A DNA stretch of 64,000 nt from Thermomonas sp. HDW16 (GTDB lineage Bacteria > Pseudomonadota > Gammaproteobacteria > Xanthomonadales > Xanthomonadaceae), in the NCBI RefSeq assembly GCF_011302915.1, contig NZ_CP049872.1:372001-436000 (forward strand). The letters are read 5' to 3'. Made by a program: the position numbers and the translations under genes. The notes beneath the pieces were generated by a model, which did no database searches, was not told the origin of the DNA, and saw only the letters and a program-made list of their open reading frames with translations. Below, in pieces: positions 1-64,000 of this stretch. The first letter of the stretch is position 1, and every line of letters begins with the position of its first letter.

Positions 1-572
1 TCTTCCAGCGCCTGCGCCACGAACAGGCCGAACAGGTTCTCGGTATAGAAATTGGTTGCGTTCAGCGGGTCGGTGTCCGCGCGCAGGCTGCCGCCCAGCC
101 AGCGCGACAACGCGGCCTTGTCGGCGATCGCATCAACGCCGTCCAGCTTCGCCTGCAGCGGCGCGAGCCCGCGCGTTTCGATGCTGGCCTCGTCCATGTA
201 CGCCGCGTAGTAGTCGGCGATCTTGCGCTCGTTGCTGCCGGCGGCGGGGTTGGCCTTGTCCAGGCCCTGGATCAGGTCGGAGAGGCGTTTTTCGGCTTTC
301 TCGAACACGTAATAGCCGGTGCTCATGCTGGCGCGGTCGGCCGGGATTTCGGTGACCTTCTTCCACGCGCCATTGGCGTATTCGTCGAAGTCGTCGCCGG
401 GCTGCACGGCCTTGTCGATGCCGGCCAGGTCGATGCCGGAGGTCGGCGCGGCCGGCGCTTCGACGGTCACCGGTGTTGCGGTCTTGTCGGCGGAAGGCGC
501 GCGCTCGCAGGCCGCCAGTGAAGCAAGGATGGCAAGCGCCAGCGCGGCGCGGCGGAGGGACGTGGAAGGCAT
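1..572 (-). CDS. M13-family (neprilysin/PepO-like) metallopeptidase, N-terminal part
   Basis: The gene runs off the left edge, so only about 190 N-terminal residues are visible. The start is the ATG at 572, with a GAGG ribosome site eight bases upstream. The first 22 residues form a lipoprotein signal with lipobox LAAC (Cys22). After a low-complexity linker comes the motif GIDKAVQPGDDFDEYANG, followed by residues typical of the M13 N-terminal domain (NGAWKK, IPAD). M13 enzymes are zinc endopeptidases that cleave oligopeptides. The HExxH zinc site and the C-terminal half lie outside the window, so catalytic competence cannot be judged. The inferred location is periplasmic and anchored to a membrane by lipid. 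The family call is firm because the N-terminal block is distinctive. Confidence 0.85.
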   Translation of the reverse strand, partial: MPSTSLRRAALALAILASLAACERAPSADKTATPVTVEAPAAPTSGIDLAGIDKAVQPGDDFDEYANGAWKKVTEIPADRASMSTGYYVFEKAEKRLSDLIQGLDKANPAAGSNERKIADYYAAYMDEASIETRGLAPLQAKLDGVDAIADKAALSRWLGGSLRADTDPLNATNFYTENLFGLFVAQALE

Positions 573-652
573 GCGGGGAACCTCGCGTGGATGACTCGCG
601 CATCCTGCGCCGATTCGCATTTTGAACATGTGCAGGAAGTCAGGCCGACTGC

Positions 653-685
653 AAAAAACGAACGCCGGCACTGGGCCGGCGTTCG
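653..685 (-). terminator. Rho-independent terminator of the porin-MFS operon
   Basis: An 11-bp perfect inverted repeat (arms 659-669 and 675-685, loop ACTGG) is followed on the minus strand by a run of T (six A's at 653-658 on the plus strand). It lies 22 bases past the stop of the MFS transporter gene. Confidence 0.85.
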
Positions 686-707
686 CGCATCCACGGGGGA
701 GGATGGC

Positions 708-2369
708 TTACTTGGTGATGTCCACGTCTTTGGTCTCGCGCAGGAACAGTGAGCCGATCACGAAGGTCATCAGCGCGATGATCACCGGGTACCACAGTCC
801 CTGGTACATATTGCCGGTGGCCGCGACCAGGCCAAACGAGATGGTGGGCAGGAAGCCGCCGAACCAGCCGTTGCCGATGTGGTACGGCAGCGACATCGAG
901 GTGTAGCGGATGCGGGTCGGGAACAGTTCCACCAGCCAGGCGGCGATGGGCCCGTAGACCATGGTCACGTAGATCACCAGGATCCACAGCAGCAGCAGGA
1001 CCATTGGCTTGTTGATGCGCGCCGGGTCCGCCTTTTCCGGATAGCCGGCCGCGGTCAACGCGCCCTTCAGTTCCTTGCCGAAGGCGTCCGACTTGGCCTT
1101 GCCCTCGTCCTTGGTCAGGCCCGCGCCTTCGAAACCAGCCACGTCGGTGCCGCCGATGCTCACCTTCGCCACCGAGCCGGCCGCTGCAGGCTGGATGGTG
1201 TACGGGATGCCGGCCTTGGCCAGCGCCGTCGCCGCGATGTCGCAGGAGTTGGTGAACACCTTCTTGCCGATCGGATCGAACATGAAGCTGCAGGTGTTCG
1301 GGTCGGCATGGATCACCGCCGGTGCATTGGTGCGCGCTTCCTCCACGCCCGGGTTGGCGAAGTGGGTGAGCCCCTTGAAGATCGGGAAGTAGGTGAGCGC
1401 GGCCAACAGGCAGCCGGCCATGATGATCTTCTTGCGGCCGATCTTGTCCGACAACCAGCCGAACACCACGAAGAACGGCGTGGCCAGCAACAGCGCGCCT
1501 GCGATCATCAGGTTGGCGGTGGTGCCATCGACCTTCAGCGTCTGGGTGAGGAAGAACAGCGAATAGAACTGGCCGCCGTACCAGACCACGGCCTGACCGG
1601 CGGTGGCGCCGAACAGTGCCAGCAGCATCAGCTTGCCGTTGCTGGAGAACAGGCTGTCGCGGAACGGGGTCTTGGCGACCTTGCCTTCGTCCTTCATCTG
1701 CTGGAACAGCGGCGATTCGCTCAATTGCATGCGGATCCACACGGACACGCCAAGCAGCGCGATCGACACCAGGAACGGGATGCGCCAGCCCCAGGCTTCG
1801 AAGGCTTCGTTGCCCAGGTACACGCGGCAGCCAAGGATCACAAGCAACGACAGGAACAGGCCGGCCGTCGCGGTGATCTGGATGAAGCTGGTGTACAGGC
1901 CGCGCTTGCCGTTCGGTGCATGCTCGGCGACATAAGTCGCCGCGCCGCCGTACTCGCCGCCCAATGCCAAGCCCTGCAACAGTCGCAGGATGATCAGGAT
2001 GACCGGCGCAGCCACGCCGATGCTGGCGTAGTTGGGCAACACGCCGACCAGAAAGGTCGACAGGCCCATGATCACGATGGTGACCAGGAAGGTGTATTTG
2101 CGGCCGATGCGGTCGCCCAGGCTGCCGAAGAAGGCCGCGCCGAACGGACGCACGAAGAAGCCGGCCGCGAACGCGAGCAGGGCGAAGATGAAGCCGGTGG
2201 TCTCGTTGACGCCGCTGAAGAACTGCTTGGCGATGATCGCGGCCAATGAGCCGTACAGGTAGAAGTCGTACCACTCGAAGACCGTGCCCAAACTGGACGC
2301 GAAGATGACCTTCTTGTGACTCTGGGTGAGCGCGCCCGAAGGCGACGCGTTGGCGGTAGTGCTGGACAT
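708..2369 (-). CDS. MFS transporter, metabolite:H+ symporter (MHS) family, with large periplasmic loop insert
   Basis: This is a 553-residue inner-membrane transporter. The start at 2369 has GGGAGG five bases upstream. The N-terminal FEWYDFYLYG segment and the GDRIGRK and SDKIGRKK loop motifs identify the MHS (ProP/ShiA/KgtP-like) branch of the major facilitator superfamily, which imports organic acids, osmolytes or aromatic acids with protons. Family members usually have about 430-450 residues. The extra length here is a roughly 100-residue insert between predicted TM9 and TM10, on the periplasmic side, containing two cysteines about 17 residues apart. The gene follows a DcaP-like porin by 11 bases, so the pair probably moves one solute across both membranes. 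Being next to divergent acs suggests a short organic acid, but that is inference. Confidence 0.85.
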   Translation of the reverse strand: MSSTTANASPSGALTQSHKKVIFASSLGTVFEWYDFYLYGSLAAIIAKQFFSGVNETTGFIFALLAFAAGFFVRPFGAAFFGSLGDRIGRKYTFLVTIVIMGLSTFLVGVLPNYASIGVAAPVILIILRLLQGLALGGEYGGAATYVAEHAPNGKRGLYTSFIQITATAGLFLSLLVILGCRVYLGNEAFEAWGWRIPFLVSIALLGVSVWIRMQLSESPLFQQMKDEGKVAKTPFRDSLFSSNGKLMLLALFGATAGQAVVWYGGQFYSLFFLTQTLKVDGTTANLMIAGALLLATPFFVVFGWLSDKIGRKKIIMAGCLLAALTYFPIFKGLTHFANPGVEEARTNAPAVIHADPNTCSFMFDPIGKKVFTNSCDIAATALAKAGIPYTIQPAAAGSVAKVSIGGTDVAGFEGAGLTKDEGKAKSDAFGKELKGALTAAGYPEKADPARINKPMVLLLLWILVIYVTMVYGPIAAWLVELFPTRIRYTSMSLPYHIGNGWFGGFLPTISFGLVAATGNMYQGLWYPVIIALMTFVIGSLFLRETKDVDITK

Positions 2370-2380
2370 GGACGCCTCCC

Positions 2381-3748
2381 TTAGAAGCTGTACTTGACGG
2401 TGGTATGGATGCGGCGCAGGTCGCCGTCGGCGCCGCTTTCGAGCTCGCGGTTGCCGAAGATGAGTTCCGCGCCGATGTCGAGTTTCGGGAACGGGCTGTA
2501 GATCAGGTTGGCGTGGATCGACTGCGCGGACTTGGTCACGCCGAAGCCGGTCCAGTCGGTGTCGTTGTCGAACTGCGCGCGCGAGAACATCAGGTTGCCG
2601 CGCAGTTTCGGATCGAACACATGTCGCCAGGCCACGAAGCCGGCGAGCACGCCGGTCGATTCGATGTCGCCGCTGGTCGCATCCAGCGTGCCGTCCGCGC
2701 CCAACGCGAAACCGACGTAACGGCCGATGCCACTGCCGCCGGTGAGCATGTAGCGGATGTCGTCGGTCTTCGACACGTTGTACTTGCCGGACACGCTGGC
2801 GCCGAAGCCGGTGCTGCTGGCCTCCGTCGTCGCGGTTTCATGGCGCAGTTGCCGCGCCAGGCCGGCCACGCTGAAGTGGCCCCAATCCCCCTTCCTGGTG
2901 AAGCGCGCGGTCACGTCGGGCATGTTGCCGTCGTCGCTGGTGGTGCGTGCGGTAGTGCGATAACCGCCGACCACGGTCTGCGGATTTTCCAGCGCGACGG
3001 AGAATGCGCCGCTGGTGTAGCGCAGTTGCGCCTGGCGCACGAAGGTGGTGCCTTCGGTCGGGCCCACGAAGTCCACCGCATCCGGCAGCGCGGCCACGTC
3101 CTGGAAGTTCGACCACGTCTGGCCTGCCAGCCACTTGTCCCAGCTCACGTAAGCCTGGCGCAGGGTCACGCCATGCGTGTTGGTGGACGCCTGGTTGCCG
3201 AGGTTCGACATCCCGCCGCCGAACAGGTCGAATTCCAGGTAGGCGCGGGTCTTGTGGCCTTGCACGTCGCCATCGGCGGCGAACCAGAAGCGCGAGAACT
3301 GCGCATGGGTATCGATGTCGCCGCCGGATTCGTCGCTGCCGCCGACCGGGATCGCGCCTGGCAGATAGAACATGCGCCCGGCGCTGCCGTCGGCGATCTC
3401 GCCGTCGCTGGTATCGGTGTACATCGCATCCAGCTTGATGAAGCCGCCAAAGCTGAAACGGCCATCGGGATTACCGGCAACAAGAATGGGCGACGACTGG
3501 ATTTTCGGCTTGCCATCGACCGGTGCGGCCTGCGCCACGCGTACCTGGTCAAGCGCGGTCTGCGTTTGCGTCAGTGTCGCTTGTTGCTGCTGTTGGGCGC
3601 CGACTAGCGCCTGCACTTGCGCCTCAAGTTGCGCAATGCGCGTCTCAAGCTCCTTTTCTTTCGCGGTCTGTGCGAAGGCCATGCCCGGCAGTAACAGGGC
3701 TGCGGTGATGGCAAGCGCGAGTCGCTTGCGGGTTTTGCTTGCGTCCAT
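2381..3748 (-). CDS. DcaP-like trimeric outer-membrane porin
   Basis: 455 residues from the ATG at 3748, chosen because GGGAGGGG lies just upstream and a clean signal peptide follows (KTRKR, hydrophobic core, cleavage near MAFAQ). A frame-consistent start 19 codons further up has no such signal. After cleavage there is a short coiled coil (ELETRIAQLEAQVQALVG, then Q-rich), then a beta-barrel domain with alternating aromatic strands and the terminal residues KYSF typical of outer-membrane proteins. N-terminal coiled coil plus barrel is the DcaP/porin_10-like layout, associated with uptake of dicarboxylic acids and other negatively charged solutes. The MFS gene begins 11 bases after the stop, so the two form an operon. 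The exact substrate is not determinable. Confidence 0.85.
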   Translation of the reverse strand: MDASKTRKRLALAITAALLLPGMAFAQTAKEKELETRIAQLEAQVQALVGAQQQQQATLTQTQTALDQVRVAQAAPVDGKPKIQSSPILVAGNPDGRFSFGGFIKLDAMYTDTSDGEIADGSAGRMFYLPGAIPVGGSDESGGDIDTHAQFSRFWFAADGDVQGHKTRAYLEFDLFGGGMSNLGNQASTNTHGVTLRQAYVSWDKWLAGQTWSNFQDVAALPDAVDFVGPTEGTTFVRQAQLRYTSGAFSVALENPQTVVGGYRTTARTTSDDGNMPDVTARFTRKGDWGHFSVAGLARQLRHETATTEASSTGFGASVSGKYNVSKTDDIRYMLTGGSGIGRYVGFALGADGTLDATSGDIESTGVLAGFVAWRHVFDPKLRGNLMFSRAQFDNDTDWTGFGVTKSAQSIHANLIYSPFPKLDIGAELIFGNRELESGADGDLRRIHTTVKYSF

Positions 3749-3821
3749 CGTTCCCCTCCCAGAGGCGTCATTGGTCACGGAACCGAGCCTGCACGCCCCG
3801 CGCATGCCCGCCTATTCGCCT

Positions 3822-3852
3822 TTGGTCGCAAATGCACGTCGCTTACGACCAA
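3822..3852. promoter_or_regulatory. Inverted repeat in the divergent porin/acs intergenic region
   Basis: TTGGTCG at 3822-3828 and its exact reverse complement CGACCAA at 3846-3852 are separated by 17 bases, inside the 174-bp region between the porin start and the acs start. The arms are 24 bases centre to centre, a little over two helical turns. A dimeric regulator acting on both operons would fit; the CrbR-like protein encoded after acs is the obvious candidate, by inference. Confidence 0.4.
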
Positions 3853-3922
3853 TGTCTACACCGCCGGCCAACGCACGCGGCGCTAAACTCGGATACAGGC
3901 ATTGCATTGCAGGAATCCCGCC

Positions 3923-5869
<1,947 letters not shown>

Positions 5870-5900
5870 TCGCGCTCCTGACGAAAGCAACGATGCGCGC

Positions 5901-6569
5901 ATGCCGACGATCCTGATCGCCGACGACCATCCGCTGTTTCGCGAGGCCATGCGCCACGCGGTGGGCCGCATCCTGCCGGATGCCGTCTTGCACGAAGCCG
6001 ACAGCGCCGACGCGCTGTACGCACTGGTCGATGCGAATGCGGATGCCGACCTGCTGCTGCTCGACCTCAACATGCCCGGCGTGCAGGGTTATGGCGCGCT
6101 TGTCCACCTGCGCGGACTGCATCCGCAGTTGCCCGTGGTGGTGGTTTCCGGGCGCGAGGAGCCTGTGGTGATCCGTCGCGCGCTGGAACACGGTGCGGCG
6201 GGCTTCATTCCGAAGTCATCCGATTCGGCGACGATCGCGACCGCGCTGTCGCGCGTACTCGAGGGCGAACGCTGGATCCCGCCTGGCGTACCGACTGGTG
6301 AAGCGATCCAGCCCGAAGAACGCGACGTCGCCCGCCGCCTGGCCGAGCTCACCCCGCAGCAATTCCGCGTGCTGCAGATGCTGGCGACAGGCCAGCTCAA
6401 CAAGCAGATCGCCTACGCGCTCAATGTTTCCGAAGCCACGATCAAGGCGCACATGACCGCGATCCTGCGCAAGCTCGGTGCCAGCAATCGCACACAGGCG
6501 GTGCTGATCGCCGGCAAGCTGGCGCTTGATCCCGACAGCGTGGTGCTGCCGGACGAAGACGCCGACTAG
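5901..6569 (+). CDS. LuxR/NarL-type response regulator, CrbR-like (acetate switch)
   Basis: 222 residues starting at the ATG at 5901 (MPTILIADDH). The receiver domain occupies residues 1-115 with the acidic pair ADD near residue 8, phospho-acceptor Asp55 (LLLLDLNMPG) and conserved Lys105. A LuxR-type helix-turn-helix spans roughly residues 148-205 (LTPQQFRVLQML, LNVSEATIKAHM). In Vibrio and Pseudomonas, regulators of this type (CrbR, also ErbR/AgmR-like) pair with SLC5-domain histidine kinases (CrbS) and activate acs. Here the gene directly follows acs, and a CrbS-like kinase lies 7 kb away, though broken. The CrbR assignment rests on this context and overall resemblance. Confidence 0.8.
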   Translation: MPTILIADDHPLFREAMRHAVGRILPDAVLHEADSADALYALVDANADADLLLLDLNMPGVQGYGALVHLRGLHPQLPVVVVSGREEPVVIRRALEHGAAGFIPKSSDSATIATALSRVLEGERWIPPGVPTGEAIQPEERDVARRLAELTPQQFRVLQMLATGQLNKQIAYALNVSEATIKAHMTAILRKLGASNRTQAVLIAGKLALDPDSVVLPDEDAD

Positions 6570-6588
6570 CGCGTACCCACCATGTGCG

Positions 6589-7224
6589 TCATGGCTCGAC
6601 GTGCAGTCCGCGCAAGGCGACAGTCAGCGCTTCGTGAAGCAATTCCAGGTCCATTTTCGGATGCCGCGCCTGGCGCATCTTCAGGCCATCGAACACACTG
6701 CGCAGCACCAGCACGCGCGCCGGCAGTTGCGCTGCGGGCACGCCCAGGCCGCCTTGTTCGCGCGGGCGCGCCAGCCATGCGCCGAGCGCAACGTCGACGT
6801 GGCGATCGAGCGCATCGAACGCACTGGCGATCACCGGGTCGCGGCCGGATTCGGCGACGATCTCCAGAATCAGCGCGGGTTCCAGCATGCGCGCCGCGCC
6901 ACCTTCCTTGCCGGCGCTGTCCGCATCTTCGCGGAAGCGTTCGACGATGAAACTGGCGGCATCGCGCGCGCCCGATTGGAAGACTTGCAGGTCATCGGCC
7001 ATGAGTTCGATCTGCCTGGAGACGATGCCGTGGATCAATTCCGACTTGCCGGCGAAATAGCGGTAGATCAATCCCGCGCTCATCTGCGCGGTCTCGGCGA
7101 TCATCGCCATGCTGGCGCCATGGAAGCCGCGTTCGGTGAAGCATTTCTGCGCCGCATCCAGGATGCGGTTGCGCTGTGCCTTGGTACGGGCTTCTCGCCG
7201 GCTTTCGGTCGTGGACGGGCTCAT
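6589..7224 (-). CDS. TetR/AcrR-family transcriptional regulator of the RND operon
   Basis: 211 residues from the ATG at 7224, which overlaps the stop of the upstream outer-membrane-factor gene as ATGA. That overlap fixes the start and implies translational coupling. The N-terminal TetR helix-turn-helix is clear (RILDAAQKCFTERGFHGASM, then AQMSAGLIYRYFAGKSEL). The remaining residues are an all-helical ligand-binding/dimerisation domain. Being the last gene of an efflux operon, it most likely represses that operon until a pump substrate binds; palindromes in front of the adaptor gene are candidate operators. Placing the repressor gene last, under the pump promoter, would give negative feedback. 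The family is certain; the target is inferred from position. Confidence 0.9.
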   Translation of the reverse strand: MSPSTTESRREARTKAQRNRILDAAQKCFTERGFHGASMAMIAETAQMSAGLIYRYFAGKSELIHGIVSRQIELMADDLQVFQSGARDAASFIVERFREDADSAGKEGGAARMLEPALILEIVAESGRDPVIASAFDALDRHVDVALGAWLARPREQGGLGVPAAQLPARVLVLRSVFDGLKMRQARHPKMDLELLHEALTVALRGLHVEP

Positions 7225-8639
7225 GGCGTGGCCGTGGCGACAGTGCCATCGGCCTGCCAACCCCCGCCCATCGCGGTGTACAGCGTCACCCGGTTGGTTT
7301 GTTCGGCCAGCCGCGCCGCCACCAGTCCCTGCTGCGCGGCATAACGGGTGCGCTGTGCGTCCAGCAAGGTGAGGTAACTGTCGTAGCCGGCGTCGTAGCG
7401 GGCCTTGGACAACTGCTCCGCGCGTTCGGCTGCGGCCAGCAGACGTTCGGCTGCCGCACGCTGGTCGGCGAGGGTGCCACTGAGGCTGATCGCGTCGGCC
7501 ACTTCACGGAAGCCGGCCTGGATCGCTTTCTCGTAATTGGCCAGGGCGATGTCGCGATTGGCGGTGGCCACGCTCAGGTTCGCGCGCAAGGCGCCGCCCT
7601 GGAAGATCGGCAGGTTCACCTGTGGGACAAAGCGCCAGGCGCGGCTGCCGGCATCGAACAGACCACTGAATTCATTGCTGGCGGTGCCGGCGCTTGCGGT
7701 CAGGCTGATCGAGGGGAAGAACGCCGCGCGCGCCGCGCCGATGTTGGCATTGGCGGACAGCAGGCCGTGCTCGGCGGCGAGGATGTCGGGACGCTGCAGC
7801 AAGATGTCGGAGGGCAGGCCGGCGGGTACATCGACCAGCGCCACCAGCCCGTCTTCGAATCCCTGTGGCAAATCGTCCGCGCCTACCGGTGAGCCGGCCA
7901 GCAAGTCCAGCGCGTGGCGATCCTGCTCCACTAGGCCGCTGTAGCGGGCCACGTTGCTGCGCGCGGTTTCCACCTGGGTCTGCGCCTGCGCCAGCACCAG
8001 TCCATTGACTGCGCCGACTTCATGGCGGCGTTCGGTCAGCTTGAGCGAAGCCTGCTGTGCGGCCAGCGTGTCGCGCGAGATCGCCAGCAGGCTTTGATCG
8101 GCCGCCAGCGCCATCCATGCATTGCTGGTCTGAGCGATCAACGCGATCTGCGCGGCGCGGCGGTTTTCTTCCTGTGCGAAATACTGCTGCAGCGCGGCCT
8201 CGCTGAGGTTGCGCACGCGGCCGAACAGATCCAGTTCGAAACTGGCCATGCCCAGCGATGCGCTGTAGGTCTCGTTGACCGGTGCGTCGCCGCCGCTGCG
8301 CTCCAGGGTGGCGTTGGCACCGATCGCCGGCAGGCGTTCGGCACGCTGGATGCGGTATTGCTGGCGCACGCGTTCGACGTTCAGTACCGCGACGCGCAGG
8401 TCGCGGTTGTTGTCCAGCGCCTGCGCGACCACGCGTTCAAGACGCGGATCGACCAGCACCTCGCGCCAGCCGGCGTCGGCGGCGATCAGGCTGACGTCGG
8501 TCGCATTTGTGCGCGGTTGCGCCGACCAGGTCTCGCGCACCTGCGACTGGGCAGCGGGCGTCGGCGGCACCAGGGTGGCGCAGCCGGACGTGGCCAGCGC
8601 GGCCGCCAGCGCGATGGCAAGGCCATGCAACTTAGCCAT
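7221..8639 (-). CDS. RND efflux outer-membrane factor (NodT/OprM-type lipoprotein)
   Basis: 472 residues. The signal peptide ends in a lipobox (TSGC), so the mature protein is lipid-anchored in the outer membrane. Two repeated OEP (TolC-like) domains follow, each with long helices of the coiled-coil tunnel (for example [20 protein letters not shown] and [20 protein letters not shown]) and barrel strands. It forms the trimeric exit duct for the adjacent RND pump. The start overlaps the pump gene's stop by eight bases, and the stop overlaps the TetR start, so translation is coupled across the operon. Length and motifs match OprM/CmeC-type factors. Confidence 0.93.
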
Positions 8640-11600
8640 GGGTGGAGTCTCCTTCGACGGCGGCGGAGTCGTCCGCTTGCGTCGGCTTCTTGCGGGTGAA
8701 CAGGCGCACCACCACCAGATAGAACAGCGGGATGAAGAACACGCCCAGCGCGGTGCCGACGACCATGCCGCCGAGCACGCTGGTGCCGATCACGTTCTGC
8801 GCGCCGGAGCCGGCGCCGCTGGCGATGGCCAAGGGCAGCACGCCAAGGCCGAACGCGAGCGAGGTCATCACGATCGGGCGCAGGCGGTCGCGCACGGCCT
8901 GCATGATCGCGGGGATCAGCTTCATGCCGGCCTGCTCGTAGTTCTGCTTGGCGAACTCGATGATCAGCACTGCGTTCTTGCTGGTCAGGCCGACCGTGGT
9001 CAGCATGCCGACCTGGAAGTACACATCAAGTTCGTAGCCGCGCAGCATCGCCGCCAGCACCGCGCCCAACACGCCCAGCGGCGCGACCATCAGCACCGCG
9101 GTCGGCACGTTCCAGCTTTCATACAACGCCGCCAGCGCCAGGAACACGATCAGCAGCGACAGTGCGTACAGCAGGGTGGATTGGTTGCCGGCCTGGCGCT
9201 CCTGGTAGGACATCGCCGTCCACGCGGCGCTGTAGCCGGGCGGCAGTTCCGAGACCAGCCGTTCGATTTCGTCCATCGCATCGCCCGAGCTCACGCCTTC
9301 GGCGCCCTGGCCCTGGATTTCCATCGCGGCCACGCCGTTGTAGCGCTCCAGACGCGGTGAACCGTATTCCCAATGCCAGCTGGCGAACGAGGACACCGGC
9401 ACCATCTGTCCATTGGAGCCACGCACCGACCAGCGTTCGAAATCCTCCGGCGTCATCCGGTACGGCGCATCGGCCTGCATGTACACGCGCTTGACTCGGC
9501 CACGGTCGATGAAATCGTCGACATAGGCGCCACCCCAGGCCACCGCGAGGGTGTTGTTGATCGCCGAGACCGGCACGCCCAAGGTCTGCGCCTTGACCGG
9601 ATCCACCACCACCCGCAGCTGCGGGGTGTCGTCCTGCCCGTTCGGGCGCACATTGGCCAGCAGCGGGCTCTTGGCCGCCGCACCGAGCAACTGGTTGCGC
9701 GCGGCCACCAGCGCTTCATGGCCCTGGTTGGTGTTGTCTTGCAGGAAGAAGGTGAAGCCAGAGGAGATGCCCAGTTCCGGCATCGCTGGCGGGGCGAAGG
9801 CGAACACCATCGCGTCCTTGATCTGCGACAACGCGCCCATCGCGCGGCCGGTCATGGCAGCGACCTGCGATTCCGGCGTGGTGCGCTCATCCCAATCCTT
9901 CAGCTTGACGAAGGCCATGCCCGAGTTCTGGCCGGCACCGGCGAAGCTGAAGCCCTGCACCGAAAACACCGACTCGATCAGGTCGGACTCCTTCTCCATG
10001 AAGTAGTCCTCCAGCTTGTAGATCGACTGCAAGGTGCGTTCCTGGGTGGCACCGACCGGCGCCTGCACCATCGACATCAGCACGCCCTGGTCTTCATCCG
10101 GCAGGAACGAGCTGGGCAGGCGCATGAACAGCAGGCCCATCACCACCGCCAGCACGCCGTAGATCAGCATGAAGCGCTTTGGCCGCGCCAGCATGCCGCC
10201 CACGCCGCGCTGGTAGCGCGCGCTGCCGGCATCGAACTTGCGGTTGAACCAATCGAAGAACTTGCCGATCGGTCCGCCCATGTGCGCATGCGCCTCGCCC
10301 TTGTGCATCGGCTTGAGCATGGTCGCGCACAGCGCCGGGGTGAGCACCAGCGCGATCAGCACCGACAGACCCATGGCGATCACGATCGTGCCGGTGAACT
10401 GCTTGTAGATGATGCCGGTGGCGCCGCTCATGAAGCCCATCGGCACGAACACCGCGGCCAGCACCACGCCGATGCCGACCAGCGCGCCGGTGATCTGGTC
10501 CATCGATTTCTTGGTGGCCTCCTTCGGCGACAGGCCTTCCTCGGCCATCACGCGTTCGACGTTTTCCACCACCACGATGGCGTCGTCGACCAGCAGGCCG
10601 ATCGCCAGCACCATCGCGAACATGGTCAGCATGTTGATGGAGAAGCCCATCACGCCCAGCATCGCCACCGTGCCCAGCAGCACCACCGGCACCGCGATGG
10701 TCGGGATGATGGTGGCGCGGATGTTCTGCAGGAACAGGAACATCACCAGGAACACCAGCACCACCGCCTCCACCAGCGTGTGCAACACGCTTTCGATCGA
10801 CACCCGCACGAACGGCGTGGTGTCGAACGGCACCTTCACTTCAAGGCCGGCGGGGAAATTCGGCTTGAGCTTCTCCATCAATGCCGCCACCGCGTCGGCG
10901 GTATCCAGCGCGTTGGCACCGGTGGCCAGCGAGACCGCCACGCCGGAAGCCGGCTTGCGGTTGAAGCGACTGACCGCGTCGTAGCTCTGCGGGCCGATCT
11001 CCACCCGCGCCACGTCGCCCAGGGTCAGCTTGGAGCCGTCGGGATTGGCGCGCAGCACGATGGCGCGGAACTGTTCCGGCGTCTGCAGGCGATCCTGCGC
11101 GCTGATGGTGGCGTTCAACTGCTGGCCGGGCACCGCCGGCGCACCGCCCAACTGGCCCAGCGCGACCTGCGCGTTCTGCGCCTGCAGCGCGCCAGTGACG
11201 TCGCTGATCGCCAGGCTGTAGGTATCCAGCTTGTCCGGATCCAGCCAGATGCGCATGGCGTACTGCGCACCGAACACCTGCACCGAACCCACGCCCGGCA
11301 CGCGGCTAAGCGGATCCACGATGTTGGCGCTGACGTAGTCCGAGATGTCGTTGCGATCCATGCTGCCGTCTTCGGAAACGAAGGCCAGCACCTGCAGGAA
11401 GCCGCTCGACCCCTTGTTGACGCGCACGCCCTGGCGCTGCACTTCCTGCGGCAGCAGCGGCATCGCCGATTGCAGCTTGTTCTGCACCTGCACCTGGGCC
11501 ACGTCCGGATCGGTGCCGGTTTCGAAGGTCAGGGTGATCGAGGTAGCGCCGCTGCTGGAGCTGTTGGAGGACATGTAGATCAGGCCGTCCAGGCCGGTCA

Positions 11601-11805
11601 TCTGTTGTTCGATGATCTGGGTCACCGAGTCCTCGACCACCTTGGCCGAAGCGCCGGGATACACCGCGCCGACCGAGATCGCCGGCGGCGCCACGGTGGG
11701 GTAGCGCTCGATCGGCAGTTTGGTGATCGACAGTGCGCCTGCCAGCATCAGCAGGATCGCGACCACCCAGGCGAAGATCGGGCGATCGATGAAGAAACGT
11801 GCCAT
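8632..11805 (-). CDS. RND multidrug efflux pump, HAE1 family (AcrB/MexB-like)
   Basis: 1057 residues, matching AcrB (1049). It is an inner-membrane trimeric antiporter that expels hydrophobic drugs and toxic compounds using the proton gradient. The N-terminus [17 protein letters not shown] is the standard HAE1 start. Transmembrane helix 4 contains the paired aspartates ([18 protein letters not shown]) needed for proton relay. Two large periplasmic loops and 12 membrane segments are evident, ending with [20 protein letters not shown] and a short basic tail. The adaptor gene ends 12 bases upstream and the outer-membrane factor overlaps the 3' end, a complete tripartite operon. Substrates cannot be read from sequence. 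Confidence 0.96.
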
Positions 11806-11817
11806 GTGCCGCTCTCC

Positions 11818-13005
11818 TTATGCGCCGCTGGCAGCGGGCTTGGCGGCGGTGGATGCAGCGGGCTTGGCCTCGCTGCCGCGTTCGGTGGCCTGCACTTCGG
11901 CGCCCGGCTTGATCTTCTGCAGGCCTTCGACGATGACCTTGTCGCCGGCCTTGAGGCCGTCGTCGACCAGCCACTTGTCGCCGATGCTGCGGCTGACCTT
12001 GACCGCGCGCTGTTCCACTTTGCCGTCGGCACCGACCACCATCGCGCTGGCGTTGCCGCGCGGATCACGGGTGATGCCCTGCTGCGGGGCGAGGATCGCG
12101 TTGCGACGTTCGCCGTTGGCGACCTTGGCGCGCACGAACATGCCCGGCAGCAGCATCTGGTCCGGATTCGGCACGATCACCCGCAGCGCCACCGCACCGG
12201 TGCCGGGATCGACCATGGCTTCGGCGAAGCTCAACCGGCCCTGCTGCGGATAGACGCTGCCGTCCTCCAGCACGATGTCCACCGGCACCGCCTCGGTGCC
12301 TTGCAGGTTGCCGGCGGCGATTTCGCGGCGCAGCTGCAGCAGTTCGGTGCTGGACTGGCTGATCTCGACGTACATCGGATCCATGCTCTGGATCACCGCC
12401 AGCGGGGTGGCCTGGCTAGCCGTGACCAGCGCACCGCGGGTCACGCTGGAACGACCGATGCGGCCACTGATCGGCGCGGTGACGCGGGTGAAGCCCAGCG
12501 GCACATTGGCGCCCTGCAAGCCGGCCTGGGCCGAACGCAGGTCTGCCTGCGCTTGGCGCAACGCCGCCTGCGCGTTGTCGTTGTCCTGGCGGCTGACGGC
12601 GTCGATCTTGACCAGCTCGGCGGAGCGCTTGGCATTGAGCTGCGCGGTGACCAAGGTTGCCTGCGTGCGTGCCACGGCGGCTTGCGCGCTGTTGGCGTCG
12701 GCGCGGTAAGACGTCTGGTCCAGTTGGTACAGCGGCTGCCCGGCACGCACGCTGCCGCCCTCGGTGAACAACAGGCGTTCGACGATGCCGCCGACCTGCG
12801 GCCGCACTTCCGCTTCCTGCGAGGCTTCGGCGCGGCCGGCCAGTTCGCGGGTCAGGGTGACGGATTCGGGTTTCAGGGTGACCACGGTGACCGGGGTCGC
12901 GCCTGCCTGTCCCGGAGGAGGGGCATCGCCGCCACAGGCGGCCAGGGCGAGCGTGGAAGCGATCAGGACGGCCGGCAAGACGGCGCGCGAACGTAGGCTG
13001 GGCAT
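11818..13005 (-). CDS. RND efflux periplasmic adaptor (AcrA/MexA-like lipoprotein)
   Basis: 395 residues with a lipoprotein signal (lipobox LAAC, followed by GGD). The domains are in the usual membrane-fusion-protein order: barrel-sandwich start (VRPQVGGIVERLLFTEGGSV), alpha-hairpin with QARTQ-like heptads (about residues 95-165), lipoyl return (GFTRVTAPISGRIG), beta-barrel, and a membrane-proximal domain. It bridges the HAE1 pump and the outer-membrane factor encoded downstream. The C-terminal tail is alanine/lysine-rich low complexity. As first gene of the operon it has a 165-bp upstream region with a candidate promoter and palindromes. Confidence 0.94.
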   Translation of the reverse strand: MPSLRSRAVLPAVLIASTLALAACGGDAPPPGQAGATPVTVVTLKPESVTLTRELAGRAEASQEAEVRPQVGGIVERLLFTEGGSVRAGQPLYQLDQTSYRADANSAQAAVARTQATLVTAQLNAKRSAELVKIDAVSRQDNDNAQAALRQAQADLRSAQAGLQGANVPLGFTRVTAPISGRIGRSSVTRGALVTASQATPLAVIQSMDPMYVEISQSSTELLQLRREIAAGNLQGTEAVPVDIVLEDGSVYPQQGRLSFAEAMVDPGTGAVALRVIVPNPDQMLLPGMFVRAKVANGERRNAILAPQQGITRDPRGNASAMVVGADGKVEQRAVKVSRSIGDKWLVDDGLKAGDKVIVEGLQKIKPGAEVQATERGSEAKPAASTAAKPAASGA

Positions 13006-13055
13006 GGGAAAACTCGGCGTCTAGGACGAAATTGAAGGGGTCGACGGACGATATG

Positions 13056-13104
13056 CCAACCCGGTTGGAGCGCAAAGAGTGAACGATCATTCTTTTTTTG
13101 TCAA
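13056..13104 (-). promoter_or_regulatory. Candidate promoter and operators of the RND operon
   Basis: On the minus strand a perfect TTGACA (13099-13104) stands 17 bases from a weak -10 candidate CACTCT (13076-13081). The spacer holds an imperfect palindrome, GAACGATCATTC on the plus strand (13081-13092, mismatched at one symmetric pair). Downstream of the presumed start is a second, perfect palindrome CCAACC-C-GGTTGG (13056-13068). Either is a plausible site for the TetR regulator at the end of the operon. The -35 is good and the -10 poor, as expected for a repressible or activator-aided promoter. Confidence 0.5.
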
Positions 13105-13170
13105 CGCCCACGGCCAAAACGAATCCGCCGGCCTGAAGACCTGCGATCAGTGGTCGGGAGTCGGCACCGA

Positions 13171-14226
13171 CTAGCGGTCGTACTGCGGCTGCGCTGCAAG
13201 GAAAGCGCGCAACGATGCCGGTTTGATCGGTTTGGTGAGTACCCGGTAACCGCGTCCACGTGCGGCGAGTTTCAGCGCATCGCTGCCGTCGCCGGTCAGC
13301 AAGGCGCCGGGTAATGCCTTGCCAGCGGCCGCGCGCAGTGCATCGAGCGCCTCCAGGCCATCCATGCGGTCGTGCAGGTGGTAATCGACAAGCAGTACTT
13401 GCGGCGCTGAGGACATCGCAGCCAATGCTTCGTCCACGGTCGCCGCGAGGGATGCGCGCACGCCCCAGCGGGCGAGCAAGGCCTGCATGCCGGCGAGGAT
13501 CTCGCGATCGTTGTCCAGGCACAGCACGTGCAGGCCATGCAGGCTGTCGTCCCGTGCGGATTGCGATTCGCGTTCCCGCGGAGCGGCCAATACGGCGTTG
13601 GCCAGCGGCACGCGGATCGCGAACACGCTGCCGCGGCCGACCTGCGACTGCACCGACAGCGGGTGTGCCAGCACGTGCGAAATGCGTTGGCAGATCGACA
13701 AGCCCAACCCCAGTCCGCGTTCGCCGCGATCGCCCGGCTGGTCGTAGCGATGGAACTCCTCGAAGATCTGCTGCAAGTGCGCGGGTGGGATGCCGGGGCC
13801 GGTATCCCACACTTCCAGCGCGATGCCATCGCCGCGCCTGCGCGCCGCCAACAGCACGCCACCGGTTTGCGTGTAGCGCAGCGCATTGCCGATGAAGTTC
13901 TGCAGGGCGCGGCGCAGCAGGCGGCGATCGCTGCGGATCGGCATGGGTCTTGGCGCATGCACGCGCAGGGCGAGACCGCGTTGCGCGGCGGTGGGCGCGT
14001 ACTGCGCGGCGAGATCGCGCAGCAAATCCGCTGCATCGAAGTCGACCACGTGCGGTTGCAGCACACCGGCGTCGAGGCGCGAAACATCCAGCAGCCCATC
14101 CAGCAATTCCTCGGCCGCGCGCAGCGAGGCATCCACGCGCGTGGCAAGCCGTGCTTGTTCGGCCGAGTTGTCGCTCTCGCGCAGTGCAGACGCGAACAGT
14201 CGCGCGGCGTTCAACGGCTGCAGCAC
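13171..14226 (-). CDS. C-terminal part of CrbS-like kinase: HATPase and receiver domains
   Basis: This is the longest independent frame after the amber codon. It opens at a GTG that is the Val of the H-box ISHDVLQPLN, so a protein made from it would lack the phospho-accepting His. The ATPase domain has the N-box (NFIGNALRYTQTGG), DTGPGIPP and GLGLGLS motifs. The C-terminal receiver has the acceptor Asp in VLLVDYHLHD, TGDGS and a conserved Lys (LTKPIKP). Everything is well preserved, which suggests the interruption is recent, an assembly or sequencing error, or suppressed. The stop at 13171 is 165 bases upstream of the RND adaptor start. Confidence 0.6.
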   Translation of the reverse strand: MLQPLNAARLFASALRESDNSAEQARLATRVDASLRAAEELLDGLLDVSRLDAGVLQPHVVDFDAADLLRDLAAQYAPTAAQRGLALRVHAPRPMPIRSDRRLLRRALQNFIGNALRYTQTGGVLLAARRRGDGIALEVWDTGPGIPPAHLQQIFEEFHRYDQPGDRGERGLGLGLSICQRISHVLAHPLSVQSQVGRGSVFAIRVPLANAVLAAPRERESQSARDDSLHGLHVLCLDNDREILAGMQALLARWGVRASLAATVDEALAAMSSAPQVLLVDYHLHDRMDGLEALDALRAAAGKALPGALLTGDGSDALKLAARGRGYRVLTKPIKPASLRAFLAAQPQYDR

Positions 14227-14304
14227 ATCGTGGCTGATCGCGGCCAGGAACCGCGTCTTGCTCTGCTGCGCGGCCTCGGCTTCGCGCGTGCGTTGCTCGA
14301 CGCG

Positions 14305-16602
14305 CTATTCAAGGGTCTCATTGACTTCGCGCAGTTCGCTTTCAACGCGCTTGTAGTCGGTGATGTCGCTGTAGCTGGTGACGTAGCCACCACCCGGCAA
14401 CGCACGGCCGAGCAATTCGATCACCTGGCCGTTGGCGCGCACGCGTTCGAACACATGCGGCGTGCCGGCGCGCAGATGTTCCAGCCGGCGTTCGACCTGC
14501 GCCTCGATTTCGCCCGCGCCCATTTCACCCCGCTCGGCATTCCAGCGCAGCAGGTCGGCGACCGGGCGACCGACGTAGAGCATCCCGTCGGGATAATCGA
14601 ACAGCTCCTGGTAGCGGCGGTTCCACGCCACCAGCCGCATCTGGGCATCGACCACGCTGACGCCCTGGCTGATGTTTTCCAGCGTGCTCGACAGCACTTC
14701 GCGATTGAAGCGCAGCTCCTGGCTGGCTTCGTCGAGCAGCGAGACCACCTCGCCCAGCTCCATGCCGGAACCACGCAGCGCCGAGGTCAGTGTCAATCGG
14801 GCAGACGCCGCGCCGATCGCCGAGGCCAGCAGGCGTTCGGTGAATTGCAGCAAGGCGCGATCCGCTGGCGCATCGGCCGCGAACGTGCGTTCGCTCTGTC
14901 GTGCGTATTCGGCGAAGGCGCGCTGTGCATGGCGTTCGCCGAGGATGCGTTCGGCCAGCGCCAGCAGCTCGCCGGCGCGCACGTTCCACGCACCACCACC
15001 GGGCACCAACGGTTGTCGCTGCGAGTAGGGGTCGAGGAAGGGGGCTGCCAGCAACTGATCCTGCAGGCGCGGGCGATAGCGCATCGACATGAACACGAAG
15101 GTGCCGATGTTGATCAGCAGCGACCAGAACACGCCATGGGTCAGCGTGTCCCAGCCTTGCATGCCGAACAGCTGGTGCGGACGCAGTACGCCGATGCCGA
15201 ACGGGCCGCTCTCGACCCAATCGGCACCCAACCAACCACCGCGCGACAACTCCGGCAACAGCAGGGTATAGGCCCACAGCAACGCACCCGCAAGCAGGCC
15301 GGCGAACGCGCCGGCACGACTGGCGCCACGCCAGTACAGGCCGCCGATCAGGGCGGGCGCGAATTGGGCGACCGCGGCGAACGCGAGCAGGCCATGCCGC
15401 GCCAAGCTGTCGCTGCCGACCGCCCCGCGGTGGTAGGCATAGGCCAGCATCGCGATGGCGGCAATGGTCGCGCGGCGCACCCACAACACCGGGCGGTCGA
15501 TCGCTTCGTCGTGGCGCAGCACGCCGCTGCGCAACAGCAGCGGCATGACGATGTCGTTGCTGACCATGGTCGACAGCGCCACGCTGGACACGATCACCAT
15601 GCCGGTCGCGGCGGAAAAACCGCCGATATAGGCGAACAGCGCCAGCGATTCGCGATCCAGCGCCAGCGGCAGTGCAAGCACATAGGTGTCCGGGGAGACG
15701 CCACTGGCAGCCAGCTGGTCGGTGCCGGCCAGGGTGATCGGCAGCACGAACAGCGAGACCAGCACCAGGTAGCCGCCGAACAACCAGCGCGCCGGTCGCA
15801 GGTCGCCGGCGTCCTGGCACTCGACCACGCCGACGTGGAACTGGCGTGGCAGGCAGAGGATCGCGGTGAAGGCGATCAAGGTTTGCGCCACGAAACTGCC
15901 GGGCAGGCCTTGTGCGCCAACGGTGGTCGCGGCCTGCAGCACGCGGTCGACGGTATCGCCCGTACCCGGCAGGTGCAGCATGGCGAACAGGCCGATGGCG
16001 ATGAAGGCCAGCAGCTTGACCAGCGATTCCAGCGCCACCGCCAGCACCATGCCGCGATGGTGTTCGGTGGCGTCGATCTGGCGCGTGCCGAACAGGATCG
16101 CGAACAACGCGAGCAGCACGGCAACGTACAGGGCGGGATCGCCCAGCGTGCCATCGGTACGGCCGGGCGCCAGCACATCCACGCTCATCGCTACCGCCTT
16201 GAACTGCAGCGCGATGTAGGGCACGGCCGCGATCACCGCAACCGCTGCCACCAACGCGGCCAGCCCGGGTGCGCGCCCGTAGCGCGAGGACAGGAAGTCG
16301 GCAATCGAGACGATGCGCTGTTCGCCGGAGATCAGCACCAGCCGCTCCAGCATCCGCCAGCCGAACAGCATCACCAGCAGCGGGCCCAGGTAGATCGGCA
16401 GGAAGGCCAGGCCATCGCGCGCCGCGGTGCCGACCGCGCCGTAGAACGTCCACGACGAGCAATACACCGCCAAGGCCAATGCATAGACCAGCGGGCGCAG
16501 TTTCGAACCCACCGGCGCGCGCTGGTCGCCCGCGTACGCCACCGCGAACAGCAGGCAGACATAGCCGGCAGAGACCAACAGCAACACCCAGCCCGGGATC
16601 AC
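14305..16602 (-). CDS. N-terminal part of CrbS-like sensor: SLC5 transporter-like domain plus PAS
   Basis: 765 residues from a GTG start at 16602 (MIPGWVLLLV). Roughly residues 1-510 are a multi-helix sodium:solute symporter (SLC5) fold, including VAVIAAVPYIALQFKAV and GFSAATGMVIVSSVALST. A helical linker region near residues 540-630 fits the STAC-type segment. A PAS domain follows (ENISQGVSVVDAQMRLVAWN through GGGYVTSYSDITDYK). Translation ends at the amber codon directly before the coiled linker to the kinase core. Without readthrough, this product would be a membrane sensor or transporter that cannot phosphorylate anything. The rpmG terminator lies upstream, so the gene has its own transcription start. 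Confidence 0.8.
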   Translation of the reverse strand: MIPGWVLLLVSAGYVCLLFAVAYAGDQRAPVGSKLRPLVYALALAVYCSSWTFYGAVGTAARDGLAFLPIYLGPLLVMLFGWRMLERLVLISGEQRIVSIADFLSSRYGRAPGLAALVAAVAVIAAVPYIALQFKAVAMSVDVLAPGRTDGTLGDPALYVAVLLALFAILFGTRQIDATEHHRGMVLAVALESLVKLLAFIAIGLFAMLHLPGTGDTVDRVLQAATTVGAQGLPGSFVAQTLIAFTAILCLPRQFHVGVVECQDAGDLRPARWLFGGYLVLVSLFVLPITLAGTDQLAASGVSPDTYVLALPLALDRESLALFAYIGGFSAATGMVIVSSVALSTMVSNDIVMPLLLRSGVLRHDEAIDRPVLWVRRATIAAIAMLAYAYHRGAVGSDSLARHGLLAFAAVAQFAPALIGGLYWRGASRAGAFAGLLAGALLWAYTLLLPELSRGGWLGADWVESGPFGIGVLRPHQLFGMQGWDTLTHGVFWSLLINIGTFVFMSMRYRPRLQDQLLAAPFLDPYSQRQPLVPGGGAWNVRAGELLALAERILGERHAQRAFAEYARQSERTFAADAPADRALLQFTERLLASAIGAASARLTLTSALRGSGMELGEVVSLLDEASQELRFNREVLSSTLENISQGVSVVDAQMRLVAWNRRYQELFDYPDGMLYVGRPVADLLRWNAERGEMGAGEIEAQVERRLEHLRAGTPHVFERVRANGQVIELLGRALPGGGYVTSYSDITDYKRVESELREVNETLE

Positions 16603-16652
16603 GGCATCAGCACTCCGCTTGCGCGATGGCTGAGTGTCGCGGTCGCGCGCGC

Positions 16653-16680
16653 AAAAAGAAACCCGCCTTTCGGCGGGTTC
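16653..16680 (-). terminator. Rho-independent terminator after rpmB-rpmG
   Basis: On the minus strand AACCCGCC (complement of 16672-16679) pairs with GGCGGGTT (complement of 16660-16667) around a four-base loop, followed by TCTTTTTGC. It sits 28 bases past the rpmG stop and before the kinase gene. Confidence 0.85.
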
Positions 16681-16707
16681 CTGTGTGCATCCGACAATGC
16701 GGAAGGC

Positions 16708-16872
16708 TTACTTGATCTTGCCTTCCTTGTACGGAACATGCTTGCGCACGACGGGGTCGTACTTGCTGACCTCCATCTTGTTCGGCGTGTTCTTCTTGTT
16801 CTTGTCAGTGGTGTAGAAGTGGCCGGTGCCGGCCGAGGAGATCAGACGAATCTTGTCGCGCTTGCTTGCCAT
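16708..16872 (-). CDS. rpmG: 50S ribosomal protein L33
   Basis: 54 residues, beginning [20 protein letters not shown] and ending KEGKIK, full-length for bacterial L33 (54-55 residues). It belongs to the large ribosomal subunit near the E site. There are no CxxC pairs, so this is the zinc-independent (C-minus) form, which remains functional under zinc limitation. The start at 16872 has AGGAGA upstream in the 12-base gap after rpmB. A terminator follows. The frame is too short for a 60-residue ORF cut-off and was read directly. Confidence 0.97.
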
Positions 16873-16884
16873 GGTGTGATCTCC

Positions 16885-17121
16885 TTAGACCTTCTCGCCC
16901 TGCTTGCGCAGGTCGGCCAGGACGGCGTCGATGCCGTTCTTATCGATGGTACGCAGGGCCGCGGCGGAAACGCGGAGCTTGACCCAACGGTTCTCGGAAG
17001 CGACCCAGAAACGGCGCTCGTGGAGGTTGGGCATGAAGCGGCGACGGGTCTTGCGATTGGAATGCGAGACGTTGTTGCCGGAGATCGTACGCTTGCCGGT
17101 AACTTGGCAGACTTTGGACAC
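16885..17121 (-). CDS. rpmB: 50S ribosomal protein L28
   Basis: 78 residues, the same as E. coli L28. The start is a GTG at 17121 ([19 protein letters not shown]) with GAGGTG seven bases upstream; the longer open frame above it is untranslated leader. Recognisable features are the basic core [19 protein letters not shown] and the C-terminus [10 protein letters not shown]. It is first in the conserved rpmB-rpmG pair and is served by a strong promoter about 185 bases upstream, leaving a long leader. Confidence 0.97.
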
Positions 17122-17432
17122 TGTGCACCTCGATGGTGTTTGGTTGTCGCCCGTAGCCCGGGAGACGGCGGCCCCGCCACGCTCCCCGGAGGGTTTGCGG
17201 CACACGAAACGGGAGGTTGTGACGCTGCCAATGGCGGGCCGGATTCGTGTTCCGGGCCCGCCCGGAACCAGCCAGAAGGCGGTGCCGGACGCAGCGAGCC
17301 GCGCATTATGCGGATAAATGCCTTTGCAGGCAAGTACTTGGCGGGTTCTTGCCTTGCCGAGGCCGGCGGGAATTCGCTACGCGGCTCTAAATGCCGTTAC
17401 GCGAACACCCGCCGCCCTCGACAAATGGGGTT
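17122..17432. other. Intergenic region between rpmB and the DUF885 gene: leader and promoter, no gene
   Basis: 311 bases with no supportable coding frame. It holds the rpmB promoter near 17305-17333 and a G+C-rich leader of about 175 bases that could fold (for example around 17225-17270), which may be a site for autoregulation, though I see no recognised ribosomal-protein-binding element. The part from 17334 to 17432 carries no identifiable signal. Confidence 0.5.
17305..17333 (-). promoter_or_regulatory. Promoter of rpmB-rpmG
   Basis: On the minus strand TTGCCT (17328-17333) and CATAAT (17305-17310) are separated by exactly 17 bases, matching the sigma-70 consensus at four and five of six positions. 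Transcription would start near 17298, giving a leader of about 175 bases before the GTG of rpmB. Confidence 0.65.
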
Positions 17433-19199
17433 TCAAGGCGCCTTGGACTTTACCCCGGCGATATACGCCCGGATCTGCGATTCCAGTACCGGCAGCGGCA
17501 CCGAGCCTTGCGACAGCACGGCATCGTGGAAGGCGCGCACGTCGAACTTCGGCCCCAGCGCGGCTTCCGCCTCGTGGCGCAGGCGCATGATGGTGATCTC
17601 ACCCAGCTTGTAGCTCAGGGCTTGCCCGGGCCAGCTGATGTAACGGTCGACCTCGGTGGTGACCTCGTGCTCGGACAGGGCGGTGTTGTCGCGCAGGTAG
17701 GCCAGCGCCTGGTCGCGGGTCCAGCCCTTGGCGTGGACGCCGGTGTCGATCACCAGCCGGCAGGCGCGCCACATCGCGTAAGTCAGGCGGCCGAAATCCT
17801 CGTATGGGGTTTCGTAGATGCCCATTTCCTTGCCCAGCCATTCCGAATACAGGCCCCAGCCCTCGCCATAGGCGCTGATGTAGTCCTTGCGGAAATCCGG
17901 CACGTCGCCCTGTTCGCGCACCAGCGAGCCTTGCAACGAGTGGCCGGGCGAGGATTCGTGCAGGGTCAGGGCCGGCAAGTTGTACAGCGGGCGGCTCGGC
18001 AGGTTGTAGGTGTTCAGCCAATAGGTGCTGGCGCCGCCGCGGCCGGCGGTCCAGAACGGGGCGATATCCGGCGGCACCGGCACGATGGCGAAGCGGCCGC
18101 GCGGCAGGGTGCCGATGAGCTTGCCGACCTCACCATCCACGCGCTTGGAAATCCACGCAGCGCGGTTGAGCAGTTCCTGCGGCGTCTTCGCGTAGAACTG
18201 CGGATCGCTGCGCAGGAAAGCGAGGAAATCCGCGAAGCGCGTTTGCGGTGAATTCCCCTTGAAGCCGACCTTGTCGATGATGGCGTCCATCTCCGCACGG
18301 ATCGACGCGACTTCCTGCAGGCCGATGGCGTGGATCTCGTTGGGCGAAAGATCCAGCGTGGTGTATTTGCGGATCTGCTCGCGATACCAGGCTTCGCCGT
18401 CCGGCATCGCCTCGGCGGCGAGTGTGGTGCGCGCCTTCGGCATGTACTCGCTGCGGAAGAACACCAGCAGCTTGGCGAAGGCAGGCACCACCGCATCGCG
18501 GATCGCCGCGCGGCCTTCGGCGCGCAATATTTCCTGTTCGGCAGCCGGGATGGTGGCCGGCATCTTGCGATACGGGTCGTAGAAGTTGGAGGCATCGATG
18601 TCCTTCAACTCGGCGACCATCGCAATCGATACGTCGCGTCCGTCCAGTACGGCGCGAGGCACTGAGAATCCACGTGCCAGGCCGGCGCGCATGTTCGCCG
18701 TCTGCTGGTCGAAATAACGCGGCACGTCGCGCAGGCGCGCGGCATAGGCGCGATATGCCTGTGCATCGCGCAGGTCGGCACGCGCCATGAAACCGAGGTC
18801 CGACCAGAACGAACTGTCCGCGTTGAACGGCATCTCGTAGTCGTGGAAGCGGATTTCCGCCGCCATGTGCTCGATCTGCGGGCGATACACGGCGTAGTTG
18901 ACCTTGTTCGCGGCGGACAACTTGCCGGCATCGACGCCGTCGAGTTTCTTCAGCACGCCATCCAGATACGCGAGCCGTTTTGTTTGCGCCTCGGCACCGA
19001 CATCGGCCAGCGTGGTCGCCGGCTTGCGTGCGCTGTTGTCGCTGTCTTCGTCGTAGCCAGACGCCTGTTGCATGCGCCAATTCCACTCCGCCTTGTAGAT
19101 GGCTTCGAAGGCCTTGTCGGCCGCGTTCGGGGCGGCTGGTGCCGCGGCCTGCGCGGCGATCGGCAGCAGCAGGCAGCAGGCGAGGACGAAGGATTTCAC
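17433..19199 (-). CDS. Exported DUF885 family protein (putative metallopeptidase)
   Basis: 588 residues from a GTG at 19199, chosen because it begins a clean signal peptide (MKSFVLACCLLLPIAAQA, cleavage after AQA). The 13 extra residues of the longest frame would bury that signal. DUF885 proteins are all-helical, usually 570-620 residues, and carry a gluzincin-like HESSPGH motif, here at residues 414-420, consistent with a zinc peptidase. Other conserved blocks are ISAYGEGWGLYSEWLGKEMG and MWRACRLVIDTGVH. The likely place is the periplasm or outside the cell. It is last in a minus-strand run of genes, 51 bases after the LAB_N-like gene. Biochemical activity of the family is poorly known, so peptidase is a family-level inference. 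Confidence 0.85.
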   Translation of the reverse strand: MKSFVLACCLLLPIAAQAAAPAAPNAADKAFEAIYKAEWNWRMQQASGYDEDSDNSARKPATTLADVGAEAQTKRLAYLDGVLKKLDGVDAGKLSAANKVNYAVYRPQIEHMAAEIRFHDYEMPFNADSSFWSDLGFMARADLRDAQAYRAYAARLRDVPRYFDQQTANMRAGLARGFSVPRAVLDGRDVSIAMVAELKDIDASNFYDPYRKMPATIPAAEQEILRAEGRAAIRDAVVPAFAKLLVFFRSEYMPKARTTLAAEAMPDGEAWYREQIRKYTTLDLSPNEIHAIGLQEVASIRAEMDAIIDKVGFKGNSPQTRFADFLAFLRSDPQFYAKTPQELLNRAAWISKRVDGEVGKLIGTLPRGRFAIVPVPPDIAPFWTAGRGGASTYWLNTYNLPSRPLYNLPALTLHESSPGHSLQGSLVREQGDVPDFRKDYISAYGEGWGLYSEWLGKEMGIYETPYEDFGRLTYAMWRACRLVIDTGVHAKGWTRDQALAYLRDNTALSEHEVTTEVDRYISWPGQALSYKLGEITIMRLRHEAEAALGPKFDVRAFHDAVLSQGSVPLPVLESQIRAYIAGVKSKAP

Positions 19200-19250
19200 G
19201 TGGCGGCATCCGGCATGAAAGTCGCCGGATCGTAGCATCGCGCTATCGAT

Positions 19251-19598
19251 TCAATGGTCGTTGCGGTCGCGATGCCAGCCGCGATGCTTGATGTCCAGGT
19301 ACAGGCTGTAGCAGGCGGTGAAGCTGGGGAACAGGTTCTGCAGGATGCCGACCGCGTCGTTCTTGCCGAAGATGAAGTAGCTCAGCGTCATCAGGCTGCC
19401 GATGATGCTCATGTACCAGAACGCGCGCGGGATCACTGGTTTGCCGTAGCGCTTGCTGGCGATGAACTGCACCAGCCAGCGGCCGCCGAACATCAGCGCG
19501 CCGACCAGGCCGATCAGCTTCCATGGGCTCATGTGGATGCCGGTCCATACCAGCCACGGAATGGGCGTGTCCATGAAGCCCACTGCGGGGTCGATCAT
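19251..19598 (-). CDS. Lipid-A-disaccharide-synthase N-terminal-like (LAB_N) membrane protein
   Basis: 115 residues. The start ATG at 19598 shares one base with the stop of the upstream glycosyltransferase (TGATG), so the two are translationally coupled. Three or four hydrophobic segments are visible (WKLIGLVGALMFGGRWLVQF, FWYMSIIGSLMTLSYFIF, LQNLFPSFTACYSLYL). The pattern, including the paired Arg-Trp and the FGKNDAVGI turn, is the LAB_N domain found alone beside DPM1-like glycosyltransferases. The role is probably in modifying lipid A or another undecaprenyl-linked sugar, by association. The longer frame reaching 19910 overlaps the GT gene and is not real. Confidence 0.85.
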   Translation of the reverse strand: MIDPAVGFMDTPIPWLVWTGIHMSPWKLIGLVGALMFGGRWLVQFIASKRYGKPVIPRAFWYMSIIGSLMTLSYFIFGKNDAVGILQNLFPSFTACYSLYLDIKHRGWHRDRNDH

Positions 19599-20344
19599 CA
19601 CTTCGGCAATTCCTCCACGGCGGTGCGGCGGCTGCGCAGGATCAGCCACGACACTCCGCGCAGGTCCTTGATGCCGACCAGTGCGCGATTGAGGTTGTTG
19701 TACTTGGACACGCCGGCGGTGCGGTGGCGATGGTTGACCGGCACGCTGACCGTCTTCCAGCCGGCGCGCTGCATCAGCGCGGGCAGGTAGCGGTGCATGT
19801 GGTCGAAGTAGGGCAGGTCGAGGAAGGCCTCGCGCTCGAACAGCTTGATGCCGCAGCCGGTATCCGGAGTGTCGTCGCGCAGCATGCGTGCGCGGATCGC
19901 GTTGGCCCATTTGCTGGCCCAGCGCTTGCTACCGGAATCCTGGCGGTTGACCCGCCAGCCGGCGAACAGCTTGGTCTGCTTGTCGCCCGCATCGCGTTGC
20001 GTGAGCAGCTTGGGGATGTCGGCAGGATCGTTCTGGCCGTCGCCGTCCAGCGTGGCGATCCACGGTGCGCGTGCGGCCTTGACGCCGTTGCGCACGGCGG
20101 TGCTTTGGCCCGCATTGCTGAGGTGGCGGATCACCCGCAGCTCGGGCGTGGTCTTCTGCAATTCGCGCAGGCGTTCGAGGGTGCTGTCCTTCGAGGTGTC
20201 ATCGACATAGACGATCTCGAAGTCGCCGCCATTCAACAACGGGTTCCCGCGCAATGCGGCGACGATCTCGCCGACCAGCGGCGCGACGTTGTCTTCCTCG
20301 TTGTGTACCGGCACCACGACCGAGAGTTGCGGTGTTGCGCTCAT
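19598..20344 (-). CDS. Family 2 glycosyltransferase, dolichyl-phosphate-mannose-synthase-like
   Basis: 248 residues from the ATG at 20344. The GT-A fold begins SVVVPVHNEEDNVAPLV; the nucleotide-sugar metal site is IATLDGDGQNDP, and DTGCGIKLFERE is the acceptor-side motif of DPM1/ArnC-type enzymes. These transfer a sugar from a nucleotide donor to polyprenyl phosphate on the cytoplasmic face. No large C-terminal membrane domain is present; the adjacent LAB_N protein may supply membrane anchoring, which the overlap of the genes supports. Donor and acceptor cannot be identified. parB ends 13 bases upstream. Confidence 0.9.
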   Translation of the reverse strand: MSATPQLSVVVPVHNEEDNVAPLVGEIVAALRGNPLLNGGDFEIVYVDDTSKDSTLERLRELQKTTPELRVIRHLSNAGQSTAVRNGVKAARAPWIATLDGDGQNDPADIPKLLTQRDAGDKQTKLFAGWRVNRQDSGSKRWASKWANAIRARMLRDDTPDTGCGIKLFEREAFLDLPYFDHMHRYLPALMQRAGWKTVSVPVNHRHRTAGVSKYNNLNRALVGIKDLRGVSWLILRSRRTAVEELPK

Positions 20345-20357
20345 GGGCGATTCGACC

Positions 20358-21299
20358 TCAGGACTTGTTGCGCAGGCGTTCCAGTACGCCATCGAGGACT
20401 TCGAAGTCGGCGTAGTGGATCACCAATTTGCCTTTCTTGCCGCGGCCTTGCACCACGTCGACGCGGCTGCCCAGGGTTTCAGACAGTTCGCGCTCCAGCG
20501 CGGCGATATCGGCCTGCGGCTTGTTCTTCGGCGGCGCCTTCTTCGGCGCGCTATGCACTTTGCCTGCGGACAGCTGCTGCACGCGATGCTCGACCTGGCG
20601 TACCGACCAGCCTTCCTCGGCGGCTTGCTTGGCCAGCGAGATCGCCATCGGCGCGGCCAGCGGCAGCAGCGCGCGCGCATGGCCCATCTCGATCGCGCCG
20701 GTCTGCACCAGGGTGCGGATCTCCGCCGGCAGTTCCAGCAATCGCAGCAGGTTGCTGACCGCGGCGCGCGAACGGCCCACCGCTTCCGCGGCGGCCGCGT
20801 GGGTCAGGTCGAATTCGTCGATCAATCGCTGCAGCGCCTGCGCTTCTTCCAGCGGGTTGAGGTCTTCGCGCTGGATGTTCTCGATCAGCGCCATCGCCAC
20901 CACGGTGCGGTCGTCGACCACGCGGATGACGACCGGGATTTCGCTGAGCCCCGCGCGCTGTGAGGCGCGCCAACGGCGCTCACCGGCGATGATTTCGTAG
21001 GTGCGGCCACCCTTGCCATCGGCGCCGATGTGCTCGCGCACCACGATCGGCTGGATCACGCCTTGCGCGCGGATCGAGGAGGCCAGTTCCTCCAGCCGCG
21101 CGTCGTCCATCGAGCGCCGTGGCTGGTACTTGCCCGGCACCATCGCGTCGATCGGCAGGCTGCGCAGCTGGTCGCCGGGCATCGCCTGCAGCGCCGGCGC
21201 TTCCGCGGCGGCCTTGGGGCCGAGCAGTGCTTCCAGCCCGCGTCCCAGTCCGCGTTTCTTGGCCGCGCCCTTCGCAGCGTCCTTGCCCGCGGTCATCAT
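20358..21299 (-). CDS. parB: Chromosome-partitioning protein ParB
   Basis: 313 residues. The N-terminus KKRGLGRGLEALLG is the ParA-interacting motif. The CTP-binding/clamp domain includes GERRWRASQRAG, followed by the helix-turn-helix (THAAAAEAVGRSRAAVSNLL) and a C-terminal dimerisation region after a KAPPKNKP linker. ParB loads at parS sites near the origin and, with ParA, segregates the new origins. Tandem ATG codons (21299 and 21296) overlap the parA stop; either could be the start. The location beside rsmG is the usual origin-proximal neighbourhood, although no 16-bp parS was noticed in this window. Confidence 0.96.
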   Translation of the reverse strand: MMTAGKDAAKGAAKKRGLGRGLEALLGPKAAAEAPALQAMPGDQLRSLPIDAMVPGKYQPRRSMDDARLEELASSIRAQGVIQPIVVREHIGADGKGGRTYEIIAGERRWRASQRAGLSEIPVVIRVVDDRTVVAMALIENIQREDLNPLEEAQALQRLIDEFDLTHAAAAEAVGRSRAAVSNLLRLLELPAEIRTLVQTGAIEMGHARALLPLAAPMAISLAKQAAEEGWSVRQVEHRVQQLSAGKVHSAPKKAPPKNKPQADIAALERELSETLGSRVDVVQGRGKKGKLVIHYADFEVLDGVLERLRNKS

Positions 21300-22090
21300 G
21301 CGGCCGTCTCCTTCTTGGCGATGTTGCGTTCACGCTGGCGGCGCAGCAGCTCGCCGGCCAGGCCCAGGTAGGCCACGCCGCCACGGCTGGCCTTGTCGTA
21401 GCCGATGATGCTTTGGCCGTGGCTGGGTGCTTCGGCCAGGCGCACGTTGCGCGGGATGATGGTACGGAACACCAGCTCGCCGAAATGGTTGGTGAGCTCG
21501 GCGGAGACCGCGTTGGCCAAGTTGTTGCGCACGTCGAACATGGTGCGCAGCACGCCTTCGATCTCGAGCTGCGGATTGAGCCGGCCTTTCAGCGCCTCGA
21601 TGGTGTCGAGCAGCGCGCTCAGGCCTTCCAGCGCGTAGTACTCGCACTGCATCGGCACCAGCACCGAGTCCGCCGCGTTCAATGCATTCAGGGTCAGCAG
21701 CGACAGCGACGGCGGGCAGTCGACGATGACGAAGTCGTAATCGCCGCGCACCGGTTCCAGCGCCTGCTTGAGCTTCTGCTCGCGGCCGGCCACGTCCATC
21801 AGCTGGATCTCGGCGGCGGTCAGGTCGATGTTGCCGGGCAACAGGTCGTAGCCGTCTTCGCTCCGCACGATGGCTTCGCGCGTCTGCGCTTCGCCCAGCA
21901 TCACGTCGGTGATCGACGATTCGAGCTCGCGCTTGTCGATGCCGCTGCCCATGGTCGCGTTGCCCTGCGGATCCAGGTCGATCAGCAGCACGCGCTTGGG
22001 CGCGCGCGCCAGCGCGGCGGCCAGGTTGACCGCGGTCGTGGTCTTGCCGACCCCGCCTTTCTGGTTGGCGATGGCGATGATGCGGGCCAT
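21296..22090 (-). CDS. parA: Chromosome-partitioning ATPase ParA
   Basis: 264 residues from the ATG at 22090 (MARIIAIANQKGGVGKTTTA), which starts directly with the deviant Walker A motif as chromosomal ParA/Soj proteins do; an extra 14 in-frame codons upstream are unlikely. Walker A' is VLLIDLDPQGNATMGSG and Walker B is YDFVIVDCPPSLSLLTLNAL. It is a nucleoid-binding dimeric ATPase that moves ParB-parS complexes. The stop overlaps the start of parB. rsmG lies 60 bases upstream on the same strand. Confidence 0.96.
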   Translation of the reverse strand: MARIIAIANQKGGVGKTTTAVNLAAALARAPKRVLLIDLDPQGNATMGSGIDKRELESSITDVMLGEAQTREAIVRSEDGYDLLPGNIDLTAAEIQLMDVAGREQKLKQALEPVRGDYDFVIVDCPPSLSLLTLNALNAADSVLVPMQCEYYALEGLSALLDTIEALKGRLNPQLEIEGVLRTMFDVRNNLANAVSAELTNHFGELVFRTIIPRNVRLAEAPSHGQSIIGYDKASRGGVAYLGLAGELLRRQRERNIAKKETAA

Positions 22091-22150
22091 GCGGCGTGCG
22101 TTCCTAGGATGTGCGCGCCAGGCAAACGGCACGCGGCCGTCGATTATGCC

Positions 22151-22783
22151 TCAGCCCGGCGTCCGCACGATTTCGACCAGGTGGCGCTCCGCCTCCAGCC
22201 CCGGCACACGCAGCGGATGCACGGCCGCCAGCCGCCAGTCGGCGGGCAGCGCGGCAATCTCGTCTTCCGGCAGCACGCCCTTCATCGCCAGCAGGCGGCC
22301 ATCCGGCTTCAGAAGGTGGCCGCCGAGCTCCAGGATCAGCGGCAGGGTGGCCAGCGCGCGCGCGGTGATGGCATCGAATTGTCCCGGCGCAGCGAAGGCC
22401 TCGATCCGCGATTCGGCCACGTGGACGTTGCCCAGCTTGAGTTGGCGCACCGCCTCGCGCAGGAAGCGCGCCTTCTTGCCGTTGCTTTCGACCAGGGTCA
22501 CCTGCAGCTGCGGTCGGGCGATGGCGAGCGGGATGCCGGGCAGGCCGGGGCCGGTGCCGAGGTCGGCCAGGCTGTCGATGCCGTCCAGTTGCGCGTGCAT
22601 CGCCAGCGAATCCAGCAAGTGCTTGACCAGCATCTCGCGCGGGTCGCGGATGGCGGTCAGGTTGTAGGTCGCATTCCAGCGCGCCAGCAGGGCGAGGTAG
22701 GCCAGCAGCGGTTCGGCCAGCGCGACCTCCAGCCCCAGCTGGCGCAGGCCGGATTCGAGTTCGGGGTGGAGGGCGTCATCCAT
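22151..22783 (-). CDS. rsmG: 16S rRNA (guanine527-N7)-methyltransferase
   Basis: 210 residues, matching RsmG/GidB. The SAM-binding motif is [18 protein letters not shown]; the family N-terminus ([30 protein letters not shown]) is clear. It methylates G527 in the 530 loop of 16S rRNA; loss gives low-level streptomycin resistance in several bacteria. The gene precedes parA-parB, the conserved order, but mnmG is not upstream; a PPTase gene is there instead, 42 bases away on the same strand. Confidence 0.96.
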
Positions 22784-22825
22784 GCGCGCATTGTAGGAGC
22801 CGCATGCGGCGCGTGGCGCGCCGGA

Positions 22826-23398
22826 TCAGTCGGTCGCCGCCAACACGGCGATGTAGTCTGGCTCCGGTGCGATCAGGTGCAAGCGCCAATCTTCGATGCG
22901 GCCCAGCGCGGGATCGCAGCGGAGCATGCGCAAGCCGTCGCCTGCGGTATCGAAGACGAGTTTTTCCAGGCCGAAGGCGATGCCGCGGCCATCCGCCTTC
23001 AGCACCGCTTCCTTGGCGCACCACATGCGCAGGAATGCGAACTGTCGAGCATCGCCATCCAGTGCTTCGAGCACGGCGACTTCTTCCGTGGCGAAAAAGC
23101 GCCGCGCGATCCGCAGCGGATTGGCGTGGCGGGTACGAGATTCGGCATCGATGCCAAGTCGCCCGGACGCGGCGTAGGCGATGAGCAATCGGCCATGACT
23201 GTGCGACCAGCTGATGTCGCCTTGCGCGAGCCGCGGCCGGCCGCGCGCGTCGCGATGCAGGCCGTCGGCAGCGGTGTCGCCGGCGACGTCGCGCAGCCAC
23301 CCTGTAGCGATGTCCTGCGCACGCGCATGCGCCGGCATGGCGTGCCAGCGGCATTGCAGCGCGCCAATCGCGAAGTCCAGAGGGGTGGCCGTCATCAC
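22826..23398 (-). CDS. 4'-phosphopantetheinyl transferase (Sfp/HetI-type)
   Basis: 190 residues. The superfamily motifs are present: RPRLAQGDISWSHSHGR before the active site, magnesium-binding LGIDAE, and FLRMWCAKEAVLKADGRGI carrying the catalytic Glu and Lys. The enzyme transfers phosphopantetheine from CoA to a serine of carrier proteins. It is shorter than Sfp (224) and resembles the HetI/XcHetI-like PPTases used in xanthomonads to prime aryl-polyene (xanthomonadin) and other secondary-metabolite carrier proteins, distinct from AcpS. No carrier-protein gene is nearby in this window. Whether the start is the first or second of the tandem ATGs is undecided. Confidence 0.88.
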   Translation of the reverse strand: MMTATPLDFAIGALQCRWHAMPAHARAQDIATGWLRDVAGDTAADGLHRDARGRPRLAQGDISWSHSHGRLLIAYAASGRLGIDAESRTRHANPLRIARRFFATEEVAVLEALDGDARQFAFLRMWCAKEAVLKADGRGIAFGLEKLVFDTAGDGLRMLRCDPALGRIEDWRLHLIAPEPDYIAVLAATD

Positions 23399-23526
23399 TT
23401 CAGCTGAACATGGCTGAATACGTGCCGCAAGTGCGCGCAGACACTGCCGTCACATCCCGCATCGCACAGTGCATCCGACCCCCACCATTCGACGCTTCGG
23501 CGTCACGATAACTGAAGGAGTTCGGC

Positions 23527-23784
23527 ATGGATCCTGTTGGCTTGATCGTATGGTTGATCATCGGCGGCATCATCGGTTGGCTCGCCAGCCTGGTGATGAA
23601 GACCGATGCGCAGCAGGGCATCCTGCTCAATGTCGTGGTCGGCATCATCGGTTCCTTCCTGGGCGGCTGGCTGATCGCCCCGCTGATCGGTGGCAGCGGC
23701 ATCATGGGGTATGTGTCCGCCTTTATCGGCGCCATCATCCTGCTCGCCATCGTCAACCTGTTCCGTCGCGGCCGCGTGCGCTGA
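23527..23784 (+). CDS. GlsB/YeaQ/YmgE family small membrane protein
   Basis: 85 residues with three glycine-rich hydrophobic helices (LIVWLIIGGIIGWLASLVM, NVVVGIIGSFLGGWLI, SAFIGAIILLAIVNLF) and a basic C-terminus. This is the transglycosylase-associated/YeaQ family of stress-induced inner-membrane proteins; no enzymatic activity is established. AAGGAG lies upstream of the ATG. It is a single-gene transcript closed by a terminator 30 bases downstream. Confidence 0.92.
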   Translation: MDPVGLIVWLIIGGIIGWLASLVMKTDAQQGILLNVVVGIIGSFLGGWLIAPLIGGSGIMGYVSAFIGAIILLAIVNLFRRGRVR

Positions 23785-23815
23785 GCCGCGTGATCTGATC
23801 ACATGGATGTGCAGG

Positions 23816-23842
23816 AGGCCCGGTTCGCCGGGCCTTCGTTTT
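23816..23842 (+). terminator. Rho-independent terminator after the GlsB-like gene
   Basis: AGGCCCGG (23816-23823), loop TTCG, CCGGGCCT (23828-23835), then CGTTTTT. It also lies at the 3' end of convergent xth and may serve both. Confidence 0.85.
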
Positions 23843-23843
23843 T

Positions 23844-24617
23844 CTAGGCGTCGGCGATCTCGACGAATACCGGTGTGTGGTCGCTGGGGCGTTCCCAGCC
23901 GCGCGGTTCGCGGTCGATGCCGGCAGCGGTGCAGCGCGCCTTCAAGGCGTCGCTGACCAGCACCAGGTCGATGCGCAGGCCCCACCCGCGTTCGAAGCCG
24001 GACAGGCGGTAGTCCCACCAGCTGTGGTGGCCGGCCTCCTCGTTGAACAGGCGGAAGCTGTCGTGCAGGCCGAGATCGAGCAGTGAACGGTAGGCCTCGC
24101 GTTCCGGCGTGGAGCACAGGATCTTCTCGCGCCAGCGCTTGGGATCGAACACGTCGCGGTCATCGGGGGCGATGTTGAAATCGCCGAGCACGACCAGGTT
24201 CGGATGCGCGGCGGCTTCCTCGCGCAGCCATTCGCGCACGGCAGCCAGCCAGCGCAACTTGTAGTCGAATTTCTCGCTGCCGACGGCTTCGCCATTGACC
24301 ACGTACAGGTCGACGATGCGGATGCCCCCAACCGTTGCGGCGATCACGCGCTTCTGCGGATCATCGAAGCCGGGAATCGCGGTGACGGCCTGGCCGGTGA
24401 ACGGCAATCGGCTGATGATCGCCACGCCGTTGTAGGTCTTCTGCCCGCTGAACACGCTGCGATAGCCGAGCTCCAGCAACGCGTCCTCGGGGAACTTGTG
24501 GTCTTCCTGCTTGGTTTCCTGCAACGCAACCACGTCCGGTTTGGCTTCATCCAGCCAGCGTTGCAGGTGCGGCAGGCGCACGTTGAGAGAATTGACGTTC
24601 CAGCTGGCGATTTTCAT
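23844..24617 (-). CDS. xth: Exodeoxyribonuclease III (AP endonuclease)
   Basis: 257 residues. Motifs of the ExoIII/endonuclease-exonuclease-phosphatase fold are in order: SWNVNSLNVRLPHL with the metal-site Asn, ALQETKQEDHKFP with the metal-binding Glu, VVLGDFNIAPDD, WWDYRL, and the C-terminal GWERPSDHTPVFVEI with the catalytic Asp-His. It cuts DNA 5' to abasic sites and degrades 3' ends during base-excision repair. The aldehyde dehydrogenase gene ends 26 bases upstream on the same strand. Length is typical (255-268). Confidence 0.95.
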   Translation of the reverse strand: MKIASWNVNSLNVRLPHLQRWLDEAKPDVVALQETKQEDHKFPEDALLELGYRSVFSGQKTYNGVAIISRLPFTGQAVTAIPGFDDPQKRVIAATVGGIRIVDLYVVNGEAVGSEKFDYKLRWLAAVREWLREEAAAHPNLVVLGDFNIAPDDRDVFDPKRWREKILCSTPEREAYRSLLDLGLHDSFRLFNEEAGHHSWWDYRLSGFERGWGLRIDLVLVSDALKARCTAAGIDREPRGWERPSDHTPVFVEIADA

Positions 24618-24643
24618 GCGCCGATCTTAGGCGCGATGCGCGT

Positions 24644-26050
24644 TCAACGCACGATCAGGTCGATCAGCCACTGCGCCTTCTTGTACGGCGGCTTCAGCAG
24701 GTCGGCACCGGTGCGGCGCGCCTGCCACAGGATCGGCAACTGCTTGCTCATCGCATCGAAACCGGCGCGGCCGTGGTACGCACCCATGCCGCTGGGGCCG
24801 ATGCCGCCGAAGGGCAGGCCGCTCACCGCGAAATGGAACAGGGTGTCGTTGACCGAGATGCCGCCTGCCAGCGTGCTGCGCAGGATTTTCTCGACCGCGG
24901 CCTTGTCGTGGCTGAAGGGATACAGCGCCAGCGGCCGGTCGTGCGCGTTGACGTAGTCGATGGCCGCATCCAGCGATTGCACGCTACGGATCGGGAATAC
25001 CGGCCCGAAAATTTCTTCCTGCATGACCTTGGCATCGTCGCCCGGGTCGATCACCAGGGTCGGCGGAAACAGGCGTTGCTGCGGATCGGCATTGCCCAGC
25101 GCGATGACCTCCAGCCCGCGCGCGCGCGCATCGTCCACGTAGCCTTGCAGGCGCGCGTACTGGACGTCGTTGATGACGCGGGTGTAGTCGTCGGCGTTGG
25201 CGAAATCGCCATAGCGGGCCTGCACCTGCTCGCGTAGCGCACGGACCAGTGCATCGCGTTTGTTCGCGGGTACCAGTACGTAGTCGGGGGCGATGCAGGT
25301 CTGGCCGCCGTTGAACCACTTGCCGGTGGCCAGCCGCGCGGCGGCCTGTTCGATCGGGTAGTCGTCGCAGACGATGGCCGGCGACTTGCCGCCCAGTTCC
25401 AGCGTCACAGGCGTCAAGTTGGGCGCGGCCGCGGCCATCACCTTGCGGCCCACCGCGGTGGAGCCGGTGAACACGATGTGGTCGAGCGGCAACGACGCGA
25501 ATGCGCCGGCGACATCCGCCCCGCCTTCGGCCACCGCAACGCGGTCGGCGGGGAAGACTTCGGCCAGTAGGCTGCGCAGGAAGGCGCTGGTGCGCGGCGT
25601 GTGTTCCGACGGCTTCAGGTACACGTGGTTGCCGGCGGCGATTGCCGTTGCCAGCGGGATCAGCGCCAGGTTGACCGGGTAGTTCCACGGCGAGATCACC
25701 CCGACCACGCCGACCGGTTCCGCCCGGGTTTCCGCGCGTGCCGGCAGGAAGCGCCAGCCCACACCGACCCGGCGCGGTTTCATCCAGCCGCGCAGGTGCT
25801 TGCGCAGGTGGTCGATCTCGTTGAGCACGGTCATGCCGTCGGCGATGCGCGATTCGTGCGAAGACCGATGCCCGAAGTCGGCGGAAATCGCCGCGATCAT
25901 TTCGTCCATCCGCCGCTTCAGCGCATCGCGCAGGCGTTGCAGGTCGTCGTGGCGTTGCGCGTAGCCGGGCTTGCGCGCCTGCCAGGCACTGCGCAAGCGC
26001 TGCAGGGTAGGGGCGAGGTCGGCGATGGGCGTTTCGACGGTGGTGTTCAT
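24644..26050 (-). CDS. Aldehyde dehydrogenase, coniferyl-aldehyde-dehydrogenase type
   Basis: 468 residues. The ALDH superfamily signatures are GVISPWNYPVNLALIPLATA (nucleotide fold), VTLELGGKSPAIV with the general-base Glu, and FNGGQTCIAPDYVLV with the catalytic Cys. The N-terminal region (RMDEMIAAISADFGHRSSHE) and the C-terminal SVNDTLFHFAVSGLPFGGIG place it in the short class-3-like branch annotated as coniferyl aldehyde dehydrogenase (CalB). Such enzymes oxidise aromatic or fatty aldehydes with NAD(P)+. Physiological substrate is uncertain: lipid-derived or lignin-derived aldehydes are both possible. Divergent from a gamma carbonic anhydrase gene across 50 bases. Confidence 0.88.
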   Translation of the reverse strand: MNTTVETPIADLAPTLQRLRSAWQARKPGYAQRHDDLQRLRDALKRRMDEMIAAISADFGHRSSHESRIADGMTVLNEIDHLRKHLRGWMKPRRVGVGWRFLPARAETRAEPVGVVGVISPWNYPVNLALIPLATAIAAGNHVYLKPSEHTPRTSAFLRSLLAEVFPADRVAVAEGGADVAGAFASLPLDHIVFTGSTAVGRKVMAAAAPNLTPVTLELGGKSPAIVCDDYPIEQAAARLATGKWFNGGQTCIAPDYVLVPANKRDALVRALREQVQARYGDFANADDYTRVINDVQYARLQGYVDDARARGLEVIALGNADPQQRLFPPTLVIDPGDDAKVMQEEIFGPVFPIRSVQSLDAAIDYVNAHDRPLALYPFSHDKAAVEKILRSTLAGGISVNDTLFHFAVSGLPFGGIGPSGMGAYHGRAGFDAMSKQLPILWQARRTGADLLKPPYKKAQWLIDLIVR

Positions 26051-26100
26051 GCGCCGAGTATAGGCACCGCCGTCTAGAGCCGCCGGACTAGAATGGTGGC

Positions 26101-26649
26101 ATGGACATAAGACCCTACAACGGCATCCTGCCGACGCTTGGCCAACGCGCCTACATCGACCCCGCCGCCAGCGTAATCGGCGACGTGGTGCTGGGCGACG
26201 ACGTATCGGTGTGGCCGCTCACGGTGATCCGCGGCGACGTGAATTTCATCCGCATCGGCGACCGCACCAATATCCAGGACGGCACCGTCATCCATGTCAG
26301 CCACGACGGCCCGCACGCGAAGCTGGGCGGCTTCGCCACCTGCATCGGCGCTGACGTGACCATCGGCCACAAGGCGATCATCCACGCTTGCACCATCGAG
26401 GATGCGGTGTTGATCGGCATGGGTGCGATCGTGCTGGACGGCGCGGTGGTGAAGAAACACGGCTTCGTCGGTGCCGGCGCGTTGGTCGCGCCGGGCAAGG
26501 TGGTCGGCGAAGGCGAGCTGTGGCTGGGCAATCCGGCGAAGAAGGTGCGGATGCTCAGCGATGCGGAGATCGAAGCGCTGTACTACAGCGCCGGCCATTA
26601 CGTGCGACTGAAGGATCGGTATCTGGCCGATGCCGTGCCGGGCGGTTAA
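26101..26649 (+). CDS. Gamma-class carbonic anhydrase family protein
   Basis: 182 residues forming left-handed beta-helix hexapeptide repeats ([52 protein letters not shown]). The three zinc histidines expected of gamma-CAs fall in TVIHVSH and the GHKAIIH segment. These YrdA/PaaY/CaiE-like proteins are trimers; many have weak or no carbonic anhydrase activity, so the catalytic role is not certain. The stop codon shares the bases TTAA with the stop of convergent aroE, so the two genes overlap by four bases with no terminator space. Confidence 0.92.
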
Positions 26650-27488
26650 TCCGCCGTCACCAATGACGCATTGCGGCCGCTGAGCTCATTGAACACGGCA
26701 TCGGTTTCCGGCCGCACGCCATGCCATAGCGCGAAGCTTTCCGCTGCCTGTTCCACCAGCATGCCAAGTCCGTCCACGGCATTGTGACAGCCATTGGCGC
26801 GTGCCCAGGCCAGGAACGGAATCGCTACTTCGCCGTAACTCAGGTCGACGGCGGCGGTGCGGCGCCCGACCAGCGAGCGCGGCAACGCCGGCAGCTCGCC
26901 GCCACGTACGGCCGAAGTCGCGTTGATGATCAGGTCGAATTCGCCCAGCGCGGCCACGTCGCCAAGGTAGCGCGCATGCACCCGCCCGGGTTCGCCCATG
27001 GCATCGACCAGCGCATCGGCGCGCTCGGTGGTGCGGTTGACCACGAACAGCTGGTCGATGCCGGCATCCAGCAGGGCGGGCGCTACGCCACGCGCGGCAC
27101 CGCCGGCACCTAGCAACAAGGTGCGGCGGGCGCGCAAATCCAAGCCATGGCGGTCGGTGAGATCGCGGATCAGGCCGGTGCCATCGGTGTTGTCGCCGTG
27201 CCAATTGCCGCCGTCGCGGATCAGGGTGTTCACCGCGCCAGCGCGGTGCGCGCGTTCGCTGGTGGTGGCACACAGCACGAAGGCGGCTTCCTTCAGCGGC
27301 AGGGTAACGTTGCCGCCGTTGCCGCCGCGTGCGGCGAAGGCCGCCAGCGCAGCCGCGAAATCATCGAGGCTCGCTTCAATCGCGACATAGTCGAGATCGA
27401 CGCCGATCTGTTTCGCGAACGCCGCATGGATGCGCGGTGACAGCGAGTGGGCGATGGGGGAACCGAACACGGCGTAATGCTTGCCCAT
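26646..27488 (-). CDS. aroE: Shikimate dehydrogenase
   Basis: 280 residues. The N-terminal substrate domain contains [20 protein letters not shown] (shikimate-binding serines), [10 protein letters not shown] with catalytic Lys, and [11 protein letters not shown] with the catalytic Asp. The NADP site is [20 protein letters not shown] followed by VNRTTERA, whose Arg favours NADPH. It reduces 3-dehydroshikimate to shikimate in aromatic amino acid and chorismate synthesis. hemB ends 24 bases upstream on the same strand, so the two are likely cotranscribed. A chorismatase in the same minus-strand run uses the end product of this pathway. Confidence 0.96.
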
Positions 27489-27512
27489 CGCGATCTCCTA
27501 ACTTGGGTGCAA

Positions 27513-29896
<2,384 letters not shown>

Positions 29897-29936
29897 CGGG
29901 GCGCGGATGATAGCGCGCGGCCTGCGCGTGGCCGCG

Positions 29937-30770
29937 TCAATGCGGCAGCGGTTGCGCGGGCGCGGCGGCGAACTCGCCCGAGGGATCGTCGATCACCGGC
30001 GGGTTCTGCAGCACGCGCTTGTGCACCGCCCACAGCCCGCCGCGGCGCACGCACTGGGCGACGATATGGCTGGTGATCCGCCACAGGTCGCGCAGCGGGC
30101 GGAAGTGGCTGGGGCGGAAGTCCGGCGCGCCGTGGATCTGGTTGTAGCGGGCCTCGATCGGCACCGATACGCAGCGCGTGCCCAGCTCCTGCGCAGCCGA
30201 CATCACGATCTGCGCCTCGAACACGAAGTCCTCGCCGGGGATGCCGCTGCAGCCCAGTCGACACACCTGCGCCGGATACAGGCGCTGTCCACTCTGGCTG
30301 TCGGCGACCTGGTAGCCAGTGCCCCAGGCGATGCCCCAGTCGCCGAATTCGTTGGCCAGCCGGCGGTAGGTGGGCTGGTTGGCGCGCTTGCGCAGGCGCG
30401 CGCCGATCACGATCCAGCCAGGGAAACGGTTGGCGGCAGCGAGCAGGCGCGGGATGTCCTCACCGCTGTGCTGGCCGTCGCCGTCCATCGCGATCACCGC
30501 GTCGAAACCCTGCCGTAGCGCTTCGGCAAATCCGTCGCGCAGGCCGGCGCCCTTGCCCATGCGGTTGGCGTGGCGGAGTACGGTGATCGGCAGGTCGGCC
30601 ACCGCCTCGGCGGTGCCGTCGTCGGAACCGTCGTCGACCAGGATCACGTTCGGGCAGTGCCGCAATGCGCCCTCGGCCACCTCGCGGATACGCAGGGCCT
30701 CGTTCAGCGCGGGAATGACCACCGCGATACGATCAGGGGTCAGGGTGGGGGATGCGTTGGCGTTTTCCAT
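29937..30770 (-). CDS. Family 2 glycosyltransferase
   Basis: 277 residues from the ATG at 30770; an in-frame ATG at 30791 is an alternative, and longer frames run into the DPP IV promoter. The GT-A core starts IAVVIPALNEALRIREVAEG; ILVDDGSDDGTAEAV and VIAMDGDGQHSGEDIP carry the nucleotide-sugar and metal motifs. RMGKGAGLRDGF is typical of GT2 enzymes acting on polyprenyl phosphate. No transmembrane domain is evident. It is likely cotranscribed with the chorismatase gene; glycosylation of an aryl-polyene or of a cell-surface lipid is possible but unproven. Confidence 0.85.
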   Translation of the reverse strand: MENANASPTLTPDRIAVVIPALNEALRIREVAEGALRHCPNVILVDDGSDDGTAEAVADLPITVLRHANRMGKGAGLRDGFAEALRQGFDAVIAMDGDGQHSGEDIPRLLAAANRFPGWIVIGARLRKRANQPTYRRLANEFGDWGIAWGTGYQVADSQSGQRLYPAQVCRLGCSGIPGEDFVFEAQIVMSAAQELGTRCVSVPIEARYNQIHGAPDFRPSHFRPLRDLWRITSHIVAQCVRRGGLWAVHKRVLQNPPVIDDPSGEFAAAPAQPLPH

Positions 30771-30874
30771 CCACTCCAGTATGCCAGCCATGCCCTTCGT
30801 CACGGGCGACGGTGAGGTGGCTCGCGGTAGCATCGAAGGAATTGCCCCGGGGCGAATTGGCGACGAGGAACGGG

Positions 30875-33175
30875 ATGAATGCGAAGTATTGGTTGTTGGG
30901 AGTGCTGGCCGTGAGCGGCATGGGTGATGCAACGGCGCAGGTCACGGCTGCCGATTACCAACGCGCGACGAAGATGCTGGGCGACCGCACCGCGCCGTTG
31001 GTCGACGATACGGTGCGCGCCACCACCTGGCTGGACGACGGCAGCCTGGTCTACGGCAAGACGGACGGCGGCAACACCGCCTGGCTGCGCTTGAACCCGG
31101 CCACCGGCACGCCGGCGCCCGCGTTCGATGCCAAGGCGCTGGCCATGGCCAGCGACAAGGCCAACCCGAAAGGCAAGCCGGCCGATGCCGACAAGCTGAT
31201 GGTCACCGGCTTCAAACACGATGGCGCTGCGCTGCGCATCGATCTGCGCGGCAGCGCCTATCGCTGCGATGCCGCCGGTTGTGCGGCCATCGCCAAGGCC
31301 AAGAGCGGCGACGAGCCCGGCGCTGCATCGCCAGACGGCAGCCGCGAAGCCTTCATCCGCGGCTGGAATCTGTGGCTGCGCGATGTCGCCAGCGGCAAGG
31401 AAACCCAGCTGACCTTCGACGGCAAGCCGGATTACGGTTACGCCACCGACAACGCCGGCTGGAAGCACACCGACAACGCCATTCTGGTGTGGTCGCCGGA
31501 TGGCCAGAAAATCGCCACCTTCCAGCAGGACCAGCGCAAGACCAGCACCATGACCCTGGTCGGGACCAACGTGGGTGCCCCGAAGGTTCAGCAGTGGAAG
31601 TACCCGTTCGTCGGCGACAAGGACGTGACGATGATCGAGCGGGTGATCATCGACCTGAGCGGCGACAAGGCGAAGACCATCCGCCTGCAGATGCCGGCCG
31701 ACCAACACCGCTCCACCTGCAGCGACGACATCGTCTGCGACGACGGCTGGGAAGACGTGCAGTGGGCGAAGGACGGCAGGACCCTGGCCTTCATCAGCAC
31801 CGACCGCGGCCACAAATCCGCCAAGTTGCGCGTGGCTGATGCCGCTACCGGCACCGTGCATGATGTCTACGAAGAAGTGGTGAAGACGCAGTACCAGAGC
31901 GCGCCTGCGCTGGGCGGGGTCAACTGGCGCTATCTGCCGGAAAGCAACGAATTCCTCTGGTTCAGCCAGAAGTCCGACTGGGGCCATCTGTACCTGCACG
32001 ACCTGGCCACCGGCAAGCTGAAGCGACAGCTCACCAGCGGCGACTGGAATGTCACCCGCATCGGTCATCTCGACCTGGCCAGCCGCACGCTGTGGTTCGA
32101 TGGCGTGGGCCGCGAAGCTGGCCGTGACCCGTACTTCGTCCACTACTACAAGGTGGGCTTGGACGGCGGCGGTGTGCAGTTGCTGACGCCGGAAGACGCC
32201 AACCACGCCGTTGTGCCTTCGGATGACGGCAAGTACTTCGTCGATACCTATTCGACCATCGCCACCGCGCCGGTCGCGGTGCTGCGTGACGCCGACGGCA
32301 AGCAGGTGCATGAACTCGCACGCGCCGACCTCACGCGCCTCAAGGCTACCGGCTGGGTGGCGCCGGAGTCGTTCACGGTGAAGGCGCGCGACGGCAAGAC
32401 CGACCTGTACGGCCAGCTGTTCAAGCCGTCTAATTTCGATGCCAGCAAGAAGTACCCGATCATCACTTATATCTATCCGGGCCCGCAGGTGGGTTCGGTG
32501 CGCTCGCGCAGCTTCATGCCGGCGCATGGCGATCACCAGGCGCTGGCCGAACTCGGCTTCGTCGTGATTGCCGTGGATGGCATGGGCACCCCGCTGCGCA
32601 GCAAGTCCTTCCAGGATGCGTGGTACGGCAACATGGCGGACAACACCCTGCCGGACCAGGTGGCCGCGTTGAAGCAACTTGCGGCGAAATATCCGTGGAT
32701 CGACGCCACCCGCGCCGGCATGTGGGGCCATTCCGGCGGCGGCAACGCCACCGCAGCGGCGATGTTCCGCTACCCGGACGTGTACAAGGTCGGCATCGCC
32801 GAATCCGGCAACCACGACAACCTCACCTACGAAGACGATTGGGCCGAGCGCTATCACGGCTTGCTCGAGGACAAAGGCGATGGCAAGACCAATTACACCG
32901 GCCAAGACAATGCCTCCGTCGCCAAGAACCTGAAGGGCAAGCTGTTCCTGTTGCACGGGCTGATGGACGACAACGTGCCGCCGCAATCGACCCTGCAGGT
33001 AGTCGACGCGCTGATGAAGGCGAACAAGGATTTCGACTTGTTGCTGCTGCCGCACGCGCGGCACGGCTTTGGTGCAGACAGCTACTACGTGATGCGCCGG
33101 CGCTGGGATTACTTCGTCAAGAACCTGCTGGGCGTGGAGCCGCCGGCACAGTTCGAACTGAAGCCGGCGATGTAA
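30875..33175 (+). CDS. Exported S9-family dipeptidyl peptidase (DPP IV-like)
   Basis: 766 residues. The ATG at 30875 has GAGGAA upstream and starts a signal peptide (MNAKYWLLGVLAVSGMGDATAQ); earlier frames lack both. An eight-bladed beta-propeller occupies about residues 80-530, then an alpha/beta-hydrolase domain with nucleophile Ser620 in WGHSGGGN, acid Asp698/699 in HGLMDDNVPP, and His730 in HARHGFG. DPP IV enzymes remove X-Pro or X-Ala dipeptides from peptide N-termini. With the M13, M16 and DUF885 proteins in this window, it fits a proteolytic lifestyle. A convergent terminator hairpin follows. Confidence 0.93.
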   Translation: MNAKYWLLGVLAVSGMGDATAQVTAADYQRATKMLGDRTAPLVDDTVRATTWLDDGSLVYGKTDGGNTAWLRLNPATGTPAPAFDAKALAMASDKANPKGKPADADKLMVTGFKHDGAALRIDLRGSAYRCDAAGCAAIAKAKSGDEPGAASPDGSREAFIRGWNLWLRDVASGKETQLTFDGKPDYGYATDNAGWKHTDNAILVWSPDGQKIATFQQDQRKTSTMTLVGTNVGAPKVQQWKYPFVGDKDVTMIERVIIDLSGDKAKTIRLQMPADQHRSTCSDDIVCDDGWEDVQWAKDGRTLAFISTDRGHKSAKLRVADAATGTVHDVYEEVVKTQYQSAPALGGVNWRYLPESNEFLWFSQKSDWGHLYLHDLATGKLKRQLTSGDWNVTRIGHLDLASRTLWFDGVGREAGRDPYFVHYYKVGLDGGGVQLLTPEDANHAVVPSDDGKYFVDTYSTIATAPVAVLRDADGKQVHELARADLTRLKATGWVAPESFTVKARDGKTDLYGQLFKPSNFDASKKYPIITYIYPGPQVGSVRSRSFMPAHGDHQALAELGFVVIAVDGMGTPLRSKSFQDAWYGNMADNTLPDQVAALKQLAAKYPWIDATRAGMWGHSGGGNATAAAMFRYPDVYKVGIAESGNHDNLTYEDDWAERYHGLLEDKGDGKTNYTGQDNASVAKNLKGKLFLLHGLMDDNVPPQSTLQVVDALMKANKDFDLLLLPHARHGFGADSYYVMRRRWDYFVKNLLGVEPPAQFELKPAM

Positions 33176-33196
33176 GGCCGGCTTGCGACACACGCA

Positions 33197-33220
33197 CGAC
33201 GGCGCCTGCGGGCGCCGTCG
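33197..33220. terminator. Hairpin between convergent DPP IV-like and GST genes
   Basis: A perfect ten-base stem (CGACGGCGCC and its complement, loop TGCG) in the 57-base gap between two converging genes. The following T-run is short (TCGTTTG), so termination efficiency is uncertain. Confidence 0.6.
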
Positions 33221-33232
33221 TCGTTTGTGATG

Positions 33233-33952
33233 TCAGCGTGCGCCCTGTCCGAACAGGATCTTCTTCTCCTCATCTGAGAGCGTCTTGCCGGCTTCCGGAT
33301 TCACTTGCTTGGAGAGCGCATATGCGCGCATCGTCGCCGGCCGTGCGGCCACGTCGGAATGCCAGCGCTCGATATTCGGGAACGCGGTGAGGTCCAGCGG
33401 TGCCTTGTTGTATGGGCTGATCCACGGATAGCTGGCCATGTCGGCGATGCTGTAGTCGCCGCCGGCGATGAAGGCGCGGCCCTGCAACTGTTTGTCCAGC
33501 ACGCCCAGCAGGCGTTCGGCTTCCTTGCGGTAGCGGTCTTTCGCGTAGCCGATGTCTTCCGGCGCATACACGTGGAAATGCCCGTACTGGCCGGTCATCG
33601 GGCCCAGCCCGGCCATCTGCCAGAACAGCCATTCGTTGACCAGGATGCGCTGGCGCAATGCGGTTTGCGCGTCCGCGCCCTCGGCAATGCCCAGGAAGCG
33701 GCTGGTCTTGTTGGCCAGGTACTGCAGGATCGCGCCGGATTCGAACACGCTGATCGGTGCGCCGCCGTCGGCAGGAGCGTGATCGACGATCGCCGGCATC
33801 TTGTTGTTCGGCGAAATCTTCAGGTAACCGGCATCGAACTGCGCGCCCTTGCCGATATCCACCGGCAGGATGCGGTACTCCAGCCCGGCTTCTTCCAGGA
33901 ACAGGGTGATCTTGTGCCCATTCGGCGTGGGCCAGTAATGCAGGTCGATCAT
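33233..33952 (-). CDS. Glutathione S-transferase, YfcG/Nu-class
   Basis: 239 residues from the ATG at 33952 with GGAGAT upstream. The thioredoxin-like N-terminal domain carries PTPNGHKITLFLEEAGL, ISPNNKMPAIVDH and FESGAILQYLA, essentially the E. coli YfcG pattern. The C-terminal helical domain contains NEWLFWQMAGLGPMTGQYGH. Nu-class GSTs bind two glutathiones without a catalytic Tyr/Ser/Cys and act as disulfide-bond oxidoreductases. The Thr and Asn of PTPN are the expected binding residues. About 25 residues longer than YfcG at the C-terminus. The frame continuing to 34807 overlaps the yqhA-like gene and is spurious. Confidence 0.93.
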   Translation of the reverse strand: MIDLHYWPTPNGHKITLFLEEAGLEYRILPVDIGKGAQFDAGYLKISPNNKMPAIVDHAPADGGAPISVFESGAILQYLANKTSRFLGIAEGADAQTALRQRILVNEWLFWQMAGLGPMTGQYGHFHVYAPEDIGYAKDRYRKEAERLLGVLDKQLQGRAFIAGGDYSIADMASYPWISPYNKAPLDLTAFPNIERWHSDVAARPATMRAYALSKQVNPEAGKTLSDEEKKILFGQGAR

Positions 33953-34084
33953 CGGATATCTCCTCGCACGGGGAGGCCACTCTAGCCCCGGGCCCGCAAG
34001 CATGCCGTCAACGCAGTGTTGCACTTGCTTGGCAGGTCCGGCTGCGCCCGTTACCCTGCGCAGGATTTTTCGCCTGAGCCACCC

Positions 34085-34711
34085 ATGTCCACAGACCGCG
34101 ATACACGCCTGAATCCGTTGCCCGCGCTGATCTTCTCCTCGCGCTGGCTGCAGCTGCCGCTCTACCTGGGCTTGATCGTGGCGCAGGGCGTGTACGTGTT
34201 CCTGTTCCTCAAGGAACTCACGCACCTGGTGGCCGACGCCACCACCCTGAGCGAACAGGAGATCATGCTGCTGGTGCTGGGCCTGATCGACGTGGTGATG
34301 ATCAGCAACCTGCTGATGATGGTGATCGTGGGCGGCTACGAGACCTTCGTTTCGCGCATGCGCCTGGAGCGCCACCCCGACCAGCCGGAATGGCTGAGCC
34401 ACGTCAACGCCAGCGTGCTCAAGGTCAAACTGGCGATGGCGATCATCGGCATCTCCTCGATCCACCTGCTGAAGACCTTCATCGAGGCCGGCAATCTGGA
34501 TGGCATGCCGCTGTGCGGTACGCCGGGCGCGTTCGTGGCCGCGAAAGATGCACTGGCGATCGGCTACGCCGGCGTGACCTGCAGCAAGGTCACCGCCACT
34601 GGCGTGATGTGGCAGACCATCATCCACACCATCTTCATCCTGTCCGCGCTGGGCATCGCCTGGACCGACAAGGTGATGTCGGCCACGCCGGGCAAGCGCG
34701 CCGCGCACTGA
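34085..34711 (+). CDS. YqhA family (TIGR00645) inner-membrane protein
   Basis: 208 residues from the ATG at 34085. Several membrane helices are visible (LQLPLYLGLIVAQGVYVFLF, EIMLLVLGLIDVVMISNLLM, LKVKLAMAIIGISSIHLLK) and the conserved block GGYETFVSRMRLE. The family is widespread in proteobacteria and of unknown function. A 50-residue hydrophilic insert, probably periplasmic, separates the last two helices here and contains two Cys (PLCGTPGAF and VTCSKV). uvrD starts 32 bases downstream and may be cotranscribed. Confidence 0.88.
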   Translation: MSTDRDTRLNPLPALIFSSRWLQLPLYLGLIVAQGVYVFLFLKELTHLVADATTLSEQEIMLLVLGLIDVVMISNLLMMVIVGGYETFVSRMRLERHPDQPEWLSHVNASVLKVKLAMAIIGISSIHLLKTFIEAGNLDGMPLCGTPGAFVAAKDALAIGYAGVTCSKVTATGVMWQTIIHTIFILSALGIAWTDKVMSATPGKRAAH

Positions 34712-34743
34712 GCCTGCCCCCATCGCGCCGGTAGAATGGCGCG

Positions 34744-36933
34744 ATGGATGTTTCCCACCTGCTCGACGGGCTGAACCCGGCCCAGCGCGAAGCCGTGTCC
34801 GCCGCACCCGGCCATTACCTGGTGCTGGCCGGCGCCGGCTCCGGCAAGACCCGCGTACTGACCCACCGCATCGCCTGGCTGCACGAGGTGTTCGGCGTGC
34901 CGGTGCACGGCATCCTCGCGGTCACCTTCACCAACAAGGCGGCGGGCGAGATGCGCGCGCGCATCGGCGCGCAGCTGGGCGGCGAGCCGCGCGGGATGTG
35001 GATCGGCACCTTCCACGGCATCGCCCACCGCCTGCTGCGCCTGCACTGGCAGGAAGCGAAGCTGCCGGAAAGCTTCCAGGTGCTGGACAGCGACGACCAG
35101 CAGCGACTGGTGAAGCGCGTGCTGCAGGCGCTGGAGATCGACGACAGCCGCTTCCCGCCGCGCCAGATCGCGTGGTGGATCAACGCGCAGAAGGACGAAG
35201 GCCGCCGTCCGCAGCACATCCAGCCGTCCGGCGACGAGTGGGGCGAAGTGATGCTGCGCGCCTACACCGAATACCAGGCGCGTTGCGAACGCGCCGGGCT
35301 GGTGGATTTCGCCGAACTGCTGTTGCGCGCGCACGAACTGCTGCGCGACAACGCGGCCTTGCTCGCGCATTACCGCCACCGCTTCGGCCAGCTGCTGGTC
35401 GATGAATTCCAGGACACCAACGCGATCCAGTACGGCTTCGTGCGCCTGCTGGCGGGCGACACCGGCCAGGTCTTCGTGGTCGGCGACGACGACCAGGCGA
35501 TCTACGGCTGGCGCGGGGCGAAGGTGGAGAACGTGCAGCGCTTCCTGCGCGATTTCCCCGGTGCGGTGACGCTGAAGCTGGAGCAGAACTACCGCTCCAG
35601 CGCCAACATCCTCAATGCCGCGAATGCGGTGATCTCCCATAACGACGACCGCTTGGGCAAGCAGCTGTGGACGGATGCCGGCGAAGGCGAATCCATCGAC
35701 CTGTACGCGGCCTACAACGAGATCGACGAGGCGCGTTATGCGATCGAGCGCATCGCGCAATGGGTGCGCGATGGCGGCAGCTACGGCGAGGCCGCGATCC
35801 TGTACCGCAGCAATGCGCAATCGCGCGCCTTCGAAGAAGCGTTGCTGGCGGCGCAGATCCCGTACCGCGTGTACGGCGGCATGCGCTTCTTCGAACGCGC
35901 CGAAATCAAGGACACGCTGGCCTACCTGCGCCTGATCGCCAATCGCGATGACGACGCAGCCTTCGAACGCGCGGTCAACACGCCGACCCGCGGCATCGGC
36001 GAACGCACCCTGGACGAAGTGCGCCGCGCGGCGCGCGAACATGGCGTCTCGCTGTGGCGCGCGGTGCAACGCGTGTGCGGCGAGACCGTGCTGGCCGCGC
36101 GTGCGCGCAACGCGCTGGCGACGTTCAAAAACCTGATCGAAGCGCTGGCCGTGGAAACCACGGAGATGCCGCTGCAGGAAAAAATCGACCATGTGTTGGC
36201 GCGCAGTGGATTGCGCATGCACTACGAAAACGAATCGCGCGGCTCGCTGGATTCGCGTACCGACAACCTGGACGAACTGGTCTCGGTCGCCTCGCGCTTC
36301 CGTCGCGGCGACGACGAGGACGCCGCGCAAATGAGCGAGCTGGTGGCCTTCCTCAGTTATGCCTCGCTGGAAGCAGGTGAAGGACAGGCGCAGGCCGGTG
36401 CTGATGGCGTGCAGCTGATGACCCTGCACAGCGCCAAGGGCCTGGAATTTCCGCTGGTATTCCTGGTCGGATTGGAAGAAGGATTGTTCCCGAACATGCG
36501 TTCGGCGGAGGAGCCCGGTCGCATGGCGGAGGAACGTCGGCTCGCCTATGTCGGCATCACTCGCGCACGCCAGCAGCTGGTGTTGAGCCATGCGGAAACC
36601 CGGCGCATCCACGGCAGCGATATGTACGGCCTGCCGTCGCGTTTCCTGCGCGAGATCCCGAAGGCCCTGCTGCGCGAAATTCGCCCCAAGCCGCAGGCCG
36701 CGCGTGGCGGCTACTCGACGCAGCGCGATCGCTATGTGCCGCGCGATCGCGGGCATGCGGCGCTGGAAACCCCGGCGATCCAGCTGGGCTCGAATGTGCG
36801 TCATCCCACCTTCGGCACCGGCTTCGTCACCGATGTCGAAGGCAGCGGTTCGCATGCGCGCGTGCAAGTGAACTTCGAGGACAGCGGCAGCAAGTGGCTG
36901 GTGCTGGCCTACGCCAACTTGCAGCCGGCCTGA
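34744..36933 (+). CDS. uvrD: DNA helicase II
   Basis: 729 residues, close to E. coli UvrD (720). SF1A motifs in order: Q-motif LNPAQREAV, Walker A AGAGSGKTRVLTHR, FTNKAAGEMRARI, DEFQDTNAIQY (motif II), VGDDDQAIYGWRGA (III), LEQNYRSSANIL (IV), LMTLHSAKGLEFPLVFLVGLEE (split here into LMTLHSAKGLEF) and EERRLAYVGITRARQ (VI). The C-terminal Tudor-like segment VRHPTFGTGFVTDVEG binds RNA polymerase in UvrD/PcrA. It unwinds DNA 3'-5' in mismatch and nucleotide-excision repair. Rep is excluded by the C-terminal domain. Confidence 0.95.
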   Translation: MDVSHLLDGLNPAQREAVSAAPGHYLVLAGAGSGKTRVLTHRIAWLHEVFGVPVHGILAVTFTNKAAGEMRARIGAQLGGEPRGMWIGTFHGIAHRLLRLHWQEAKLPESFQVLDSDDQQRLVKRVLQALEIDDSRFPPRQIAWWINAQKDEGRRPQHIQPSGDEWGEVMLRAYTEYQARCERAGLVDFAELLLRAHELLRDNAALLAHYRHRFGQLLVDEFQDTNAIQYGFVRLLAGDTGQVFVVGDDDQAIYGWRGAKVENVQRFLRDFPGAVTLKLEQNYRSSANILNAANAVISHNDDRLGKQLWTDAGEGESIDLYAAYNEIDEARYAIERIAQWVRDGGSYGEAAILYRSNAQSRAFEEALLAAQIPYRVYGGMRFFERAEIKDTLAYLRLIANRDDDAAFERAVNTPTRGIGERTLDEVRRAAREHGVSLWRAVQRVCGETVLAARARNALATFKNLIEALAVETTEMPLQEKIDHVLARSGLRMHYENESRGSLDSRTDNLDELVSVASRFRRGDDEDAAQMSELVAFLSYASLEAGEGQAQAGADGVQLMTLHSAKGLEFPLVFLVGLEEGLFPNMRSAEEPGRMAEERRLAYVGITRARQQLVLSHAETRRIHGSDMYGLPSRFLREIPKALLREIRPKPQAARGGYSTQRDRYVPRDRGHAALETPAIQLGSNVRHPTFGTGFVTDVEGSGSHARVQVNFEDSGSKWLVLAYANLQPA

Positions 36934-37012
36934 CCGCAAGCACTCTCATCCCGAATCAATCCCGCAGTTGCGACATCGCGTCGCATCGAACGACGCCACC
37001 ACGGAACCCGCC

Positions 37013-37483
37013 ATGATCAACAACGACGTGCTGCGCAGCATCCGCTACATGCTCGACCTCAGCGACAACAAGGTGCTCGAGCTCATCAGCCTGCCGGACC
37101 CGGGCTTTGCCATCGACAAGGAGGCGCTGCAAGGCTTCCTGAAGAAGGAAGGCGAGGACGGTTTCGTCGAATGCCCCGATGTCGTGCTGGCGCATTTCCT
37201 CGATGGGTTGGTGCAGTACATGCGCGGCAAGGACGACAGCCTGCCGCCGCGCCCGGTGGAGAAGCGGGTCAACAACAACGTGGTGCTGAAGAAGCTGCGC
37301 GTTGCCTTCGAGCTGAAGGACGTGGACATGCACGAGGTGTTCGCCGCTGCCGGCTTCCCGATCTCCAAGCCGGAGTTGAGCGCGCTGTTCCGCCAACCCG
37401 GGCACAAGAATTTCCGCCTGTGCGGCGACCAGCTGCTGCGCAATTTCCTCAAGGGCCTGACCCTGCGCGTGCGCGGCGCCTGA
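37013..37483 (+). CDS. DUF1456 family protein (YehS-like)
   Basis: 156 residues from the ATG at 37013. Two copies of the DUF1456 repeat are visible: NNDVLRSIRYMLDLSDNKVL near the start and NNVVLKKLRVAFELKDVDMH near residue 85, each followed by LSALFRQPGHKNFR-like or FLKKEGEDGFVEC segments. The function of the family is unknown; it is soluble with no catalytic motif recognised. An SDR gene follows after 46 bases with a weak TTG start, suggesting coupling to this transcript. Confidence 0.9.
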   Translation: MINNDVLRSIRYMLDLSDNKVLELISLPDPGFAIDKEALQGFLKKEGEDGFVECPDVVLAHFLDGLVQYMRGKDDSLPPRPVEKRVNNNVVLKKLRVAFELKDVDMHEVFAAAGFPISKPELSALFRQPGHKNFRLCGDQLLRNFLKGLTLRVRGA

Positions 37484-37529
37484 AGCAACGGCCCGCGACA
37501 AGCACACACTTCGAAAGTACGGACATTCC

Positions 37530-39119
37530 TTGAACAACATCGATGAAAACTCGACGCCGGACACGGGCGATGACGCTGCGTTGATCGAACGCCTGCGCGC
37601 CGCGACCTCGGCGCTTGAACAAGTGGCCGACGATCATTCCCTGCTGGCGCGCTTGCCCAAGGAAGATCGCGACCGCCTGCAACGCGCGGTGGCCGGCGTC
37701 TATCACCCGGATCCGGTGGCGCGCCGCCAGCGCATGAAGGCCGCCGAACGCGCCCGCGCTGCCGAGGCGATCCGCAAGGACGATGCCCTGCTGGACGATA
37801 CCGGCATCCGCGCGCTGCGCCGCAAGCCGGTGTTCACCGCCAGCAACTACTTCCCGCCGACCGGCTTCGAAGCCAACGACATCAAGCCCGGCGAGGAAGG
37901 CGCGCGGATGACCCAACGCGAATCGATCCATCTGCAGCATTGCTATGTCTGCAAGCAGAAATACACGCAGATCCACCATTTCTACGACCAGATGTGCCCG
38001 GCCTGCGCCGAGTTCAATTTCGCCAAGCGCACCGAACTCGCCGACCTGCATGGCCGGGTCGCGTTGCTCACTGGCGGGCGGGTCAAGATCGGCTACCAGA
38101 CCGGACTCAAGCTGTTGCGTTGCGGCGCGCACCTGATCGTCACCACGCGCTTCCCGCGCGATTCCGCCCAGCGTTATGCGGAGGAGCCCGACTTCGAGCA
38201 ATGGAAGCATCGGCTGGAAATCTTCGGCCTGGATCTTCGCCACACGCCCAGCGTGGAAGCGTTCTGCCGCGGCCTGCTGGAAACGCACGAGCGGCTGGAT
38301 TTCATCGTCAACAACGCCTGCCAGACCGTGCGTCGTCCGCCGGATTTCTATACCCACATGATGCAGGCCGAGCGCGCGGCGCTGGCCGATGCGCCGGAAC
38401 CGATCCGCGCCTTGCTGGGCCGCTACGAAGGCATGCGTGGCGCGGATGCGGGCGAGGCCGGCAACGATAGTGCGGTCGCCGTGCTCGGGCAGGGCGGATC
38501 GGCGGCACCCGGGTTGACCCATGCTGCCGAACTCTCGCAATTGCCGCTGTTGCAGGAAGAATTGCTGTCCCAGCAACACCTGTTCCCCGAAGGGCGGCTG
38601 GACCAGGACCTGCAGCAAATCGATCTGCGCGAGCAGAACTCATGGCGGTTGCTGATGCACGAGGTGCCGTCGGTGGAATTGCTGGAAGTGCAACTGGTCA
38701 ATGCCGTCGCCCCGTTCCTGCTCAACGCGCGGCTGAAACCGCTGATGTTGCGCACGCCCGGCCGCGACAAGCACGTGGTCAATGTGTCGGCGATGGAAGG
38801 GCAGTTCTACCGCAACTTCAAGACCACCCGGCACCCGCATACCAACATGGCCAAGGCCGCGCTCAACATGATGACGCGCACCTCCGCGGCGGATTACCAC
38901 GGCGACGGCATCCACATGAACAGCGTCGACACCGGCTGGGTGACCGACGAAGACCCGGTGGCGCTGGCGGCGCGCAAGATCATCGAGGAACGCTTCCATC
39001 CGCCGCTGGACATCGTCGATGGCGCGGCGCGCATCCTCGATCCCATCATCGATGGCATCAATACCGGCAACCACGTGTGGGGCCAGTTCCTGAAGGACTA
39101 CCGGCCGACCGATTGGTGA
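37530..39119 (+). CDS. Long SDR-family oxidoreductase with N-terminal zinc-ribbon-like Cys motifs and altered active site
   Basis: 529 residues from a TTG at 37530; no ATG or GTG lies in a sensible position, and the ribosome site is weak. Residues 1-130 are helical and charged, followed by CYVC and CPAC spaced like a zinc ribbon (about residues 138-157). A Rossmann domain begins RVALLTGGRVKIGYQTGLKL. The NNA motif is IVNNACQ. The usual catalytic YxxxK is replaced by a T-N-M-A-K arrangement (HTNMAKAALNMM), while Ser in VNVSAMEG remains. An 85-residue insert lies between NNA and the catalytic region. I recognise the SDR fold but not the substrate; standard SDR chemistry looks unlikely. It follows the DUF1456 gene. 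Confidence 0.8.
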   Translation: MNNIDENSTPDTGDDAALIERLRAATSALEQVADDHSLLARLPKEDRDRLQRAVAGVYHPDPVARRQRMKAAERARAAEAIRKDDALLDDTGIRALRRKPVFTASNYFPPTGFEANDIKPGEEGARMTQRESIHLQHCYVCKQKYTQIHHFYDQMCPACAEFNFAKRTELADLHGRVALLTGGRVKIGYQTGLKLLRCGAHLIVTTRFPRDSAQRYAEEPDFEQWKHRLEIFGLDLRHTPSVEAFCRGLLETHERLDFIVNNACQTVRRPPDFYTHMMQAERAALADAPEPIRALLGRYEGMRGADAGEAGNDSAVAVLGQGGSAAPGLTHAAELSQLPLLQEELLSQQHLFPEGRLDQDLQQIDLREQNSWRLLMHEVPSVELLEVQLVNAVAPFLLNARLKPLMLRTPGRDKHVVNVSAMEGQFYRNFKTTRHPHTNMAKAALNMMTRTSAADYHGDGIHMNSVDTGWVTDEDPVALAARKIIEERFHPPLDIVDGAARILDPIIDGINTGNHVWGQFLKDYRPTDW

Positions 39120-39145
39120 GCCGTGCGGCTTCAGTTCAGCGCGCT

Positions 39146-39583
39146 TCAGTCCAGCTTGATGCCGAAGTGGAAGGCCTCGATGCGCAGGCCTTCGCGCAGG
39201 TAGAACGCATGCGCGTCCTTGCGCCCGGTGCCGGAGTCGAGTTGCAGGCGTTCGCAGCCCAGTCGCTTCGCTTCGACCTTCAACCAGTCCAGCATCGCCT
39301 TGCCGTAACCGCGGCTGCGCACGCCGGCATCGGTGACCAGGTCGTCGACATACACATGCTTGCCGACGGCCAGCATCTCCATCACCCGCCAACAGGCGAA
39401 GGCACGCGGTATGCCTTCGTCGTACAGCACGCTGGCGCGGCAACCGTCGGTCGCGATCTGCCGCAGCACCTGCGCCACATAGCCTTCGCCGTCGAATTCG
39501 GGACGTAGCTGCTGTACCACCGGCCAGGCGGCGCGCAGTGCATCGGCATCGGCGGCATCGCGGATTTCGATCGTGCCCGCCAT
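39146..39583 (-). CDS. GNAT family N-acetyltransferase
   Basis: 145 residues, one GNAT domain. The acetyl-CoA pyrophosphate loop is VRSRGYGKAMLDWL (Q/RxxGxG/A), preceded by the strand VYVDDLVTDAG and followed by LQLDSGTGRKDAHAFYLREG, which ends the fold as in aminoglycoside/small-molecule acetyltransferases. The substrate is unknown. It starts two bases after the DUF2782 stop, so it is probably the last gene of an ABC transporter-DUF2782-GNAT transcript. Confidence 0.9.
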   Translation of the reverse strand: MAGTIEIRDAADADALRAAWPVVQQLRPEFDGEGYVAQVLRQIATDGCRASVLYDEGIPRAFACWRVMEMLAVGKHVYVDDLVTDAGVRSRGYGKAMLDWLKVEAKRLGCERLQLDSGTGRKDAHAFYLREGLRIEAFHFGIKLD

Positions 39584-39585
39584 CG

Positions 39586-39861
39586 TTACCAGCTGTAGAG
39601 CTTGTAGTAGGTCATCGGCGCTTCGCCCTTGCTCCAGTCCAGCTTGCCGTCGCCATCGCGGTCGTAGACGTAGTAGGTCGGCCCGCGGAACGGCACCACC
39701 TTCACCATCTTCAACGCGCCGGCCACGCGATATTCGGTGATGACGTCGCCATTGCCTTCGGTGCGGGTGACCGGCACGGCATCGGCCAGCATGTCTTCGG
39801 GCGGCACGGTCGCACAGGCGGACAGCGCGAGGGCGAACAGCAGGGGCAGGATCGGGCGCAT
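39586..39861 (-). CDS. DUF2782 small lipoprotein
   Basis: 91 residues from the ATG at 39861. The signal peptide ends with lipobox LSAC (MRPILPLLFALALSAC). The rest matches DUF2782, a short beta-rich domain (ITEYRVAGALKMVKVVPFRG, TYYVYDRDGDGKLDW). The DRDGDGKLD stretch resembles a calcium-binding loop, although only one is present. Family members are commonly found near polA in gammaproteobacteria, as here; the function is unknown. The longer frame to 39924 extends into the ABC gene and lacks a signal. Confidence 0.85.
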   Translation of the reverse strand: MRPILPLLFALALSACATVPPEDMLADAVPVTRTEGNGDVITEYRVAGALKMVKVVPFRGPTYYVYDRDGDGKLDWSKGEAPMTYYKLYSW

Positions 39862-39920
39862 GGGGTGGCTCCGGTGGGGCGTGGCGGGAAGTATGGGCGA
39901 TGGGTGCGTGGTGTGGGGCG

Positions 39921-41777
39921 TCACGCTTCGCTGGCCTCGGTTTCTTCGATGTTCAATTCAAGGAACCCGCCAGACTGTCGTTGCCACAGCTGCGCGTACA
40001 GGCCGCCACTCGCCAGCAGTTCTTCGTGCGTGCCCTGTTCGACGATATGGCCGCTGTCCATCACCACCAGCCGATCCATCGCCGCGATGGTGGACAGCCG
40101 ATGCGCGATCGCGATCACCGTCTTGCCCTGCATCAGCCGGTACAGGTTCTCCTGGATCACCGCTTCCACTTCCGAATCCAGCGCCGAAGTCGCCTCGTCC
40201 AGTACCAGGATCGGTGCGTTCTTCAGTAACACCCTCGCAATCGCGATGCGCTGGCGCTGTCCGCCGGACAGCTTGACCCCGCGTTCGCCGACCTGCGCGT
40301 CGTAACTGCGGCGGCCCTTGGCATCCACCAGCTCGGCGATGAAGCCGTCGGCATTGGCCTGCCGTGCGGCTTCGATCATCTCCGCGTCGCTGGCGTCGGG
40401 GCGGCCGTACAGGATGTTCTCGCGCACCGAGCGATGCAGCAGCGACGTGTCCTGCGTCACCACGCCGATCTGCGCGCGCAGCGAATCCTGCTGCACGCTG
40501 GCGACGTCCACGCCATCCACGGTGATGCGCCCGGCTTCGACATCGTGGAAGCGCAGCAGCAAATTCACCAGCGTCGACTTGCCCGCACCGGAACGGCCAA
40601 CCACGCCGATCTTTTCGCCGGGCTTGATGTGCAGGTCCAGGTGCTCGATCACGCCGCCGCCCTTGCCGTAGTGGAACGCCACGTCCTGGAAGCGCACGTC
40701 GCCGGCCACACGTGGCAGCGCGGGCGCGCCGGGTGCGTCGTCCACCGTCGGCGGCAGCGAGATCGAACTGATGCCGTCGTGCACGGTGCCGATGTTCTCG
40801 AACAGCGCGGACAGCTCCCACATGATCCAGTGCGACATACCCAGCAAGCGCAGTGCCAGCGCGGAGGAGACCGCGACCGCGCCGACGCTGACCTGCCCAT
40901 CCAGCCACAGCCAGATGCCCAGTCCGCCCACCGCCGCGAGCAGCATCATGTCCAGCGTGTACAGCACGCCGTGGACGATGGTGCCCAGGCGCATCTGTCG
41001 GTAGACGGTCTGCAGGAAGCCATCCATCGCTTCGCGTGCGTAGGCCTGCTCGCGCTGCGAGTGTGAGAACAACTTGACCGTGGCGATATTGGTGTAGCTG
41101 TCGACGATGCGCCCCGTCATGGTGGAGCGCGCATCCGCCTGTTGTTGCGAGATCTTGCCCATGCGCGGCACGAACCAGCGCATCAGCAGGGCGTAGCAGC
41201 ACAACCAGCCGGCGAACGGCAGCATCAGCCGCCAATCCGCGGAGGCTGCCACCACCAGCGTGCCGCCGAAATACACCACTACGTAGTTGCCGATGTCGAG
41301 CAGCTTGACCACGGTTTCGCGCACGGCCAGCGAGGTCTGCATCAACTTGGTGGCGATGCGCCCGGCGAATTCGTCCTGGAAATAGCCCATCGACTGCCGC
41401 AGCAGGTAGCGATGTACGTTCCAGCGGATCCGCATCGGGAAATTGCCCAGCAGGGTCTGGTGCTGCACGGTGGAATTCAGCCAGACAATCAGCGGCAGGC
41501 CCAACAGGATCAGTGCCGCCATCCAGGCCAGGCGTGGTCCTTCGCTCGACAGGAAGTTCGCGGCGCCCAGACTGTTCATGCGATCCACCACGTCGCCGAC
41601 ATAGGCGTACAACGACACCTCTGCGATGGCGATCAAGGCGGTGGTGATCGCCATGAGCAGCAGCCACGGTTCCGCGCCGCGCGTGTAGTGGCGGCAGAAC
41701 GCATACAGGCTGGTCGGCGGCTGCGTGGGTGGGGCGTCGGGGAAGGGAGCAAGGCGGGATTCGAACCAGCGCAGCAT
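39921..41777 (-). CDS. ABC transporter, fused permease/ATPase (exporter type)
   Basis: 618 residues from the ATG at 41777. The N-terminal type IV exporter domain has six membrane helices (about residues 35-330). The ATPase has Walker A GRSGAGKSTLVN, Q-loop VTQDTSLLHRSVRENILYG, signature KLSGGQRQRI, Walker B ILVLDEATSALDSE and switch His in AIAHRLSTI. It is a homodimeric MsbA/HlyB-like half-transporter; no peptidase or accessory gene is adjacent, so the cargo is unknown. Divergent from polA across 62 bases. Confidence 0.92.
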   Translation of the reverse strand: MLRWFESRLAPFPDAPPTQPPTSLYAFCRHYTRGAEPWLLLMAITTALIAIAEVSLYAYVGDVVDRMNSLGAANFLSSEGPRLAWMAALILLGLPLIVWLNSTVQHQTLLGNFPMRIRWNVHRYLLRQSMGYFQDEFAGRIATKLMQTSLAVRETVVKLLDIGNYVVVYFGGTLVVAASADWRLMLPFAGWLCCYALLMRWFVPRMGKISQQQADARSTMTGRIVDSYTNIATVKLFSHSQREQAYAREAMDGFLQTVYRQMRLGTIVHGVLYTLDMMLLAAVGGLGIWLWLDGQVSVGAVAVSSALALRLLGMSHWIMWELSALFENIGTVHDGISSISLPPTVDDAPGAPALPRVAGDVRFQDVAFHYGKGGGVIEHLDLHIKPGEKIGVVGRSGAGKSTLVNLLLRFHDVEAGRITVDGVDVASVQQDSLRAQIGVVTQDTSLLHRSVRENILYGRPDASDAEMIEAARQANADGFIAELVDAKGRRSYDAQVGERGVKLSGGQRQRIAIARVLLKNAPILVLDEATSALDSEVEAVIQENLYRLMQGKTVIAIAHRLSTIAAMDRLVVMDSGHIVEQGTHEELLASGGLYAQLWQRQSGGFLELNIEETEASEA

Positions 41778-41839
41778 CAGGACAACTCGATGGAAGCAGG
41801 ACGCCATTGTGCCAGCGGGTCGGCGCGTAGAATCGCCGC

Positions 41840-44608
41840 ATGGCCAAGCTCGTTCTGATCGACGGATACAACTACCTCTATCGCGCCTTCCACGCGTTGC
41901 CACCGCTGAGCAATGCCGCCGGCGAACCGACCGGTGCACTGTTCGGCATCGTCAACATGCTGCGCGGACACCTGAAGGAGCAGCCGGAGTACATCGGCTT
42001 CGTGATGGATGCGCCGGGCAGGACCTTCCGTGACGACCTGTACGCCGACTATAAGGCCAACCGCGCGCCAATGCCGGATGAATTGCGCGCGCAAATCGAG
42101 CCGATGATGGAAATCGTGGCGGCACTCGGCCTGCCGATCCTGCGCGTCGAAGGCGTGGAGGCCGACGACGTGATCGGCACGCTGGCGGTTCGCGGCGCGG
42201 CCGAAGGCATCGACGTGATCATCTCCACCGGCGACAAGGACATGGCGCAGCTGGTGCGCCCGCATGTGTCATTGGTCAACACCATGAGTGGCGGCAAGCT
42301 GGATTCCGATGCGGCCGTGATCGAGAAATTCGGCGTGCGCGCCGACCAGATCGTCGATTACCTGGCGCTGATGGGCGACAAGGTCGACAACATCCCGGGC
42401 GTGGAGAAATGCGGACCGAAGACCGCCGCCAAATGGCTGGCCGAGTACGACACGCTGGATGGCGTGATGGCGCATGCCGATGCGATCAAGGGCAAGATCG
42501 GCGACAACCTGCGCGGAGCGCTGCCGCGGCTACCGCTGAACCGCACGCTGACCACCATCAAGACCGATGTGGCGATGGCGCAGGGGCCGAGCGACCTGGC
42601 GTTGCGCGAACGCGATGCCGATGCCTTGCGCACGCTGTACACGCGCTACGGCTTCAACCAAGCGCTGAAGGAACTCGACGGCGGCGCGGCAAGTGCATCA
42701 ACGACAGGCGAGAAGGAGCCCGGCGTGGCGCGCGGGAGCGGTTTCGTCGCGCCAGCAGCCACTGCGGCGCAAACCGACATCGACCCGGCCTTGTCCGCCC
42801 CCGGCGAATACGAATGCGTGCTCACCACTGCGCAGCTCGATGCGTGGGTGGCGAAGTTCCGCGAGGCCGATGAATTCGCTTTCGATACCGAAACCGATTC
42901 GCTGGATCCGATGCGCGCCAACCTGGTCGGCATCAGCCTGTGCGTGGAGCCAGGCAAGGCTTGTTACATCCCGCTGGCGCATAGCGCACCCGGCGTGGCC
43001 GAGCAGTTGTCGAGTGCGACCGTGTTGGACGCGCTGCGGCCGTTGCTGACCGATCCATCGAAGAAGAAACTCGGTCAGCACGGCAAGTACGATATCCATG
43101 TGCTGCGCCGCCACGGCGTCGACCTGCAGGGCTATGCCGACGACACCATGCTGGAAAGCTTCGTGCTGAATGCCGGGATCGCGCGCCACGACATGGATTC
43201 GCTGGCGTTGCGTCATCTCGGCTACCAGACCGTGAAGTACGAGGACGTGGTCGGCAAGGGCGCGAAGCAAATCGGCTTCGCCCAGGTCGCGCTGGACGAT
43301 GCGACCCGCTACGCGGCGGAAGACGCCGACATCACCCTGCGCCTGCATCGCACGATGTTGCCGAAACTGGAAGCGGTGCCGAGCTTGCTGTCGGTCTATC
43401 GCGACATCGAGATGCCGCTGGTACCGGTACTGGCACGGATCGAAGCCAACGGCGTGATGATCGATGCCGACGAACTGCGCCGGCAGTCCGCCGAACTATC
43501 ACGGCGGATGCTGGCCGCGCAGCAGAAGGCGACCGAACTCGCGGGCCGCAGCTTCAACCTGGATTCGCCCAAGCAGCTCGGCGCGTTGCTGTTCGATGAA
43601 TTGAAATTGCCGGCGTTGGTGAAAACGCCTAGCGGCGCACCCTCGACCAACGAGGAAGCGCTGGAGGCGATTGCCGACCAGCACGAACTGCCGCGCATCA
43701 TCCTGGAATATCGTGGCCTGGCGAAACTGCGCAGCACGTATACCGACAAGCTGCCGGAGATGGTGAACCCGGATACCGGCCGCGTGCACACCAGCTACCA
43801 CCAGGCCGGTGCTGCCACCGGGCGGCTGTCTTCGTCCGATCCGAACCTGCAGAACATCCCGATCCGTAGCGAGGAAGGCCGGCGCATCCGCACCGCCTTC
43901 GTCGCGCCCAAGGGACGCAAGCTGGTGGCCTGCGACTACTCGCAGATCGAGCTGCGGATCATGGCGCACCTGTCCGGCGATCCGGCGCTGGTGCGGGCGT
44001 TCGAAAGCGGCGCGGACATCCATCGCGCGACAGCGGCGGAAGTATTCGGAAAATCACTGGACGAAGTGACGGCGAACGAGCGTCGTGCGGCCAAGGCGAT
44101 CAACTTCGGCCTGATGTACGGCATGGGCGCGTTCGGCCTGGCGCGGCAGTTGGGGATTTCGCGTGGCGAGGCGCAGGACTACATCGCGCTGTACTTCAGC
44201 CGCTATCCCGGCGTGCGCGACTTCATGGAACGCACCCGCGAACAGGCGCGCGAACAGGGCTACGTCGAAACCGTGTTTGGCCGTCGACTGGCGCTGGACT
44301 ACATCCACTCGCGCAATGCGGCGCAGCGCGCCGGTGCCGAACGCGCGGCGATCAATGCGCCGATGCAGGGCACCGCGGCCGACATCATCAAGCGGGCGAT
44401 GGTGGACATCGACGCCTGGCTGGCCGGGCAGGGTGGGCGTGCGCTGATGCTGATGCAGGTGCACGACGAACTGGTGTTCGAGGTGGACGAAGCCTTCCTG
44501 CCGACCCTGCTGGACGAAGTGCCGGCGCGCATGGCGGCAGCGGCGGAATTGCGGGTACCGCTGGTGGTCGATACCGGGGTAGGCGACAACTGGGACGAGG
44601 CGCACTGA
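41840..44608 (+). CDS. polA: DNA polymerase I
   Basis: 922 residues, matching E. coli Pol I (928). An N-terminal 5'-3' exonuclease domain (VLIDGYNYLYRAFHALPPL, STGDKDMAQLV, GDKVDNIPGV) is followed by a proofreading domain with acidic residues in EFAFDTETDSLDP and YAAEDADIT. The polymerase domain has motif A DYSQIELRIMAHLSGD, motif B RRAAKAINFGLMYGMG and motif C MQVHDELVFEVD. It fills gaps and removes RNA primers. In Xanthomonas the sX13 sRNA gene lies directly downstream, and a matching structure is found here. Confidence 0.97.
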   Translation: MAKLVLIDGYNYLYRAFHALPPLSNAAGEPTGALFGIVNMLRGHLKEQPEYIGFVMDAPGRTFRDDLYADYKANRAPMPDELRAQIEPMMEIVAALGLPILRVEGVEADDVIGTLAVRGAAEGIDVIISTGDKDMAQLVRPHVSLVNTMSGGKLDSDAAVIEKFGVRADQIVDYLALMGDKVDNIPGVEKCGPKTAAKWLAEYDTLDGVMAHADAIKGKIGDNLRGALPRLPLNRTLTTIKTDVAMAQGPSDLALRERDADALRTLYTRYGFNQALKELDGGAASASTTGEKEPGVARGSGFVAPAATAAQTDIDPALSAPGEYECVLTTAQLDAWVAKFREADEFAFDTETDSLDPMRANLVGISLCVEPGKACYIPLAHSAPGVAEQLSSATVLDALRPLLTDPSKKKLGQHGKYDIHVLRRHGVDLQGYADDTMLESFVLNAGIARHDMDSLALRHLGYQTVKYEDVVGKGAKQIGFAQVALDDATRYAAEDADITLRLHRTMLPKLEAVPSLLSVYRDIEMPLVPVLARIEANGVMIDADELRRQSAELSRRMLAAQQKATELAGRSFNLDSPKQLGALLFDELKLPALVKTPSGAPSTNEEALEAIADQHELPRIILEYRGLAKLRSTYTDKLPEMVNPDTGRVHTSYHQAGAATGRLSSSDPNLQNIPIRSEEGRRIRTAFVAPKGRKLVACDYSQIELRIMAHLSGDPALVRAFESGADIHRATAAEVFGKSLDEVTANERRAAKAINFGLMYGMGAFGLARQLGISRGEAQDYIALYFSRYPGVRDFMERTREQAREQGYVETVFGRRLALDYIHSRNAAQRAGAERAAINAPMQGTAADIIKRAMVDIDAWLAGQGGRALMLMQVHDELVFEVDEAFLPTLLDEVPARMAAAAELRVPLVVDTGVGDNWDEAH

Positions 44609-44760
44609 CGCCCGCTGACGGGCTATCCAGGAACAAACGAAAGTCGTCCTGCAGCGCGGCTTTCACTAGCCTTGCCGGGGCGATGAATCATTCCTGAACC
44701 CAACAGTTTTTTAACCCGAATCTTCACGAACCATCCAGCTGGAAAGTGGTCATATCACTC

Positions 44761-44886
44761 GCGACAGATGCAATGTCTGTCGCTGATCACTACCCCTCCC
44801 CTGGTGTGATCCAGGAACAGTCCGGTTCTCCCCAACCGGCGTTCCAAGCCCGGCCCCGCAGTCCCCCCTGGCTGCGGGGCTTTTTT
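44761..44886 (+). ncRNA. sX13-like small regulatory RNA
   Basis: Between polA and the DUF421 gene four hairpins follow one another: stem 44761-44768/44776-44783; stem 44785-44790/44806-44811 with a loop holding CCCCTCCCC; stem 44822-44827/44834-44839 with loop CTCCCC; and terminator stem 44853-44861/44872-44880 with loop TCCCCCCTGG, then six T's. C-rich single-stranded loops, the polA-downstream position and the length (about 115-125 nt) are those described for sX13 of Xanthomonas, an Hfq-independent sRNA whose C-rich loops pair with G-rich mRNA ribosome sites and which affects virulence and growth genes. The 5' end is not exact; a weak CATATC (44751-44756) may be the -10. Confidence 0.8.
44853..44886 (+). 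terminator. Terminator of the sX13-like RNA
   Basis: Perfect nine-base stem (GCCCCGCAG / CTGCGGGGC) with a ten-base C-rich loop followed by TTTTTT at 44881-44886. Confidence 0.9.
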
Positions 44887-44997
44887 ATGTGCCGCCTTTG
44901 GCGACGCATAAAAACCCAAAGTTCGCTGCGCAAACTTTGGGCCCCGGCTAGTGCTTCCAATCCCTGCCCCTTCGGGGCGCCCCCTTACCAAGGGGGC
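44886..44997. repeat. Cluster of four inverted repeats between sX13-like RNA and DUF421 gene
   Basis: Four hairpins fill about 110 bases: 44886-44910 (TATGTGCCGCC/GGCGACGCATA, one mismatch and one G-U, loop TTT); 44915-44941 (CCCAAAGTT/AACTTTGGG, perfect, nine-base loop); 44966-44978 (GCCCC/GGGGC, loop TTC); and 44979-44997 (GCCCCCTT/AAGGGGGC, perfect, loop ACC). There is no coding frame with a ribosome site. They could be a REP-like intergenic element, processed structures of read-through RNA, or a leader of the DUF421 gene. Confidence 0.6.
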
Positions 44998-45048
44998 TTG
45001 CCTTCCGTGTGGGAATATCGCGGTCGAGAGATCACCTGGGGAATCCCG

Positions 45049-45615
45049 ATGTCCGAGTTGTTCCAGTTATCCGCGCCGTGGTGGGTGTTCGTGCTGCGGG
45101 CGACGGCGATCTATGTCCTGGTGATGGTGTTGGTTCGCCTGTCCGGCAAGCGGGCGGTGGGGCAGTCCACGCCGTTCGACCTGGTGATGCTGATCCTGAT
45201 CGGCAATGCGGTGCAGAACGGGATCAATGGCGGGGACAACTCGCTGACCGGGGCGCTGATCATGGCGACCACGCTGATCGTGTTGAATTACGGGGTGGCG
45301 TACGTCACCTCGCGCAGTCGCCGCGTGGAGAGGCTGGTGGAGGGTGTGCCGGTGGTATTGGCGCGGGATGGCAAGGTGTTCGAACGAGTGCTGCGCCAGC
45401 AACTGGTGAGTTTTGCCGATTTCCACAAGGCCTTGCGCCAGCATGACGTGGTGTCGATAGACGACGTCGCACTGGCATTGCTGGAGACCAACGGCACCAT
45501 CAGCGTGGTGCCGCGGGAGGATGGCGGTGAAGAACGCGCCGCGCGCTACCTGGCTTATTTCAAGGGGGCGTCGCCCGCCTCGCCTTCTGACAGCCAATCG
45601 CGCGGCAGCAAGTAG
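45049..45615 (+). CDS. DUF421 (YetF-like) membrane protein
   Basis: 188 residues from the ATG at 45049 (GGGGAAT upstream). The frame is open 101 codons further up, but that part overlaps the sRNA and hairpins and is not coding. Three membrane helices ([55 protein letters not shown]) precede the conserved DUF421 core, [34 protein letters not shown] and [15 protein letters not shown]. The Bacillus family member YetF and the sporulation-type YrbG are thought to be involved in membrane stress; here the function is unknown. Its last 61 bases overlap the 3' end of convergent hemF. Confidence 0.88.
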
Positions 45616-46496
45616 TCGGCCAATCGCGCCTCGTCGCTGCCGGCCCCAGGTGTGTAGCCGTATTCCCAGCGCACCAGTGGCGGCAGGCTCATCAGGATCG
45701 ATTCGGTGCGCCCGCCGCTCTGCAGGCCGAACAGGGTGCCGCGGTCGAACACCAGGTTGAACTCCACGTAGCGGCCACGGCGATACAACTGGAACTGGCG
45801 TTCGCGATCGCCGTAAGGCGTGTCCTTGCGGCGTTCCAGGATCGGCAGGTAGGCGTCGAGGAAACCATCGCCCACCGCGCGCATATAGGCGAAGTCCGTA
45901 TCGAAATCGCCGTGCAGGTCGTCGAAGAACAGGCCGCCGACGCCGCGCGTCTCGTTGCGATGCTTGAGCAGGAAATACTCGTCGCACCAGCGTTTGTGCG
46001 CGGCGTAGCGCTCGGCGCCGCCGAACGGTTCGCACAGGTCGCGCGCGGTCTGGTGCCAATGCCGCACGTCTTCGTCGAACGGATAGAACGGGGTCAGGTC
46101 GAAGCCGCCGCCGAACCACCACGCCACCGTTTCGCCATCACGTTGGGCGCGGAAGTGACGCACATTGGCGTGGGTGGTGGGCAGGTAGGGATTGCGCGGG
46201 TGGAACACCAGCGACACCCCCACCGCGCGCCATGAGGCGCCGGCCAGTTCCGGCCGTGCCGCGCTGGCGGAGGGCGGAAGCTTGGTACCGGAGACATCGG
46301 AGAAGCCGATCCCGGCCTGTTCGAACACCGCGCCATCGCGCAGGATGCGGGTGCGTCCACCGCCGCCTTCGGCGCGCGTCCAGTGGTCTTCGACGAAGCG
46401 TGCGCTGCCATCTGCCGTTTCAATCGCGCTGCAGATGCGATCCTGCAGGACGGTCAGGTAAGCGCGGACGGTGTCGATGTCGGGGATCTGCGTCAT
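45555..46496 (-). CDS. hemF: Oxygen-dependent coproporphyrinogen III oxidase
   Basis: 313 residues from the ATG at 46496. Signatures of aerobic Hem[21 protein letters not shown] (split as [14 protein letters not shown] and TTHANVRHF), [34 protein letters not shown] and [19 protein letters not shown]. It decarboxylates coproporphyrinogen III to protoporphyrinogen IX using oxygen. The anaerobic radical-SAM type (HemN) is excluded by the sequence. It overlaps the DUF421 gene at its 3' end by 61 bases, and hemY ends 103 bases upstream on the same strand. Confidence 0.97.
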
Positions 46497-46599
46497 GCGC
46501 GCATTGTAAGTGCGCGCTGCACGGGCCGTTCCCGGCCCGTCGGCCTGCATGCCGGCGGGCGTTCGCAGGCTCGCAGCTAACGCTGCTCGAAACCCCTGC

Positions 46600-47850
46600 T
46601 CACCCCTTCAGTCGCGGCGTCCCGTGTTCGTCGCGTTCCTCGATGGCGGCGGTGTCGGCGATCTGCTGGCGCAAGTCTCGGCCCGGCAGGTCGAGCAAGG
46701 CTTCACCACGTTGGCTACGCAACGCATTGGCATAGGCCAGACGAGCGCGGGTTTCATCGCTGGTATTCATCGCACCGTTGCCCAGCGCTTCCCAGGCCGG
46801 TGCGCCCGCACCTTGCGCGATGGCGCGATGCAGCCAACTGTCGGCTTGTGGCCACTGGCCCTGTGCCTGGGCGATGTTGGCCGCGGCGAGCAGCAAAGCC
46901 GGGCTGGAGGGGTGCGCGGGCAACCAGCGCTCGACCTGCGCACGCCGATGTTCCAGTCGGGAGACCGGCAGTGAGCCGTACAACCCGATCAAGCCTTCAT
47001 CCCATTGCGCATCCAGTGCCTGTTCGATGCTGCGGGTGGCCGCTTCGTCCCAGCGCAGCGCGGCGGCGCGTTGCGCATAGGCGGCGACCACACCCGGGGT
47101 GGTGCGCAAGGCCTGCGGCAAGGCATCCCAACGATCCGCAAGTGCGTTCGCATCGCCCGCCTGCTGCAGGGATTGCGCGGCCCACTCGGCCTGCAGCGCG
47201 TCGAGTTGTGCGGTTGGCAGCGCCTGTTGTTGGCGCAGCGCGCCAAGCAGGCCATAGGCCTCATCGCTACGCCCGGCGGCGGCCAGTGCCTGTGCCCGCA
47301 AGCGCAAGCCGCGCGGCGACAGCGGCTGCGCCTTCGGTGCATCCAGCGCGGCGACGGCGGCATTCGCATCGCCGCGTGCCAGTGCCTGCTGGGCCAGCAA
47401 TACCGCCTGCGTACCGGCGTGGCGTTCGCCCAGCGCCTCGGCATGCGCGGCTGCGGCGGCATCGTCGCCACGCGCCTGCGCGGCGCGTGCGGCGTGGGCG
47501 CGCGCCACGGCCTCGGCATCGCCACTGTCGGCAGCCTGCTTCAACAGTTGTTCGGCGCGTGCGTATTCACCGCGCTGGTAGGCCCCGAGGCCATCGGTCA
47601 GCTTGGCCCGGGCTTGCCGTTCGCGGTGCCGTTTCCAGGCGCGGAACGGCAGGCGCAGCAGGGTCCAGGCCAATACGAGGACGAACAATCCGGCGAGCAG
47701 GATGCCGATGCCGGCGGCGACGCTGGTGGTGTAGTCGGTGCCGCGGTAACGCACCAGCACATAGCCGGGATCCTGCAGCAGTACCTGCGCCAGCAGTGCG
47801 CCGAGCACCGCCAAGACCAGCCAGAACAACACGCTGCGGAACAGGTTCAT
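46600..47850 (-). CDS. hemY: HemY-type TPR membrane protein of the hemDXY cluster
   Basis: 416 residues from the ATG at 47850. The HemY_N domain has two membrane helices ([40 protein letters not shown]) with the conserved [15 protein letters not shown] loop. The remainder is a set of tetratricopeptide repeats ([38 protein letters not shown]). The name hemY is positional; this is not the Gram-positive protoporphyrinogen oxidase. Recent work in E. coli links it to heme enzyme complexes and c-type cytochromes, but the exact function is debated. The stop codon is 67 bases before the hemX start region on the same strand. Confidence 0.92.
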
Positions 47851-47917
47851 GCGGCCTCCGACCGTTGGTGACATGCAGATAGCATCGCAAGCGCGATGCA
47901 ATCGCGGCGTGAGCGCG

Positions 47918-48892
47918 TCATTGCCCGCGCAGGGCGCGCAATTGCTGCAGCGTGCTGCCGGATAGCGGCGAATCCACGCGCAGCGGCAAAGCCTTGAGCT
48001 CGGCCACGATGCGCTGCTTCTGCGCCAGCCCCGGCGAACCCGCCAGCAGGCGCTGCAGGCCGGCATCGATACGTACCAACGCAACATCCAGTGCGGCATC
48101 GTCGCGACGCTCGATCGCCGCGCGCGCCAGCGTGGCTTCGACTTGCAGCATGGCGAGCGCGGCTTCGCGGTCCGGGCGTTGTTCGATGCCGGCACCTGCG
48201 GTGGGCCGTGCACGGATCACCCGCGCCAGCAATCGTTCGTACCACGGTGCGCGAGCATTGCCTGCCGCGGCAGTGGCCGGCACTGCCTGCAAGCCGGCCA
48301 ATAAGGTCCCCAGCAAGGTATTGGCGCGAACGCGCGGATCCGCGCCCAGCGCTTCCATCGCGGCCTGTTCCTGCGCCAGCGTCTGCCGCAGGCTGAGATA
48401 GGCGGGATCGTCGATGCCGGCCAGCAATGGCGCGGCCAGTGACAGGGCACGCCGCGCGCCGTCGATGTCCTCGGCCAGCAGCAGGCGTTGCTGGCCGATG
48501 CCCAGCAACAGTTCGATCTCGTCCAGCCGCAGCGATTGCGCGCCGTGGCGATCGGGATCGGCCAGTTTCGACACGCTGTCTTCCAGCAGTGCCGCGCGCT
48601 GGCCGATGCCGAGCAGTTCGTCGCGCAGCACCCGGTTGGTCGCTTCCGCCTGCTGCAGGCGTTGCGCTTGTGCCTGCTGCGCGCTGCGCAGCGCATCGAT
48701 GCGCGCCTGCTCCGCTTCCTGCAATTGCAGCGTCTGCGCGTTGATGCGCGCCTGTTGCGCCCGCCACTGCTGCCAGCCGTACCAGCTGGCTGCGCCCAGC
48801 ACGATGGCGAACAGCAACAGCCACAACAGGCCGCCGGCGCGGGAACGCCTTGGCGGAGCGGAAGGAGTGGGGGATGTGGCGTTCACGTGCAA
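47918..48892 (-). CDS. hemX: HemX-type membrane protein (uroporphyrinogen-III C-methyltransferase-like)
   Basis: 324 residues. A short cytoplasmic N-terminus and one membrane helix (GLLWLLLFAIVLGAASWYGW) are followed by a glutamine-rich coiled coil (QTLQLQEAEQARIDALRSAQ) and a helical domain with LRLDEIELLLGIGQQRLLLA, the conserved HemX block. Many databases call this family a uroporphyrinogen-III methyltransferase, but it lacks SAM-binding motifs and is better regarded as a structural or assembly partner of heme enzymes. It starts three bases after the hemD stop, so both are in one operon, followed by hemY. Confidence 0.92.
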   Translation of the reverse strand: MHVNATSPTPSAPPRRSRAGGLLWLLLFAIVLGAASWYGWQQWRAQQARINAQTLQLQEAEQARIDALRSAQQAQAQRLQQAEATNRVLRDELLGIGQRAALLEDSVSKLADPDRHGAQSLRLDEIELLLGIGQQRLLLAEDIDGARRALSLAAPLLAGIDDPAYLSLRQTLAQEQAAMEALGADPRVRANTLLGTLLAGLQAVPATAAAGNARAPWYERLLARVIRARPTAGAGIEQRPDREAALAMLQVEATLARAAIERRDDAALDVALVRIDAGLQRLLAGSPGLAQKQRIVAELKALPLRVDSPLSGSTLQQLRALRGQ

Positions 48893-48895
48893 ATG

Positions 48896-49675
48896 CTAAA
48901 CGAAGGCGTCGATGGCGGCGTGCAGCAGCGAAGCAGGGCGTGCGTCCGTGGCCACGGCGATGCGGCGGAAACCGGCTTCGCGCGCCGTATCGGCAAGCCG
49001 CGCGCTGGCGGCGGCGATGGCGATGCGGCTGAACGGTTTGCGCAAGGAGGCGGGCAATTCAGCGAGCAATTGCCGCAAGGCTTCACTGCTACTCAGTGGC
49101 AACAGCACGTGTTCGGGATCCGCCAGCGCGATGCGGAGCTTCTCCAGCGCCTGCGGCGTGGGCGACAGCGCCACGCGTGCATACACATCCGCCCGCAGCA
49201 CCTCGGCACCACGCCTGCGCAAGGTAGGCGCGAGCAGGTTGCGCCCGCCTGCGCCGGTGACCAGGCCGATGCGTTGCTCGGTCACGTCGGCCAGCGCGGG
49301 CATCGCCAGCAGGCCTTCGCTATCCATTCGCAGTGGTGCTTGCGCAACCACGCCGTGCCGCCGCAATGCACGCTGGGTGCCGCTGCCGACCGCCAGCACG
49401 CGCTGCCCGCGGCGTGCTTGCAGCGATTGCACCAGCGCCGCAGTCGCGACGGCATTCGGGCTGGTGTAGAGCACGACATCGGCACGCAATGCCTGCTTGA
49501 GCGCGGCACGTGTCGGCGCATCGTCCAGCGCGTCGATGGCGAACGGCGACAAGGCCAGCGTATGCGCGCCATATCGCCTCGCCGCGACGCGCAGCGCGGC
49601 GTGCTGTCCGCGCGGTCGCAGCGACAGTACGCACCAGTGTTGAAGCGGAAGTGCTTGATCGGCAACGCGCGGCAT
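48896..49675 (-). CDS. hemD: Uroporphyrinogen-III synthase
   Basis: 259 residues from the ATG at 49675. Two-domain HemD fold: VVLYTSPNAVATAALVQSL and VLAVGSGTQRALRRHG in one half, GLVTGAGGRNLLAPTLRRRGAEV and LPLSSSEALRQLLAELP in the other. It cyclises hydroxymethylbilane with ring D inversion. HemD sequences diverge widely, so the call relies on these scattered motifs and on the hemD-hemX-hemY order. hemC is not in the window and is normally just upstream; here a divergent thioesterase gene occupies that position. Confidence 0.9.
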   Translation of the reverse strand: MPRVADQALPLQHWCVLSLRPRGQHAALRVAARRYGAHTLALSPFAIDALDDAPTRAALKQALRADVVLYTSPNAVATAALVQSLQARRGQRVLAVGSGTQRALRRHGVVAQAPLRMDSEGLLAMPALADVTEQRIGLVTGAGGRNLLAPTLRRRGAEVLRADVYARVALSPTPQALEKLRIALADPEHVLLPLSSSEALRQLLAELPASLRKPFSRIAIAAASARLADTAREAGFRRIAVATDARPASLLHAAIDAFV

Positions 49676-49720
49676 GCCGCCAGCTTGGCATGACCTCGGT
49701 GTTTGCGTCAGGCTTTGCGC

Positions 49721-50194
49721 ATGGATGTACTCGCAAAACCCGGCTCCGCACTCGACGCACTGAATGCCCACTTCGCCGGGATGCCGCCGGTTGCGGCCCT
49801 GCAACCCGTCGTATCCGACTGGCGCGATGGCCACCTGCGGCTGACCGCGCCACTCGACGTCAACATCAACGACAAGGGCTGCGCCTTCGGCGGCAGCATG
49901 GTCTCGCTGATGACCATCGGTGCCTGGGGATTGATCTTCCTGGAGCTGGCGCAGGCCGGCATCGAGGCCGACATTTTCGTCGCCGACAGTCGGGTGCGAT
50001 ACCTGAAGCCGGTGTTCGAGGACATCGTGATCGATGCCACCTTCGACGATGCCGGCGAGCGCGCGGGCCTGGTCGATACCCTGCACAAGCAGGGCCGTGC
50101 CAGCATCCGTCTTAAATCGGAAACGCTGCTCGCCGATGGCGGGGTGGCGGCCAGTTTCGTCGGCCGATATGTGGCGATCCTGCGTAACGGGTAG
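49721..50194 (+). CDS. Hotdog-fold putative thioesterase (YiiD C-terminal-like)
   Basis: 157 residues from the ATG at 49721; a TTG six codons upstream is possible but lacks a ribosome site. The sequence is one hotdog domain with DVNINDKGCAFGGSMVSLMT, in which the central helix sits next to GGS, and the strand VRYLKPVFEDIVIDATF. This is the thioesterase_put family, also found fused to GNAT domains in YiiD/FabY-type proteins. It may act on acyl-CoA or acyl-ACP. Divergent from hemD across 45 bases and followed by a lipoprotein gene. Confidence 0.85.
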   Translation: MDVLAKPGSALDALNAHFAGMPPVAALQPVVSDWRDGHLRLTAPLDVNINDKGCAFGGSMVSLMTIGAWGLIFLELAQAGIEADIFVADSRVRYLKPVFEDIVIDATFDDAGERAGLVDTLHKQGRASIRLKSETLLADGGVAASFVGRYVAILRNG

Positions 50195-50222
50195 CATGCG
50201 GTATCCCCCGCGGAGCGTCCCG

Positions 50223-50639
50223 ATGAGCAAGTTGCTGCTGCGTTGCCTGCTGGTCTGCTGCCTGGCGGTGCTGGCCGGTTGCCCGAAATCCGCGAGCAAG
50301 GGCACCGCGCTGGACGAAACCCAGTACGCCTATTCGGCGGCGATCCGCTGGGGCGATTTCGAAGGGGCCTACAACCTGGTCGACCCGAAGGTGCGCAAGG
50401 AACATCCGCTGACCGATATCGACTTCTCCCGCTACAAGCAGGTGCAGATCTCCGGTTATCGCGACCAGGGCGGTTCGGCAACGCCGGATGGTGAGGTCGT
50501 ACGTGACATCGAGATCGGCGTGATCAACCGCAATACCCTGGCCGAGCGCACCGTGCGCTACCGCGAGCGCTGGCGCTACGACGAGACCGCCAAGACCTGG
50601 TGGCTGACCAGCGGGCTGCCGGATCTGTGGGGCGAATGA
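50223..50639 (+). CDS. Small lipoprotein of unknown function
   Basis: 138 residues from the ATG at 50223 with GGAGCG upstream. A lipoprotein signal ends in LAGC (Cys20). The mature part is a small soluble domain with an NTF2-like feel: AYSAAIRWGDFEGAYNLVDP near the N-terminus and ERTVRYRERWRYDETAKTWW near the end. I do not recognise a named family beyond this. It follows the thioesterase gene after 28 bases and may be in the same transcript. Confidence 0.8.
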   Translation: MSKLLLRCLLVCCLAVLAGCPKSASKGTALDETQYAYSAAIRWGDFEGAYNLVDPKVRKEHPLTDIDFSRYKQVQISGYRDQGGSATPDGEVVRDIEIGVINRNTLAERTVRYRERWRYDETAKTWWLTSGLPDLWGE

Positions 50640-50694
50640 GCCGGATGGCGGCAATGGCCTACAATCGCGGCCCCTGCATGACCCGGTCGATCAC

Positions 50695-51132
50695 GTGACC
50701 CTAGCCGAATTCATGGCCTTCGCTGGCCGCCATCCACTCCTGTCGCTGGCCTTGGGGGGCATCACCCTGGCCCTGATCTACAACGAGATCGCCGGTCGTC
50801 TGTCCGGCGTACGTCGGCTTGCACCGGCCCAGCTGACCGGGTTGATCAACCGCGACAATGCGCTGGTGGTGGACCTGCGCCCGGCCGTGGATTTCGAAAA
50901 AGGCCATATCGCCGGTTCGAAGAACGTGCAGATGAGCCAGTTCGATCCCGAGAACAAGCAGCTGGCCCCGGCCAAGGCGCTGCCGGTGGTGCTGGTCTGC
51001 AAGGCCGGCGAGAGCGCTACGGCCGCCGCCAAACGCCTGCGCAAGGCCGGGTTCACCAACGTGGGCGCACTGGAAGGCGGGATACAGGCGTGGCAAGGCG
51101 CGGACCTGCCACTGGTGAAGGGGCGCGGTTAG
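50695..51132 (+). CDS. Rhodanese-like domain protein with N-terminal membrane helix (YibN-like)
   Basis: 145 residues from a GTG at 50695. One membrane helix (PLLSLALGGITLALIYNEIA) is followed by a single rhodanese domain with NALVVDLRPAVDFEKGHIAG and the active-site loop VLVCKAGESA, whose Cys would carry the persulfide. Position before secB and gpsA is the YibN neighbourhood of gammaproteobacteria (grxC, often between, is absent here). YibN has been linked to the Sec translocon and membrane insertion in E. coli. The stop is 130 bases before secB. Confidence 0.9.
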   Translation: MTLAEFMAFAGRHPLLSLALGGITLALIYNEIAGRLSGVRRLAPAQLTGLINRDNALVVDLRPAVDFEKGHIAGSKNVQMSQFDPENKQLAPAKALPVVLVCKAGESATAAAKRLRKAGFTNVGALEGGIQAWQGADLPLVKGRG

Positions 51133-51198
51133 GCCCGTATAACGGCCCCTTGCAAGCCGGCCGAGCGCACCCCAAGTCAGATAGAACGCGCCGTTCGG

Positions 51199-51207
51199 TG
51201 CGATAAT
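51199..51207 (+). promoter_or_regulatory. Extended -10 promoter of secB-gpsA
   Basis: TGCGATAAT is an extended -10 element (TGn followed by GATAAT). No good -35 is seen at 17 bases. Transcription would begin near 51214, about 50 bases before the secB start codon. Confidence 0.45.
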
Positions 51208-51262
51208 CGCCGATTCGTTCGCATTTTCTTTTTCGCACGCAACGCATTCTCTGGAGTCACCC

Positions 51263-51787
51263 ATGTCCGATGAAATCCTGAACGGCGCCGTCGCCGAGTC
51301 CGAAGCGCAGCCGCAGGGTGCGTCCTTCACCGTTGAGAAGTTGTACGTGAAGGATCTGTCCTTCGAAGCGCCGAACGCGCCGCAGGTGTTCAACGAACAG
51401 GGCCAGCCCGACCTGCAGATGAAGCTGAACCAGAAGGTGACCCGCCTGGCCGAGGCCGCATTCGAGGTCAGCCTGGGCATCACCATCACCTGCACCTTGA
51501 ACGGCAAGACCGCGTACCTGGCCGAAGTGGAGCAGGCCGGTGTGTTCGGCCTGGGCGGTTTCGACGACCAGACCCTGGACGCGATGCTCGGCACCCAGTG
51601 CCCGAACATCCTGTATCCGTACGCCACCGCCGCCATCGGCCAGCTGATCGTCAACGGCGGCTTCCCGCCGTTCCCGATGCAACCGATCAACTTCGACGCG
51701 CTGTACGGCGAGAGCCTGCGCCAGCGTGCGACGCAGCTGCAGGGCGGCGAAGGCCTTGCCAACGCGGAAACTGCCGGCAACGCGTAA
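51263..51787 (+). CDS. secB: Protein-export chaperone SecB
   Basis: 174 residues. The homotetrameric chaperone keeps preproteins unfolded and hands them to SecA. Conserved segments are [37 protein letters not shown] and the stretch [24 protein letters not shown], followed by the PINFDALY motif. The C-terminus is alanine/glycine-rich and lies after the core, as is usual. GGAG precedes the ATG. gpsA starts 12 bases downstream. Confidence 0.97.
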
Positions 51788-51799
51788 GCTGCCGACCGC

Positions 51800-52831
51800 A
51801 TGACGCAGTCAGCGGACAAACCAGCGGTTGCGGTACTCGGCGCGGGCTCCTGGGGCACCGCGCTTGCCGCGTTGATCGCGCGCCACGGGTATCCCACCGT
51901 GTTGTGGGGTCGCGATGCGGCCACCATCGCCGCGATCACGGGCCAAGGCGAAAACACGCGCTACCTGCCGGGCATCCCCTTGCCCGGCAGCCTGCGCGCG
52001 ACCACTTCACTGCACGAAGCGATGGCCGACGCCGACCTGGTGCTGGTGGTCGTGCCGTCGCATGCCTTCGCCGAAACCCTGCGCGCGCTGGCGCCGCTGC
52101 GCCCGCCGCATGCCGGCGTGGCGTGGGCGACCAAGGGCTTCGAGCCCGGCAGCGGGCGTTTCCTGCACGAAGTGGCGGGCGAAGTCCTCGGCGATGACGT
52201 GCCGCTGGCCGTCGTGACTGGCCCGTCCTTCGCCAAGGAAGTGGCGCAGGGCTTGCCGACCGCGCTGACCGTGCATTCGGACGATGCCGATTTCGCCCAG
52301 CAGGTAGCGGATGCGCTGCATGGACCGGCGTTCCGCGCCTACACCGGCGACGACATGCGCGGCGCCGAACTCGGCGGCGCGATGAAGAACGTGCTGGCGG
52401 TGGCCACCGGCGTGGCCGATGGCATGGGTCTGGGCCTGAACGCGCGTGCCGGCCTGATTACCCGCGGCCTCAACGAGATGCTACGACTCAACAACGCGAT
52501 TGGCGGCCAGCCGGAAACCTTGATGGGCTTGGCGGGATTGGGCGACCTGGTGCTGACCTGTACCGGCGACCTGTCGCGCAATCGCCGATTGGGCCTCGCC
52601 CTTGGCCGCGGCCAATCGATTGGAGATGCCGTGCGCGAAATCGGCCAGGTGGTGGAATCGATCCAGACCGCCGACGAAGTGATGCGCCAGGCCGACGCTC
52701 ACAGTGTGGAACTGCCCATCACCAGCAACGTGCGCGATGTCCTGCATGGCGATATCAGCCCGGCCGAGGGCCTGAAGCGATTGATGGCGCGCGAACAGAA
52801 GGCGGAATATCCGCAGTCGCTGTTCGGTTAG
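51800..52831 (+). CDS. gpsA: Glycerol-3-phosphate dehydrogenase [NAD(P)+]
   Basis: 343 residues. It reduces dihydroxyacetone phosphate to sn-glycerol-3-phosphate for phospholipid synthesis. The nucleotide-binding motif is [19 protein letters not shown]; catalytic Lys is in [19 protein letters not shown]; the substrate region is [19 protein letters not shown]. The C-terminus [12 protein letters not shown] fits the family end. A strong bidirectional terminator follows 29 bases after the stop. Confidence 0.97.
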
Positions 52832-52860
52832 TGCCGGGCTCGCAGCCGTTCCGCGCAAAG

Positions 52861-52889
52861 AAAAACGCCCGGCAGTGCCGGGCGTTTTT
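52861..52889. terminator. Bidirectional terminator between gpsA and ax21
   Basis: A perfect 13-base stem (AAAAACGCCCGGC and its complement) with loop AGT; each arm supplies a T-run for one of the two converging transcripts. Confidence 0.92.
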
Positions 52890-52975
52890 GCATGGACATC
52901 GCGGAGGGGGAGGGCCGCGACGACCGGTGATGCACGCCGAGGGGAGGCGGCGCGCATCGTCCCTTTGGTGACGGC

Positions 52976-53539
52976 TTACCAGGTCAGGCGCGGGCCAACC
53001 GTCCACTGGGTGTCGCCGCCGTTGGCGACCTTGACGTCGGCACCGATGCCCCAGTTCTGGTTGATCTTGAACTGACCGCCAAGGCGGCCGTAGACGTCGC
53101 CGTTGTAGTTGTCGCCGTCCTCGTAGCCGAGCATGGCGTAGCCCTGGAACTGCGGGGCCAGCACGCTGCGCACGCCGGCCTCGACGCTGTAGCCGTCGGC
53201 ATTGATGCCGGCACCCGCGTCGATCTTCTCGTAGGCCACGTTGCCGACGAAGTCGGTGCTGGCGCCGATGGCGCGGTTGTAGCCCACGCCGGCACGCCAC
53301 TGGTCGAAATCGACGCTGGTGTGGTCGATCTTCTGGTTGGAGTACTCGGCGAACAGGTGGACGTTCGGATGCACCGCGACCGAGCCGCTCAGGCCCCAGC
53401 CGTCGGCGTTGCCGGCGTCGGTATTGGTGGAGACGTAGCTGCCCTGCACGAAGTTGTAGTTCGGGCGGCCGGCATCCTGCGCGGAAGCGGCGAACGGAAG
53501 GGCGGCGACCAGGGCAAGGGCAATCAGTGAACGCTTCAT
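52976..53539 (-). CDS. ax21: Ax21-family outer-membrane protein
   Basis: 187 residues with signal peptide MKRSLIALALVAALPFAASA. The mature protein is a short beta-barrel with alternating hydrophobic strands and a terminal aromatic (GPRLTW). Sequence resembles Ax21/Omp of Xanthomonas and Stenotrophomonas (YNFVQGSYVSTNTD, GWGLSGSVAVHPNVHLF). Ax21 was first proposed as a secreted signal recognised by rice XA21, but key papers were retracted and the protein is now taken as an outer-membrane or vesicle protein. The repeat-rich upstream region suggests specific control. Confidence 0.88.
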   Translation of the reverse strand: MKRSLIALALVAALPFAASAQDAGRPNYNFVQGSYVSTNTDAGNADGWGLSGSVAVHPNVHLFAEYSNQKIDHTSVDFDQWRAGVGYNRAIGASTDFVGNVAYEKIDAGAGINADGYSVEAGVRSVLAPQFQGYAMLGYEDGDNYNGDVYGRLGGQFKINQNWGIGADVKVANGGDTQWTVGPRLTW

Positions 53540-53625
53540 GGGGGGAACCTCGTTTTATTGTTATTGGGCACGCCAAGGGGGATGGCGTGGAGCGCATTCT
53601 GTCGAGGCGTCCGCAACGCAGGCTG

Positions 53626-53689
53626 AATATAGAACTATTGAGTACAGGAACTATTCGGGGCAGATTCAGGTCGGGATCTGTTCCTGAAT
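53626..53689 (-). promoter_or_regulatory. ax21 promoter region with direct and inverted repeats
   Basis: On the minus strand a -10 candidate TATATT lies at 53626-53631. Immediately upstream are two exact copies of an eight-base word (GAACTATT on the plus strand, 53632-53639 and 53648-53655) with a 16-base period. Further up is an inverted repeat ATTCAGG (53664-53670)/CCTGAAT (53683-53689) with a 12-base spacer. No consensus -35 is visible, so an activator binding the direct repeats is plausible. Confidence 0.5.
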
Positions 53690-53711
53690 GGGGGGGCTTC
53701 GGCCATGCCCC

Positions 53712-54155
53712 TCAGTGTCCGCGGGACGCCCCGACCGACAGCACCACCGCGCCGCTGCCGATCAGCAGCACGCCCAGCCACGACAGCCACGACAGGCGCT
53801 CGCCCAGGAACACCAGCGCGAACACGGCGACCAGCACCACGCTGGTCTTGTCGATGGCGGTGACCTGCGCGGTATCGCCGATCTGCAGTGCGCGGTAGTA
53901 GCAGATCCACGAGGCCGCGGTCGAGGCAGCCGACAATGCCAGGAACACCAGCGTGCGCGGCGGCAATGCGAAGGGATCGCTCCACTTGCCGGTGGCCAGC
54001 ACCAGCGGTACCAGCAAGGCCAGCACGATGGCGGTGCGGATCAGCGTGGCCAGGTCGGAATCCACCCCGCTCACGCCGACCTTGGCGAATACCGCCGTCA
54101 ATGCTGCGAACACCGCAGACAACAAGGCCCAGAACAACCAACCGGTCGTGGTCAT
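53712..54155 (-). CDS. EamA-type (half-size) transporter
   Basis: 147 residues from the ATG at 54155 (MTTTGWLFWALLSAVFAALT). Five membrane helices and one EamA domain, comparable to EmrE-like or PgaR half-transporters rather than the ten-helix two-domain form. Conserved segments are AVFAKVGVSGVDSDLATLIR, WICYYRALQIGDTAQVTAID and FLGERLSWLSWLGVLLIG. It presumably works as a dimer exporting a small metabolite. The start is four bases beyond the stop of the histidine kinase, so it is the third gene of a regulator-kinase-transporter operon. The in-frame extension to 54470 overlaps the kinase. Confidence 0.85.
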   Translation of the reverse strand: MTTTGWLFWALLSAVFAALTAVFAKVGVSGVDSDLATLIRTAIVLALLVPLVLATGKWSDPFALPPRTLVFLALSAASTAASWICYYRALQIGDTAQVTAIDKTSVVLVAVFALVFLGERLSWLSWLGVLLIGSGAVVLSVGASRGH

Positions 54156-54159
54156 CACG

Positions 54160-55380
54160 TTACTCCGTTTGTGTCGTATCACCATGGGCGGTGGTGGGAA
54201 GTTCAAGCAGGAGGTGCCCGGGCGATGCCGCCAGGAAGCGCCAACCCAGCTGCGAGGCCAGCCGCAGCGACAGCGCGCCGGCACCGCCGGCATCGCTGCA
54301 TTGTGTTGCAGTCGGCGTGTCTTGCCTGGCATGGGTCGACATGTCGAGCCTGCGACCATCGAACTGCATGCGCAACGTGTCGCCGGACGCGGGCCAGCCG
54401 AGCTTGTCGATAGCATGGCGCAGTAGCAACAGGGCTTCGCGACGTGGTAGCTGCAGCGTGCCGTCCGCAACGATCTCCACCTCCGGCCGCGAAGCTTGCG
54501 TGCGCAGGGGTTCGATGGTTTCGCGCAGGAACGTCGCGGTGTCCACGCGTTCGATCTGCAGCGGTCGTCGGCGTGCGACCACCAACAACATGTCGATGAG
54601 GCCGCTCATCTCGCGCACGCCGCGATCCAGCCGGTGCAGGCGCTCGATGCGGCGCGGATCGCTCTCCGCAGCGACATCGTCGAGCATCACCTCGGTCGCA
54701 CCCTGCACCACCGCGATCGGCGTGCGCAATTCATGGCTGGCATCGGCGAAGAAGGCTTGTTCGTGCGCGTCGGCCTCGACCAGGCGGCGCTGGTAATCGT
54801 CGATGGCGCCGGCCAGTTGCCCGAGTTCGTCGTTGCTTGCCTGCGCGCGCAGGTTCGTGACGCGCGGTTCAACCGGCATCGCGTCCACGGCTTGCGCCAA
54901 CCGACGCAGCGGCATGAGCGCGGCGCCGGCGAAATACCAGCCGAGCAGGCCGGCCAGCAGGGTACCGAACACCACCACCCCTGCCAGCATCCAGTTGAGG
55001 TGCGTTTCCAGTATTTCGATGTCGCCGAGGTTGATCACGAACCACAGGCGGCCGGCGCTGGTGTCGAACACGCCGACATGCACGCCATCTTCGGTGCCTT
55101 CCTCGTGCACGCCCGCCTCGAGCCCTGCGTATTGCGCTGGCACGTTTGTGCGGGTGTAGCCGCTCAGGCGATGGGTTTTCGGCAGTAGTGCCGGCAGGCC
55201 GTTGGCCAGGCGCAGGCCGTAGTCTTCCGCCTGGCCGCGCAGGATTTCGGTGGCGAGCACGTGCTCGTAATCTTCGGTGACCCAGGTGGCGGCGGCCGCG
55301 AACAACAGGCTCAACAGGACGCCAAGCAGTGTCAGGGCCAGCGTGACCCGGCGTCGCAGCGGCAACGGCATCGCGCTCAT
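54160..55380 (-). CDS. Two-component sensor kinase with apparently degenerate ATP-binding domain
   Basis: 406 residues. Two membrane helices (LALTLLGVLLSLLFAAAATW; LNWMLAGVVVFGTLLAGLLG) flank a periplasmic domain of about 100 residues; a HAMP-like linker and a good H-box (DASHELRTPIAVVQG) follow. In the C-terminal part, where the N-box and DxGxG motifs should be, the sequence is LLLRHAIDKLGWPASGD and STHARQDTPTAT, with only a weak remnant of the G2 box (GGAGALSLRLASQLGW). ATP binding therefore looks compromised. The start overlaps the response-regulator stop by four bases (ATGA). Which signal it detects is unknown. Confidence 0.85.
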   Translation of the reverse strand: MSAMPLPLRRRVTLALTLLGVLLSLLFAAAATWVTEDYEHVLATEILRGQAEDYGLRLANGLPALLPKTHRLSGYTRTNVPAQYAGLEAGVHEEGTEDGVHVGVFDTSAGRLWFVINLGDIEILETHLNWMLAGVVVFGTLLAGLLGWYFAGAALMPLRRLAQAVDAMPVEPRVTNLRAQASNDELGQLAGAIDDYQRRLVEADAHEQAFFADASHELRTPIAVVQGATEVMLDDVAAESDPRRIERLHRLDRGVREMSGLIDMLLVVARRRPLQIERVDTATFLRETIEPLRTQASRPEVEIVADGTLQLPRREALLLLRHAIDKLGWPASGDTLRMQFDGRRLDMSTHARQDTPTATQCSDAGGAGALSLRLASQLGWRFLAASPGHLLLELPTTAHGDTTQTE

Positions 55381-56078
55381 GCCGACACCCGCAAGCGGTA
55401 GCCGACGCCGCGCACCGACTGGATCAGCGGTTGCGCGAAGGGACGGTCGACCAGCGTGCGCAGTTCGTAGATCTGGGTTTGCAATGCGGCGACGTCACCA
55501 CCGTCCTCGCCCCAGCCGGCGCGCAGCAGCGCCTGGTGGGTGCTCACGTTCGGATGGTTGCGCAGCAGGGATGCGAGGAGGGCACCTTGCAGGCGGGTCA
55601 GCGGGATGCGCTGGCCCTCGCGGATGGCCAGCATGGCTCGTGGTTCATAACGCAATCCGCCGACATCAGGCGGTTGCGCGGCGTGGTCGGCATGCCGGGT
55701 GAGCGCACGCAGCCGCGCATCCAGTTCGCGCATGGCGAAGGGCTTGACCATGTAGTCGTCGGCGCCTTCGGCGTAGCCACGCAGCTTGTCGTCCAGGGTG
55801 TCGCGTGCGGTCAGCATCAGCACCGGCACGCCATGGCCGGCGACGCGCAGCTGGCGGCACAGGTCGAGTCCATCGAGCCTTGGCAAGCCGAGGTCGAGCA
55901 CGATCGCATCGAACGGGTCGCGCAGCGCGCGCGTCAATCCGCTGGCGCCATCCGCGCAATGGTCGACCTGGTAGCCGCGACGCTCCAGGAAATCCCAGAT
56001 ATTGGCGGCGATGTCGTGCTGGTCTTCGATCACCAGCACGCGCAAGCCGGCGGTGGCATCGATAGCATGGGCAGGCAT
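55377..56078 (-). CDS. OmpR-family response regulator
   Basis: 233 residues from the ATG at 56078 (another 11 codons upstream is possible). The receiver has the acidic pair in LVIEDQHDIAANI, acceptor Asp in AIVLDLGLPRLDG, Thr in MLTARD and Lys in YMVKPFAMREL. The winged-helix domain ends with VRGVGYRLRV. The stop overlaps the kinase start, so both are cotranscribed with the EamA gene. The divergent neighbour is an LTA-synthase-like enzyme gene 145 bases away, a possible target. Confidence 0.93.
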   Translation of the reverse strand: MPAHAIDATAGLRVLVIEDQHDIAANIWDFLERRGYQVDHCADGASGLTRALRDPFDAIVLDLGLPRLDGLDLCRQLRVAGHGVPVLMLTARDTLDDKLRGYAEGADDYMVKPFAMRELDARLRALTRHADHAAQPPDVGGLRYEPRAMLAIREGQRIPLTRLQGALLASLLRNHPNVSTHQALLRAGWGEDGGDVAALQTQIYELRTLVDRPFAQPLIQSVRGVGYRLRVSA

Positions 56079-56157
56079 GTGGGTGGCGACCTCCAGCGTG
56101 CAGCCTGCCATGTTGCGGGAAGGCCGTGTTAACGGGCGCCTGAGAAACAGCTGAGCT

Positions 56158-56187
56158 TGGTTTACGCTGCAACGGGCATCGTATGAT
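56158..56187 (+). promoter_or_regulatory. Promoter candidate of the LTA-synthase-like gene
   Basis: TATGAT (56182-56187) matches the -10 consensus at five of six positions; TGGTTT (56158-56163) at 18 bases is a weak -35. The start codon TTG at 56224 lies about 30 bases past the expected transcription start. Confidence 0.4.
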
Positions 56188-56223
56188 CGCGCCAATCTTG
56201 CGCGACGCCACGATGGAACCCCG

Positions 56224-58176
56224 TTGGATCGATCTCCTTTGTCTTCGCGGTTCCGCCCGCTGCTCTGGCTTGGCGCCGTCTTCTTGTCGATAGCGACACT
56301 GACCCGGCTCGCCCTGTTGCTGGCGACCGGCAGCGGCGTACCGGCCACGTTCGGCAGCTGGGCCTATGCATTCGGCGTGGGCCTGGGCTACGACCTGCTG
56401 ACCTTCGTCTACTTCGCCTGGCCGCTGGTGTTGCTGCTGTGGTTGTTGCCGCGGCGCTGGCTGGCGCGGCGCTGGGGCAGCGTGCTGGTTGGCGCGTTGT
56501 GCCTGGTCTTGTTGTTCGTGATGCTGTTCGTCGCGGTCTCCGAATGGACGTTCTGGGAAGAATTCCAGGCGCGCTTCAATTTCATCGCGGTCGATTACCT
56601 GGTCTACACCACCGAAGTCATCGGCAATATCCGCGAGTCCTATCCGGTGGGCCTGATCCTGTCGGTGCTGGCGGCGGTCGGCGTCGGCGTGTTCCTCGCC
56701 ACCCGCCGCTGGCGGGTCGTACGCGACGACACTGCGGGTTTCGGCACGCGTTCGCTGGTGGTAGCGGGTTGGTTGGCGCTGAGCGTACTCGGCACCTGGC
56801 TGGTCACCGGCGACATGAAGGATCGCACCGGCAACACCTACGTCAATGAGCTGGCCGGCAACGGCATCTACCAGTTCTTCGCTGCCTATCGCAGCGCTTC
56901 GCTGGACTACCCGCGCTACTACCGCACCATCCCGGACGACGAAGCCTGGGTGCAGGTGCGCGCGCAGGTGGCCACGCCGGATGCGCAGTTCGTCGGCCCC
57001 ACCGGCATCGCGCGCTGGATCCGCAACCCGGCGCCGGAGCGCAAGCTCAACGTGGTGCTGATCAGCATCGAGAGCCTGTCCGCTGAATATTCCGGCACCT
57101 ACGGGCGCAAGGAAGCGTCGTTGACCCCGAAGCTCGATGCGTTGTCGAAGGACAGCTTGGTGTTCACCGACTTGTGGGCCACCGGCACCCGCACCGTACG
57201 CGGGCTGGAGGCCTTGTCCTTGTCGGTGCCGCCCACGCCTGGTGAATCCATCGTCAAGCGCGAGCACAACGCAGGCCTGTTCACCTTGGGCGAAGTGTTC
57301 CGCGGCAAAGGTTACGACGCGCAGTTCCTGTACGGCGGCTACGGCGCGTTCGACAACATGAACCAGTTCTTCGGCAGCAACGGCTACGAGGTCCACGACC
57401 GCACCGAGATCCCGGACAAGGACATCCACCACGCCAATATCTGGGGCGTGGCCGACGAAGACCTGTACACCATGGCGATGAAGCGCTTCGACGCCTCCGC
57501 CGCGCAGGGCAAACCGTTCTTCGCGCACGTGATGACCACCTCCAACCACCGGCCCTACACCTTCCCGGCCGGGCGTGGGCCGTGGCCGCAGGGCAAGCGC
57601 GACAGCGCAGTGGCCTATACCGATTGGGCAGTGGGCGATTTCCTGCGCCGCGCCAGCCAGCACGCGTGGTTCAAGGACACGCTGTTCATCATCACCGCCG
57701 ACCACTGCGCGTCCAGCGGCGGCATCGCCTCGCTGCCAGCGTTCCGCTACCGCATTCCGATGTGGGTGTACGCGCCGGGCGGGCAGGTGGCGCCGGGGCG
57801 CTTCGCACGCATGACCAGCCAGATCGACATCGCGCCGACCATCCTCGGCATGCTGGGCATGGACTACTACAGCCAGTTCTACGGGGTGGATATGTTCCAG
57901 CTGCCGCCGGGCCAGGAGCGCGCCTTCATCGGCACCTATCAATTGCTGGGCTACCTGCGCGACGGCAAGCTGGTGCAGCTTGCGCCGCATCGTGAAGTGG
58001 AGACGCTGCGTCCAGCCTATGGCTGGGACGAGCCGCAACCGCCGCTGGCGGAAGACCCGGCCTTGACCTTGCAGGCGATCAGCTACTACCAGACCGCGGC
58101 GGAGGATTTCGCCAGCGGCAAAATGCGGATGCCGAAGCGGATACCGGAACCTCCCGCCACACCTGCCGTGCACTGA
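56224..58176 (+). CDS. LTA-synthase family membrane sulfatase (phosphoglycerol/phosphoethanolamine transferase-like)
   Basis: 650 residues from a TTG at 56224 (GGAA five bases upstream; no ATG before the first membrane helix). Five N-terminal membrane helices precede a large periplasmic alkaline-phosphatase-fold domain. Motifs are VVLISIESLSAEYSG (metal site), TGTRTVRGLEALSLSVPP with the nucleophilic Thr, and ITADHCASSGG near the end. Homologues (LtaS, OpgB, EptA-like) transfer phosphoglycerol or phosphoethanolamine to glycans or lipids. The acceptor here could be periplasmic glucans or lipopolysaccharide; not resolved. A COG4705-type membrane protein gene follows after 18 bases. Confidence 0.88.
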   Translation: MDRSPLSSRFRPLLWLGAVFLSIATLTRLALLLATGSGVPATFGSWAYAFGVGLGYDLLTFVYFAWPLVLLLWLLPRRWLARRWGSVLVGALCLVLLFVMLFVAVSEWTFWEEFQARFNFIAVDYLVYTTEVIGNIRESYPVGLILSVLAAVGVGVFLATRRWRVVRDDTAGFGTRSLVVAGWLALSVLGTWLVTGDMKDRTGNTYVNELAGNGIYQFFAAYRSASLDYPRYYRTIPDDEAWVQVRAQVATPDAQFVGPTGIARWIRNPAPERKLNVVLISIESLSAEYSGTYGRKEASLTPKLDALSKDSLVFTDLWATGTRTVRGLEALSLSVPPTPGESIVKREHNAGLFTLGEVFRGKGYDAQFLYGGYGAFDNMNQFFGSNGYEVHDRTEIPDKDIHHANIWGVADEDLYTMAMKRFDASAAQGKPFFAHVMTTSNHRPYTFPAGRGPWPQGKRDSAVAYTDWAVGDFLRRASQHAWFKDTLFIITADHCASSGGIASLPAFRYRIPMWVYAPGGQVAPGRFARMTSQIDIAPTILGMLGMDYYSQFYGVDMFQLPPGQERAFIGTYQLLGYLRDGKLVQLAPHREVETLRPAYGWDEPQPPLAEDPALTLQAISYYQTAAEDFASGKMRMPKRIPEPPATPAVH

Positions 58177-58194
58177 TCCAGCCAGGAGCTTGCC

Positions 58195-58983
58195 ATGACG
58201 AATGCGACGCAACGCGAATGGGTGAGCAAGGTGCCGCAGGTCACCCTGCTGTTCTGGATCATCAAGATCGCGGCGACCACACTGGGCGAAACCGGTGGCG
58301 ATGCGGTGAGCATGTCGTGGCTGGGCGAGACCACGCCGGGCGCGACCGGCACGGGTTACCTGATCGGCACCGCGATCTTCGCGGTGATCTTCGCGTTAGC
58401 GGTATGGGCGCAGATCCGCGCGCAGAAGTTCCACCCGTTCCTGTACTGGTTCACCATCATCGCCAGCACCACGGTCGGCACCACCCTGGCCGATTACGTC
58501 ACCCGTTCGCTCGGCATCGGCTATACCGGCGGCTCCAGTCTCCTGCTAGCGATGGTGTTGGGCTCTTTGTGGTTATGGCATCGCACGACGGGCACGGTGT
58601 CGGTGGAGAGCGTGCGCGATCCGAAATCTGAAACCTTCTACTGGCTGACCATCATGTGCTCGCAGACGCTCGGCACCGCGCTGGGCGATTGGGTCGCCGA
58701 TACCGCAGGGCTCGGCTATACCGGCGGCATGCTGATCTTCGGTGGCTTGCTGGCGCTGATCGCCGTGCTGTATTTCTGGACATCGATTTCGCGCACGCTG
58801 CTGTTCTGGGCAGCGTTCATCCTGACCCGCCCACTGGGCGCGGTGCTGGGCGATTTCCTCGACAAGCCGGTGGCGAAGGGCGGGCTGGAGCTGAGCCGCT
58901 ACAGCGCCTCGCTGGCGTTGCTTGCCTTCATCGTTGCATGCATCGTGCTGTTCCCGCAGCGGGCGGCTTCGCGGGCACATTGA
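58195..58983 (+). CDS. COG4705-type membrane protein built from internal repeats
   Basis: 262 residues, ATG at 58195 with AGGAG upstream. Four copies of a two-helix unit are seen, each starting with a T/P-x-G-x-x-x-G/A-D signature: TTLGETGGDAVS (about residue 28), TVGTTLADYVTRSLGIGYTG (about 95), TLGTALGDWVADTAGLGYTG (about 160) and PLGAVLGDFLDKP (about 218). About eight membrane helices. Such a pseudo-symmetric arrangement is common in small transporters. The family is uncharacterised as far as I know; no substrate can be assigned. It is between the LTA-synthase-like and the outer-membrane protein genes, both 4-18 bases away. Confidence 0.8.
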   Translation: MTNATQREWVSKVPQVTLLFWIIKIAATTLGETGGDAVSMSWLGETTPGATGTGYLIGTAIFAVIFALAVWAQIRAQKFHPFLYWFTIIASTTVGTTLADYVTRSLGIGYTGGSSLLLAMVLGSLWLWHRTTGTVSVESVRDPKSETFYWLTIMCSQTLGTALGDWVADTAGLGYTGGMLIFGGLLALIAVLYFWTSISRTLLFWAAFILTRPLGAVLGDFLDKPVAKGGLELSRYSASLALLAFIVACIVLFPQRAASRAH

Positions 58984-58987
58984 TCCG

Positions 58988-59749
58988 ATGGTGCTCCTGC
59001 GTGCCAGGTTCGAGCCGAGGACATGGCTGTTTGCGCTGTTGCTGTTGTTGGCAACACCGGGCATGGCCATGGCGCAGGCGGGCCCGCCGCTAATCACCAA
59101 CGATCCGGACACGCCCGGCGACAATGTTTGGGAGATCAATGTAGCGGCTGTCGGCGACCATGGTGATGATGGTTGGGCGGTGGACGTACCCGATGTGGAC
59201 ATCAACTACGGGTTTGGCGAGCGCATCCAGCTTTCCATGCATGTGCCGTGGGCGCACCAACGCGTCGATGGAGCATGGGCGTCGGGCGCTGGAGACCTTG
59301 AGCTGGGCGTGCGTTGGCGTTTCCTCGATCAGCACCACTCTGGCGTTGCAATGGCGATTCAGCCGATGTGGGTGCGGTCGGTTTCGCGCACTTCGCAGGA
59401 TAAAGGGTTAAGCGCGGCAGATCCGGAATTGGTGCTTCCGCTGCAGATTGCGCATCATTACACCGGTGGCGCGATCGGGACGGAAATCGTGCGGCACTTC
59501 GTCCGGAACCGCGCCGACACATGGCAGGCGGGGATTTTTGTCGAAGCCGATTGCCGTGAGCGTCTGCAATGCCTGGCCGAGATCAATACCAGTTGGGATG
59601 GCGGTGCACAGGGCATCATCAACCTGGGTATGCGACGCGAGTTGACCACCCACTCGACACTCCTTGGATCATTCGGTCGGCAGGCGTTCGGTCCGGGGTC
59701 GCCCGCATGGATCTTCTATCTCGGGATGCAGTTCGTCTTGGGCGATTGA
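58988..59749 (+). CDS. Exported outer-membrane-type protein (transporter/MetA-pathway-like barrel)
   Basis: 253 residues from the ATG at 58988, four bases past the COG4705 stop. The signal peptide is WLFALLLLLATPGMAMAQ, cleaved after MAQ. The mature sequence has LITNDPDTPGDNVWEINVA at the start and repeated amphipathic strands ending in FYLGMQFVLGD, the pattern of the family often called putative MetA-pathway phenol degradation or outer-membrane transporter. The name comes from a phenol plasmid and says little about function. Short spacing argues for one operon with the two membrane proteins upstream. Confidence 0.8.
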   Translation: MVLLRARFEPRTWLFALLLLLATPGMAMAQAGPPLITNDPDTPGDNVWEINVAAVGDHGDDGWAVDVPDVDINYGFGERIQLSMHVPWAHQRVDGAWASGAGDLELGVRWRFLDQHHSGVAMAIQPMWVRSVSRTSQDKGLSAADPELVLPLQIAHHYTGGAIGTEIVRHFVRNRADTWQAGIFVEADCRERLQCLAEINTSWDGGAQGIINLGMRRELTTHSTLLGSFGRQAFGPGSPAWIFYLGMQFVLGD

Positions 59750-59772
59750 TCCACACCAGACCGCGCGTCGGC

Positions 59773-60252
59773 TCAGGCGCCGCCGTCGAAGCCGGTTTGT
59801 CGCCACGCCTCGAACACCATCACCGCCACCGTATTCGACAGGTTGAGGCTGCGGTTGTCCGGCCGCATCGGCAGGCGCAGGCGTTGCGCTTTGGGGATGG
59901 CATCCAGCACGGCCTGCGGCAGGCCGGCGGTTTCGCTGCCGAACAGGAAGGCGTCGCCGGGGCGATAGGCGATCTGGTCGAAACGCGTCGTGCCACGGGT
60001 CGACAGTGCGAACACGCGTGCGGGTTCGCCATTAATCGTGGCGATGGCGGCCAACGCCGCATCGAGATCGTCGTGCACCTGCATCGCCGCGTATTCGTGA
60101 TAGTCGAGGCCAGCGCGGCGCAGCTGCTTGTCGTCGATGTCGAAACCCAGCGGGCGCACCAGGTGCAGCCGTGCGCCGGTGTTCGCGCACAGGCGGATCA
60201 CATTGCCGGTGTTGGGCGGGATTTCGGGGCGATGCAGGATGACGTGGAACAT
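59773..60252 (-). CDS. trmL: tRNA (cytidine/uridine(34)-2'-O)-methyltransferase
   Basis: 159 residues, the usual size of TrmL (157). SPOUT fold with the trefoil knot: VILHRPEIPPNTGNVIRLCA at the N-terminus, FLFGSETAGLPQ in the SAM loop and IPMR-type LRLPMRPDNRSLNLSNTVAV at the C-terminus. It methylates the wobble base of tRNA-Leu isoacceptors. It lies 13 bases downstream of the SDR gene on the same strand. Confidence 0.95.
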   Translation of the reverse strand: MFHVILHRPEIPPNTGNVIRLCANTGARLHLVRPLGFDIDDKQLRRAGLDYHEYAAMQVHDDLDAALAAIATINGEPARVFALSTRGTTRFDQIAYRPGDAFLFGSETAGLPQAVLDAIPKAQRLRLPMRPDNRSLNLSNTVAVMVFEAWRQTGFDGGA

Positions 60253-60265
60253 CAGGCGCGCACGC

Positions 60266-60970
60266 TCACCACGGCAGTGGCTGGCCGCGCCAGTCGAGGA
60301 AACTGCCGGATTGCGTCGATGTGGCGGTATCGATCACTTGCAGCAGGCCGGTGACCGCATCGGTCGGCGCGACCTGTGCGTTCGCGCCGCCCATCTCGGT
60401 CTGCACCCAGCCCGGATGCAGGGCCAGCACCACGATGTCGCGTTCCTCGAGTGCCCGCGCCAGCAGCACGCTGGCCATGTTCTGCGCGGCCTTGCTGATG
60501 TCGTAGCTGGGCGTGCCGAAGCGGGTGGTGTTGCCGATCGAGCCCAGTTGTGAACTGATGTTGGCGATGCGTGCGCCATCCGCGAGGAGCGGCGCCAGCG
60601 CCTGCGCCAGCAGGAACGGGCCGATCGCATTGGTGCGCAGGCTGTCTTCGAGGATGGCCTGTTCGATGTGACCGAAGCGCTCGCCGGAATGCAACACGCC
60701 GGCGTTGTTGACCAGCAGGTCGATGCGGCCTTCGTCGCCCAGTACCAGCGGCAGGTCGTGGGCCAGGCTGGCGCGGGACTTCGGCTCGGCCACGTCCAGC
60801 GGCAGCACGTGCAGGCGGCCGGGGTATTCGCCGGCCAGCCCGTTCAGCGCGGTGGCCTTGCCCGGGTGGCGGCAGGCGGCGATCACGTAGTCGCCGCTTG
60901 CCAGCAACTGGCGGGCGAATTCCAGGCCGATCCCGCGGTTTGCACCGGAAATCAAGACGTTGCGCGGCAT
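60266..60970 (-). CDS. Short-chain dehydrogenase/reductase (sniffer/C-factor-like)
   Basis: 234 residues from the ATG at 60970. Classical SDR motifs: VLISGANRGIGLEFARQLLA (TGxxxGIG), LLVNNAGVLHSGE (NNAG), Ser in ISSQLGSIG, and SYDISKAAQN (YxxxK). The C-terminal VLALHPGWVQTEMGGANAQ resembles the sniffer-like/C-factor SDR subgroup, which reduces carbonyls with NADPH. The physiological substrate is unknown. The longer frame to 61147 overlaps the M16 peptidase promoter and is not used. trmL follows after 13 bases. Confidence 0.9.
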   Translation of the reverse strand: MPRNVLISGANRGIGLEFARQLLASGDYVIAACRHPGKATALNGLAGEYPGRLHVLPLDVAEPKSRASLAHDLPLVLGDEGRIDLLVNNAGVLHSGERFGHIEQAILEDSLRTNAIGPFLLAQALAPLLADGARIANISSQLGSIGNTTRFGTPSYDISKAAQNMASVLLARALEERDIVVLALHPGWVQTEMGGANAQVAPTDAVTGLLQVIDTATSTQSGSFLDWRGQPLPW

Positions 60971-61059
60971 GGCAGGCTCCCGGATGGCTTTCGGCACAGT
61001 GTATCGGCCCGCATGGGCGGCTAACATCGGAAGTCTTTGTCGCCCGCTGGAGTTTCCGC

Positions 61060-63897
61060 ATGTCCGTGTTCCGCCCCGCTGCGCTCGCACTTGCCCTCGC
61101 CACCGCACTGTCCGCCGGCGCCTATGTCGCGCCCGCGCAGGCTGCAACGGCCTCTTCGGTCGACATCCCGTACGAGACCTTCACCCTGCCGAACGGCCTG
61201 CGCGTGGTGGTGCATACCGACCGCAAGGCGCCGATCGTGGCGGTGAACATCTGGTACCACGTGGGCAGCAAGGATGAACCCAGCGGCCGCAGCGGCTTCG
61301 CCCATCTGTTCGAGCACCTGATGTTCAACGGTTCGGAGAACTACCCGGGCGAGTTCTTCACCCCGTTCAAGGCAGTCGGCGTGACCGACCAGAACGGCAC
61401 CACCAATACCGACCGCACCAACTATTTCCAGAATGTGCCGACCACCGCGCTGGACACCGCGCTGTGGATGGAATCCGACCGCATGGGCCACCTGCTCGGC
61501 GCGGTTGACCAGAAGACGTTGGACGAGCAGCGCGGCGTGGTGCAGAACGAGAAGCGCCAGGGCATGAACCAGCCCTACGGCCAGCTGCGCGAAATCATTT
61601 CGGACACGATGTATCCGGAAGGCCATCCGTACCACCACACCACGATTGGCTCCTTGAACGACCTCAATGCGGCCAAGCTGGATGACGTCAAGAACTGGTT
61701 CCGCACCTGGTACGGCCCGAACAACGCGGTGCTGGTGCTGGCCGGCGACATCGACCTGGCCACCGCCAAGCAGAAGGCAGCGCAGTTCTTCGGCGACATC
61801 CCGGCCAGCCCGACCATGGCGCAGCCGAAGGTGGACGTGGCGGTGCTCAAGCAGGACGGCCGCACCGAGCTGGAAGACAAGGTGCCGCAGGTGATGGTCA
61901 ACCGCATGTGGAACGTGCCGCAGACCGGCACCCGCGATGCGGACATGCTCGACCTGTTCTCCGACGTGCTCGGCGGCAGCGCCAGCTCGCGCCTGGACCG
62001 TCGCCTGGTGCACCAGGACAAGCTGGTGGACAGCGTGAGCACCGCCAATTGGGCGTCGCAGCTGGGTGGCAATTTCTTCGTCCGCGCGATGGTGAAGCAG
62101 GGCGTGGATCCGGCGAAGGTGGAAGCGGCGATCGACGATGAGATCAAGAAGCTGATCGCCGAAGGCCCCACCGCCGACGAACTGGCGCGCGCCAAGATCA
62201 ATTACGAATCCAGCTTCATCCGCGGCATCGAACGCATCGGCGGTTTCGGCGGCAAGGCCGACGTGCTGGCCTCCTGCGCCATCTACGAAAACAACCCGGG
62301 CTGCTTCCGCGACTCGCTGAAGGCGGTGGCCAATGCCACCCCGGCGCAGGTGCGCGCGGCGGGTGCCAAGTGGCTTGCCAACCCCAGCCACGTGTTCACG
62401 GTGAAGCCGGGTGCGCGCAAGGAACTGGCCGAAGCCCCGGCCGGCACGCCGGCGCCGTTCGTGTTGCCGAAGGTCGATGCCAAGTACAAGACCACGGCCA
62501 GCAGCGTGGATCGCAGCGCGGGCGTACCGCTGCCCAAGACGTTCCCCGACCTGAAGTTCCCGGCCCAGCAGCGCGCCACCCTATCCAATGGCACTACGGT
62601 GATCCTGGCCGAACGCCACGACGTGCCGGTGGTGCAGATGAACTACCAGTTCGCCGGCGGCTATTCGGCGGATCCGGCCGGCAAGCCCGGCATCGCCAAC
62701 TTCACCGCCAGCCTGCTGGACGAAGGTGCGGGTGACTTGGATGCGCTCGGCTTCGCATCGCGCAAGGAAGCCCTCGGCGCGCAGCTCGGCACCAGCGCCG
62801 GTCTCGACAACAGCGGCGCGTACCTGTCGGCGTTGAAGCAGAACCTGGCGCCGTCGGTGGCCCTGTTCGCCGACATGCTGCGCAAGCCGCGCTTCGACCA
62901 GGCCGAGATCGACCGCGTGAAGGGCCAGTGGATCGCCGGCATCAAGCAGGAGAAGGTGCAGCCCAGCGGCGTGGCCATGCGCGTGCTGCCGGCGCTGATG
63001 TTCGGCGCCGACCATCCGTACGGCAATCCGCTGACGGGCACCGGCACCGAAGCCGCCATCGCCAGCCTGACCCGCGACGACCTGGTCGGCTTCCACCAGC
63101 AGATGATGCAGCCGAAGGGCGCGACCGTGGTCGTGGTCGGCGACACCACCCTGAAGGAAATCGTGCCGGTGCTGGAGCAGCACTTCGGCGACTGGAAGGT
63201 CTCTGCGACCGCCGCCGCGCCGGCGATCCCGGTCGTGGCCAACATCAAGAAGCCGCGCGTGTTCCTGATCGACCAGCCGGGTGCGGTGCAGGCCAACCTG
63301 TTCGCCGCGGAACTGGTCCCGTCCAGCAAGGATCCGGGCGCGATCGCCTTCGACATGGCCAACCAGGTGTTCGGCGGCGATTTCACTGCGCGCCTCAACA
63401 TGAACCTGCGCGAGGACAAGCACTGGTCGTACGGCGCACGCAGCGGCGCTGCCGGTGCGGTGGGCCAGCGCATGTGGCGTGCCTCGGCGCCGGTGCAGAT
63501 CGACAAGACCGCCGAATCGGTGGCCGAGATCAAGCGCGAGATGGCCGAGTTCTTCGGCGGTTCGCGCAATACCAGCGCGGAAGAGCTGGTGCGCCAGCAG
63601 AAGGGCCTGACCTTGAGCCTGCCGGGCGCGTATGAAACCGCCGGTGCGGTGATGAGCACCATCGCCAGCAATGTGCTGTACGACCGTGCGGACGATTACG
63701 TGTTCACCCGCAAGGCCGCGATCGAGGCGATTACCCCGGCGCAGGTCGATGCCGCGGCGAAGACGCTCGATCCGAACGCGATCACCTGGGTGGTGGTCGG
63801 CGACCTGGCCAAGACCGAGGCCCCGATCCGCGCCCTCAACCTGGGCGAGGTCACCATCCTCGACGCTGACGGCAAGCCGGTGCCTGCCAAGAAGTAA
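61060..63897 (+). CDS. Exported M16-family zinc peptidase, two-domain
   Basis: 945 residues from the ATG at 61060 (GGAG seven bases upstream), which opens a signal peptide (MSVFRPAALALALATALSAG, cleavage near AQA); the upstream in-frame stretch overlaps the SDR. The active site HLFEHLMFNG is the inverted HxxEH zinc motif, followed about 75 residues later by the third ligand in EQRGVVQNEKRQ. A second, inactive M16 unit (residues about 520-940, LSNGTTVILAERHDVP) follows. Pitrilysin/PqqL-like members degrade small peptides. Localisation is periplasmic or external. Strongly expressed-looking codon usage. Confidence 0.93.
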   Translation: MSVFRPAALALALATALSAGAYVAPAQAATASSVDIPYETFTLPNGLRVVVHTDRKAPIVAVNIWYHVGSKDEPSGRSGFAHLFEHLMFNGSENYPGEFFTPFKAVGVTDQNGTTNTDRTNYFQNVPTTALDTALWMESDRMGHLLGAVDQKTLDEQRGVVQNEKRQGMNQPYGQLREIISDTMYPEGHPYHHTTIGSLNDLNAAKLDDVKNWFRTWYGPNNAVLVLAGDIDLATAKQKAAQFFGDIPASPTMAQPKVDVAVLKQDGRTELEDKVPQVMVNRMWNVPQTGTRDADMLDLFSDVLGGSASSRLDRRLVHQDKLVDSVSTANWASQLGGNFFVRAMVKQGVDPAKVEAAIDDEIKKLIAEGPTADELARAKINYESSFIRGIERIGGFGGKADVLASCAIYENNPGCFRDSLKAVANATPAQVRAAGAKWLANPSHVFTVKPGARKELAEAPAGTPAPFVLPKVDAKYKTTASSVDRSAGVPLPKTFPDLKFPAQQRATLSNGTTVILAERHDVPVVQMNYQFAGGYSADPAGKPGIANFTASLLDEGAGDLDALGFASRKEALGAQLGTSAGLDNSGAYLSALKQNLAPSVALFADMLRKPRFDQAEIDRVKGQWIAGIKQEKVQPSGVAMRVLPALMFGADHPYGNPLTGTGTEAAIASLTRDDLVGFHQQMMQPKGATVVVVGDTTLKEIVPVLEQHFGDWKVSATAAAPAIPVVANIKKPRVFLIDQPGAVQANLFAAELVPSSKDPGAIAFDMANQVFGGDFTARLNMNLREDKHWSYGARSGAAGAVGQRMWRASAPVQIDKTAESVAEIKREMAEFFGGSRNTSAEELVRQQKGLTLSLPGAYETAGAVMSTIASNVLYDRADDYVFTRKAAIEAITPAQVDAAAKTLDPNAITWVVVGDLAKTEAPIRALNLGEVTILDADGKPVPAKK

Positions 63898-63910
63898 TCC
63901 ACGCAATGCC

Positions 63911-63934
63911 GATGCCCGCCGAATGGCGGGCATC
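63911..63934 (+). terminator. Hairpin after the M16 peptidase gene
   Basis: Perfect ten-base stem (GATGCCCGCC and complement) with loop GAAT, 13 bases after the stop. There is only a short T-run (CGCGCTTTC), so it may be a weak terminator or an RNA-stabilising structure. Confidence 0.6.
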
Positions 63935-63984
63935 GCGCTTTCACCACAACGCTTTCAACGCAACGACATCCCCAAGAGACCGTC

Positions 63985-64000
63985 ATGCCCAAGACCGCCA
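63985..64000 (+). CDS. Start of a further gene, truncated by the window edge
   Basis: An ATG at 63985 opens a frame (MPKTA) that runs off the window; AAGAGA lies nine bases upstream. Only five codons are visible, so no function can be given. Confidence 0.35.

Follow-up and report, generated by a model that had tools for sequence, protein, structure and literature searches.

The closest described systems are CrbS/CrbR (MxtR/ErdR) of Vibrio and Pseudomonas, in which the sensor carries the domain order SLC5-PAS-HisKA-HATPase-receiver in one frame and is accompanied by a LuxR-type regulator, linkage to acs and an ACTU-like site 5' of acs. All of these elements recur in the window, the whole 64,000-nucleotide stretch of Thermomonas sp. 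HDW16 DNA analysed here. The window differs in a TAG codon before the histidine, in a regulator that falls below the ErdR cut-off, in a DcaP-type porin and an MFS carrier divergent from acs, and in that its acetate response is a prediction.

According to the excerpts of PMC5436829 used here, acsA fell and the acetate switch was blocked when the HisKA histidine of V. cholerae CrbS was replaced, with the authors' reservation that folding could also be affected, and deletion of the receiver did not reduce acsA. The excerpted PMC8402216 describes the system as essential for acetate use in P. putida, and in E. coli CrbR acted without CrbS by a route that was unknown (PMC5715377, in excerpt). CbrA is an SLC5-STAC histidine kinase whose SLC5 domain (PDB 10ED) is homologous to residues 7–453 of the window protein (E = 2.4e-66). 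Unlike the window kinase, CbrA is described without a receiver domain in the excerpted part of PMC5715377, which also states that physical coupling of SLC5 and kinase is required. The excerpts of PMC13022988 describe 10ED as an SLC5-STAC construct with CbrX and report that a construct of SLC5-STAC alone was well behaved on purification. The locus also resembles recent nonsense pseudogenes or null alleles, which likewise have one premature stop with all else intact; the window copy is undecayed.

The interrupted frame and its relatives

In the given sequence, an in-frame TAG splits an SLC5-PAS-histidine kinase-receiver gene (Table 1). The N part, the stop and the C part lie in a single register (765 + 1 + 377 = 1143 codons), and no second stop or frameshift was found within the frame. 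Sensor, PAS, HisKA, HATPase_c and receiver thus share one reading frame, yet the TAG separates sensor and PAS from the kinase. The N part matches SSF (PF00474; 24.3 bits against a cut-off of 22.8) and PAS_7 (148.9 bits); the C part matches HisKA, HATPase_c and Response_reg, and passes the model for the NahK/ErcS-family C-terminus (NF041832; 414.2 bits against 400). Between SLC5 and PAS no STAC match was returned, and the 10ED alignment reaches no further than residue 453; a predicted model of the best relative, P0001, has helices in this region, at low confidence (mean pLDDT 58.0, pTM 0.36). These coordinates and domains agree with the first-pass annotation, which had described a CrbS-like sensor with intact downstream motifs, interrupted between two same-register frames. 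It had also placed the stop immediately before the histidine, which we take to be the phosphoacceptor; the stop does precede it, but at a distance of 25 codons.

Table 1. Features discussed in the text, numbered by the window unless a genome or locus is named
Feature	Position	Strand	Basis
crbS-like frame, 1143 codons, GTG start, one internal TAG	13171..16602	-	open-frame reading
N part, 765 codons: SLC5 transporter-like domain, linker region, PAS	14308..16602	-	SSF + PAS_7, PDB 10ED
In-frame TAG	14305..14307	-	open-frame reading; relatives Gln 113, His 2, Ala 1, Glu 1 (n = 117)
Phospho-accepting His codon (presumed), 25th after TAG	14230..14232	-	HisKA match
GTG, first ATG/GTG/TTG 3' of TAG, two codons beyond His	14224..14226	-	codon listing
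C part, 377 codons with own stop: HisKA, HATPase_c, receiver	13171..14304	-	domain matches
acs, acetyl-CoA synthetase	3923..5869	+	TIGR02188, 1012 bits vs 724.95; the genome's only match over the AcsA cut-off
crbR-like LuxR-type response regulator	5901..6569	+	best NCBIfam match ErdR, 236.9 bits, below cut-off 390
Operator-like inverted repeat 5' of acs	3822..3858	+	right half resembles ACTU motif (pattern and by eye)
DcaP-type outer membrane porin, divergent from acs	2381..3805	-	PF19577, 64.1 bits vs 27
MFS carrier after porin	708..2369	-	domain match and synteny
Second SLC5 kinase, uninterrupted, 1125 aa	genome 1814678-1816870
Second SLC5 kinase with adjoining ErdR-like regulator	G000:C1:1812924-1816870 (L150: 7888-11927)

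A search with the N part, from which the best 120 of 8000 scored candidates were taken, gave 117 proteins longer than 1100 aa. The stop column is occupied by a residue in each of these 117 (Gln in 113, which agrees with the glutamine named in the first-pass annotation), so the split is not a chance juxtaposition of two frames. The best relative, P0001, is an uninterrupted protein of 1143 aa whose N part is 93% and whose C part is 85% identical to those of the window protein; the best-listed named matches to the N part include a fragment from a Thermomonas MAG (91%) and Pseudoluteimonas lycopersici (89%). At the level of loci, 80 of 205 on named contigs were kept, mostly from Lysobacter where the relative is named. 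Five of these are cut downstream by a contig end, and the other 75 reach their stop uninterrupted, with frames of at least 1146 aa (one, L082, begins at a contig edge). A survey of 296 genomes of the family, 227 of them with a match at E 1e-150, contained two interrupted crbS-like genes among the 150 places listed, one in the window genome (open frame 800), the other in G198. The G198 gene (L222; G198:C148:23001-27500) has one TGA in the PAS region and is a second interrupted copy in the family. A TAG at the site seen in the window was absent from all the other genomes examined (117 relatives, 75 loci, 150 places listed).

The comparison with relatives proposed earlier therefore yields no stop at this column in any of 117 proteins, and separate encoding of the two parts, which had been named as a refuting observation, occurs in none of the 117 full-length proteins or 75 loci. 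The shorter C-terminal records listed by a search with the C part are less uniform in this respect: five of ten inspected start within the linker, directly past the site of the window stop and before the histidine. Four of the five sit on contigs of 1.2–4.1 kb, and the fifth (P0219, 3.5-Mb contig) has what appears by eye to be a frame-shifted stretch; such records may come from genes cut at contig edges or from additional interrupted genes. A narrow literature search found no natural MxtR nonsense allele, which does not imply absence from print, and gave nothing relevant by title on an acetate two-component system in Thermomonas.

The acs region and a second SLC5 kinase

The regulator and acs that the first-pass annotation had placed 7 kb away were found there: both genes lie about 7 kb from the C-terminal end of the kinase at 13171. 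Apart from the stop, the predicted CrbS/CrbR-acs module appears intact, with acs, crbR, an ACTU-like operator, the DcaP-type porin and the MFS carrier. The gene order MFS carrier and DcaP-type porin (-), acs and crbR (+), crbS (-), rpmB is found again in congeners and several other Lysobacteraceae; relatives sharing it vary in gene content between crbR and crbS. In the window this interval holds a TetR-outer membrane factor-RND pump-adaptor operon (6589-13005, minus strand), whose proteins had no match above 60 bits in the other synteny loci, nor at E 1e-6 in the compared 20-kb stretches.

In raw genome counts that ignore kinship, acs is present in all 25 genomes of the genus and crbR orthologues (at least 67% identity) in 11, with a more distant paralogue in most; those 11 also have the porin, which is absent from the remaining 14. 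A search with the N part found crbS in 10 of the 25, two of them cut at contig edges; in the eleventh crbR-bearing genome, G008, just the C-terminal end of crbS was found, at a contig edge. In the 20-kb stretches of two congeners, G001 and G023, the porin, MFS carrier, crbR and crbS are unmatched, while acs and both outer flanks still align. Both of these crbR-free genomes (L152, L153) have a similar stretch directly 5' of acs, AGGAAGTCAGGG, which is perhaps the site of a different regulator.

The right half of the window's inverted repeat, TACGACCAATGTCTACA, resembles the ACTU sites given in Table 4 of PMC5715377 (in excerpt), e.g. TACGACTAAAGTCTAAA, and we regard the repeat as a candidate ACTU-type operator by pattern and by eye. 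In counts that again take no account of kinship, the pattern occurred once in each of nine genomes of the genus, all crbR-bearing and always 5' of acs, and the reversed pattern in none of 25; in the two crbR-bearing genomes that lack it, G020 and G022, acs is cut at the contig start. Over a broader sample the exact pattern is less strictly kept: among 63 stretches upstream of acs at crbR loci, some of them duplicates of one genome, the full pattern was found in 30, the right half in 47 and the left half in 43; among four such stretches without crbR, from two genomes, it was found in none. AckA, a possible supplier of acetyl phosphate to CrbR, had no match in the window genome; the search gave positives in 9 of 14 control genomes.

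The genome has a second SLC5 kinase (Table 1), which was matched across the genus. Its N part is 42–48% identical to that of the window kinase, and the phosphotransfer helices of the two are similar in alignment. The adjoining regulator matches the ErdR model at 227.6 bits, below the same cut-off as the crbR-like regulator and close to the latter's score. This paralogous pair might soften the loss of the sensor or substitute for it. The same 20-kb stretch encodes PhaC and PhaE, the class III PHA synthase subunits. In G013 (C1:1500224-1502391) the paralogous kinase comes in two pieces, each in an open frame of its own (518 and 819 aa), perhaps through a frameshift or an assembly error. Elsewhere in the window, a 406-aa histidine kinase frame adjoining a response regulator (54160-55380, minus strand) has a HisKA match and no HATPase model at E 1e-8, and may be degenerate or divergent.

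Age of the lesion and competing explanations

Residues kept in at least 98% of the 117 relatives define 536 conserved columns (379 in the N part, 157 in the C part), and the window protein departs from the conserved residue at none of them. From the absence of changes in 157 codons, and taking about 2.3 nonsynonymous sites per codon in our own arithmetic, the neutral divergence since the lesion is bounded at roughly 0.8% per site (95%). Relative-rate tests with five relatives and five outgroups (25 per part, uncorrected and not independent) gave no p value of 0.05 or less for the N part; for the C part 22 of 25 had p > 0.05, and the other three were 19:8, 22:10 and 26:12 (p = 0.05, 0.05 and 0.03). 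These three all used outgroup P0008, with more changes on the window side; the direction was mixed with the other outgroups. Pairwise dN/dS values were ordinary, with 0.12 for the N part against L213, and 0.12 and 0.25 for the C part against L085 and L213. Neither relaxed constraint nor further lesions were detected in the window frame by conserved columns, frame check or dN/dS. An undecayed frame means that the lesion is recent, provided that it is real.

We also considered recombination, with a junction at the stop, because the N part had seemed closer to Lysobacter-type proteins and the C part to the congener G011. The shift among informative sites falls near codon 680, some 90 codons away from the TAG, and the N and C trees disagree for the G004 and G011 kinases (one N-tree node has support 0.515). 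As the window protein is collinear with P0001, and as the tree conflict lies in G004 and G011 and the shift near codon 680, recombination is not tied to the lesion, and this candidate was rejected. The CrbS-like proteins of G004 and G011 themselves (L084, L085) look mosaic, with an N part deep in the tree and, in L085, a C part that groups with the window protein.

Our favoured reading, with a probability of about 0.65, is a null allele: a CrbS-type acetate sensor inactivated very recently by a nonsense mutation. The main rival, to which we give a clearly minor though real share, is that the stop comes from a mistake in the sequencing or the consensus, or appeared in the sequenced culture alone, the CrbS of the species being normal. 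The lack of decay at all conserved columns, the intact partner genes, the difference of one base and its restriction to this genome all fit such an error; against it stand the quality of the source assembly (a single contig of 2,795,589 bases, completeness 100, contamination 0.43) and our assumption, made beforehand and not a result, that, gene for gene, real nonsense alleles outnumber substitution errors. It is improbable that, with the kinase lost, the paralogous SLC5 kinase and its ErdR-like regulator maintain control, acting via CrbR or directly on acs. The paralogue is uninterrupted, the helices and the ErdR scores of the two systems are alike, and congeners without crbR retain acs, but the N parts are rather dissimilar and the paralogue has an adjoining regulator of its own.

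The undecayed C part would also suit readthrough or suppression of the TAG, with some full-length kinase still made. However, the genome's 47 tRNA matches, typed by ARAGORN as 47 tRNAs of 43 amino acid/anticodon kinds, include no CUA anticodon, RF1 is present (477 bits against a cut-off of 423.25), TAG terminates other window genes such as crbR and xth, and no relative has a stop at this column; UAG recoding was rejected on this basis, suppression is not expected, and the chance that readthrough accounts for the locus is very slight. The lesion had been called recent, an error or suppressed, and it is the last of these that falls away, the undecayed frame being compatible with either of the others. 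Hardly credible, finally, is a division of labour between two proteins, a sensor and a soluble kinase, in spite of both halves being intact and of the C-terminal records that begin in the linker. The C part has no common start codon of its own before the histidine, and a restart at such a codon would give no kinase because the first one lies past it; moreover, the full-length relatives are single proteins, and the coupling described for CbrA (PMC5715377, in excerpt) argues against separation. The split kinase was rejected on the first two of these grounds, start codon and relatives.

Consequences for acetate control

The nonsense mutation that we favour would have the following effects. Translation would end at the TAG, leaving a 765-residue SLC5-PAS membrane fragment without a kinase, and CrbR would then not be phosphorylated by its own sensor. 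The first-pass annotation went further in stating that transmembrane sensing has been uncoupled from phosphorylation; this implies a working kinase half, and is too strong because probably none is made, so that plain loss of the kinase is to be expected. The N fragment could well remain in the membrane, given the good behaviour of the purified SLC5-STAC construct of CbrA. On the premise, which we infer, that the window protein senses acetate, induction of acs by acetate, and perhaps of the divergent porin and carrier, would be lost, as the histidine replacement in V. cholerae and the acetate results in P. putida lead one to expect. Alternatively, acs induction would fall to the level reachable by CrbR alone or by the paralogous SLC5 kinase and regulator; given that CrbR can work in E. 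coli in the absence of CrbS, acs may be little affected. A more radical outcome, to which we attach little probability, is a natural kinase-less SLC5-PAS carrier made from the sensor, with the paralogous SLC5 system now driving CrbR or acs, so that control is rewired and not lost.

As 14 of 25 congeners keep acs without porin or crbR, the lesion may stand near the start of a loss that has run to completion elsewhere, and the null allele is perhaps the first step of loss of the module. No new mechanism is indicated and the novelty is modest. If real, the stop gives a loss-of-function allele that arose in nature, for a CrbS-type sensor whose regulator, operator-like site and target are intact. 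Within a genus where acs is universal and porin and crbR go together, all or none (present in 11 of 25 genomes, absent from 14), it would allow acetate control to be compared readily between the full module, the module without its sensor, and no module.
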